Below are positions 1 through 34,575 of a stretch of 34,575 nucleotides of DNA, in pieces. The notes under the pieces were generated by a model that made no database searches, was not told the DNA's origin, and saw only the letters and a list, made by a program, of their open reading frames with translations. The stretch is taken from IMG/VR virus record IMGVR_UViG_3300005264_000053, positions 1 to 34,575 of that record; one strand, 5' to 3'. The position numbers were made by a program, and so were the translations under genes. Each line of letters starts with the position of its first letter. The first letter of the stretch is position 1. Source of the stretch: a virus.

Positions 1-47
1 GATATAGGGAAATGCCTATTTAAATAGTTAAGTACTGCGTCTATCAT
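1..47 (-). CDS. 5' end of head-tail connector gene (partial copy at the cut)
   Basis: The first 47 bases repeat the start of the 125-aa connector gene whose full copy is at 34141-34518. The start codon is the complement of 45-47, preceded on the minus strand by GGAGGTGCTTAGCT. It is partial only because the circle was opened here. It is not a second gene. Confidence 0.85.
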   Translation of the reverse strand, partial: MIDAVLNYLNRHFPI

Positions 48-104
48 AGCTAAGCACCTCCTACTCTGCTAAGTTGGTTTCAATGAATGTTGAGTGTACG
101 GTTA
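1..104. repeat. Terminal direct repeat, left copy (circle overlap)
   Basis: The first 104 bases are identical to 34472-34575. The repeat begins inside the head-tail connector gene and ends inside the 3' end of the 184-aa gene. A linear end that cuts a well-formed gene is most simply an assembler overlap of a circular or circularly permuted genome. A genuine 104-bp terminal redundancy cannot be excluded from sequence alone. Confidence 0.9.
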
Positions 105-615
105 CTGTAGCTGATCTAGAATCTACGTTTTCTAAGGCTATAATATATTTAGTGCCTCTGGCTAAACGTAACCCTTTTTTTGACTCAGTAGCAGATCCGC
201 TGCTTGTTCCGCCTACCCCGTCACCGCCCAAGGTCGCGTCCACATCTAATCGGATAGCACCTACTAGGTCGACGTCTGTCACGCTATTATACAGTTTAGT
301 GCTGTTAACATTTTTTGACTGCCTGTTAACATTGATGACCTCCTGGTCTATAACACCAGTAAATACCGCGTTTTCGTATAGCTCGTATCTAACATAATTA
401 ACGTCAGATCTGACACTATCGCTAAACCACACGATATCTTTATCCGGCGGTGTCTCGAACGCGAGATACGTAGTATCGCCGCCCGCTAAATCAAACATTA
501 TCGACGCAGCATACATGTTTCCATCAAGCCCCGCAGCGTCCTCTATAGATATTATTCTCAAGGCCCTAATAGACTTGACGTCTAAATCTCCACCCACTAC
601 TATTTGAGATCCCAT
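61..615 (-). CDS. Putative virion-associated protein (decoration or head fibre)
   Basis: A 184-aa protein that I do not recognise as a named family. It lies between the coat and zinc-finger genes and the head-tail connector, a place usually held by head-associated proteins. The sequence looks beta-rich, with a glycine/serine-rich linker around residues 130-143 (GGDGVGGTSSGS) and a compact C-terminal segment (RGTKYIIALENVD...TVTVHSTFIET) resembling small beta-sandwich modules. No signal peptide or membrane segment is visible. The start ATG follows GAGGTGATCTA and lies one base from the stop of the upstream gene (TAATGG overlap). A decoration protein or head fibre is inferred from position only. 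Confidence 0.6.
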   Translation of the reverse strand: MGSQIVVGGDLDVKSIRALRIISIEDAAGLDGNMYAASIMFDLAGGDTTYLAFETPPDKDIVWFSDSVRSDVNYVRYELYENAVFTGVIDQEVINVNRQSKNVNSTKLYNSVTDVDLVGAIRLDVDATLGGDGVGGTSSGSATESKKGLRLARGTKYIIALENVDSRSATVTVHSTFIETNLAE

Positions 616-884
616 TAGATCACCTCGTTTTCAATCTCTGCTATTTCTTTCTTTAAGTTATCTATCTTTTTATTATGGTATGATTTTATACCTAGTTTTT
701 TAGCCTTATCTCTTATAGCTTTTTCACTATCTATTTTCTCAGCCTTTTCCCTATCTATCTTTTCAGTTTTTTCTATCTTCTCAACCTTCTTAGGCTTTGA
801 GCTATTAAGTTTTTTACATCTCTCCCTGTGGATCGGGTAAACTTTATCTGAAAAACTCAATCCGCATATATTGCATTTCTTCAT
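615..884 (-). CDS. Zinc-finger protein with Rho-N/SAP-like C-terminus
   Basis: An 89-aa protein with three visible parts. Residues 4-23 hold a C-x2-C...H-x3-C pattern (CNICG...HRERC), a C2HC-type zinc finger. Residues 30-58 are a lysine/glutamate repeat of the type KIEKTEKID. Residues 60-86 (KAKKLGIKSYHNKKIDNLKKEI) look like a Rho N-terminal or SAP helix-extended-loop module, which often binds nucleic acid. It follows the coat gene and its terminator and precedes the head-tail genes, where Bacillota phages often place a Rho-N-like protein. The ATG follows GGGAGTGAGAATAG. A DNA-contacting head or connector role is inferred. Confidence 0.7.
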   Translation of the reverse strand: MKKCNICGLSFSDKVYPIHRERCKKLNSSKPKKVEKIEKTEKIDREKAEKIDSEKAIRDKAKKLGIKSYHNKKIDNLKKEIAEIENEVI

Positions 885-902
885 CTATTCTCACTCCCTT
901 AT

Positions 903-940
903 ATAAAAACAGGACTAGAGCTAAAAGCCCCAGCCCTGTT
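903..940 (-). terminator. Intrinsic terminator after the coat protein gene
   Basis: On the minus strand the arms at 926-940 and 908-922 can pair over 15 positions (several G-U) around a 3-nt loop, followed by a T tract into TTTATAT. It begins 10 bases past the coat gene stop. It should cap a coat transcript and reduce read-through into the head-tail genes. Confidence 0.85.
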
Positions 941-949
941 TATTTTTTA

Positions 950-2077
950 TTACCCTAAGTTTCTTACAGCCAACTCCGGATAAGCAGTTACATAGTCATA
1001 CAATGTATCTATAGACATTGTAGTTTCTTTAGTAGTAATGTTGTAGTCCATTGTTACTCTAAGAGTAATGCCGTTATAAGAAGTAACATAGCTCTCAACT
1101 CCTGGAGGTGTATCAAGTGGTCTAGTTACAAAGATAAATGCATCTTTATTGTAAGCAAGGTTAGCCACATGACCGCCTGCTGTTAAGTCTGCAAATTCTA
1201 CAGCTGTAGAGTCCATATCTGCGATATCCTTATCAAGTGCAGGATAGATAGTTACTGTTACTACACCAGCTACAGCGTTAGCGGTATCAGCAGTAGCAAC
1301 GTATTGCTTACCGTCGATAGTGAAGATATCACCCTTAACTAATTTATCAGTGCTAGTACCGCCGGCGCTTGTCATAACGATAGAAGTATCACCAGCTGAG
1401 CCAGTAGTTACTGTTACGTCCGAATTACTCGTGTACGCCCCCGCTACGTGAGTTTTAACCGCCTGAGACATTAAGTTCTCAAAACCTGCCACTCTACCGA
1501 TAGCTCCCGCTCTAAGTGCAGCAGTTGATCCCGATTTCTCAGCGTTAACAATAGCATCTAATACTTGGAATTTAGCTTTTGCTGCAGTATCCCATACAGC
1601 AGTTCTGTTCATCATAGGTGCTTTATTATCATTTAAGACTTTCTCTGCGTTAGCAAAGTCCTCTAATGCATCCGGCGTAACTCCAGCAGTTCCTGAGTAG
1701 AACGGCACATCCTTGTATAATGCCAAGCCGTCAGCGTTGATTTTTTCAGCGATAGCTTGAGCTGCTGACTCTAGATATTTAGTTTTAAACTGTGGCATTG
1801 ATAGTGCTAAGTCTTTAGCTGATATTTTGAATGATACATCCGCTAGTTTATCCATCTTAACTGATACTGATCTTTCCCCGATATCCTGTAAGTTGATAGT
1901 ACCGCCGAATTCATCTGCTACGAATACCGCAGGCTTTTCAACTACAATCGTATCTCCTTTTCCGATGAAATCTGCTGAATAGTTTCTGTTAACTGTCATA
2001 GGCATTACTAAGTTCTCAGTTAGTAATGGTAATACCGTTCTTGCAATATTTTGCATAGTTATAAAATTATTAGGCAT
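950..2077 (-). CDS. Major capsid protein, P22 coat-like
   Basis: A coat protein of 375 aa from my chosen start. The N-terminus (MPNNFITMQNIARTVLPLL) matches the characteristic opening of P22 gp5-like coat proteins found in many Bacillota siphophages. The following stretch (GDTIVVEKPAVFVADEFGG, then the KLADVSFKISAKDLALS region) fits the N-arm and E-loop part of that HK97-fold family. An upstream in-frame GTG would add 16 residues, but the ATG at 2077 is preceded by AAGGGGGAGTAAAAAA and starts 4 bases after the scaffold stop. A glycine/threonine/alanine-rich region at about 235-290 may be a surface insertion domain. Scaffold lies upstream and a strong terminator downstream. Confidence 0.93.
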   Translation of the reverse strand: MPNNFITMQNIARTVLPLLTENLVMPMTVNRNYSADFIGKGDTIVVEKPAVFVADEFGGTINLQDIGERSVSVKMDKLADVSFKISAKDLALSMPQFKTKYLESAAQAIAEKINADGLALYKDVPFYSGTAGVTPDALEDFANAEKVLNDNKAPMMNRTAVWDTAAKAKFQVLDAIVNAEKSGSTAALRAGAIGRVAGFENLMSQAVKTHVAGAYTSNSDVTVTTGSAGDTSIVMTSAGGTSTDKLVKGDIFTIDGKQYVATADTANAVAGVVTVTIYPALDKDIADMDSTAVEFADLTAGGHVANLAYNKDAFIFVTRPLDTPPGVESYVTSYNGITLRVTMDYNITTKETTMSIDTLYDYVTAYPELAVRNLG

Positions 2078-2081
2078 TTTT

Positions 2082-2654
2082 TTACTCCCCCTTATTTTCG
2101 AGTACCATTTTGTAGTACTCCTCATCCGTCATTTTTGAGTAATCGTCTTGAGGCGAATCTGTTTGTTTGTCTTTTGGCGATGTGCCTTCTGTGGTAGTTT
2201 TGATAACTAGCCCAGGCTTTGCCTCTGCAAGTTTTTGCAGTTTAGACTCACCGTCTACGATCTCTCCTGCCTCATTTAAGTTGATGCTATCTAGATCAAA
2301 CGTTGATACCAATAAATCTATAGCATCCGGATTGAATTTTTCCGATAATAAAGCTTTAAGCTTATCTTTTTTCTGATAGTTCTGCTCTCTTTTAGTAGTT
2401 TCATTCTTGAAATTCTCATACTCGCTACTAATCTTCTCAAGTTCAGCTTTTAGAGTTTCCGACGTCTCAGCCTTAGCCGATATCTCCTTAATACTCTGGT
2501 TAGCTGCCTCCAATTGTGCTGATAAGTTTTTAATTTCTTCGCCTCTAGCGTTGAAGTCTGTTTTTAACGCGAAGTGTTTAGGTAATTCTTTTTTAATTTT
2601 ATCTAAATTTTCATCTGATAAGTTATCGCCTAAAATATCTTTTAACCAATCCAT
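2082..2654 (-). CDS. Capsid scaffolding protein (GP20-like)
   Basis: A 190-aa protein, mostly helical. An N-terminal segment (DWLKDILGDNLSDENLDKI) is followed by a long coiled coil at about residues 40-100 (EIKNLSAQLEAANQSIKEI and on), then a hinge and an acidic polar tail ending in DDYSKMTDEEYYKMVLENKGE. This order and length fit phage minor structural GP20/scaffolding proteins, which guide coat assembly and are lost or cleaved. It lies immediately before the coat gene, as expected for a scaffold. The ATG follows AAAAGGAGAGATCAAATA. A 146-base leader with a possible promoter lies upstream. Confidence 0.85.
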   Translation of the reverse strand: MDWLKDILGDNLSDENLDKIKKELPKHFALKTDFNARGEEIKNLSAQLEAANQSIKEISAKAETSETLKAELEKISSEYENFKNETTKREQNYQKKDKLKALLSEKFNPDAIDLLVSTFDLDSINLNEAGEIVDGESKLQKLAEAKPGLVIKTTTEGTSPKDKQTDSPQDDYSKMTDEEYYKMVLENKGE

Positions 2655-2743
2655 TATTTGATCTCTCCTTTTTATTCTAGCTCTTTGCTAGTATTGTTCT
2701 TACTGTTTATTCTCTAGTTAGAGTAAATAATATTTCCATTATC

Positions 2744-2772
2744 ATTATACACCATAGTTATAAAAAATACAA
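2744..2772 (-). promoter_or_regulatory. Possible scaffold/coat promoter
   Basis: The minus strand shows a perfect TATAAT (complement of 2744-2749), a 17-base spacer and a weak -35 TTGTAT (2767-2772). It lies in the 146-base gap between minor head and scaffold genes, the only sizeable gap in the head module. The downstream leader carries the inverted repeat CTCTAGTTAGAG at 2712-2723. The -35 is poor, so this is tentative. Confidence 0.4.
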
Positions 2773-2800
2773 ATAGTTTGAGAATTTTTTTTCTCACTTC

Positions 2801-3832
2801 TTATTTGTATTTTTTATCCCATTCTTTCCTGGTTATTGTCTTATCAACGTATATCGCCCTAAAGTCTCTAGCATTCATGGTAGCAGGGACGGTGAAGGTA
2901 TTACCATCTAGTCCTCTTGCTATTCTAGTTTGATAGGTTTTCTCATCCCCAAAATATGGAACTGTTGTAGACCTGCAATTAACGTGCATAGGCGGGAAAT
3001 TAAGACCGGTAGTAGCGTCTTTAGTCTTGAATACCTCTGCATCTAGATCCGCGCATACTGCACTTGTCCTATCATCCATAGTCGCTAAGTACTCATATTC
3101 TTTAACTATCCCACTACGCTCATAGCCTAGTAACGATGCTTGATTAGAACTGTTAGTTATTTCAGTTCTGAGTAACCGATGTGCTACGTTTAAACCCGAA
3201 TACATATCTTTTGCAATACGTTTCGACATCTCTCTATTAGATAAGCCCTGGACTATTCCCGCTTTTAGTGTCTGATTAACGGTATTTGCTAATTTATCGC
3301 GATTAGTCCACACTCTGGTACTGAATGCTTGGCCATTAACTTCATTTCTTATCAAGCTATATACTTGCTGCTTAGTAAGTAGATTGAATGATTGCCCTAC
3401 GCCCACACCCTTATATAGTTCGTAGATAGTGCTGTAATAAGACTCTTCCGCTGTAGTAGTTAGGGCCTCTTTCATTACGTCGTGTTGGTTATCAGCCATA
3501 TTCTTAAGAATGCTATACAGTTGAGCTTTTAGTTTCGATAGTCTAGTCCCCTTGAGAAGAGGTCTGTTAGCCTCTTCAATAGGTACGACTAGCTTTTTAG
3601 CCGTACCTGATATAACTTTTGTACCATCTGATAGAGTTTTAAACGTTGGTGACTCTTTAACTTTGCCGTATTTCGCATAAAAGCCTTGTATATGTGTATC
3701 CATTTCTTTAGTTGTATCATTGAATAGCTTTACTAAATCCTTATTGTAGGCATCGCCTTTGCTGTTACTCCGCTTTGCTACTTCTTCAAAACGTTTTTGC
3801 CAGTACTCCCTATCACGCTGTTTGATGTTCAT
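2801..3832 (-). CDS. Minor head protein (SPP1 gp7 / Mu F-like)
   Basis: A 343-aa protein of the phage head morphogenesis family (SPP1 gp7, Mu gpF), a low-copy head component made next to the portal. The C-terminal half carries the family hallmark: RLLRTEITNSSNQASLLGYE, then a DDRTSAVCADLDAEVF motif, and PPMHVNCRSTTVPYF near residue 290. These Cys/His residues are typical of the domain. The ATG overlaps the stop of the portal gene (TAATG). The N-terminal half is helical with no other recognisable domain. Order portal, minor head, scaffold, coat is the standard SPP1-like layout. Confidence 0.88.
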   Translation of the reverse strand: MNIKQRDREYWQKRFEEVAKRSNSKGDAYNKDLVKLFNDTTKEMDTHIQGFYAKYGKVKESPTFKTLSDGTKVISGTAKKLVVPIEEANRPLLKGTRLSKLKAQLYSILKNMADNQHDVMKEALTTTAEESYYSTIYELYKGVGVGQSFNLLTKQQVYSLIRNEVNGQAFSTRVWTNRDKLANTVNQTLKAGIVQGLSNREMSKRIAKDMYSGLNVAHRLLRTEITNSSNQASLLGYERSGIVKEYEYLATMDDRTSAVCADLDAEVFKTKDATTGLNFPPMHVNCRSTTVPYFGDEKTYQTRIARGLDGNTFTVPATMNARDFRAIYVDKTITRKEWDKKYK

Positions 3833-5187
3833 TACTCATCACCCTCATTGTTAGAGTCCTTCTGTTCAAAGCCTAGCTGTCCTCCTAGCTCGTCAAGTTG
3901 TTTCTGTCTTTCTCTATCTAACGCCTTAAGTTCTTCTTCTACGTCTGTGACATCTGGATGTTCTGCTAATAGTTTCTCTTTAGCCCTAAATCCTTCTTGT
4001 TTTAGCAATGTGCCGATAACTTCCTGCTTATTTAGAATAGTTGATCTGTCGAACGATACGATTAACTGGTCAATCATTTCTGATGTTCTGCCTTGCAGCT
4101 CTAGATACCTATTGATGAAATACAGACACTCATCAACGAAGTTCTGTATTTCTTCTTCAAAGCCATTAGCCTTAAGGTCTAAGTTAGCGAATAGAGCTTT
4201 TATGGTTATATTAGTCGTATCACCCGATATGCTGTCCGGATCTACGCCCATTCCAAAACGATATATATCCTGTTTTAGAATATTAAGCATAGTCTGTCTA
4301 GCCTCAAACGGAACTTCCTGCGACTCTTGTCTAGCATCACCATCGGATCCAACCTTAAGAATTCTCGACCTTTTGAACTCAGCCATAAATTCCTCTGCGT
4401 CCTGCCCATTATAGCCTCTAAGCACCCAGTATAACTCCTGAAAGTCCTCAAGGTTATTCCCAAAGTCGGATACGACTATATCGTACATATCCACAAAGGT
4501 TTTAAACATTTCCAGGTCTGTCTGTCTAATATCGTTATTATAGAGTACAGCTATAGGGACTTTCCCCCAACTCTCCACTCTCTCATCAAGCACGACGCCG
4601 CCTGATTGTTTTTTCTGTATAATGTGAGGTGTAGGTGGTTTTCTCTCGTCTAGCTCCCAGTTTCCGTCGATTTCCATATAGTACGCGGTATACGTATCGT
4701 CTATAACGTCGGCTTTTCTGTAGCCGTTTTCAGTATATACCCTTATTGCTTTATCTAACTCTTCCTCGTTGTCCTCTTTGTATATAAGGATCATCTGCTG
4801 AGACTTCATAATCTTATATTTTAACTCGTTGTTCTCGATGTACCAGTAAAGCACCGAATAAATCTCGTTAGATGCATTCTTGCCTAACTTTTTAAGTGTT
4901 TTCTTAAACTTAGACACATTAAGTATACTGTCCTCTAAGCCTTCAATCACAAGTCCCTTATTGATTGAGTAGTAGACCTTTTGATCTACTAGAAGAGGCG
5001 TAAAGCCACTTGCTAACTTGTGATTAGCTTTCGTGTAGTCGTCTAAATCTCTACGATGTGCAATAGAGAAAAAGGTTTTTCTACGTTCGTTGATTGCTAT
5101 ATTCTTACGTCTATAATAAGCGTCTCCTGCCACCATACGTGGCCTAATATCTGTTTCAAAGTCCTCTATTATTCTCTTTAAGTCCAT
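3832..5187 (-). CDS. Portal protein (SPP1 gp6-like)
   Basis: A 451-aa protein, within the usual length of SPP1-type portals, which form the dodecameric DNA gateway at one capsid vertex. The N-terminus (IIEDFETDIRPRMVAGDAYYRRKNIAI) and the KANHKLASGFTPLLVDQKVYYSINKG region are typical of this family. A central motif around GKVPIAVLYNND and the acidic, helical C-terminus (EELKALDRERQKQLDELGG) also fit. It lies 4 bases after the large terminase gene and overlaps the minor head gene. The start ATG follows GGGGATGGTGATATT. Confidence 0.9.
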   Translation of the reverse strand: MDLKRIIEDFETDIRPRMVAGDAYYRRKNIAINERRKTFFSIAHRRDLDDYTKANHKLASGFTPLLVDQKVYYSINKGLVIEGLEDSILNVSKFKKTLKKLGKNASNEIYSVLYWYIENNELKYKIMKSQQMILIYKEDNEEELDKAIRVYTENGYRKADVIDDTYTAYYMEIDGNWELDERKPPTPHIIQKKQSGGVVLDERVESWGKVPIAVLYNNDIRQTDLEMFKTFVDMYDIVVSDFGNNLEDFQELYWVLRGYNGQDAEEFMAEFKRSRILKVGSDGDARQESQEVPFEARQTMLNILKQDIYRFGMGVDPDSISGDTTNITIKALFANLDLKANGFEEEIQNFVDECLYFINRYLELQGRTSEMIDQLIVSFDRSTILNKQEVIGTLLKQEGFRAKEKLLAEHPDVTDVEEELKALDRERQKQLDELGGQLGFEQKDSNNEGDE

Positions 5188-5191
5188 AATA

Positions 5192-6433
5192 TCACCATCC
5201 CCATTTGTCTTTGTTTACGCCTTCAAGCGCATATCTTAAGGCGTCTATTAAGTGATTATCCTTGTCTACCGGTACCGGTAGAACATTTCCGTTTTTATCC
5301 TCTTTCCATTTATACTTACTGAACTCTAATTTTGTATTCATGCAGTCCTCATGGATAATAATCTCTAAGGACTTAAGGAACTTGATGCCGTGTTCTATTG
5401 ATCCTTTTCCCTTCTTAGCTGGAATGGCATTTACTCCTAGAGTCTTGAAATCCGCTATAGATTTAGGCTCCGCACTATCACACGTAACGATCTCTCTGCC
5501 TACCTTCTGCTTAACTTGATAGCCTGATAATTCGTTACTCGCCTCATAGAGATATAGCTCATCGAATATATACAGTCTACGCCTCATCTTATCATAGTGG
5601 CAGCGTATAAAAGCAAATGGATCCGTAGAATATCCCCAGTCTACGCCATTATAGATATTATCGAATGTAGGTATTAAGTCGGTTAAGTCTGCTGTTTTCC
5701 AGTTTTTAAATATTAACGCTCCTAATATACCCCAGTTACCTAGTGTGTATACTTCGTAATAGTATTTGTCTGTCTCTTCTTCTAACGCCCTTATATCCTC
5801 TTCGCTTAAGTATTTATTATCCTTATACGTTGTTTTAAGAATAGATAAGGACCTATCTCGCCATTCTCGATATTTGTCTCCATCGTTCCAACTTTGGAAG
5901 AATTCAGCATATAGCCAGTGGTCTTTTAAAACTGGATTGAATATAAATGTCATTCTTTTAGGAACCGGTGATATACCTCTTAAACGTTTATCTAATTGTT
6001 TGTAAGCTGTATAGGTTACTTGCGTAGCCTCTTCTAAGATTATATCTGTTATAACTCCTTTTATAGGTGTTATAGATTTTATGTTTTCTGGATCGTCTAG
6101 TCCTAGGAATAATATCTGGCAGTCATTGAGAGTACAAGTTATAGTTAAGTCAGTCTTGTTGACGTGGAAATAGTCTTGTACTTTAAAAGCTTTTATTGCC
6201 TTAGTCACTTCGTTGAATGATGATTTACGTATAGACCTTTGTGTATTTCTAACAATAAGATAGTTACGCTTACCACCTAACACGTCCAGTATTGTTCTTT
6301 GGCCTAAAACTGCGAATGATTTACCACTTGACGATCCACCATAATATATCTGATATCTTTTATCGTTATTCATCGCATACTTGTAGTATACGTCGTTGAA
6401 TATCCTAGGATCAATATTGATATTAATCTTCAT
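5192..6433 (-). CDS. terL: Terminase large subunit (PBSX-type)
   Basis: A 413-aa packaging motor that combines an ATPase with a nuclease. Walker A is GGSSSGKS at residues 32-39, Walker B is DIILEEA at 130-136, and the coupling segment FIFNPV is at 163-168. The nuclease half has GVDWGYSTDP (Asp265), TCDSAEPKSI (Asp319) and DNHLIDALRYAL (Asp397), the expected three-acid set. Length and motif spacing fit the Terminase_3/PBSX family, which usually works by headful packaging in related phages. The gene overlaps the end of the small subunit by 11 bases and precedes the portal. All catalytic residues appear intact. Confidence 0.95.
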   Translation of the reverse strand: MKININIDPRIFNDVYYKYAMNNDKRYQIYYGGSSSGKSFAVLGQRTILDVLGGKRNYLIVRNTQRSIRKSSFNEVTKAIKAFKVQDYFHVNKTDLTITCTLNDCQILFLGLDDPENIKSITPIKGVITDIILEEATQVTYTAYKQLDKRLRGISPVPKRMTFIFNPVLKDHWLYAEFFQSWNDGDKYREWRDRSLSILKTTYKDNKYLSEEDIRALEEETDKYYYEVYTLGNWGILGALIFKNWKTADLTDLIPTFDNIYNGVDWGYSTDPFAFIRCHYDKMRRRLYIFDELYLYEASNELSGYQVKQKVGREIVTCDSAEPKSIADFKTLGVNAIPAKKGKGSIEHGIKFLKSLEIIIHEDCMNTKLEFSKYKWKEDKNGNVLPVPVDKDNHLIDALRYALEGVNKDKWGW

Positions 6434-7061
6434 TATCGCTCACCGGTCCTATATTGATATTAACTTCATGTGTAATGTCGCCCGTAACTTCAACCTGTTC
6501 TGTAAACATTTTGAGGTATTTCCCTACTTGGTCTATAGTCTTATTTTTATTATATCTCTTAACGTATACGCCATGTTGGTTATGGCCTACCTCCGATATA
6601 GACCTAAGAGCTGCCTTGGTCATATCCTTAGTATCTTTGATTAATACACGCTGCACCTTTTCAGTCAATATCGATCCATCCTCTTTGAATAGATAATTAC
6701 CCTTCTTATCCTTGATAGGTACATCCTCTGTAATGATTTCTGCCACATCGGATATGTCGGTTTCTAGTAAGTCCTTCATCTGCCTTAAAACGTCAGTAAC
6801 TTCAAGGATAACCTCATCCGATACCTTATCTCTTAGACGCTGCTTAAGTTCATTGAGTCTTTTCCTTACTCGTGGTCTAGCTAATACCCTTGATGCCTTC
6901 TTAGCCATTGCTATATCTGAATAATTCTCAGATGCATATAGAGAGGCAGCGAATGCCTCTCGTTGGTTTTTACCTTTTAGAACTTCTTGTATTAAACTCT
7001 CTTCGTATTTATTACAACCGCCGTGGTCTCTCTGGAAGGCGGTTAGTCTTTCTGATGCCAT
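6423..7061 (-). CDS. terS: Terminase small subunit
   Basis: A 212-aa protein from ATG 7061. An in-frame GTG at 7079 lies upstream, but the ATG has GAGGGTGATAAT directly before it. The N-terminal part (FQRDHGGCNKYEESLIQEVLKGKNQREAF) followed by AKKASRVLARPRVRKRLNELKQRL matches small terminases of the Terminase_2 type: a DNA-binding helix-turn-helix, then a coiled oligomerisation helix. The C-terminal part (KRVLIKDTKDMTKAALRSISEVGHNQHGVYVKRYN) is the usual tail of this family. It overlaps terL and is the first gene after the late promoter, with a leader of only about 20 bases. Confidence 0.88.
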   Translation of the reverse strand: MASERLTAFQRDHGGCNKYEESLIQEVLKGKNQREAFAASLYASENYSDIAMAKKASRVLARPRVRKRLNELKQRLRDKVSDEVILEVTDVLRQMKDLLETDISDVAEIITEDVPIKDKKGNYLFKEDGSILTEKVQRVLIKDTKDMTKAALRSISEVGHNQHGVYVKRYNKNKTIDQVGKYLKMFTEQVEVTGDITHEVNINIGPVSDNED

Positions 7062-7088
7062 ATTATCACCCTCTTTCACTTCTTAACT

Positions 7089-7117
7089 ATTATACCATAA
7101 TGAGCTAACTAGCTCAA
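7089..7117 (-). promoter_or_regulatory. Late promoter with embedded inverted repeat
   Basis: On the minus strand: -35 TTGAGC (7112-7117), 17-base spacer, -10 TATAAT (7089-7094), with a start site expected near 7082, about 20 bases before the terS start codon. The perfect inverted repeat TGAGCTA-AC-TAGCTCA (7101-7116) covers the -35 and half the spacer, so a bound regulator would block RNA polymerase. Confidence 0.75.
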
Positions 7118-7129
7118 GTTGTCGCTGCC

Positions 7130-7294
7130 TCATGTGCTGCAAGCCTCTTCTGCAGCACCTACAACATTATAGTTCTCGTCAAGTGATACGCCTACAACTG
7201 CATTACCTGTAATGTCTTGAAGAGGGACGCCCTCCCCATTGTCCAGTATTGCTATTTTCTGCATGCCTATGAATTGTATTGCAATTATTTTCAT
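7130..7294 (-). CDS. Small hypothetical protein, 54 aa
   Basis: A 54-aa protein (MKIIAIQFIGMQKIAILD...), start ATG after AGGAGGGTAAC, lying 10 bases beyond the ThyX-like gene. It looks like a beta-strand-rich small domain (NAVVGVSLDENYNVVGAAE) with no membrane segment. I do not recognise a family. It is the last gene before the late promoter. Its 3' end carries an 8-bp hairpin (7134-7158). Confidence 0.7.
   Translation of the reverse strand: MKIIAIQFIGMQKIAILDNGEGVPLQDITGNAVVGVSLDENYNVVGAAEEACST
7134..7158 (-). other. Stem-loop at the end of unit 2
   Basis: Arms GTGCTGCA (7134-7141) and TGCAGCAC (7151-7158) are a perfect 8-bp inverted repeat with a 9-base loop, inside the last codons of the 54-aa gene. 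No T run follows on the minus strand, so it is not a classical terminator. It may mark a weak or Rho-type stop or a processing site before the late promoter. Confidence 0.45.
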
Positions 7295-7303
7295 GTTACC
7301 CTC

Positions 7304-7924
7304 CTATACACCTTCACACATATTAGACTCCAGGTAATAAAACTTATTGTACAGTCTGTATCTTTTTTCTATATTTGATAAGTCCTCACCCTCTACAGCT
7401 TTTAGGAATTCTTCGTAATGCCCACAACTTTCAAATTCTGGGCAGCCTCCCCTGTATACACAGTTAGGTACCATGACAAAAGCGATGTTAGGATCCACTA
7501 TATTATTTACGGCCACCTTTAAATCTAGCATATACTTTCTTGTTTCCTTGTGCGATTTATAGCAAAGTCTTTTACGTGATGTATCAATTAAGTTCTGCGC
7601 ATTCATAGAACCTACAAAGTTAACTAGTGTATCCTGTGGCAGCTTGTCTCTGTCTATCCCTGTGCGGTCCTCTCGCTGAGTGGATATATATGGCTGCCAC
7701 ATATGCCTAGAGAAGTGTGTTGCTATCCAGCTTTTAATACTAGGCCACTCAAACATAATTCTTATTTCTCTTATCATTGAATGCTCAGATATTAGAGATT
7801 TAATTTTAAACCTTTGGGATACATTCGCGGATATATCTCTTTTACCTACTGTCGATCTCGCTAAGTATCTTACAAGCTCCCAGTTTACAAACCCATTGAT
7901 TATAAGTGTTTTCTTTACTTTCAT
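7304..7924 (-). CDS. ThyX-like (flavin thymidylate synthase family) protein, divergent
   Basis: A 206-aa protein resembling FAD-dependent thymidylate synthases, which make dTMP from dUMP. Supporting parts are IMFEWPSIKSWIATHFSRHMW followed by QPYISTQREDR (about residues 57-87), which sits where ThyX has its RHR-x7-S motif, and SRKRLCYKSHKETRKYMLDL with VPNCVYRGGCPEFESCG near the C-terminus, as in phage members. The motif reads RHM-x7-Q, so the catalytic-loop serine is replaced and the third position is not Arg. Either it is an altered subfamily or it no longer makes dTMP. It follows the SNF2 helicase gene with AGGAGGTAATGTAATT before the ATG. The family call is from memory of related phage proteins. 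Confidence 0.55.
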   Translation of the reverse strand: MKVKKTLIINGFVNWELVRYLARSTVGKRDISANVSQRFKIKSLISEHSMIREIRIMFEWPSIKSWIATHFSRHMWQPYISTQREDRTGIDRDKLPQDTLVNFVGSMNAQNLIDTSRKRLCYKSHKETRKYMLDLKVAVNNIVDPNIAFVMVPNCVYRGGCPEFESCGHYEEFLKAVEGEDLSNIEKRYRLYNKFYYLESNMCEGV

Positions 7925-7931
7925 AATTACA

Positions 7932-9359
7932 TTACCTCCTCAAGTATTCGTCTATTCTGGCCTTAACTGCATCCATTAAAGCCTCTTGTTTTGTAGCTTT
8001 ACCCTCTAGAACGTCCATAATTCGCTCGTCTACTGTGTTTTTAGTTATTAAATGATGAATTATAACACTTTCATTCTTTTGTCCTTGGCGGTATAATCTC
8101 GCATTTGCTTGCTGGTATAACTCTAGAGACCATATTAGACTAAACCACACTATAACATTACCGCCCGATTGGAGATTAAGCCCATGGCCCGCTGATGCTG
8201 GATGGACTAATAGGATATCAATATTACCATTATTCCAATCTTTAATGTCATTTTCTGACATTAATTCTCTAGAATTGGGAAATTTTTTTCTCAGTCTTTC
8301 AAGGTCATGTTTAAACCAATAGAATACAAGTATAGGCTTATCAACGTTTGTGTCGATTATTTCGCTTAACGCCTCAAGTTTAGATACGTGTATCTCTTCC
8401 CAGTTCGTACTTGACTCATCTGTATAAATTGCACCTTGTGTAAGTTGATGGAGTTTCATTGATAAACTAGATGCTGATGCAGCGTCTATCACTTCTCCGT
8501 CAAGTTCTAAGACAAAATCTCTCTCTAAATCTCTATACTTTTTACGATCTTTGTCTGATAATTCTACAGTTATTTTGTTGATAACCTTCTCTGGCATATC
8601 CAACCAATCCTCCGACTTCATACTGATACATATATCATCTATGGCACTATATATCGCATTTTCTGCCCCTGTACGAGGTTTATAATTGGTCTCTATTAAT
8701 TTACCGCCTGGTGTTCTAATCATGTCTGAGGCCTCAAAATAACGGTTTCTATAACCTGTATACGTAGATCCTAGGCGTTCTCCTCTGTCTAAAATATATA
8801 ATTGGCTCCATAAATCTAGTAAGCCATTAGGTGCTGGTGTACCTGTCAGCCCCACAACTCTCTTAAACAGTGGTGTAGCTTTCTTTAACATCTTAAACCT
8901 TTTACTCGATGAGTTTTTAAAGCTTGATAACTCATCAATCACCACTAGATCGAACGGCCAATCCTTAATAAACTTAAAACCTGTCTTTTTTTCCCTATTC
9001 GTATATTTGCCGTATTGCTCAATGAGCCATACAACGTTTTCTCTATTCACTATATAGATATCTGCATCAACCTCTAAGGCTTTGAGTCTCTTCTTTGCTG
9101 GACCTAATACCTTAGATATAGTTAAATGCTTAAGATGGTCCCATTTCTCTATCTCATCCGACCAAGTAACCTCAGCTACCTTTTTAGGCGCTATAACTAG
9201 CACCTTATTAATCTCAAAGTAATCATACTTGAGGTCGTTAATAGCTGTTAGTGTGGATACTGTTTTACCTAGCCCCATATCCAGGAATAAGCCGACCGGT
9301 GTATTTTCTTTAATTGCATCTATAGCTCTCTTTTGGTATACATGTGCTTTAAATTCCAT
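7932..9359 (-). CDS. SNF2-type DEAD/DEAH helicase
   Basis: A 475-aa superfamily 2 ATPase that probably translocates on DNA during phage replication or recombination. Walker A is DMGLGKT (27-33), the DEAH-box equivalent is VIDELSSFK (140-148), and motif III is GLTGTPAPNG near 171. The C-terminal RecA-like domain carries the LLVHPASAGHGLNLQSGGNVIVWF and ARLYRQGQK motifs (V and VI). Lengths of 450-480 aa are standard for the phage SNF2 proteins found beside VRR-NUC genes. It begins inside the 3' end of the VRR-NUC gene (40-base overlap) with GGAGTTAGAGAC before the ATG, so the two are probably translationally coupled. Confidence 0.93.
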   Translation of the reverse strand: MEFKAHVYQKRAIDAIKENTPVGLFLDMGLGKTVSTLTAINDLKYDYFEINKVLVIAPKKVAEVTWSDEIEKWDHLKHLTISKVLGPAKKRLKALEVDADIYIVNRENVVWLIEQYGKYTNREKKTGFKFIKDWPFDLVVIDELSSFKNSSSKRFKMLKKATPLFKRVVGLTGTPAPNGLLDLWSQLYILDRGERLGSTYTGYRNRYFEASDMIRTPGGKLIETNYKPRTGAENAIYSAIDDICISMKSEDWLDMPEKVINKITVELSDKDRKKYRDLERDFVLELDGEVIDAASASSLSMKLHQLTQGAIYTDESSTNWEEIHVSKLEALSEIIDTNVDKPILVFYWFKHDLERLRKKFPNSRELMSENDIKDWNNGNIDILLVHPASAGHGLNLQSGGNVIVWFSLIWSLELYQQANARLYRQGQKNESVIIHHLITKNTVDERIMDVLEGKATKQEALMDAVKARIDEYLRR

Positions 9360-9634
9360 GTCTCTAACTCCTCTATTAAGATATCAATCTTTTCTTCGCT
9401 GTCTATAACATAACATATCGCGCCTAAATCTGTAAACTGATTTAACCTTAAAATTTGCTGTTTCCTAAGTTTACCTTTTGGTGCTTTCATTTCAACAAAG
9501 ACAACCTTATTAACTGGAAATAAAATCACCCGATCCGGTACTCCTCGAAGTCCAGGCGATACGAATTTCATGCAAAGGCCACCCTTACTTTTTACTTTCC
9601 TAACTAATTGCTTTTCTAGATCCGACTCTCTCAT
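9320..9634 (-). CDS. VRR-NUC domain nuclease
   Basis: A 104-aa single-domain nuclease. The catalytic pattern is clear: GLRGVPDRVILFP (Asp34), then VVFVEMKAPKGKLRKQQ with the E48-x-K50 pair, the PD-(D/E)XK signature of VRR-NUC proteins, followed by LNQFTDLGAICYVID. This family is thought to cleave branched DNA. In phages it stands alone next to a SNF2 helicase, as here. The start ATG follows GAGGTGAAAAA and lies just downstream of the repeat-rich origin candidate. Confidence 0.92.
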   Translation of the reverse strand: MRESDLEKQLVRKVKSKGGLCMKFVSPGLRGVPDRVILFPVNKVVFVEMKAPKGKLRKQQILRLNQFTDLGAICYVIDSEEKIDILIEELETWNLKHMYTKREL

Positions 9635-9710
9635 TTTTTCACCTCAGCAATTCTATCATTTCTGGTCATTTTTTTTACGGGGAACAAGGGGACCAAGGGA
9701 CCAAGAATTC

Positions 9711-9793
9711 CTTAGGTAGTATATAACACTACAGCACTATACACTATACCACTACCCCTATACTACTATATACTATATACTGTACTATATATA
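9711..9793. repeat. AT-rich ACTATA repeat block (possible unwinding element)
   Basis: About 83 bases made almost only of CACTATA, ACTATA and TACTATA repeats between two inverted iteron arrays. It has no coding potential on either strand. Low melting stability and its position suggest a DNA-unwinding element. Confidence 0.6.
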
Positions 9794-9849
9794 ATTCTTG
9801 TTCCCCTTGTTCCCCGTAGTCTGCATGTGTTGATATTACTTAACTCTAC

Positions 9850-9881
9850 GGGGAACAAGTTCGATAAAATTCTTGTTCCCC
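9850..9881. repeat. 10-bp inverted repeat within iteron array
   Basis: GGGGAACAAG (9850-9859) and CTTGTTCCCC (9872-9881) are perfect inverted copies with a 12-base AT-rich loop. In single-stranded form this would make a stable hairpin, which could serve as a primase or initiator site. Confidence 0.65.
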
Positions 9882-9974
9882 TTGTTCCCCTTGTTCCCCG
9901 TTTATTGCTATTATTGTATTTATTGTAAATATATAACAAAATAAGTTGAGTAATTCTTGTTCCCCTTGTTCCCT

Positions 9975-10045
9975 TAAAATTTTTGGCTTGGTCCTTTCAC
10001 CGATAAGCTTGTTCCCTTGGTCCCCTAAAATTTTTGGCTTGGTCC
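9975..10045. repeat. 20-bp direct repeat pair
   Basis: A 20-base element (AAAATTTTTGGCTTGG core) occurs at 9975-9994 and 10026-10045, 51 bases apart. Each is joined to GTTCCC/GGTCCC iterons. The second copy ends 3 bases before the VapE-like gene stop. It may be a second class of origin site. Confidence 0.7.
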
Positions 10046-10047
10046 CC

Positions 10048-12483
10048 CTATTTTTTAGGTCTAATATAGTATCTTTGCTTTCCATATTCCTTAATTTTTT
10101 TACGTTTTCCCGATTTTTCCCAACCGATCCACCTTAAAATCTCGGCCATTTCGTATTGATCTTTTCTATTATAATTATCAATTCTGCCGCCAAAACACTC
10201 TACAAAAAGCTCTATCCCTGAGATTGTGTCTCTTCCAATTAAGGGAATATTTGTCAGCTCATTATCCCCAAAGCCGTTATAATAATTTACCTTATCGGCT
10301 ATTGATTTGCTATCCCAATCCTCTGGTATTTTAATATCTAAGAACTCAGCAGCTACTCCAGTTTTACTGTTAACAGCTGAGAATTGTTCTTGTAGTTCTC
10401 TAGATATTTTCTCGCTGTTACCACTTAAATATAGATCCTCACCTAAGCTATACACTACATCAGCCTCAGCCCATAACTGATCCACTACCTCTCTAGTTAG
10501 ATGTGACCATAACTTTTCTGTGTTCTCTACTCTTACTGGCCAAAATCTCCTCGCCCCCGTAGAGTCGATAAGGAAATCATCTCTATTAGTAGTGCCGCCG
10601 AATATACATTGGCGTGCATATGTCTCTGTCCTTCTGCCGTAAGAAGGTCTGTAGGTATCCTCTTGCTTTGATAAGAATACTTTGACGTGTTCTACTTCAG
10701 CCTTCTTCATAGCAGATAATTCTCCTAGCTCTATGATCCATTTACCCGCAAGCTGCTCCATACTTTCCTTAGTATTATCAAACTTGCCCATAGAGTCGCT
10801 AAACCACTTAGGGCTAACAGATATTCTACTAAAGAATTGTGATTTACCCATACCTTGCTCACCGACTAGGATAAGCATGTTATCGAATTTGATACCAGGC
10901 TCTCTAATTCTAGCAACACCTGCCGCCATCCACTTCCTGCTGATCGCCCTTGTATACTCTGAGTCGTCAGCACCTAAGTAGTCTATTAGCATAGTATCTA
11001 GTCTAGCCACTCCATCCCACTCTAGACTATCTAAATAATCTCTCACTGGATGGAACTTGTTTTCATTCATAACGATAGTAACTGCATCACTTATAGCCTC
11101 TCTCTTCTTTAGGCCGTAGATTGTTTCCAAGTAATGCCTTAAATTAGAGTCGTCTGAGTCGCTCCAAACTTCAACTTTCTTGTTTTTAGGCCTCCAAGCT
11201 ATAGGACCTTTAATATTGAACGACCTTCCGAACTCATCGTAACCGATAGAGCCATTTATGTTACTATCATTTCTTAGTATCTTAACAGCGTTATTGATTG
11301 TCTGCTGGATGTTTCCTTTGGTGTCGAATTTAAGTTTAGATCTCCAGGTGTCGTCCTCATCCTCTTTTATCTCTTCTACTTCTAAGCCGAACTCTTCTTC
11401 TAACTCTTCCTTTTTAACTGATGCTAGTTCAATTCTCACCTTATCGTCTCTAAGACAAAACTCACTCATCGCCGTATAACTCGGCAATTTGTGAACTGGT
11501 GTATCCTCTCTTACATCTAGATCCTTCTTTCCGAACTTGTGGATCCTGACAAGGTCAAACGCATTACATAACACACCGCCCGCCGGATCTGTCCCGTGAT
11601 GAGAGTATGAGAATATATCATCGTACACCACGACTCCGGCTGATGCGGTACCCGCTATATATGTGTATCTGCCTTCTGTGTCGCATATCTCGTATACATC
11701 AGATAAGAACTCAGATATAGCCTCAGATATCGTGTAGGACCTACAGAAAGCACCAACGACTCCCGGCTTTTCTAATGGATCGCCTTGCTTTTCTGCTGTA
11801 CTCTCGTAGAGCTTATGAGCTCTTGAGCTTTCCGGCCATGTACTCATATCCCGCCAATCTGGATGAGCGTTGAGTATCACGTCTGGATCTAAGAACGGTC
11901 CGTCAATGTGTCTGAATATATACTCACCATCTGCTGGTGTACTCGGCCAGTACATGAGCCTCTCAGGCTGATAGGTAGTATCATCGAAGAAATCTATACC
12001 TATTTCCGCAGCTACGTATCTAGCGATTGCCTTGTACTCATCACCTGTTACTTGACGACTCAACGGTATAATAAGCCTAACTTTTGGACTCTCTGCCGTG
12101 TGACTATGAGTTGTATACATAGCAATGCTATTTGCATATAACATCTCTACTACGTCCCATATATCCTCTTCCAAGAAATCCGCATCAAGCGTGATAAGTG
12201 AACGCCAAGCAACTTGACCTTTCTTTCTCTTACCCTCTTTTAGCACACCGCCAACAAAACCACCAACGTCCTTAATATTAGAACGTTGGTCTCTTGTCAT
12301 GTGTTTGTATTCTGTAACCGTCTCTCTTGTACGTGTTGTAATGCTAAGCTTATCTAATAATTCCGACCATAAAAGCTCTTTGTTTTTCCACTTCTTAGCC
12401 CAGCGGTGCGATCCTACCGCTACTCTGATAAGCCCGTCGTTTTTAACTTCTAACATCTTCTCTTGTTGTATCTGCATTTCCAT
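10048..12483 (-). CDS. VapE-like primase-helicase
   Basis: About 811 aa, combining two activities for starting replication. The N-terminal half resembles an archaeo-eukaryotic type primase: SLITLDADFLEED (near residue 100) supplies an LDxD-like metal site and HSHTAESPKVRLIIPLSR (near 130) is the usual following motif. The C-terminal half is the VirE (PF05272) helicase: DYLDSLEWDGVARLDTMLIDY, Walker A GEQGMGKS (near 541-548), Walker B WIIELGEL, and the STGARRFWPV motif. The start is uncertain: ATG 12483 and ATG 12477 both follow AGAGGTGG, and GTG 12489 is in frame. The gene abuts the iteron region, supporting a role as origin-loading primase-helicase. Confidence 0.92.
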   Translation of the reverse strand: MEMQIQQEKMLEVKNDGLIRVAVGSHRWAKKWKNKELLWSELLDKLSITTRTRETVTEYKHMTRDQRSNIKDVGGFVGGVLKEGKRKKGQVAWRSLITLDADFLEEDIWDVVEMLYANSIAMYTTHSHTAESPKVRLIIPLSRQVTGDEYKAIARYVAAEIGIDFFDDTTYQPERLMYWPSTPADGEYIFRHIDGPFLDPDVILNAHPDWRDMSTWPESSRAHKLYESTAEKQGDPLEKPGVVGAFCRSYTISEAISEFLSDVYEICDTEGRYTYIAGTASAGVVVYDDIFSYSHHGTDPAGGVLCNAFDLVRIHKFGKKDLDVREDTPVHKLPSYTAMSEFCLRDDKVRIELASVKKEELEEEFGLEVEEIKEDEDDTWRSKLKFDTKGNIQQTINNAVKILRNDSNINGSIGYDEFGRSFNIKGPIAWRPKNKKVEVWSDSDDSNLRHYLETIYGLKKREAISDAVTIVMNENKFHPVRDYLDSLEWDGVARLDTMLIDYLGADDSEYTRAISRKWMAAGVARIREPGIKFDNMLILVGEQGMGKSQFFSRISVSPKWFSDSMGKFDNTKESMEQLAGKWIIELGELSAMKKAEVEHVKVFLSKQEDTYRPSYGRRTETYARQCIFGGTTNRDDFLIDSTGARRFWPVRVENTEKLWSHLTREVVDQLWAEADVVYSLGEDLYLSGNSEKISRELQEQFSAVNSKTGVAAEFLDIKIPEDWDSKSIADKVNYYNGFGDNELTNIPLIGRDTISGIELFVECFGGRIDNYNRKDQYEMAEILRWIGWEKSGKRKKIKEYGKQRYYIRPKK

Positions 12484-12530
12484 AACCACCTCTTCTGGAT
12501 ATAGTTTTTAAAGTGCCTACTATAATCATA

Positions 12531-12650
12531 TCACTTAAAAAACTTCCTAGCAATCCTAAGTATCCATCTATTCCATATCCTGTTAGCTATACGCCCCTTC
12601 CTAACTGCTCTTACATCGTTTCTAATTCCTAACATTTTGTATATTTTCAT
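12531..12650 (-). CDS. Small basic protein, 39 aa
   Basis: A 39-aa, strongly basic helical peptide (MKIYKMLGIRNDVRAVRKG...WILRIARKFFK). Short basic proteins with an RNDV-A-KG motif occur commonly in Bacillota phage replication regions, usually unannotated. It overlaps the end of the DUF4406 gene by 4 bases, so expression is likely coupled. Nucleic-acid or membrane contact is possible from the charge. I know no function. Confidence 0.65.
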   Translation of the reverse strand: MKIYKMLGIRNDVRAVRKGRIANRIWNRWILRIARKFFK

Positions 12651-12946
12651 TTTACAACATCCTTCCTCTTTTCATAGTAAAGCACTTGTTTTCCTTTCAT
12701 TCTTGCATATTCTCTCTCAAAATTAGCACCTTTTGAATTCTCCCAATCTCCGAATAAAAGTATAGCGTCACATACATCTATCATAGCATAACAGATGTGC
12801 ATATACTCGTTGTATTCGAAACCTTCTGGAAGTATAGCAGGGTTTAGTACTGTACAACCCTGCTTTTTCAGGAACGCCTCCATCTTTGTGAATTTCTCTT
12901 TATAGTCCTTATCTCCTGTTATTTTGCTACTGATGTATATTTTCAT
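12647..12946 (-). CDS. DUF4406, nucleoside deoxyribosyltransferase-like
   Basis: A 99-aa protein of the DUF4406 type, related in fold to nucleoside 2-deoxyribosyltransferases. It opens with MKIYISSKITG, and has GCTVLNPAILPEGFEYNEYMHICYAMIDVCDAILLFGDWENSKGANFEREYA, where the strand plus DAILLFGDWENSKGA loop and the Glu (FERE) match the family's substrate pocket. It probably acts on nucleotides or nucleosides, but the reaction is not established for this group. The ATG follows AAGGAGTGATGAT. Confidence 0.85.
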   Translation of the reverse strand: MKIYISSKITGDKDYKEKFTKMEAFLKKQGCTVLNPAILPEGFEYNEYMHICYAMIDVCDAILLFGDWENSKGANFEREYARMKGKQVLYYEKRKDVVK

Positions 12947-12957
12947 ATCATCACTCC

Positions 12958-13161
12958 TTATCTATATATCTCAATCATGTCAGTATCTTTTATAAATAGT
13001 CTTAAAAAAGTTCCTTTTGAGAAGTCAGTATAAACATCAACATAATGTTTATCTCCATTACCTAACGGTTCGTGATATAAAATTTTAGTCACTCCCCCTT
13101 TACCAACTTCAACATCACCTTCAATTGTATTAAAAACTTTTCTTACTTTAATTTCTTCCAT
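12958..13161 (-). CDS. Hypothetical protein, 67 aa
   Basis: A 67-aa protein that looks all-beta (VRKVFNTIEGDVEVGKGGVTKILY...VDVYTDFSKGTFLRLFI). It has a good ribosome binding site, AAGAGGAGGATTAAACA, before its ATG. I do not recognise a family. It sits among small unit-2 genes, 11 bases before DUF4406. Confidence 0.65.
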   Translation of the reverse strand: MEEIKVRKVFNTIEGDVEVGKGGVTKILYHEPLGNGDKHYVDVYTDFSKGTFLRLFIKDTDMIEIYR

Positions 13162-13164
13162 TGT

Positions 13165-13367
13165 TTAATCCTCCTCTTTCCTTGCTATTACAAATCTATT
13201 CCCTCTCTGGGTAATTATTGCTAGATTGTAATTTTCCCATTTAACCTTCACATTCCTACCCTCTATAATCTTACTACTTATTTGTTTTACATTTAAAGCC
13301 TCGTACGTCATTTCTAACGCGTCATCTCTACTCACTATACGCTCATGTACTCTATTGTTATTTTCAT
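13165..13367 (-). pseudogene. Small gene split by a frame change (about 66 aa if intact)
   Basis: An ATG at 13367 with an excellent site (AGGAGGAATAGAA) reads only ten codons (MKITIEYMSV) to TAG. A long open frame in another register continues to 13165, encoding NNRVHERIVSRDDALEMTYEALN, then KWENYNLAIITQRGNRFVIARKEED. One extra A in the AAAA run just after the ATG would join them. Alternatively, TAGTG overlap at 13333-13337 could let ribosomes restart at GTG 13335, giving a 56-aa protein. So it is a frameshifted gene, a sequencing indel, or a leader-plus-restart pair. Function is unknown. Confidence 0.55.
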
Positions 13368-13369
13368 TT

Positions 13370-13888
13370 CTATTCCTCCTCTTTTAGCATATCCTTAACA
13401 TATTCAGCTTTTATAGGCACCAGCAGCTCATGCTTAACCTTTTCTTCTTCAATAATCCCAATCCCTAAATCCTTTACATAAGCCTTAGCTTTTTTAAGCG
13501 GCAGTACATCTATGTTAGATAAGATATCAATCTTAAGCTTGTTTAGCTTTTCTATTTTATCATCGTATTTCTTTTCCATTTCTGCTATTTCTTTTATATT
13601 TTTCGTATATAGATATCGTCTAATTTCTGATTTTAAGTCAGACGTATCTTGATTTTGTAGCTCTGTTAAAATATCCAACTTGCTCCAGTATAAATGTTTA
13701 TACTCATCAGACGAGAACTCTTTCTTTAGATCAACATCAGCAGCAACTCTGATATTAAACTTTTTAACCTTCTCATCTATAACACTCTCTATTATCTCTG
13801 TGCACTTTTTACCTTTTAATTCGTCCAATTTATCCATCTTTTTATTAAACAATACTCTTACGTGTCTCTTAAGCTGCGCCTTTGTCAT
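13370..13888 (-). CDS. Hypothetical coiled-coil protein, 172 aa
   Basis: A 172-aa, highly charged helical protein (KKMDKLDELKGKK..., EIAEMEKKYDDKIEKLNKLKIDIL). Its middle and C-terminal thirds are probably coiled coil. No catalytic motif or membrane segment is visible. The start ATG follows GAGGAGGAATAGAA, and it lies 2 bases from the upstream membrane protein gene. I do not recognise a family. Confidence 0.7.
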   Translation of the reverse strand: MTKAQLKRHVRVLFNKKMDKLDELKGKKCTEIIESVIDEKVKKFNIRVAADVDLKKEFSSDEYKHLYWSKLDILTELQNQDTSDLKSEIRRYLYTKNIKEIAEMEKKYDDKIEKLNKLKIDILSNIDVLPLKKAKAYVKDLGIGIIEEEKVKHELLVPIKAEYVKDMLKEEE

Positions 13889-13890
13889 TT

Positions 13891-14157
13891 CTATTCCTCC
13901 TCAAAATTTCCTATAATCTTATTCAGCCCCTCTACTAGATCCATAAAACTTTTAAGATCCGTATAGTTTACCTTACTCTTTGTTAGTACGTCTATACGCG
14001 TCTTATTTTTCGCGTTCTCCTGCTCTAAATATTCTATCCTTTCTTTTAACACGTTCATATCTCTTCTCTGGTCTGATAGGTCTACCATAACCCCGTATAA
14101 TAGAGCTAGTAAGACTGTCAACGCTATAAGTATTATTACTACTTGGTAATAATTCAT
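13891..14157 (-). CDS. Membrane-anchored coiled-coil protein, 88 aa
   Basis: An N-terminal membrane segment (VVIILIALTVLLALLYGVMV, about residues 6-25) is followed by a coiled coil (MNVLKERIEYLEQENAKNKTRIDVL). The layout is like FtsL/DivIC or phage Rz-type proteins, but it lies with the early accessory genes and not in the lysis cassette. GTG 14160 and ATG 14157 are both possible starts; the GGGGG at the end of the upstream gene is better spaced for the ATG. Its role is unknown; a host-membrane effector is possible. Confidence 0.7.
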   Translation of the reverse strand: MNYYQVVIILIALTVLLALLYGVMVDLSDQRRDMNVLKERIEYLEQENAKNKTRIDVLTKSKVNYTDLKSFMDLVEGLNKIIGNFEEE

Positions 14158-14160
14158 CAC

Positions 14161-14316
14161 CTACCCCCTTTTTCTAAAACTCCCCTTTTTCTGCCTCCAA
14201 TGCAGATCCGTCCTATATTCCATATACACCGTTTTCTTTTTGTTACGTTTCATTCTCTCATCCTTTAGCATTCTCTTGATGAACTCTTCGCGGCTCATCT
14301 TTTTAACCTCTTCCAC
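14161..14316 (-). CDS. Small basic protein, 51 aa
   Basis: A 51-aa, lysine/arginine-rich protein (EEVKKMSREEFIKRMLKDERMKRNKKK, then RTDLHWRQKKGSFRKRG). GTG 14316 follows a GGGGGTT site; the alternative ATG 14298 follows GAGGTTAAAAAG and would give 45 aa. The stop lies directly before the membrane-protein start codons. Probably binds nucleic acid, judging only by charge. Confidence 0.6.
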   Translation of the reverse strand: MEEVKKMSREEFIKRMLKDERMKRNKKKTVYMEYRTDLHWRQKKGSFRKRG

Positions 14317-14438
14317 TACTTAACCCCCAATCAAACTCTTTTACTTTCTTCTCAGCCTCTTCTTTTGTCTCAAATATCTCAACTTTTTTTTTTAATACTA
14401 GCGCATCTATAACATCGTCTTTATTGGTAATTCAGCAT
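14303..14438 (-). pseudogene. Possible frameshifted small ORF with A10 tract
   Basis: An ATG at 14438, right after the stop of the upstream coiled-coil gene, reads MLNYQ then TAA. The other register stays open to 14303 and encodes a protein-like stretch (KDDVIDALVLKKKVEIFETKEEAEKKVKEFDW) but has no ATG, GTG or TTG. Removing one base near codon 5 would fuse them. The open part contains ten A in a row (minus strand), a typical place for indels. It overlaps the next gene's start. Confidence 0.4.
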
Positions 14439-14699
14439 TTATTTCTTTTCCCTCCTTTTTTTTCTTTTTTTATTCTTGCTATAATATCTGTTTATTTCCT
14501 CTAACCTCTTCTCCGCTATTTCCTTTTTAGCATTAATCTCCCCTATTTCCCTTTCAAGCATTGCTAATTTAGAGGATTTAATCTCTGCGTATTCTTTCAT
14601 ACGCACTCTTACTTGTTCTGAATATACCAGGATGTCAGCCTTTAAGTTTCTACGCTCATTCTGTAGATCATCCCTATACATCTGACTTTTACTGAGCAT
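14439..14699 (-). CDS. Basic coiled-coil protein, 86 aa
   Basis: An 86-aa protein, helical nearly throughout (ADILVYSEQVRVRMKEYAEIKSSKLAMLEREIGEINAKKEIAEKRLEEI), with a polybasic tail (KNKKRKKRREKK). The ATG is at the stop of the previous gene (TAGATG) with GGAGGGTGAG before it. No family recognised. Confidence 0.68.
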   Translation of the reverse strand: MLSKSQMYRDDLQNERRNLKADILVYSEQVRVRMKEYAEIKSSKLAMLEREIGEINAKKEIAEKRLEEINRYYSKNKKRKKRREKK

Positions 14700-15149
14700 C
14701 TACTCACCCTCCTCTATCAATTCATCGATGTTATAAGCTCTGTCACCCGGTTTGATAAATTTGAACAAATGATTGTATACATAAAAATTAAAACTTAAAC
14801 CAAAATTATCACTATACCAAATTCCGTTTACTAAATGCGGTTCTTCTTTAAATAAAAACAATATATTATCTTTATCTCTAGCTACCCAATTATAATCAGT
14901 ACAAGTATTCAACAATATAATTATTTCTTCATCTGATAATTCATACTTAGGTAGTTTAATTATCTCATGCTCACCCGCTAAAAGACTAGATAAGCTTACA
15001 ATCATACCTATCAATTTTCTTCCATCTTTATCTATATGCTTTACTTTTAAATTTTCATCTACATAATATAAATCGCATTCACCTTTTACCTTAAACTTCT
15101 CGTTAGGCTCTACCCCCAGCATTTCAAATATTTTATCGCTATAATTCAC
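14700..15149 (-). CDS. Hypothetical phage protein, 149 aa
   Basis: A 149-aa protein of a type seen often in Bacillota phages (KIFEMLGVEPNEKFKVKG...LYYVDENLKV, later LSSLLAGEHEIIKLP, then a variable C-terminal half). It lacks clear catalytic motifs or membrane segments. The start appears to be GTG at 15149, overlapping the upstream stop region (TAGGTGTG) with GGGGATGAATAGGT before it. Its function is unknown. Confidence 0.65.
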   Translation of the reverse strand: MNYSDKIFEMLGVEPNEKFKVKGECDLYYVDENLKVKHIDKDGRKLIGMIVSLSSLLAGEHEIIKLPKYELSDEEIIILLNTCTDYNWVARDKDNILFLFKEEPHLVNGIWYSDNFGLSFNFYVYNHLFKFIKPGDRAYNIDELIEEGE

Positions 15150-15151
15150 AC

Positions 15152-15667
15152 CTATTCATCCCCTTTCTGCTTATCAAGCTCTATTATTGTCATTATACTA
15201 TAGTTAGCTAAGTCTATAAGTGTATCTCTGATAGACTCATCTTTAACTAAGTTCTCATTTGCTACTAGAGTTCTCAGTCTGTTAACTTTATCAGTCAGTC
15301 TGATTACTGCAGATATTAACCCGAATTCATCAAAACTCTTAGAGAATGAGTCTCCATAATCGGCGCTCTTATCTAAGTATAACTCAAACATCTCTTCTGT
15401 TATTACAGCGAATGGATCAGCTGTAAGCACTTCTTCCTTTTCTACAGGAGCTTTTTCCTTTCCTATAGGTTCTAACATTTCATCGGTAAAACTGTAGTAG
15501 TCTCCGTCTTTAAGTATATACCCGCGCCCATACCCATCTACAAATACAACCTCTGTCTCCTTACCTAGCATATACGCCATTCCGTGTAAAAATATAGTAC
15601 CTCCGTATCTTTTTCCGGCTATTAAATCGTATCTGACTCTTACCTTATCCCCTACTTTGTATTTCAT
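15152..15667 (-). CDS. DUF1599 (Nmad1) domain protein
   Basis: A 171-aa protein. The C-terminal region (DKSADYGDSFSKSFDEFGLISAVIRLTDKVNRLRTLV...ESIRDTLIDLANYSIMTIIEL, about residues 90-165) is the DUF1599/nucleotide-modification-associated domain: an all-alpha, MazG-like helical bundle with conserved acidic and KxNR-like residues. The N-terminal part (YKVGDKVRVRYDL, GMAYMLGKETEVVFVD) is a small beta-barrel-like extension. The open frame extends 45 codons upstream, but ATG 15667 has AGGAGGAAATGTA before it and overlaps a membrane peptide stop (TAATG). Probably involved in nucleotide pool or DNA modification. Confidence 0.82.
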   Translation of the reverse strand: MKYKVGDKVRVRYDLIAGKRYGGTIFLHGMAYMLGKETEVVFVDGYGRGYILKDGDYYSFTDEMLEPIGKEKAPVEKEEVLTADPFAVITEEMFELYLDKSADYGDSFSKSFDEFGLISAVIRLTDKVNRLRTLVANENLVKDESIRDTLIDLANYSIMTIIELDKQKGDE

Positions 15668-15750
15668 TACATTTCCTCCTTTTCTAATCCTTCTAGATGT
15701 TCCTGGTACAATAGTATTAGTATAAATATAAACATCGGCAGTATTATCAT
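15667..15750 (-). CDS. Membrane micropeptide, 27 aa
   Basis: A 27-aa peptide: MIILPMFIFILILLYQ, a single hydrophobic helix, then an acidic tail (EHLEGLEKEEM). The ATG follows AAGGAGGAATAAGG, and the stop overlaps the DUF1599 start (TAATG), so the two are likely translated together. The strong site and tight coupling make this credible despite its length. Its function is unknown. Confidence 0.6.
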   Translation of the reverse strand: MIILPMFIFILILLYQEHLEGLEKEEM

Positions 15751-15752
15751 CC

Positions 15753-15959
15753 TTATTCCTCCTTAAATTCTTTTCCAAATAACTTACAAGCTGCTCTCTC
15801 ATTCACGATCCAGCGTGCTTGCTTACCGCCAGATACGTTAAACTTATACTTGTCCGACAAGACTTTTAACTTCCTGTATTGATTGCCGTTTACCTTGACG
15901 CCGTATTTTTGGCAAAATACGCTGAACGGCAGCCAGCCGTCCCTTATAACACTATTCAT
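15753..15959 (-). CDS. Small hypothetical protein, possibly winged-helix-like
   Basis: A 68-aa protein (WLPFSVFCQKYGVKVNGNQYRKLKVLSDKYKF...GGKQARWIVNERAACKLFG). The ordering of helix, helix and a basic turn is reminiscent of small excisionase or helix-turn-helix DNA-binding proteins, but no family match is certain. Its ATG overlaps the upstream 50-aa gene stop (ATGA). It sits in unit 2 upstream of DUF1599. Confidence 0.62.
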   Translation of the reverse strand: MNSVIRDGWLPFSVFCQKYGVKVNGNQYRKLKVLSDKYKFNVSGGKQARWIVNERAACKLFGKEFKEE

Positions 15960-16108
15960 TTTTCCACACCTCCTCTCCCATCTATTAATATTTTCATTTT
16001 CTCCTTGTCGTTCAGTAAGGCTATGAGCTTACTGAGTGAGAAGTTAACTGATAGGTCACCTTCTTTGATAATAACTAAGTCCTCTTTTGGATATTTGATT
16101 ATTTTCAT
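15956..16108 (-). CDS. Small hypothetical protein, 50 aa
   Basis: A 50-aa protein (KIIKYPKEDLVIIKEGDLSVNFSLSKLIALLNDKEKMKILIDG) with mixed alpha/beta character and no cysteine or membrane segment. The ATG follows GGAGGGATCTAAA, and the end overlaps the start of the 68-aa gene (ATGA). Unknown function. Confidence 0.62.
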   Translation of the reverse strand: MKIIKYPKEDLVIIKEGDLSVNFSLSKLIALLNDKEKMKILIDGRGGVEK

Positions 16109-16314
16109 TTTAGATCCCTCCTATTTGTATATTGTACTTCAGCCATAAACTTATCGCATTTTAATGTGAGATAATAAGGCTCATTTTGCGTATTATCTCT
16201 AACCATTATTTCATTATCAAGCTTTGTTTTTTCATCTTTATATTTACAAATATCTTGTAATTGGCAATGCTCGCACATACCCAATACATTAACAAAAGTA
16301 TTATTTATATCCAT
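16105..16314 (-). CDS. Cysteine-rich small protein, 69 aa
   Basis: A 69-aa protein with a C-x2-C-x5-C motif (CEHCQLQDICKY, about residues 14-25) and a further Cys (LTLKCDKF, about 53). This pattern is frequent in short phage proteins predicted to bind zinc. The ATG follows AAGGAGGACGAGATT. It overlaps the next gene start by 4 bases. Function is unknown. Confidence 0.7.
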   Translation of the reverse strand: MDINNTFVNVLGMCEHCQLQDICKYKDEKTKLDNEIMVRDNTQNEPYYLTLKCDKFMAEVQYTNRRDLK

Positions 16315-16332
16315 AATCTCGTCCTCCTTTTT

Positions 16333-16449
16333 CTACATGCCTTCCTGTATTCCTTTGTAAAACGCTAAATCGTTGTCGATATAACGTTCAATGAAGATAA
16401 AATACCAAAGTAAATCTCTAAGTATGCTTCGTAAGGGACACAGTTTCAT
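16333..16449 (-). CDS. Possible 38-aa protein overlapping the 56-aa gene
   Basis: An open frame starting at ATG 16449 within the 56-aa gene, in another register (MKLCPLRSILRDLLWYFIFIERY, then DNDLAFYKGIQEGM). Composition is protein-like, with an amphipathic aromatic helix. The ribosome binding site is weak (AAGTGGG), so translation would rely on coupling. It fills the gap before the cysteine-rich gene. Confidence 0.45.
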   Translation of the reverse strand: MKLCPLRSILRDLLWYFIFIERYIDNDLAFYKGIQEGM

Positions 16450-16588
16450 CATCCCACTTATGTCCAAATTCGTTGGCTAGTTTCAAAAATTCTCTAGCCC
16501 CATTTGCTGTTTTACAGTTGACAGCAATCATGCCATGTTCATCATGGCACCAGTACTTTTCGTGAAATTCTTCTCTAGTCATTTTCAT
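16418..16588 (-). CDS. Small hypothetical protein, 56 aa
   Basis: A 56-aa protein (KMTREEFHEKYWCHDEHGMIAVNCKTANGAREFLKLANEFGHKW). Short phage proteins with a similar REFL-LA--FGHKW core usually continue past this point, so the C-terminus may be shortened here. The ATG follows GGAGAGGAAATG-type purines. No function known. Confidence 0.62.
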   Translation of the reverse strand: MKMTREEFHEKYWCHDEHGMIAVNCKTANGAREFLKLANEFGHKWDDETVSLTKHT

Positions 16589-16630
16589 TTCCTCTCCTCC
16601 CTTTTTTTTTTCAACTTATCAAGCTACTAA

Positions 16631-16927
16631 TTAAAGTAGATTGATAACATTTTTGATAAATTCTATTGTTTCTCTGTTTTTCTTGTTGTTTCTAAATATA
16701 ACGTAGTCCCCGTCCCGGCCGCCTCTTGTGGCGTCGTTACCTTTTTCTAATATATCCAGATACTTTTTGTAATAGTATGCCTCATAATAGTTGGTAATGA
16801 TGTATCTGCCCCCGATATGAGACCAGATATATTCTTTCTTCTTGAGTTCAACTCCTCTTGATAAAGCATTAAGCCCGTTGGGCTTTTCTTCCGATAGCAT
16901 CTTTAAAATCTTTTGTTTGCTTAACAT
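16631..16927 (-). CDS. Hypothetical protein, first gene of unit 2
   Basis: A 98-aa protein (SKQKILKMLSEEKPNGLNALSRGVELKKKEYIWSHIGGRYIITNYYEAYYYKKY). It is lysine/tyrosine-rich and mixed alpha/beta. The ATG follows AGGAGGGTTACAAA and lies about 35 bases after the transcription start predicted from the promoter at 16969-16997. As first gene on the best promoter in the genome it is probably made early and abundantly, a common position for host-takeover or anti-defence proteins. I recognise no family. Confidence 0.72.
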   Translation of the reverse strand: MLSKQKILKMLSEEKPNGLNALSRGVELKKKEYIWSHIGGRYIITNYYEAYYYKKYLDILEKGNDATRGGRDGDYVIFRNNKKNRETIEFIKNVINLL

Positions 16928-16968
16928 TTTGTAACCCTCCTCGTTTTCTCAACCCTTAACTTAATTCT

Positions 16969-16997
16969 ATTATACACACTAGTATGTAATTTGTCAA
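16969..16997 (-). promoter_or_regulatory. Unit-2 promoter, perfect sigma-70/SigA consensus
   Basis: On the minus strand: TTGACA (16992-16997), a 17-base spacer and TATAAT (16969-16974), an exact consensus match. Inside the spacer is the 16-base palindrome TACACACTAGTATGTA (16973-16988, one mismatched pair), and ACACA-CTTT-TGTGT (16997-17010) abuts the -35. Both could be operators. An A/T tract from the DNA polymerase terminator lies just upstream and may act as an UP element. Confidence 0.87.
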
Positions 16998-17018
16998 CAC
17001 ACTTTTGTGTATTTTTTT

Positions 17019-17055
17019 AAAAAAAATTACGCCATAACCTAAAACGGTTACAGCG
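17019..17055 (-). terminator. Intrinsic terminator after DNA polymerase
   Basis: Minus-strand arms CGCTGTAACC (17046-17055) and GGTTATGGCG (17030-17039) form a 10-bp stem (two G-U) with a 6-base loop GTTTTA, followed by TAATTTTTTTT. It begins about 24 bases after the polymerase stop and leads straight into the unit-2 promoter. Confidence 0.85.
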
Positions 17056-17078
17056 CAACAGCTACAGCTATTAATTTT

Positions 17079-19064
17079 TTAATCTTTTTTGTAAAACGTT
17101 GTATGATACCCATCTGCATTAAGCGGCAGGTCCTTTGCCCACTCTGGCCTAATGCTCATAGTATCCTCTATATCTTTTAATGTAGAGCCCGGATCATCGC
17201 TATGATGATCGATAATAACCTCGTCGTGTACATGCATTACTATTTCATAACCTTTAGCGTCCAATCTCATCATGCTTTCCGCTAAACAATCCCTCGATAT
17301 TGCCTGTATTATATTCTCTACCAGTTTAGGTCCGTACGTATCAATTCTAGTCCACTTGTGTTTTACTTGATCCATTCCCATAAAAGTTAACTTAGCTCTA
17401 TCGTATCTCTTATCAAGCTCTATACGTGGCTCTATATAAGCTATACGACGTCTGTTAGGTAGCGTTATGAATAATATATCCTCTTCTACCTTAAACTCTA
17501 GACCATAAGCCCCCTGTACTATTCCAGGGCTTCTAACCGCATTAATGGCAGCACTACCGACCGACCACCAAAGGTCAACTATGTTAGGATTTGCTGCCCT
17601 CCAAGCGTTAACTAGAGGCTTGAGGTCGTCCTTTTCTAAACCCATCTTTAACGCCCCCATCGCCTCTAACGCACCAACAGATCCACCGTATCCTAGAGCA
17701 AGTTCTGCGATTTTACCTTTCGCCCTAAGGGCGTAGTTCTCTTTTCCTTTTGCTATCGTCTCTATCGGTACTGAGAACATCTGAGACGCTGATGCCTCAT
17801 AGATTTTCCCATGTGTATTGAATACATCCATTCTCCAACTCTCTCCAGCTAGCCACGACAGGACTCTCGCCTCTATGGCTGAGAAGTCAGCTACATATAG
17901 CCTGTTACCCTCTGACGCTATGAACGCTGTTCTAATTAACTGGCTCATAACATCAGATGTATTGCCCCATAAAAGCTCTAGAGCATCGTTAGGACCATAC
18001 TTAAGCATTTCTCTAGCAAGGTCTAAGTCATGCATAGAGTTTCTAGGTAGATTTTGCACTTGTACCAATCTACCCGCCCAACGCATCGTCCTTGCACCTC
18101 CGAATTGGATGAGTCCGCTAGCTCTATCATTCTTTAAGATGCACCTATCCATTGCAGCATATTTGCCTATGCTGGTTTTAGATCCTTCTATTCTTAACCT
18201 TAATACCTTCTTTAATAATTCATCCTCTGAGTTTTTTAGTAGGTCTGCTACAACAGATTTATTTAAGCTGCCGCCCTCAAACTCTGTATTCCCCTCAAGC
18301 CATTTCTTAAGTTGAGCTGTAGAGTTAGGATTGCTTAGACCTGTTATTTCTTTTAACTCTCTATCTATTCTGGTCTTAGATTCCTCGTCAATCTCTAAGG
18401 CTCTTTCTATCATCTGCCTATCAAGCTTAACGCCTCTATCATTGATACGCTGATCTAGATGCCATAAATCCCATTCAGATTTAGGCAGCGGAAATCTTTT
18501 CAGTTTTCTTTTTATTTCTCTCTCAACTACTACATCCTGCTTACAGTAGTTTTTGAACAGCTCCCACCTCTCCTCTGCATGGTGTGGCAGGTTTCTAGTT
18601 CTCCCACCATTAGCCTTAGTAGGCCTACAAGGTTTACAGAAATACTGTATAAGTGCTTTGCCTGCCTTGTCTTTCTGCTTATCGACTGGCAGCCTAAGTG
18701 CCTCAGCAGCTTTCCCAAGCCCTAAGGGTAGTCCTAACTCCGCACCATATATCATAGTGCATTCCCAATGCCTCGGATCCTTATCAGTATTCAGGTATTT
18801 ATTTAACGCTATTCTTTCAAAGTTAGCGTTATAGGCTGATTTAGTTATGCTAGGATTGTTTATGTCGTCTAAAAGCATCATTAAATCAAAATCATTAGAA
18901 GGATCATCTATAGTAGTTAAGTCTATTATAGATACTTCGTCATCATCATAAGCATAGGCGATCATAAGTATTTCAAAACTCTCATGTTCTACATACTTAT
19001 ACACGCCTACCTTAGTTAAGTCTAAGTCGCAGTACGTTTCTATATCAATACTGAGTTCCATCAT
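17079..19064 (-). CDS. DNA polymerase, family A
   Basis: A 661-aa replicative polymerase with 3'-5' exonuclease. The exonuclease motifs are LSIDIET (Asp7, Glu9), AYNANFER (near 80) and YCKQDVVVE (Asp177). The polymerase motifs are A, LYVADFSAIEARVL (Asp393); B, RAKGKIAELALGYGG (about 447-461); and C, MHVHDEVI (His-Asp-Glu near 613). All appear intact. Length matches the phage PolA lineage paired with DUF2815 and DUF2800 genes in Bacillota phages. The ATG follows GGGGAGGTGAA and overlaps the MazG-like stop. A strong terminator follows. Confidence 0.95.
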   Translation of the reverse strand: MMELSIDIETYCDLDLTKVGVYKYVEHESFEILMIAYAYDDDEVSIIDLTTIDDPSNDFDLMMLLDDINNPSITKSAYNANFERIALNKYLNTDKDPRHWECTMIYGAELGLPLGLGKAAEALRLPVDKQKDKAGKALIQYFCKPCRPTKANGGRTRNLPHHAEERWELFKNYCKQDVVVEREIKRKLKRFPLPKSEWDLWHLDQRINDRGVKLDRQMIERALEIDEESKTRIDRELKEITGLSNPNSTAQLKKWLEGNTEFEGGSLNKSVVADLLKNSEDELLKKVLRLRIEGSKTSIGKYAAMDRCILKNDRASGLIQFGGARTMRWAGRLVQVQNLPRNSMHDLDLAREMLKYGPNDALELLWGNTSDVMSQLIRTAFIASEGNRLYVADFSAIEARVLSWLAGESWRMDVFNTHGKIYEASASQMFSVPIETIAKGKENYALRAKGKIAELALGYGGSVGALEAMGALKMGLEKDDLKPLVNAWRAANPNIVDLWWSVGSAAINAVRSPGIVQGAYGLEFKVEEDILFITLPNRRRIAYIEPRIELDKRYDRAKLTFMGMDQVKHKWTRIDTYGPKLVENIIQAISRDCLAESMMRLDAKGYEIVMHVHDEVIIDHHSDDPGSTLKDIEDTMSIRPEWAKDLPLNADGYHTTFYKKD

Positions 19065-19399
19065 TTCACCTCCCCATATCTTATCATATCATAACTCTTT
19101 CCAGTTATGTTCATTTCTCTTATTATTCTTAAACTTCTATCAATCTTTTCAAGTTCTCTGCTTTCTAACTCTTCAAGCTCTATATCATATCGGCATATGG
19201 ATAGCTGCTTGACAACGATACAAACGTCTACGAATTCATCTAATACCGCATCAAACGCCTCTGTATCCGCATAATCTTTTTCTAAGGCTTGTAGTATTGC
19301 CGCTAATAATTCCTCTGCCTCTTCCTTTAATTTCTCCATTTTATCTACAGGTTTAAGACTGAGATATAACTTTATATAATCGTTCTTTTTGTTTTTCAT
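19061..19399 (-). CDS. MazG-like nucleotide pyrophosphohydrolase
   Basis: A 112-aa all-alpha protein. KLKEEAEELLAAIL (the ExxE part) and DAVLDEFVDVCIVV (the ExxD part) form the MazG-type metal-binding four-helix pattern, so it probably hydrolyses (d)NTPs to (d)NMPs. The C-terminal helix is extended. An upstream GTG is in frame, but ATG 19399 has TTAGGAGGTTAT before it. It follows the terminator at 19426-19458 and overlaps the polymerase start. Confidence 0.8.
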   Translation of the reverse strand: MKNKKNDYIKLYLSLKPVDKMEKLKEEAEELLAAILQALEKDYADTEAFDAVLDEFVDVCIVVKQLSICRYDIELEELESRELEKIDRSLRIIREMNITGKSYDMIRYGEVK

Positions 19400-19425
19400 A
19401 TAACCTCCTAACACTTATATTCTAA

Positions 19426-19458
19426 AAAAGGTCTTAACTGTTTAAGCTAAGACCTTTT
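19426..19458 (-). terminator. Terminator/attenuator between DUF2815 and MazG-like genes
   Basis: Arms AAAAGGTCTTA (19426-19436) and TAAGACCTTTT (19448-19458) are a perfect 11-bp inverted repeat with an 11-base loop. On the minus strand TTTTTT follows. No promoter is obvious before the MazG-like gene, so this is probably partial, giving more DUF2815 than polymerase transcript. Confidence 0.82.
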
Positions 19459-19475
19459 CTGTTTTTCAATTTTTT

Positions 19476-20039
19476 TTATCCTAATAAATCATCCGTAGAT
19501 CCAAAATCTGAGAAATCTTCTTCCGGCGTAGATCCTCCAGCTAATGGCTCTCCATCCTCTAACTTTTGTAAGTTATTGAGTCCTGCGGCGATCCCCTTGT
19601 TACCACTCACGTTAAAAGCATAGAAGTTGATTGACGCTCTACCATAGCATCCCGAATAGAACTCCGACTGATCCAGTATAGGCTGAACGTTAGCGTCAAC
19701 TATCCCCGGCTTTCTCTTACTTGTTGCATTAATAAAGTAACATCCTTCATATGCCGGATCGTCCGGTCTCTCTACGTCTCCATCTCTTAATGGTGTTTTT
19801 AATGTAGCCATATTAACCGGCTTCCCGTTAGTTGATAGAGTACTCTTTCCAGCCTCTACCGCAGCTTTGATTGCTGCTTTGATCGCATTTACTGTTTTAG
19901 TATCCGACTTTGGAATAACTATAGATACCGAATATTTCTTTTCCTGTCCTTCAAAACCGTTAGGCTCCCAAACGTGAGCATAACTGAATCTAACCTTACC
20001 TGTTACTATCTTTGTACTTACTATCTTTGTACTTGCCAT
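19476..20039 (-). CDS. DUF2815 single-stranded DNA-binding protein
   Basis: A 187-aa protein of the DUF2815 family, an OB-fold-type ssDNA-binding protein that replaces SSB in many Bacillota phages. Typical parts are GKVRFSYAHVWEPNGFEGQEKKYSVSIVIPKSD near the N-terminus, LRDGDVERPDDPAYEGCYFINATSKRKPGIVD in the middle, and FYSGCYGRASINFYAFNVSGNKGIAAGLNNLQKLEDGEPL. An acidic tail (EEDFSDFGSTDDLLG) resembles the partner-binding tail of SSBs. The ATG follows AAGGAGGAATTTATATT. The downstream terminator fits high expression. Confidence 0.93.
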   Translation of the reverse strand: MASTKIVSTKIVTGKVRFSYAHVWEPNGFEGQEKKYSVSIVIPKSDTKTVNAIKAAIKAAVEAGKSTLSTNGKPVNMATLKTPLRDGDVERPDDPAYEGCYFINATSKRKPGIVDANVQPILDQSEFYSGCYGRASINFYAFNVSGNKGIAAGLNNLQKLEDGEPLAGGSTPEEDFSDFGSTDDLLG

Positions 20040-20057
20040 AATATAAATTCCTCCTTA

Positions 20058-20174
20058 TTATTTACGTTTAATTGATATTCTTCCTGCTTTGTACGCCTCA
20101 AATGCCTCTTTTAACCTCTTGTTTCCGTATTCCTTTCTTAAAATGTTTCTGATTAACTTTCTTTTCGCTGACAT
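20058..20174 (-). CDS. Small basic protein, 38 aa
   Basis: A 38-aa peptide (MSAKRKLIRNILRKEYGNKRLKEAFEAYKAGRISIKRK), strongly basic and helical. The ATG follows AAGGAGGTTATA and it fits neatly between DUF2800 and DUF2815 genes. DNA contact in the replication module is plausible from charge only. Confidence 0.62.
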   Translation of the reverse strand: MSAKRKLIRNILRKEYGNKRLKEAFEAYKAGRISIKRK

Positions 20175-20187
20175 TATAACCTCCTTA

Positions 20188-21321
20188 TTATTTAAAATCA
20201 GCCTGAGCTGACTTGTTAGTATTAATCTCTGGCCTCTTGTCTGTTTCTGGAACTAGCGTAGGTTTCCCTGGCGGTTTAACTATATACTTACCAGCAACTT
20301 CTATAAAATGTTTCTTTCCGACTAATTTCTCTAATGCCGTTATACCTAACATCTCTTTAGGTTTATATAAAAGTACCGGATCGTACTCTTTAGATAGTAC
20401 TTTTACAAGCTTGTCGGGGTCACTTATTTTTCTAGTACTTCTACCCTCTACAAGTTTATAACCAGGCCATTTCTTGCCGTGATTTTCTGATTGTTCAAGA
20501 GCGTATTTTTTAACGTTACTCGCCCATTTCGTTAAGTCGTCTACCCTATTTAGTATATCTACTATATCATCATCAGTCAAGATGTTAGGATCTTTAAATT
20601 CATATTTAGCAATTTCTAACTGCTTATCAGCTAGAGCCTTGCATCTGTTTTTACCTCGGCAGAACTGACAATGCTCTCCTGGCATATATTCACCTTCACC
20701 CTTCCAAGCTAACTCTGCCTTAGGTTTAACCTCTTTCTCCGCCCATTCTAAAAGCTCATCTACCGACATAGTATCAGTTGTTATACTGTCTAGTCTAGGC
20801 TGAATGATTGTAGTAATTACTGTATCGATGTCGTATATCATACTAAAAGTTCCGTAAGCTCCCAACCCATATATTTTGAGCTGAGGATTGTCTTTTGCTC
20901 TAACCGGAATGCCTTTTCCGTACTTAAGGTCGATAACCTCCAGTACGTTATTATGAATTATAACAGCGTCACCAGTTCCGAAACCTTCTGGTATATATTC
21001 TGATAAATCTAGCTTTTGCTCCAGCATTAGTATAGCCGCTGGATCTTCTTTTTTTGCCGCATGGAATTTCTCGAGCACTATATCAGTGTAGAACTTAACC
21101 GCCTCTTCCATCTCTCCATCATAGTACTTATTTGTTTCCCTAAATTCATTCTCCCTTATGGTGTCACAAGAGAGGATAATCTCTGCATATTCATGAGCTG
21201 CCGTACCCTCGTTAGCATACTCACTGCTCGTATTCTCAAACTTCTCACTAAATCTAGCACTAGGTGTGCAGGTCATCCACCTTTTAGCACTAGACGGCCC
21301 TAATATAGCATGAGCTGCCAT
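20188..21321 (-). CDS. DUF2800, Cas4/RecB-like nuclease
   Basis: A 377-aa protein of the DUF2800 family. The opening HAILGPSSAKRWMTCTPSA is diagnostic. The nuclease core has GTAAHEYAE (His43), GTGDAVI (Asp118) and EVIDLKYGKG (Asp131, Lys133), a PD-(D/E)XK arrangement of Cas4/AddB type. GEHCQFCRGKNRC (Cys218, 221, 227) with Cys18 could hold an iron-sulphur cluster. It is presumed to process DNA ends in replication or recombination together with DUF2815 and PolA. The start overlaps the preceding gene closely and lacks a strong site of its own, suggesting coupling. Confidence 0.92.
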   Translation of the reverse strand: MAAHAILGPSSAKRWMTCTPSARFSEKFENTSSEYANEGTAAHEYAEIILSCDTIRENEFRETNKYYDGEMEEAVKFYTDIVLEKFHAAKKEDPAAILMLEQKLDLSEYIPEGFGTGDAVIIHNNVLEVIDLKYGKGIPVRAKDNPQLKIYGLGAYGTFSMIYDIDTVITTIIQPRLDSITTDTMSVDELLEWAEKEVKPKAELAWKGEGEYMPGEHCQFCRGKNRCKALADKQLEIAKYEFKDPNILTDDDIVDILNRVDDLTKWASNVKKYALEQSENHGKKWPGYKLVEGRSTRKISDPDKLVKVLSKEYDPVLLYKPKEMLGITALEKLVGKKHFIEVAGKYIVKPPGKPTLVPETDKRPEINTNKSAQADFK

Positions 21322-21322
21322 A

Positions 21323-21733
21323 CTATAACGCCTTCGCTTTCTCTATTAGATCTGCATAATCTGACGGATCGATGTCTGACAGTTTATTTCCTCCGTAAGA
21401 CTGGAATAGTTCTTTAATTTCTTTACTCTTTCCAGCCTTTAACGGTAAGGCTAATACCTGCTTAACCTCATCAGCTGTTATAGTTATTTCCTCTTCTTTT
21501 TTAGTTTCTTCTTTCTTTACCAGTGTTTCTTTCTTAGTTTCTACCTTAACATCTGCCACAGTGTCAGCCTCTTTAACTTCTACCTCTTCAACTTTTTTAG
21601 TTTTCTTTTTAGAAGTTTTAGGCTTTTCTTCTTTGTGTCTGTCCTGGATACAGTCAAACAGAAATGCCTCTAACGTTCCTGACTGTGTAGCTTTTGTTAG
21701 TTCCTCTGCTGTACATTCGAATTTAATTATCAT
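21323..21733 (-). CDS. Hypothetical acidic/basic linker protein, 136 aa
   Basis: A 136-aa protein in three parts: a short N-terminal domain ([28 protein letters not shown]), a long lysine/glutamate repeat linker (about residues 35-82, [18 protein letters not shown]...), and a C-terminal helical domain ([50 protein letters not shown]). That C-terminal domain recurs in phage proteins near DUF2800 genes. Its function is not known. The ATG follows GAGGAGGTTTACAG. Confidence 0.72.
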
Positions 21734-21978
21734 CTGTAAACCTCCTCATAAGTTTTATAGAATATGTCCGGCTTACACGGATAAAACTCGCCGTTAATCC
21801 CTTTAATAATAAAATCATTTTTACTGATTTTCATATCGCCCTCCAGTGTGTGGATGTAATATCCATTAGACTCTGGATCATATCCTATAGCATTACAAAA
21901 ATCTAGGCATTCATGTATATTTTCTTCTCCCAAATACTGCACCGCCTCAATTATTACCGGTTTTTTCATGTATTCCAT
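21730..21978 (-). CDS. PGDYG-domain phage protein
   Basis: An 82-aa protein. [15 protein letters not shown] opens it, and [35 protein letters not shown] closes it, matching the small PGDYG family common in phages; the usual PGD-Y motif is KND-F here. Function unknown. An upstream ATG at 21993 is in frame, but GAGGAGGTTACGA fits ATG 21978. It overlaps its neighbours by a few bases on both sides. Confidence 0.8.
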
Positions 21979-22165
21979 TCGTAACCTCCTCATAATCTTC
22001 TTCTTTAATGATTTCTACAATCCACTTATACGCAAGCGATTGTTCTCTCATCTCTAAGATCTGTAACACTATCACGTCTGATGTCTCTTCATCTAACATC
22101 CATTCAAGAGCTCTCGTATCACATAGCGCTATACGACTCTTCCCATGTGACTTTTTTAGAACCAC
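21947..22165 (-). CDS. Hypothetical protein, 72 aa
   Basis: A 72-aa protein ([46 protein letters not shown]). The likely start is GTG at 22165 with AAAGGAGGTTATAGG before it. Acidic helical C-terminus, no known family. It overlaps the PGDYG gene start region. Confidence 0.65.
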
Positions 22166-22178
22166 CCTATAACCTCCT

Positions 22179-22343
22179 TTAGATTTTTGAAATAACTATT
22201 TTACCATTGTAAAACTCCACCCTTACTTTTTCCTTATCTTCAAACCCAGCATTTTTTAGCATTGTTGAATTAAGTCTTATTCCTGGTACCGCTCCCCAAG
22301 TTCCTAATATCTTTAATTCAACATCTAACGGCTTACTTTTCAT
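22179..22343 (-). CDS. AbrB/MazE-like DNA-binding protein, first early gene
   Basis: A 54-aa protein (KPLDVELKILGTWGAVPGIRLNSTMLKNAGFEDKEKVRVEFYNGKIVISKI) with the swapped-hairpin AbrB/MazE layout: WG-x-x-x-G-I-R-L, then LK-x-AGF, then a final K-I-V-I strand. Such proteins bind DNA as dimers. The open frame extends to GTG/ATT codons upstream, but ATG 22343 has GGAGGTGAGGAA. It is the first gene, about 15 bases after the predicted start site of the early promoter, and no MazF-like toxin is adjacent. It may be an early regulator acting on the inverted repeats at the promoters. This is inference. Confidence 0.75.
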   Translation of the reverse strand: MKSKPLDVELKILGTWGAVPGIRLNSTMLKNAGFEDKEKVRVEFYNGKIVISKI

Positions 22344-22364
22344 TTCCTCACCTCCTATAATCAC

Positions 22365-22393
22365 AGTATAATATATCTTTTGATATCTGTCAA
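22365..22393 (-). promoter_or_regulatory. Early promoter
   Basis: On the minus strand: TTGACA (22388-22393), a 17-base spacer and TATACT (22365-22370). The inverted repeat GATAT-CTGTCA-ATATC (22382-22397) covers the -35. The T tract of the late terminator lies just upstream. Confidence 0.78.
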
Positions 22394-22416
22394 TATCTTT
22401 TTCAAAAAAAATAAAA

Positions 22417-22448
22417 AAAATAGATCCGGTTAGAGTCAGATCTATTTT
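22417..22448 (-). terminator. Late-operon terminator
   Basis: Arms AAAATAGATC (22417-22426) and GATCTATTTT (22439-22448) are a perfect 10-bp inverted repeat with a 12-base loop. On the minus strand the stem runs into TTTTTTTTATTTTTTTT. It ends transcription from the lysis cassette and leads directly into the early promoter. Confidence 0.87.
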
Positions 22449-22613
22449 AAGGTGTCTCGTTGGTGAGTCTTACCCCTGCAGCTATGAGACCTGCAGGTAT
22501 CTACTCCTTTCACGCCAAAAGAGGAAGAGTGTCGCTGCAGTCTCTTCCTCTTCCGTTATCTATATGAAAGGAGGTTACATCTATAGTATACTCCTGTTTT
22601 CACGTTTTGTAAA
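22449..22613 (-). other. Structured non-coding stretch before the late terminator
   Basis: No credible gene. It holds three CTGCAG sites within 65 bases (22476, 22491, 22535) and two strong hairpins: CCTGCAG/CTGCAGG (22475-22497) and AAGAGGAAGAG/CTCTTCCTCTT (22519-22552, 12-base loop, followed by TTTT on the minus strand). GTCTC (22454-22458) and GAGAC (22486-22490) could pair as an alternative. Motif CTCC...TTCACG occurs twice (22504-22514, 22591-22604). Candidates are a 3' UTR RNA, an anti-decay structure, or a packaging site. Confidence 0.55.
22519..22552 (-). terminator. Possible first terminator hairpin of the lysis operon
   Basis: A perfect 11-bp stem (22519-22529 with 22542-22552) and 12-base loop; on the minus strand only TTTT follows the stem. 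It is a weak terminator at best, and may instead protect the mRNA 3' end. Confidence 0.45.
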
Positions 22614-22712
22614 CTATAATTTTAAAAATAACACGACTAAACCTACAACAATTATAAGGTCTAATGCGGCGGCCGCTAATATTATTATCTCTGACGTGTC
22701 TAATTCTTTCAT
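22614..22712 (-). CDS. Transmembrane micropeptide, 32 aa, end of lysis cassette
   Basis: A 32-aa peptide: a short polar start (MKELDTSE), then one hydrophobic helix (IIILAAAALDLIIVVGLVVLFLKL). The ATG follows AAGGTGGTAGTT, two bases beyond the M15 peptidase stop, so it is likely coupled. Position and a single membrane helix suggest a pinholin, antiholin or spanin-type helper. There is no lipobox or coiled coil, so a spanin is unlikely. Unusual for this AT-rich genome, it holds a GCGGCCGC site. Confidence 0.6.
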   Translation of the reverse strand: MKELDTSEIIILAAAALDLIIVVGLVVLFLKL

Positions 22713-22714
22713 AA

Positions 22715-23140
22715 CTACCACCTTACACGTATATCAAAATGAACTGATTTGCCGTCATCGTTAATGTTATAGATGTAGTAATGCCTTACACCTATCTCCC
22801 TACAAACCCTCTCAAATACAGCTTTTAGCTCTTCATATGATAGGTTACTAGCATAACAGTCTACAGCACTACCTGTTAAGTGGACTGAGTTATCTACTCC
22901 GCCTACTTCTCTATTATGGACCGGACTTCTATATACACAGCTGATATATAGCGCCTCCCCCAATTTATTTCTAACAAGTTGCATTATATCCAGTAACTTA
23001 GAGTTGAATAGGTTAACTCGATCCTCATCACCCTTCTTGTGTGATATTATTTCCCTGACCTTAAAGTTAGGCCTAATGTAGTCATCCCTATTCACAAAAT
23101 ACCTTTTCCCAGTATGAATATCTAGTAATTGAGTTTTCAT
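22715..23140 (-). CDS. Peptidase M15-like endolysin
   Basis: A 141-aa zinc peptidase of the D-Ala-D-Ala carboxypeptidase (M15) type, which cuts peptidoglycan stem peptides. The signature S-x-H-x-x-G-x-A-x-D is SVHLTGSAVD (about residues 85-94) and the third zinc ligand is in KSVHFDIRVRW at the C-terminus. FKVREIISHKKGD near the N-terminus and ISCVYRSPVHNREVGG before the motif are typical. No signal peptide, so it needs a holin. The ATG follows AAGGAGGTAAAC. No separate wall-binding domain. Confidence 0.88.
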   Translation of the reverse strand: MKTQLLDIHTGKRYFVNRDDYIRPNFKVREIISHKKGDEDRVNLFNSKLLDIMQLVRNKLGEALYISCVYRSPVHNREVGGVDNSVHLTGSAVDCYASNLSYEELKAVFERVCREIGVRHYYIYNINDDGKSVHFDIRVRW

Positions 23141-23150
23141 GTTTACCTCC

Positions 23151-23909
23151 TTAATACTGTATAACGTTATGCTGACGCTGTTTAGAGTTGTGAGAGCTAT
23201 ACTCGTTTTTAATTGCTGCTATATGGCCCCCGTCCAGCATAATAGCATATTTGCATTTAAGTTTATTTATCATTATGTCTTTAACATGTAGAGCATCGCC
23301 TTTGATATACGCTAATATAATCTCATCAGCTGAGTTAACGCCTATGGCAGTATGCCCGGTATTTCTCAGTACGTCTGTAAAATCTTTCTTTTCGCCGTTA
23401 AATGTAAACTTACTGTAACCTTCTACATCCGGCCTAAAGCTATGCAGTCCTAAGCCCGATATCGCCCATACCGTGCCTAACGGCAGGTCATTAGCAGTTA
23501 AACATCTCTTAACTCCTACATTTTCCCCATCATAGTAAATAACTGTGTCTGGATAATTAGCCCAACTGTGAGCTGATGCATTACCTAAAAGCTTACCGTC
23601 GGATACCGCTATGCCGTTAAACTTATTTCTATATTGAAATGTTCCGGATATCTCGTTATCTTTTAAACCTCTCTTGTTTTTAGTCTCTACTATCTTTATA
23701 TGATCCGGTCTAGAATATACGACATCTACATTAAATATCTTAGTACATACAGGATAAGTCGGATCCGCGAACTTCTTATATAATTCTAATAGCGTTTGTT
23801 TCCCAATCAACCCATCGGGAAATGCACCTAGAGACTCTTGTATTTTAGTTATCCACCTAATAGCCTGTCTATCTTTTCTGCCATCGCTCCATTTTAAGTA
23901 TTTAGCCAT
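23151..23909 (-). CDS. Phosphodiester glycosidase (NAGPA)-type lysis protein with PG-binding-like domain
   Basis: A 252-aa protein in two parts. Residues about 15-45 (RWITKIQESLGAFPDGLIGKQTLLELYKKF) resemble a PG_binding_1 domain. The rest resembles PF09992 phosphodiester glycosidases: GIAVSDGKLL, DTVIYYDGENVGVKRC, then the family's end motif, HTAIGVNSADEIILAYIKGD...IMINKLKCKYAIMLDGGHIAAIKN, with the LDGG signature. Family enzymes remove sugars linked through phosphodiesters, which suggests attack on wall teichoic acid or capsular phosphopolymers. It lies between the holin-like gene and the M15 endolysin. ATG after AGGAGGGTATA. Domain calls are by motif only. Confidence 0.7.
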   Translation of the reverse strand: MAKYLKWSDGRKDRQAIRWITKIQESLGAFPDGLIGKQTLLELYKKFADPTYPVCTKIFNVDVVYSRPDHIKIVETKNKRGLKDNEISGTFQYRNKFNGIAVSDGKLLGNASAHSWANYPDTVIYYDGENVGVKRCLTANDLPLGTVWAISGLGLHSFRPDVEGYSKFTFNGEKKDFTDVLRNTGHTAIGVNSADEIILAYIKGDALHVKDIMINKLKCKYAIMLDGGHIAAIKNEYSSHNSKQRQHNVIQY

Positions 23910-23918
23910 TATACCCTC

Positions 23919-24086
23919 CTATTCCACATTTTTAAACGTCTCAAAGCCTTTGAATAGTGTTAGCATCGCTAGTAGTATTTTATCTACAGTAGCCTTGTCA
24001 GCCGTATACATAGAATATACAAGTATCATTAGAATTACACCTAGAATAGCAAATTCAAATATTTCTTTAGTTTTTAATTCTTTCAT
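23919..24086 (-). CDS. Holin-like membrane protein, 55 aa
   Basis: A 55-aa protein with one membrane helix (FAILGVILMILVYSMYTA, about residues 12-29) and a second weaker hydrophobic helix (KILLAMLTLFKGF). The N-terminus is charged (KELKTKE). Small size, position between the XhlA-like protein and the lytic enzymes, and the GTAGGAGGAATAGAA site support a holin that lets the endolysins reach the wall. Confidence 0.7.
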   Translation of the reverse strand: MKELKTKEIFEFAILGVILMILVYSMYTADKATVDKILLAMLTLFKGFETFKNVE

Positions 24087-24097
24087 TTCTATTCCTC

Positions 24098-24442
24098 CTA
24101 CATAAACCTAGTAATAAACGATAGAATGATAGCAGTTAGGAAGGATATCACACTCCCCGCGGCTAATATCGTTTTCCAATTCCATTTTATGTTATTTGAA
24201 TTTAGAGCCGTTTCCTTATCGACCCTATTAAGTATTTCAGCTAACCTCAATACAGTAGTATTGAGGTCTTTGATGGCGTCCTTAAACCCTTCAAGAGTTG
24301 CATCTTGAGCAGTTGTTTGCTGTTTGATTATAGCAATTTCTTGAGTATTAGCTTTTATATTTTCTTTCATTTCCTTGATATGCTGGTCCGTGGCTATCCT
24401 GTAGGCCTTGCACTCGCTCGCCACTATCACCCTATCGCTCAT
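24098..24442 (-). CDS. XhlA-like lysis/holin-associated protein
   Basis: A 114-aa protein: a long coiled coil (HIKEMKENIKANTQEIAIIKQQ...DAIKDLNTTVLRLAEILNRVDKE) and a single C-terminal membrane helix (WKTILAAGSVISFLTAIILSFITRF). This is the layout of the haemolysin XhlA/PBSX lysis accessory family. It probably works with the adjacent holin-like protein at the membrane. The ATG follows GAAGGTGAGGAG. Confidence 0.8.
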   Translation of the reverse strand: MSDRVIVASECKAYRIATDQHIKEMKENIKANTQEIAIIKQQTTAQDATLEGFKDAIKDLNTTVLRLAEILNRVDKETALNSNNIKWNWKTILAAGSVISFLTAIILSFITRFM

Positions 24443-24454
24443 CTCCTCACCTTC

Positions 24455-24574
24455 TTACATAGACATTATCTTATCTTTTTCTTCTTCTGTTATCCAACCT
24501 TTAGCAACTGCGTTGGATAACTTTTCTTCTGTAAGTTTCCCGTCTTGCCATAATCTTAATAGTGTTTCAAACAT
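24455..24574 (-). CDS. XkdX-like small protein
   Basis: A 39-aa protein (MFETLLRLWQDGKLTEEKLSNAVAKGWITEEEKDKIMSM). The pattern of an N-terminal MFE-x-LLR-LW, then LTEE-L--AV-KGWIT-EE--KI is that of the XkdX family, found between tail-fibre and lysis genes in PBSX-like phages. Function unknown. The ATG is preceded by AAGGGGTGATTAT. Confidence 0.82.
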   Translation of the reverse strand: MFETLLRLWQDGKLTEEKLSNAVAKGWITEEEKDKIMSM

Positions 24575-24585
24575 ATAATCACCCC

Positions 24586-25032
24586 TTATAAGCTACTTAA
24601 AACTAATGCGTCAATAGTTTCTTGTAGTATCTCTAGTTGCGTTTTTGGTCTTGGAAGTGGTGTATTATCGTGATTATCAATAACATTTTGAATTTGTGCT
24701 TTCAAGTTATTAATATCGAATTCTTCTTCCTTAACAACTTCAATCTCTTTTTCAACTTCTTCTGTTATTTCTTCGCCATTTTCATTTAGTGAAGTAATAG
24801 TTTCAGTTACTGTTTCAGTAGATTTAGTTAATTTAGCTACTGATACTGAAGTAGAAATAACTTCTCCATTATCATCTACTTCTTGAGTTTCGATTTCTTT
24901 TAAATCTTGAAAATGTAGTTTAAATTCTGTTTCATCATAACTTAAAATAAAATTTTCATTTAACGTACTTTTCAATTCAATTTTTATTTTTTTAGAATTT
25001 ACATTTTCATTGTTATATTTTAAAATCAACAT
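24586..25032 (-). CDS. Hypothetical tail-associated protein, 148 aa
   Basis: A 148-aa protein after the receptor-binding gene. A beta-rich N-terminal half (KLHFQDLKEIETQEVDD) leads to an acidic glutamate/threonine repeat (TETVTETITSLNENGEEITEEVEKEIEVV) and a helical end (PKTQLEILQETIDALVLSSL) that resembles the tail-fibre/XkdW-type end modules of Bacillota phages. Its AT-rich codon use matches the receptor-binding gene and differs from the rest of the genome. Confidence 0.62.
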   Translation of the reverse strand: MLILKYNNENVNSKKIKIELKSTLNENFILSYDETEFKLHFQDLKEIETQEVDDNGEVISTSVSVAKLTKSTETVTETITSLNENGEEITEEVEKEIEVVKEEEFDINNLKAQIQNVIDNHDNTPLPRPKTQLEILQETIDALVLSSL

Positions 25033-25035
25033 AAT

Positions 25036-26907
25036 TTAATCACCAACCTTTGTTATTTTTATTTTAGTATAAGCACCTATACAATCCAATTGTACACCAC
25101 TATTTTGTCGCATTTGTATTTTAAATGTATCACCTTTTTTAAACGTTATAGTTGGATTTATTTCTCCAATAGTATTACTTGTTGTTGGTGATAATATTAT
25201 AAATTTTTCAAATGTAGCGTTTTTATCAATAACATAGTATCTAGAACCTGTTTCGTTTGTATCAAAAGCAAAATCACAATCGAATTTAAATTCACCACTT
25301 GTTAGCATTTTAAAAGTTATTCCATCTTCCGTATAAACACCAATATTATTATCTATTACATCAAATAATATATTTTCATAAATGTCGTTGTCTAATGGTT
25401 GATTTCCACTTTTACCAGCTGTTAAAATAACATTGGTGTTTACTATTTTGCTATATTCTGCCACATCTGAATGGTGTGCGTGGGATAAGTTGGTGATACT
25501 TGCAGAATAAATCGTTCTAATGTTTGAATAAGCCAATACACCAATATTTAAATTATATTTTTCTAAATTTGTATTTGTTAATTCAATTTCTACTAAGGTT
25601 GATAAATCGTTGTTCTTGTATAGTTTTAAATTCCATTTTTCACCATTTCTCGAAACCGTATAATTTAAAATGTCATTAGCGTTAATTGGAAAACTTATAT
25701 CTTTCACTTCTTTTACAACGCTGTTGTTGACAACTCTACCTCTAATTAAATTACTATATATATAATATTCCACTCTGGTAGATGTTCCACTTACTTCCGA
25801 TACAAAAGCTAAGTATCTATCTTCTGCTGAAATATTCGTGCTAGTTATTAAATTACATTCAAAATTATCAAAATAATTATTGTTTGACAATGAATCCACA
25901 TCATATATGCTACCAGTTAATTCCATTAACTTAATCTGTCCGTTTTCTTTAATCACATACCACTCGCCACTATTAATACTAAAATCAGCTACCCCGTTCT
26001 TCTGCATAGGATTAGGATAGTCATATACTGGGTCTTTTTTGCAAAAAAACAAATCACCAAAATTTACAGTAATTAAATCGTCAATATTATTAGTTGTAAT
26101 ATCAAGTCTTATCTTAGTAACGTCATTTTTATTAAAATTTGCAGATTGACTAGTAAATTCAAAATCAATTTTTACATAATTCCAACCCGTAACATAATTT
26201 ATATTTGCCCATTCTGATGTACTTATATGGTAATATTCACTATTACTATCAAAAAATACAATTTTAACAGAAGTAAGATTAGTTGTATCGGATATATATA
26301 TTGGGATAATTAAATAATCATCAGAATTTACAATTGTATTATTAATAAATTTTTCTATATCTAAAGTTGAATTTAATTCTAAATAACCATAACAAACGTT
26401 ACTTGTTACACTTGTCTTTTCTAATTTAAACGAATAATTTCTTAATTTATAAGTGGAATAATCTCTTGTAATAGTCGCTCCTGTCGCTGAAATAACAAAA
26501 TCATCTTTATTGTCGAACAAATCTAACGTATTTCCATAATATGCTTCCATGTCGGTATAGAACGTATTTTCAATAGTCTTTGTCCTATTTTGCCATGCGT
26601 CCTGTTCATCTTTAAAATTATTCCATACTGTGCCTTCTGTATCTACCATAGCTTGTGATACTCTAGGGTCAACTTCTGTTCCACCGACTACGATACTGTC
26701 TATTTGTCCTTTGAGTTGATTGTTTACTTCTTCTTGATTGGCACCTGATACGTTTGAGTTGTCGTTGATATCTTTTGTACTGTGTCTATTAGAAGAACCG
26801 TTTATATGTCCTTCTAATTCTTGATTGATGCTATCATCGTTTGAATAAATTCTGTCATACGTATCATTAATATCAGTATTTCCAGGTATTGTTTTTATAT
26901 CTGCCAT
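25036..26907 (-). CDS. Receptor-binding / tail tip protein, C1q-like C-terminus
   Basis: A 623-aa protein in the position of the tail fibre or baseplate receptor-binding protein. An N-terminal helical, Asn/Asp-rich stretch (residues about 1-110, coiled-coil-like) probably attaches to the tail. The middle (about 120-500) is beta-rich, with a region resembling a concanavalin-like lectin (AEDRYLAFVSEVSGTSTRVEYYIYSNLIRGRVVN...LKLYKNNDLSTLVEIELTNT). The C-terminus (KSGNQPLDNDIYENILFDVIDNN...FKKGDTFKIQMRQNSGVQLDCIGAYTKIKITKVGD) has the layout of a C1q/TNF-like jelly roll, common at phage receptor-binding tips. The ATG follows AAAGGAGTTAAATT. Confidence 0.78.
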   Translation of the reverse strand: MADIKTIPGNTDINDTYDRIYSNDDSINQELEGHINGSSNRHSTKDINDNSNVSGANQEEVNNQLKGQIDSIVVGGTEVDPRVSQAMVDTEGTVWNNFKDEQDAWQNRTKTIENTFYTDMEAYYGNTLDLFDNKDDFVISATGATITRDYSTYKLRNYSFKLEKTSVTSNVCYGYLELNSTLDIEKFINNTIVNSDDYLIIPIYISDTTNLTSVKIVFFDSNSEYYHISTSEWANINYVTGWNYVKIDFEFTSQSANFNKNDVTKIRLDITTNNIDDLITVNFGDLFFCKKDPVYDYPNPMQKNGVADFSINSGEWYVIKENGQIKLMELTGSIYDVDSLSNNNYFDNFECNLITSTNISAEDRYLAFVSEVSGTSTRVEYYIYSNLIRGRVVNNSVVKEVKDISFPINANDILNYTVSRNGEKWNLKLYKNNDLSTLVEIELTNTNLEKYNLNIGVLAYSNIRTIYSASITNLSHAHHSDVAEYSKIVNTNVILTAGKSGNQPLDNDIYENILFDVIDNNIGVYTEDGITFKMLTSGEFKFDCDFAFDTNETGSRYYVIDKNATFEKFIILSPTTSNTIGEINPTITFKKGDTFKIQMRQNSGVQLDCIGAYTKIKITKVGD

Positions 26908-26922
26908 AATTTAACTCCTTTC

Positions 26923-27205
26923 TTAATAAACTTGACTTCCAAATGCGTCATATCCATGTCCTGCGACATGAGTTATTAAAATTCTATTAGCTGTATCAAA
27001 CCATTTTATTCGTGCGTCACTTTCGAAAAAAACATCGCCATATAATCTAGTGATACTGCCATTTGCACCTAAATGCAATTCTGCACCGTTTAATGGGTTA
27101 AGTGAATAACCTACACTTCCGTTATTGAAAAACTGCAATGTTTCTGTTCCTGCATTATAGAATTTCATCATTGATTTATTCAAATTTGACGGGTCTGTTA
27201 TCGCT
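26923..27205 (-). pseudogene. Detached C-terminus of the Tal protein (out of frame after duplication)
   Basis: An open frame of about 93 codons (AITDPSNLNKSMMKFYNAGTE...VAGHGYDAFGSQVY) that in this sequence has only TTG 27183 as a late start and no ribosome binding site. Collapsing the 56-bp repeat at 27206-27317 to one copy makes it continue in frame from the 425-aa Tal gene, giving 517 aa. It is therefore the C-terminal end of that gene. Beta-rich composition with AELHLGANGSITRLYGD fits a fibre tip. Confidence 0.75.
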
Positions 27206-27317
27206 ACTCCGTCCTTTTGATTGCTATTGTTGTAAGTAGTAAGTTCATTTCCACTTATTTCACTCCGTCCTTTTGATTGCTATTGTTGTAAGTAGTAAGT
27301 TCATTTCCACTTATTTC
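27206..27317. repeat. 56-bp perfect tandem duplication in the Tal gene
   Basis: Two identical 56-base copies lie back to back: 27206-27261 and 27262-27317 (the match extends one base further). 56 is not a multiple of three, so the second copy shifts the Tal reading frame and brings in TAA at 27255-27257. A single copy leaves the frame open. Such a repeat can be gained or lost by replication slippage or by misassembly. Confidence 0.95.
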
Positions 27318-28532
27318 AATACGTTCGCCAGTAGAGTTAGTTTTGAAAATTCCACCAATGATAGTTGAACCGTTGACTGTTCCACCATTAATCGTACTAC
27401 CATTAATAACACCTATTATAGTAGCATTATTAGCAATCATATTACCGTTATTATCAACAGTAAATGTGCCATTTCCAATATCAATAGTTCCACCTACAAA
27501 ATCAGTTGCATTTAATTCACCGACAAATACATACTTTCCGTTGATTGCGTCAAAATAAATTGCATCGACGTAATTTCCAGTTCCATCTCCAACTTGCATT
27601 CTAAATTCATCAGCGTTAAAAATACTTCTAGCTTTTAAATCAGTACGTTCAATTCCAATACCTACCGCATTATTGATTTTAACACCATAGATTATATCAG
27701 TCTGTTTGATAGCTGTTTCTTGCAAAAATGCCATATCATCGGTTATGTTATCAAAGTTGTTACCTGTAACTATATTAATGTTAACGTCTTTTATTATATC
27801 CTTCTCTATCTCATAAACGCTTTGAGTCGTGTCTATTCCTAGGGTACTATCCTTTAAATGAATTGTATCGCCTATGTCTACCTTCTCTAGATCGGAAAAG
27901 TTAGATTTCAATTCCTCCGACGCGAATATATTAATAACGTTAAATTTATAAGTTAGATTATCAACACCTCTTTTGTCCTGTATTTTATGGATTTCTTTTA
28001 AATTCTTTCTTATTTCTACCCTATAACCGTTATCTTGCCCGATACTGTTTAGCATACTTATTTCAAAACCGTTATACTCTAGCTCAAGTCCTAGTGTATT
28101 AGCTAATGAGTATATAATGTTAAGCTTATTAGCGTTGCGGTTAACCGCGAATACTATAGATGAAGTTGACTCTACAGTCCCGACACTGAACTCCGTACCT
28201 GCTAATATATCAGCCAAAATCTCGGCAGGCGTTCCTGTTTTAGCATAGTTATTTATCTTTTCTGATATAAGTCTATATGTTACGTGTTCAGTTCTTACAT
28301 CATATTCTATAGCATCGGTATGCCCTATATCTATATAATTTATATCAAACAGATACCCGTCTACGTCAATCATGTTAGACGTTTGGATATATTCAGTCTT
28401 TAGATTCTCCTCGTAGCAGCTAAAATCGAATGTAAATAAGCCGTTAACTCTCCGCTTAAGAGAGTTGGATATCATGTTATTTAAAACAGCTAGTGTATTT
28501 AAATTACTGTCTACTATTTTAGCATAAGCCAT
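27255..28532 (-). CDS. Tail-associated (Tal / prophage tail endopeptidase) protein, N-terminal 425 aa
   Basis: A 425-aa product, cut short by the 56-bp duplication; the intact form would be 517 aa. The first ~330 residues (AKIVDSNLNTLAVLNNMISNSLKRRVNGLFTFDF, DGYLFDINYIDIGHT, VTYRLISEKINNYA, LEKVDIGDTIHLKDSTL) match the Tal/PF06605 hub protein that closes the tail tip and connects to fibres. Then comes a beta-helix-like repeat region (GGTIDIGNGTFTVDNNGN, TINGGTVNGSTIIGGIF). The open frame has GTG 28541, but ATG 28532 follows GGGGGTGGGGTAT. It lies 12 bases after the Dit gene. Confidence 0.82.
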   Translation of the reverse strand: MAYAKIVDSNLNTLAVLNNMISNSLKRRVNGLFTFDFSCYEENLKTEYIQTSNMIDVDGYLFDINYIDIGHTDAIEYDVRTEHVTYRLISEKINNYAKTGTPAEILADILAGTEFSVGTVESTSSIVFAVNRNANKLNIIYSLANTLGLELEYNGFEISMLNSIGQDNGYRVEIRKNLKEIHKIQDKRGVDNLTYKFNVINIFASEELKSNFSDLEKVDIGDTIHLKDSTLGIDTTQSVYEIEKDIIKDVNINIVTGNNFDNITDDMAFLQETAIKQTDIIYGVKINNAVGIGIERTDLKARSIFNADEFRMQVGDGTGNYVDAIYFDAINGKYVFVGELNATDFVGGTIDIGNGTFTVDNNGNMIANNATIIGVINGSTINGGTVNGSTIIGGIFKTNSTGERIEISGNELTTYNNSNQKDGVK

Positions 28533-28544
28533 ATACCCCACCCC

Positions 28545-29318
28545 CTAAACGAATATATCCTTATTAATAAACTCTATATCAGCCGTTCCTATTATTGTTA
28601 CAGTATTTTGACCAGGCTTTAAATATATAAAATCACCGGAAAAATTCTGTATCCTGTTATCTCCTGCGGTATTATATACGATCATATTGTCGTTATCTAT
28701 ATATACGCTGTCCTCAAGCCCAGCATAGGTAAAACTAGACCCATTGGCCGATATTGTTATATCACCCGCCCCGTTTATCTTTATTATGGGATTAGAATCA
28801 TAGTTCCCATAATTCGATACTGTTATATCTCCGTTTGATACCGAGAACTCAAACCCTGCGCCTAAACTCCCCCACGGTATACTGATTAAATCCCATGCTA
28901 TATCTATCTGATCCCATGTAGTTTTTTCCTTGGTAAGTCTAGATACAGCTTTAGGCTTGCAAGTAAATGTAACACTAAAATTGTTTATAATACCGTCAAT
29001 CTTATCTGTTGACGCTGTGGCTACTGTTGCCGTATATATTATATCATTTTCAATGCTTGATATCAAATAACCAGGACTCAGTATTATTCTTTTCATTTCT
29101 CTTATATCAACTATCCTAGATTGTATTGTAGGCTTGAATGTCTCTAGCTCTATAGTTATCTCTATGTCATTAAGACCATCCTCGAACGAGTAGGACCCAT
29201 CCCGACCGATAACATATTCATTTCTAACACGTTTAGAAGGTATTTCCGTCTTATTATATGATTTAATGGTGAAATAATCTAAAAAGTTAAATTCACCGTT
29301 AGCACTTAAATATATCAT
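28545..29318 (-). CDS. Distal tail protein (Dit)
   Basis: A 257-aa protein with the order of Dit proteins, the hexameric ring at the tail end: an N-terminal tail-tube-like half (FNFLDYFTIKSYNKTEIPSKRVRNEYVIGRDGSYSFEDGLNDIEITIE), then a galectin-like C-terminal half (PIIKINGAGDITISANGSSFTYAG, with FIYLKPGQNTVTIIGTADIEF at the end). GRDGSYSFEDG is typical of the family. The ATG overlaps the tape measure stop. A position between the tape measure and Tal confirms the call. Confidence 0.9.
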   Translation of the reverse strand: MIYLSANGEFNFLDYFTIKSYNKTEIPSKRVRNEYVIGRDGSYSFEDGLNDIEITIELETFKPTIQSRIVDIREMKRIILSPGYLISSIENDIIYTATVATASTDKIDGIINNFSVTFTCKPKAVSRLTKEKTTWDQIDIAWDLISIPWGSLGAGFEFSVSNGDITVSNYGNYDSNPIIKINGAGDITISANGSSFTYAGLEDSVYIDNDNMIVYNTAGDNRIQNFSGDFIYLKPGQNTVTIIGTADIEFINKDIFV

Positions 29319-31357
29319 AGAGCATACCCCCTGCTGCTTTGGCGTTGCATATTGAATAATTCTCTAGCTATTCTTTGTATGTCCGCCTCTTCTCGTATTA
29401 CTATGCTATTAATATTAAAACTGTTTGAAATCTTAACTTCTTTCTTTTCTTCTCCCTTTTTAGGATCTGATATATACCCCGATGTGCTGGGCGTGAATAT
29501 CTCTCTTCCTTTCTCTCCCACAATATAGCTTTTCCCAGCGTCAACCTGTCCACCATAAGCTCTATTGCCTGATATCGTTTTTCCAATATCTAGACTAGAG
29601 CCAGTAGATACACTTAGAGAGCCTTCACTTTTACGCTTAAAGAACTTCCTAAGCGTACTGATAGCTTTGTCAATCCATCCTATAAGGTTTCTGAATGTAC
29701 CGATTATACTTTCTACGGCTCCACCAACTATGCTGAGCCCAGCTTTTGCTATTCCCCCGATAGAACCGAATACGTTAGTAGCCACATCTATTAAATCACC
29801 CATAACCTTAATAGATCCGACTATTGCATCGCTTAATATTTCAAACGCTGCTTTGATTATTTTTAGCGCGCCGGTCATTATTTTTTCAATAACTGGCATA
29901 TTGTCCTGGATAAATCCGAATAATTTTTCTAACACGGGCAAGATATTCTCAGTAAATACCTTCCATAAAGCCATAACTACTTTTTCCACCGCCTCAAACG
30001 CCGTGTTGAATGTATCTTTGATTAACGGCATATTCTCTGCTACCCATTCATATAAGCTCTTAAATATAGGTAATAAATTCTTATCGAAGAAATCCCATAC
30101 TAAAAGAGCCGCATCGACTATCTTCTCAAACGCCCCTACCATAAACTTTTTAATCTCTGGTGCGTTTTCCTTGACGTAATTAAATACTACATCAAGTACG
30201 GGCATAAGAGTAGCGTCGAATATATCCTTAACGAAGGTAGCACCATCGACGATAGCGCCGAATAACTTCTCCATTATGTCTTGTATTACAGGCATATTTT
30301 CCTGAACGTTACTAGCAAACCCGGCAAGTGCGGGTATAAGTAATTGCCCTATACTAATAGCGATTGCCTCTGTAGATGATTTTAGGATTGTCATCTGACC
30401 TGCCAGATTATCTAACATCGTATCCGCCATATCCTTAGCTGATCCACTAGCGTTCTCTAATTCACCTGTTAGTGTCTCAAGTGATCCGCTCGTGTCATTA
30501 ACGATAGCTAGCATACCAGCCATTGCGTTTTTTCCAAATAAGGCTGACGCCGCCTGACCTTTTTGTTCTTCTGTAAGGTCCGCAAAACCCTTCTTAAGCT
30601 GACCCAGGATATCGCCTAAAGACCTCATGTTCCCCTCTGAGTCAGTCATTGAAATTCCTAATTCCTCCATGACTTCTCCAGCCTCTCCCACACCATCATT
30701 CATCCTTAATAGCGCAGCTCTTAGAGTAGTTCCAGCTTGAGATGCTTTGATACCGCTGTTAGCCATAACTCCTAACGCCGCGGTAGTATCCTCAATAGAA
30801 AAGCCGAATGCCCCGGCTACCGGTGCTACATACTTGAACGACTCCCCTAACATTTCTACATTGGTATTAGCCTTAGACGACGCTTTGGCTAACACGTCCG
30901 CAAACCTTCCTGTCTGATCTGCAGATAAGCCGAACGCTGTCATCGCATCAGACACGATATCGGCGGTCCTTGCTAAGTCCGTCTGACTCGCTGCCGCTAA
31001 GTCTAATAGTCCCGGCATAGCCTCTATGATTTGATTAGTATCATATCCGGCCATTCCTAGAAACGACATTCCCTCTGCCGCCTCTTTCGCGCTAAACGCA
31101 GTAGTAGCCCCCAGCTTTTTAGCTGTAGCCTCTAGCTGGTCCATCTGCTCAGCAGTAGAGCCTGTTATAGCCTCGACTTTTGACATACCTTTTTCAAAAT
31201 CCATAGCGGTTTTAACACTCGCAGTCGCTATCCCTGTAAGTGCTGCACCTCCTATTTTCGCTAAATTTTTCATGCTTTTATTAATTTTGTCGAAAGATTT
31301 CATTAATTTAGCATCATCTGCCTTAAACTTCATTACTAAAGTCCCTACGTCTACCAT
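29315..31357 (-). CDS. Tail tape measure protein (TP901 type)
   Basis: A 680-aa protein. Residues about 40-270 (DFEKGMSKVEAITGSTAEQMDQLEATAKKLGATTAFSAKEAAEGMSFLGMAGYD and on) are the TP901 tape-measure domain. The rest is helical with several hydrophobic segments (around 320-345, 490-560), then an Arg/Lys- and Ser-rich end and a final FNINSIVIREEADIQRIARELFNMQRQ. Tape measures of about 680 aa usually imply a tail of roughly 100 nm. The ATG overlaps the stop of the frameshifted tail chaperone (TAATG). Confidence 0.94.
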   Translation of the reverse strand: MVDVGTLVMKFKADDAKLMKSFDKINKSMKNLAKIGGAALTGIATASVKTAMDFEKGMSKVEAITGSTAEQMDQLEATAKKLGATTAFSAKEAAEGMSFLGMAGYDTNQIIEAMPGLLDLAAASQTDLARTADIVSDAMTAFGLSADQTGRFADVLAKASSKANTNVEMLGESFKYVAPVAGAFGFSIEDTTAALGVMANSGIKASQAGTTLRAALLRMNDGVGEAGEVMEELGISMTDSEGNMRSLGDILGQLKKGFADLTEEQKGQAASALFGKNAMAGMLAIVNDTSGSLETLTGELENASGSAKDMADTMLDNLAGQMTILKSSTEAIAISIGQLLIPALAGFASNVQENMPVIQDIMEKLFGAIVDGATFVKDIFDATLMPVLDVVFNYVKENAPEIKKFMVGAFEKIVDAALLVWDFFDKNLLPIFKSLYEWVAENMPLIKDTFNTAFEAVEKVVMALWKVFTENILPVLEKLFGFIQDNMPVIEKIMTGALKIIKAAFEILSDAIVGSIKVMGDLIDVATNVFGSIGGIAKAGLSIVGGAVESIIGTFRNLIGWIDKAISTLRKFFKRKSEGSLSVSTGSSLDIGKTISGNRAYGGQVDAGKSYIVGEKGREIFTPSTSGYISDPKKGEEKKEVKISNSFNINSIVIREEADIQRIARELFNMQRQSSRGYAL

Positions 31358-31847
31358 TACTCCTCACCCTCTTTCCACTTCTCGAGTAATTGAAAATAAG
31401 CGATCCAGTCAAGGAACTCAGAACGTGTTAGAGTTAGGTCAAGTTCTCTGACTGTTCTTCCTAACTCTAACGCTAATCTGTGTTTGTATAGCTTTTCCGG
31501 ATCGCTCTCTAGTTTTTTACTTTGTCCTCATCGTCCCCCATCCCGTTAGCCTTAGATACATATTCAAATATCTCTGTAAGTATTCTTTGGGGCAATTTTT
31601 CTACAAGTTTTCTGTCCTTAGGACTAAATACTTTTTGTTCGTTCTCGTCGTATAGAGCTGCAAAGACTAGAGCTGACATCACGTTTTCTGCTTTATATTC
31701 TCTCGCCCCATTGGCTCCATAGCTTATGATCTCTTTTTGATAAGCCTTAAACTCTTCACCTGTTAACTCTTTGGCTTTGTATTTAACACCTTCTATCTCA
31801 AATTCCAAAAATGTTGGTTTAATTTCTAACAAATGCTGTAAACTCAT
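31357..31847 (-). CDS. Tail assembly chaperone, -1 frameshift product (gpGT-like)
   Basis: The 112-aa gpG-like frame ends at TAG 31509-31511. The codons just before the stop give the slippery heptamer A-AAA-AAC (complement of 31512-31518). A -1 slip opens 51 more codons (LESDPEKLYKHRLALELGRT, then VRELDLTLTRSEFLDWIAYF) to TAA at 31357, one base before the tape measure ATG. The extension ELG-TVREL---L--EFL-WIAYF is the usual T-domain of lambda gpGT and its Bacillota counterparts. Such chaperones load onto the tape measure. The frameshift is inferred from these features. Confidence 0.82.
31509..31847 (-). CDS. Tail assembly chaperone, short form (gpG-like)
   Basis: A 112-aa protein (SLQHLLEIKPTFLEFEIEGVKYKAKELTGEEFKAYQKEI, then AENVMSALVFAALYDEN). 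This combination of beta N-terminus and helical second half is the tail chaperone fold that lies between tail tube and tape measure in siphophages. It is the abundant product; the -1 frameshift makes the long form. The ATG follows GGAGGCGTAGAGA. Confidence 0.85.
   Translation of the reverse strand: MSLQHLLEIKPTFLEFEIEGVKYKAKELTGEEFKAYQKEIISYGANGAREYKAENVMSALVFAALYDENEQKVFSPKDRKLVEKLPQRILTEIFEYVSKANGMGDDEDKVKN
31512..31518 (-). promoter_or_regulatory. Slippery heptamer A-AAA-AAC for -1 frameshifting
   Basis: GTA AAA AAC TAG on the minus strand, with the heptamer in the zero frame directly before the stop. This is a canonical X-XXY-YYZ site. The following sequence can form a modest structure but I did not see a clear pseudoknot. 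Confidence 0.8.
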
Positions 31848-31850
31848 TCT

Positions 31851-32447
31851 CTACGCCTCCAATATCATTTTATTTGTAATCTGTAGTGTTATGCTTTCCT
31901 CTAATAACCCCTCAACTGTTGATGCTACGCTGTCGTTAGATACTATCCCATACACTCTGAACGGCTCACCGCTTGAGTCTGGATATATCTCCACTACTAC
32001 GGTAGCCCCAGCATATAGGTAATTCGTAAAATAGTTATCTACGTTATAAAATCTACTTAATGTGAGAGTAGCCCCAATAAGTCCTGGTACGTAAGTTCTT
32101 TCTGCATTTTGAAATATTGTAGTTTCTAACATATCTGTAGTCCCATCAAAACTGAACTCTTTACACTCCGCCACTTCTGACAGTACTACATAAGAGCCCG
32201 ATACTGTTATATCCCTAGTAGCTGCGGAACTAAAGGCTATACTCCCATCTAGCCTACTAATCACATAATCTTCTGTTGTAACTACCCCACCATCCTTAAC
32301 CTCAATATCAACACCATAAGCCCATACGCTTTTACCCGCGTCGGATATTTTATAGGTCAAGTTGTCAGATGTAGTCGTCGCCTCATCAGTAAAAGCGATC
32401 TGTGACGACTCGCCTTTAATGAGAGACTTATAGCCCTGAATACTCAT
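31851..32447 (-). CDS. Second tail tube-like protein, 198 aa
   Basis: A 198-aa protein that shares a core with its neighbour: DMLETTIFQNAERTYVPGL then IGATLTLSRFYNVDN matches QLDVTDFDSNCTREFIPGL then SGATFTLSGDYKPTD. An extra N-terminal half (about 1-95, with IKGESSQIAFTDEATTT) forms another beta domain. This looks like a duplicated tail tube protein that gained a domain; it might be a decorated tube subunit or a tail-terminator-proximal ring. The ATG follows AAGGGGTGATTAG. Confidence 0.72.
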   Translation of the reverse strand: MSIQGYKSLIKGESSQIAFTDEATTTSDNLTYKISDAGKSVWAYGVDIEVKDGGVVTTEDYVISRLDGSIAFSSAATRDITVSGSYVVLSEVAECKEFSFDGTTDMLETTIFQNAERTYVPGLIGATLTLSRFYNVDNYFTNYLYAGATVVVEIYPDSSGEPFRVYGIVSNDSVASTVEGLLEESITLQITNKMILEA

Positions 32448-32458
32448 CTAATCACCCC

Positions 32459-32857
32459 TTACGATAAGATGCTAATAGCACCCGTACATTGAAGTGTAAA
32501 GTTAACTGTTACTTTTCCGTCCGGTGTCGATCCGACACTCATCGCTGATACATAAGCATCTGCCCCAAAACCGTTAGTACCATCAACTAAAAACGCCGGT
32601 TGAGTAGCTCCGGTTAGTAATGTCTTATTTTTCCATGCATCAACTAGTACAGCTTGACCGTTGATATCTGTCGGCTTATAATCGCCCGACAATGTAAAAG
32701 TTGCACCCGATAGTCCAGGAATGAACTCACGTGTGCAGTTAGAGTCAAAATCTGTAACATCTAACTGATCTAATACCGCGTCAAAGTTGGCGCTATTAAG
32801 TCCTGCTATATTGTTAGTACCCAATTTGATTGTAGTCTGACATCCTTTTAAACTCAT
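32459..32857 (-). CDS. Major tail (tube) protein
   Basis: A 132-aa beta-barrel-type protein in the position of the tail tube gene, just upstream of the tail chaperone pair. The stretch AVLDQLDVTDFDSNCTREFIPG, then LSGATFTLSGDYKPTD, is typical of small Bacillota tail tube proteins (phi13/TP901-1 type), and the C-terminal strand (KVTVNFTLQCTG) completes the fold. The ATG follows AGGAGGAATAGAT. The next gene is its paralogue. Confidence 0.82.
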   Translation of the reverse strand: MSLKGCQTTIKLGTNNIAGLNSANFDAVLDQLDVTDFDSNCTREFIPGLSGATFTLSGDYKPTDINGQAVLVDAWKNKTLLTGATQPAFLVDGTNGFGADAYVSAMSVGSTPDGKVTVNFTLQCTGAISILS

Positions 32858-32869
32858 ATCTATTCCTCC

Positions 32870-33013
32870 TTATTGCCCAAAGTACTTAGGCTTTTCATTT
32901 AATTTCATCAGTTCCTCTCTAAGCCTTCGGTTCTCATCCTCCAGCTTTTCTATTCTTTCTCTATTCTCAATAACTGCCTTTAATAGCTCTTTATATTTCC
33001 CGAATTTAAACAT
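32870..33013 (-). CDS. Small coiled-coil protein, 47 aa
   Basis: A 47-aa protein (FKFGKYKELLKAVIENRERIEKLEDENRRLREELMKLNEKPKYFGQ), a near-perfect heptad coiled coil. It overlaps the stop of the tail terminator gene by 8 bases. Unknown function; a tail assembly or membrane-proximal helper is possible. No membrane helix. Confidence 0.65.
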   Translation of the reverse strand: MFKFGKYKELLKAVIENRERIEKLEDENRRLREELMKLNEKPKYFGQ

Positions 33014-33395
33014 TGGTATACTCCCACCTCGTCGGCCTAACGACCTTATTAATATCTGTATCTAGGAATTCTACTGGTGTAGATGTATTCCTAAAACAAA
33101 GATTAGTCATTATTGCCTTTATTCTTTCAACTATCGCGTCCATATTAGCTATATCCGACGGATCAGTATATACGTTGATTTGTACCCCGTATTCCTCACT
33201 CGTTCTCCCTAAGCCTCCATCAGCAAAGGAATAGCCCGCGACAGTATCATATATGAAATATGTTAGTCTAGGAAAATCGTTGTTGATGGGCTCTGAACCT
33301 AACCAAAATATCCTATCAGATATGATGCTAGTAAGTTCAGTATCCGAGGTTAGAGCGTTATATATTAATTCTCTAATTTCACTTTGTGTTAGCAC
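33006..33395 (-). CDS. Tail terminator / completion protein (DUF3168-like)
   Basis: A 129-aa protein (QSEIRELIYNALTSDTELTSIISDRIFWLGSEPINNDFPRLTYFIYDTVAGYSF). The mixed alpha/beta pattern with a mid strand EYGVQINVYTD and a C-terminal region (EYTNV end) fits lambda gpU/DUF3168-type proteins that stop tube growth and join tail to head. The start appears to be GTG 33395, after AAAGGGGGTTTTAGC. It lies 1 base from the upstream gp10-like gene. Confidence 0.72.
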   Translation of the reverse strand: MLTQSEIRELIYNALTSDTELTSIISDRIFWLGSEPINNDFPRLTYFIYDTVAGYSFADGGLGRTSEEYGVQINVYTDPSDIANMDAIVERIKAIMTNLCFRNTSTPVEFLDTDINKVVRPTRWEYTNV

Positions 33396-33396
33396 G

Positions 33397-33807
33397 CTAA
33401 AACCCCCTTTTCTTAAACATCGTTTTTATAATTTTAGTAGCTATAGGCTTTAAGGTATTATACGACCTCCGCATATACCCTGCGGATCCATTCTTACTCA
33501 TAAATTCAACCCACGGTGCATATATAACGTTAGTGCCTATAACTACTACTCTTTTATCTTTATTAACTTTTAATTTGTCCTCTGGAGCATTAGCCCCTAA
33601 CGGATCTATTACTTTTCCTGCTACTGTGTAGCTCATAGAGTTTATTAGACGTCCTTCTATTACTGGCGTATTACTTTTAAGTATCCCTACGCCTCTCTCC
33701 CCTATCTCTATAAGAGCCTCATCATTAGTGGTAGATGCTATTTTAATAGCCTCAACGATATTCTTTTGTACTTCTTTTAGTCCTTGAATTTCTCCGCTAA
33801 TCATCAT
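33397..33807 (-). CDS. HK97 gp10-like head-tail joining protein
   Basis: A 136-aa protein. GEIQGLKEVQKNIVEAIK at the start, an IGERGVGILKSNTPVIEGRLINSMSY section in the middle and NVIYAPWVEFMSKNGSAGYMRRSYNTLKPIATKII towards the end are the usual HK97-gp10 pattern (a helix, a small basic beta domain and a C-terminal helix). It probably acts at head-tail joining. The start ATG ATG overlaps the preceding gene. Confidence 0.85.
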   Translation of the reverse strand: MMISGEIQGLKEVQKNIVEAIKIASTTNDEALIEIGERGVGILKSNTPVIEGRLINSMSYTVAGKVIDPLGANAPEDKLKVNKDKRVVVIGTNVIYAPWVEFMSKNGSAGYMRRSYNTLKPIATKIIKTMFKKRGF

Positions 33808-34139
33808 ATCACCTTCACAAGTATTACGAATATATGATTTGATAGGCCTATGCTGTCCATCCTATCATCTACATATTTTACCCACCATTGTTTTCCGTTG
33901 TATCTAACTTGATTTCCTTTTTTCCAGTTAGGATTTAGAGTGTTGTCATAAACAACTCTGACATCACCTACATCAGTAGCCCCAAAATCTGCAAAGTTAA
34001 AACCTAACTGCTTTGACTGTGAGTCGAAGAACTGAACATCGCACTCCACGTCCTCGAGGTCCACCCATATTTGTTTGATAGAGCCTTTATCATTAACTGT
34101 CGTGCTTGTCTGTAGTGTAACTATGCTTGTATCCCACAT
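33804..34139 (-). CDS. Head closure / head-tail adaptor protein
   Basis: A 111-aa beta-barrel protein (SIVTLQTSTTVNDKGSIKQIWVDLEDVECDVQFFDSQSKQ, then VRYNGKQWWVKYVDDRMDSIGLSNHIFVIL). Length, order after the connector and the WVKYV-x-D motif fit SPP1 gp16-type head-completion stoppers, which seal the filled head. The ATG follows AGGGGTGGTAAT. Confidence 0.8.
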   Translation of the reverse strand: MWDTSIVTLQTSTTVNDKGSIKQIWVDLEDVECDVQFFDSQSKQLGFNFADFGATDVGDVRVVYDNTLNPNWKKGNQVRYNGKQWWVKYVDDRMDSIGLSNHIFVILVKVI

Positions 34140-34140
34140 A

Positions 34141-34518
34141 TTACCACCCCTTAGACGTTATGTTATAATCACGATAAAACGTTCTCCTGTCGTCAAACAT
34201 CGCTCTGTATGGTGCTAATTTTGAGGCGAACGCTGCGTCCCAACTCGAGCCGTTCTTAAACTTGATTGACCTCTTACCTTGAGACTCCGACTCTATATTA
34301 TAAGTCGGTGCTTTGGCTGTATAGGCCTCAATCTCTGCAACTGTATCAAGTACAGCCTTAGGAATTGCTAAGCCGTATAACTCAATATCGTTAGACTGTC
34401 CTACTAGGTAGTTCTCCGCGAAGAGGTATTCTATCCCATCGGTAACAATACTCATCAATCCGGTTTCAAGTGATATAGGGAAATGCCTATTTAAATAGTT
34501 AAGTACTGCGTCTATCAT
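34141..34518 (-). CDS. Head-tail connector protein (gp6/gp15-like)
   Basis: A 125-aa helical protein (IDAVLNYLNRHFPISLETGL..., PKAVLDTVAEIEAYTAK, ...DAAFASKLAPYRAMFDD) with the form of connector proteins that bind under the portal. It lies at the start of the head-tail joining set. The ATG follows GTAGGAGGTGCTTAGCT. Its 5' part is repeated at 1-47 because the circle is cut here. Confidence 0.78.
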   Translation of the reverse strand: MIDAVLNYLNRHFPISLETGLMSIVTDGIEYLFAENYLVGQSNDIELYGLAIPKAVLDTVAEIEAYTAKAPTYNIESESQGKRSIKFKNGSSWDAAFASKLAPYRAMFDDRRTFYRDYNITSKGW

Positions 34519-34575
34519 AGCTAAGCACCTCCTACTCTGCTAAGTTGGTTTCAATGAATGTTGAGTGTACGGTTA
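34472..34575. repeat. Terminal direct repeat, right copy (circle overlap)
   Basis: Identical to bases 1-104. It contains the start of the connector gene and the last 44 bases of the 184-aa gene (34532-34575 = 61-104). Joining at this overlap gives a 34,471-bp circle with one uninterrupted minus-strand gene series. Confidence 0.9.

Follow-up and report, generated by a model that had tools for sequence, protein, structure and literature searches.

A putative Rep-ori replication origin of SaPI/PICI type beside vapE in a phage genome

Results

An iteron array between vapE and VRR-NUC

The window, by which we mean the whole analysed stretch of 34,575 nucleotides (IMG/VR record IMGVR_UViG_3300005264_000053), has no terminal repeats and may therefore be incomplete. 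A phrog_69 exonuclease is encoded upstream of the vapE region together with Pol A and a Gp2.5-like protein, and the terminase genes lie downstream, approximately 2.5-3 kb from the array described here. The features of the locus are as follows (window coordinates).

7932-9359, minus strand: SNF2-family helicase gene, same module as vapE
9320-9634, minus strand: VRR-NUC nuclease gene, conserved right neighbour of the array
9635-10047, no strand: putative replication origin, the entire vapE-VRR-NUC intergenic region, 413 bp
9676-9705, plus strand: VRR-NUC-side iterons, three copies (GGGGAACAAG, GGGGACCAAG, GGGACCAAG) directed toward the core at a period of 8-9 bp
9706-9796, no strand: AT-rich iteron-free core with ACTATA/TATATA repeats, putative melting site; the iterons on either side lie about 100 bp apart
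9797-9815, minus strand: core-proximal tandem iteron pair on the vapE side, two copies of GGGGAACAAG, 9-bp period
9850-9859, plus strand: lone inverted iteron separating two vapE-side clusters ('++-++' pattern also in relatives)
9872-9899, minus strand: triple tandem iteron, three copies of GGGGAACAAG, 9-bp period
9900-9955, no strand: second, shorter AT-rich spacer
9956-10047, minus strand: vapE-proximal iterons, six copies, three of them the ACC variant (GGGGACCAAG, AGGACCAAG); holds the 20-bp repeat pair
10048-12489, minus strand: vapE, 813-aa primase-helicase, PF05272, phrog_256; helicase half (about 380-813) homologous to SaPI PriRep1
10051-10119, minus strand: VapE 791-813, probable iteron reader, predicted to form the wing, a beta-hairpin, of the C-terminal winged-helix domain (AF2 model and covariation)
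10078-10080, minus strand: K804 codon of vapE
17079-19064, minus strand: family A DNA polymerase (Pol A), replication module
19476-20039, minus strand: Gp2.5-like ssDNA-binding/annealing protein, replication module

The array occupies the vapE-VRR-NUC gap, its first copies lying at the vapE stop codon (10048). GGA[AC]CAAG occurs 15 times in 9676-10047 and once in the remaining 34,162 bases of the window, and 1000 dinucleotide shuffles of the gap gave a mean of 0.04 sites and a maximum of 1. A preliminary description had reported at least 13 9-mers in both orientations in this region, which these counts bear out, along with an ACTATA-repeat core, recovered here as the AT-rich stretch at about 9706-9796, a perfect 16-bp inverted repeat with a spacing of 111 bp (TACGGGGAACAAGGGG at 9676-9691, CCCCTTGTTCCCCGTA at 9803-9818), which extends to 22 bp at 95%, and a 20-bp direct repeat (TAAAATTTTTGGCTTGGTCC) with copies at 9975-9994 and 10026-10045, all of which were found again. 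Its statement that this is the only gene-free stretch above 300 bases is wrong, since 22365-22714 (350 bp) is another. This second stretch contains strong potential hairpins (CCTGCAG...CTGCAGG and AAGAGGAAGAG...CTCTTCCTCTT) and folds better than shuffled sequences on both strands (z of -2.2 and -2.6); Rfam gave no match there or anywhere else in the window.

Several properties of the array were missing from that description. Within clusters the head-to-tail copies mostly follow a period of 8-9 bp, and the three VRR-NUC-side copies all point toward the vapE-side copies across the core. Read in the vapE sense, the pattern is ++++++++-++ / ---, split by a core of about 100 bp, that is, a mostly same-direction run, the AT-rich core and then three oppositely facing copies. 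The word itself comes in two variants, GGGGAACAAG in inner positions (AAC form) and GGGACCAAG mostly in outer ones (ACC variant), which could be weak sites or reflect an ongoing change of the word. Mixed words in one array were also seen in Staphylococcus phage QT1 (AAGGGACG/AAGGCACG). Searching IMG/VR with an exact 19-mer of the window's tandem word returned two single hits only, both coincidental and in GC-rich coding DNA. The GC skew at the array is monotonic and shows no switch, and is uninformative because all window genes lie on one strand.

Elsewhere in the window, an exact 56-bp tandem duplication (27206-27318, 2.0 copies, 100% match) spans the gap after ORF 26923-27183 into ORF 27255-28541, and the GC content falls to 0.26-0.29 at 24501-27000, over the 623-aa ORF 25036-26907, compared with 0.35-0.40 around it. 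This ORF was possibly acquired recently.

Place and plan of the array are conserved in relatives, the word changes

VapE matches were obtained by tblastn in 1047 of 50,697 phage records; genes of this type are usually annotated merely as 'virulence-associated protein E'. For comparison, 221 loci that were distinct (<97% VapE identity) and had VRR-NUC downstream were retained from 410 vapE loci, giving 214 testable gaps, and an array was called significant if one of its 6-mers recurred more often than it did in 99 of 100 shuffles. Words and orientations came from our own de novo procedure, in which words were oriented by their polarity to the core; the sequence frame alone misorients about 40% of them.

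A significant array was present in 191 of the 214 testable gaps (89%), with a mean top count of 7.1 versus 2.65 after shuffling, and an earlier locus set with adjacent coding controls gave 7.2 versus 2.7 (shuffled) and 3.0 (coding). The check put forward in the preliminary description, whether arrays stand beside vapE in related phages, thus came out positive. The plan is not universal among relatives: about 11% of testable gaps carry no significant array and seven relatives have no gap at all. vapE and VRR-NUC abut in Croceibacter phage P2559Y and Bacteroides phage BF486P2, and in such gapless relatives the origin would therefore lie elsewhere in the genome. The P2559Y locus contains an annotation gap of about 720 bp ahead of the polymerase gene (locus positions 243-961). 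In Streptococcus phage Javan513 (locus positions 6380-6780) the tblastn match to VapE is confined to the N-terminal primase half of the phage's own protein (7-345), yet the gap after it holds, in the same place, a weaker repeated word of the GGTAACC type (p=4/100).

Among 20 named phages the order vapE-gap-VRR-NUC-SNF2 is mostly kept, and their words differ, including TGTCAACA, GTATCCAT, CAACCGA, AAGGGACG, TGCAACA, GGGACAAG, ACTGCAACA and others. The iterons that flank the largest iteron-free interval are opposed in 168 of 187 loci (p=5e-31), in 134 of 138 where the core measures 80-130 bp, and in 36 of 36 where the VapEs are less than 60% identical. The spacing of same-strand neighbours peaks at 9 bp and core length at 90-115 bp, the AT fraction is 0.678 in the core versus 0.599 in the rest, and a tandem iteron pair next to the core is the common pattern. 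When words are oriented by polarity, they share the frame TG[TG]NNC[CA][AG] with a score of 526 versus a maximum of 490 in 20 random-orientation controls, with 86 distinct 8-mers among 137 loci. Cores of relatives (e.g., L009, L021, L022, L027) also contain long alternating purine-pyrimidine runs, often TATA and then GCGCGCGTATA, the mean longest run being 15.2 versus 6.7 in shuffled sequence; the longest in the window is 8.

VapE is related to the SaPI initiator

Residues 381-733 of VapE match the SaPI-type initiator 7pds with E=6.4e-74, and an AlphaFold2 model of residues 346-813 (mean pLDDT 91) aligns with the same structure ('PriRep1 with dsDNA') at a TM of 0.77 over about 450 columns, the C-terminal domain included. 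SaPI-like Rep loci from IMG/VR carry the related words TGTCCC, TGTCTT, TGTTCC and TGTCTA in two inward-facing sets directly 3' of rep. This corresponds to the plan described for SaPI/PICI origins, in which inward-facing iteron sets surround an AT-rich core 3' of rep (PMC6092414), the C-terminal domain of Rep reads the iterons (PMC7581432) and the proposed role of the opposed repeats is the loading of two hexamers head-to-head (PMC9894130).

The word covaries with the predicted wing of VapE

Both vapE and VRR-NUC touch the array, and word similarity correlates with VapE identity (0.43), with a partial correlation of -0.15 for VRR-NUC identity. Words are identical in 86% of pairs at 90-97% VapE identity and in 2-4% at 40-50%. 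Within VapE, the word follows the helicase half rather than the primase half, with peaks at 400-450, at 526-546 and in the last 25 residues; the covarying columns at about 400-452 and 538-540 were disregarded as likely clade markers. The signal was weak and poorly localised when 69-96 loci were scanned and became clear once 137 oriented words and pairs matched for identity were used; the table of SaPI-like Reps had indicated the wing before the phage wing was looked at.

In the identity-matched pair contrasts over roughly 500 columns, residue 804 (K in the window, motif YGxQ) ranks first with z=17, where z-scores are inflated and are not probabilities, the sequences being related and not independent; R806 ranks third and R796 eighteenth. 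K797 (z=-0.4), K798 and K800 in the same wing stretch gave no covariation signal. Residue 804 is K or R in 43 of 50 loci with GG.../TGTC words and another residue in 69 of 72 loci with TGT[TAG] words, TGT(T/A/G) words being paired with V/I/L/P/T, and residue class against word class after clustering at <70% gives 22:5 versus 1:22 (p=1.8e-8). Seven separate clusters of VapE combine TGTTGCC with V/I/A/S at 804, and in five the word GTAAAC is mostly accompanied by T. At residue 796, K accompanies TGTTGC (21/22) and R accompanies TGTATC (7/7). Among disjoint nearest pairs, 804 differs in 19 of 21 with different words versus 8 of 28 with the same word and ranks second. The window, with K804 and a GG word, fits the rule.

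The rule was then fixed and applied to 28 held-out whole-genome loci with less than 95% VapE identity to the earlier set. Arrays were present in 26 of the 28 gaps, polarity was opposed in 20 of 21, and residue class equalled word class in all 15 classifiable loci (p=3e-4); one held-out locus (L512) combines the window's word core, GGGAACAAG, with YGKQ. Wing and array are adjacent and can move as one block by recombination, and this linkage inflates the covariation and accounts for part of it. Linkage is not the whole signal, because VRR-NUC is silent and positions within the wing differ strongly (K804 versus K797). The roles given to single wing residues are statistical, not structural. Taken together, the several hundred relatives compared point to the amino acids of VapE that may choose the word and support a C-terminal domain that would set iteron specificity, as in SaPI/PICI Rep-ori.

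These data bear on two other readings of the array. As operators, the repeats would bind a regulator of the downstream VRR-NUC/SNF2/terminase transcription, for which their place upstream of this gene block speaks. Promoters are not in excess, however, the promoter/terminator scan being at chance level (6 promoter-like matches versus 4.4 expected); the word covaries with the C-terminal wing of VapE and not with VRR-NUC, the downstream gene tested; and two inward-facing sets on either side of an AT-rich core of some 100 bp form an origin plan common to SaPI Rep-ori loci, all of which makes an operator array very improbable. Even less probable is a word read by VRR-NUC/SNF2, e.g., as a processing or resolution site, with vapE merely nearby: the order vapE-array-VRR-NUC-SNF2 is indeed conserved, but the correlations given above favour VapE, and modules with VRR-NUC 99-100% identical have completely different words, as described below.

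Wing and array change together in near-identical modules

Three C. difficile prophage modules (L117, L118 and L280) are 99-99.8% identical over most of vapE and 99-100% in VRR-NUC, with identity falling to 69-82% across the final 96 nt of vapE and the adjoining gap. All nine amino-acid differences between L117 and L118 fall within the last 32 residues of VapE. Their iterons (TGTTACCA, TGTCTACA and TGTCAACA) are all changed at the same position (TGT-TAC-CA / TGT-CTA-CA / TGT-CAA-CA), and core and spacers are largely retained. The earlier proposal that the 9-mer is the recognition site of the VapE-like protein gains support from the covariation of word and wing, including these near-identical modules that differ only there.

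Across close phage pairs with different words, some of which represent one event more than once, as duplicate contigs or close variants, 430 of 3470 differences fall in the last 32 residues versus 137 expected; same-word control pairs gave 165 of 2689 versus 108 expected. In SaPI-like Reps the last 45 residues hold 223 of 305 differences versus 29 expected (control, 12 of 139 versus 13). We tentatively propose, at somewhat less than even odds, that phages and satellites share one pool of origin-specificity alleles, in which the wing (last ~25-30 residues) and its matching iteron array form one cassette that is exchanged or diversifies as a whole, with a residue-to-word code at 804 and 796, and splits otherwise identical modules into compatibility groups. 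Conflict between co-resident prophages and satellites perhaps drives this diversification. If the proposal is true, a phage VapE and a satellite Rep that share a code could each work at the other's origin.

Arrays of short repeats also serve as centromeres and packaging sites, and with the terminase genes this close the array might be a partition or pac-type site acting after replication. We consider this quite unlikely, slightly more so than an operator, given that the array stays with vapE in relatives and in SaPI-like elements, that the word tracks the C-terminus of VapE/Rep and that no partition gene was recognised among the scanned neighbours. Non-functional repeat expansion or mobile-repeat debris, to which the tandem arrangement of some copies might point, is the least credible explanation of all: copies on both strands, polarity, spacing and core length are conserved across very divergent relatives, and all copies change in concert with the VapE wing.

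Discussion

The array with its conserved place, polarity, spacing and core, the homology of VapE to SaPI Rep and the covariation of word and wing together point to 9635-10047 as the replication origin of this phage, of the SaPI/PICI Rep-ori type with VapE as initiator, to which we assign a probability of roughly 0.88 from comparative sequence analysis. The preliminary description had likewise proposed a phage origin, a claim strengthened by the arrays in 89% of relatives' gaps, their conserved polarity and the match to the SaPI/PICI plan; its 'usual origin design' of iterons beside an initiator is too general, the type being specifically that of SaPI/PICI.

From this we infer VapE binding, loading of a double hexamer, core melting and origin activity. 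The winged-helix C-terminal domain of VapE's self-loading helicase half would bind the 9-10 bp iterons, and iterons facing each other from both sides would load two hexamers head-to-head onto the AT-rich core. The core would then melt, and synthesis would be started by the primase half of VapE together with Pol A and the ssDNA-binding protein of the phage.

The plan has been called unique to satellites (PMC6092414), and we judge its presence in full phages, as well as the wing-word code in phages and satellites, to be new. Our search of open-licence papers found no phage origin of this type and no description of the origins of VapE-type phages. A noncoding origin beside the primase gene has reportedly been described in Streptococcus thermophilus phage Sfi21. 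VapE-type phages would thereby gain a predicted origin and initiator, the satellite origin plan would extend to full phages in several bacterial phyla, and origin specificity would become a residue-to-base code open to testing. Natural pairs that are 99.8% identical outside wing and array offer a model for how a replicon may change its recognition word without dying. The findings are relevant to how prophages coexist, to conflict between phages and satellites and to designing compatible replicons.

Comparison with known systems

Like the SaPI/PICI Rep-ori systems (SaPIbov1, SaPI1, E. coli PICIs), the window has its putative origin directly 3' of its initiator gene, which encodes a self-loading AAA+ helicase with a helicase half homologous to PriRep1 (7pds). 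It differs in that the VapE helicase is fused to an N-terminal primase half, in having about 15 iterons with a new word in two variants, and in carrying terminase genes together with a Pol A of its own and further genes for phage replication. A PICI is a helper-induced satellite without virion genes of its own, and the terminase subunits and full phage-type replication module therefore make this a PICI-like origin but not a PICI.

Two further origin classes were considered and rejected. Iteron plasmids of the Rep_3/RepA type use a Rep_3/RepA_N initiator without a helicase, and the initiator next to this array is a PF05272 VapE; in lambda-type origins the iterons lie inside the initiator gene O, and here the array is outside vapE. 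Satellite P4 has a primase-helicase initiator, alpha, of a different architecture, with ori and crr as separate sites that are both needed in cis, and its iterons presumably resemble the GTGAACA words found in this analysis.

SCCmec Cch2 (PMC7581432), related in function, is likewise a self-loading helicase whose gene is followed directly by repeats that its C-terminal domain binds, but belongs to another helicase family (D5_N/Primase_Cterm) and has three 5-nt AAGTG iterons in an integrative cassette. The RepA/ori of the Vibrio cholerae PLE (PMC8263062) is similar as a modular pair of DNA-binding domain and iterons that is swapped between otherwise similar elements, and is unlike the window in its RepA_N initiator without helicase, its semi-palindromic iterons of about 30 bp and its N-terminal reader domain. 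The SV40 T-antigen origin, although it belongs to a eukaryotic virus, is bound by an N-terminal origin-binding domain and has no words in common with the window, shares an SF3-type helicase, opposed repeats and two head-to-head hexamers, a parallel already drawn for SaPI (PMC9894130).
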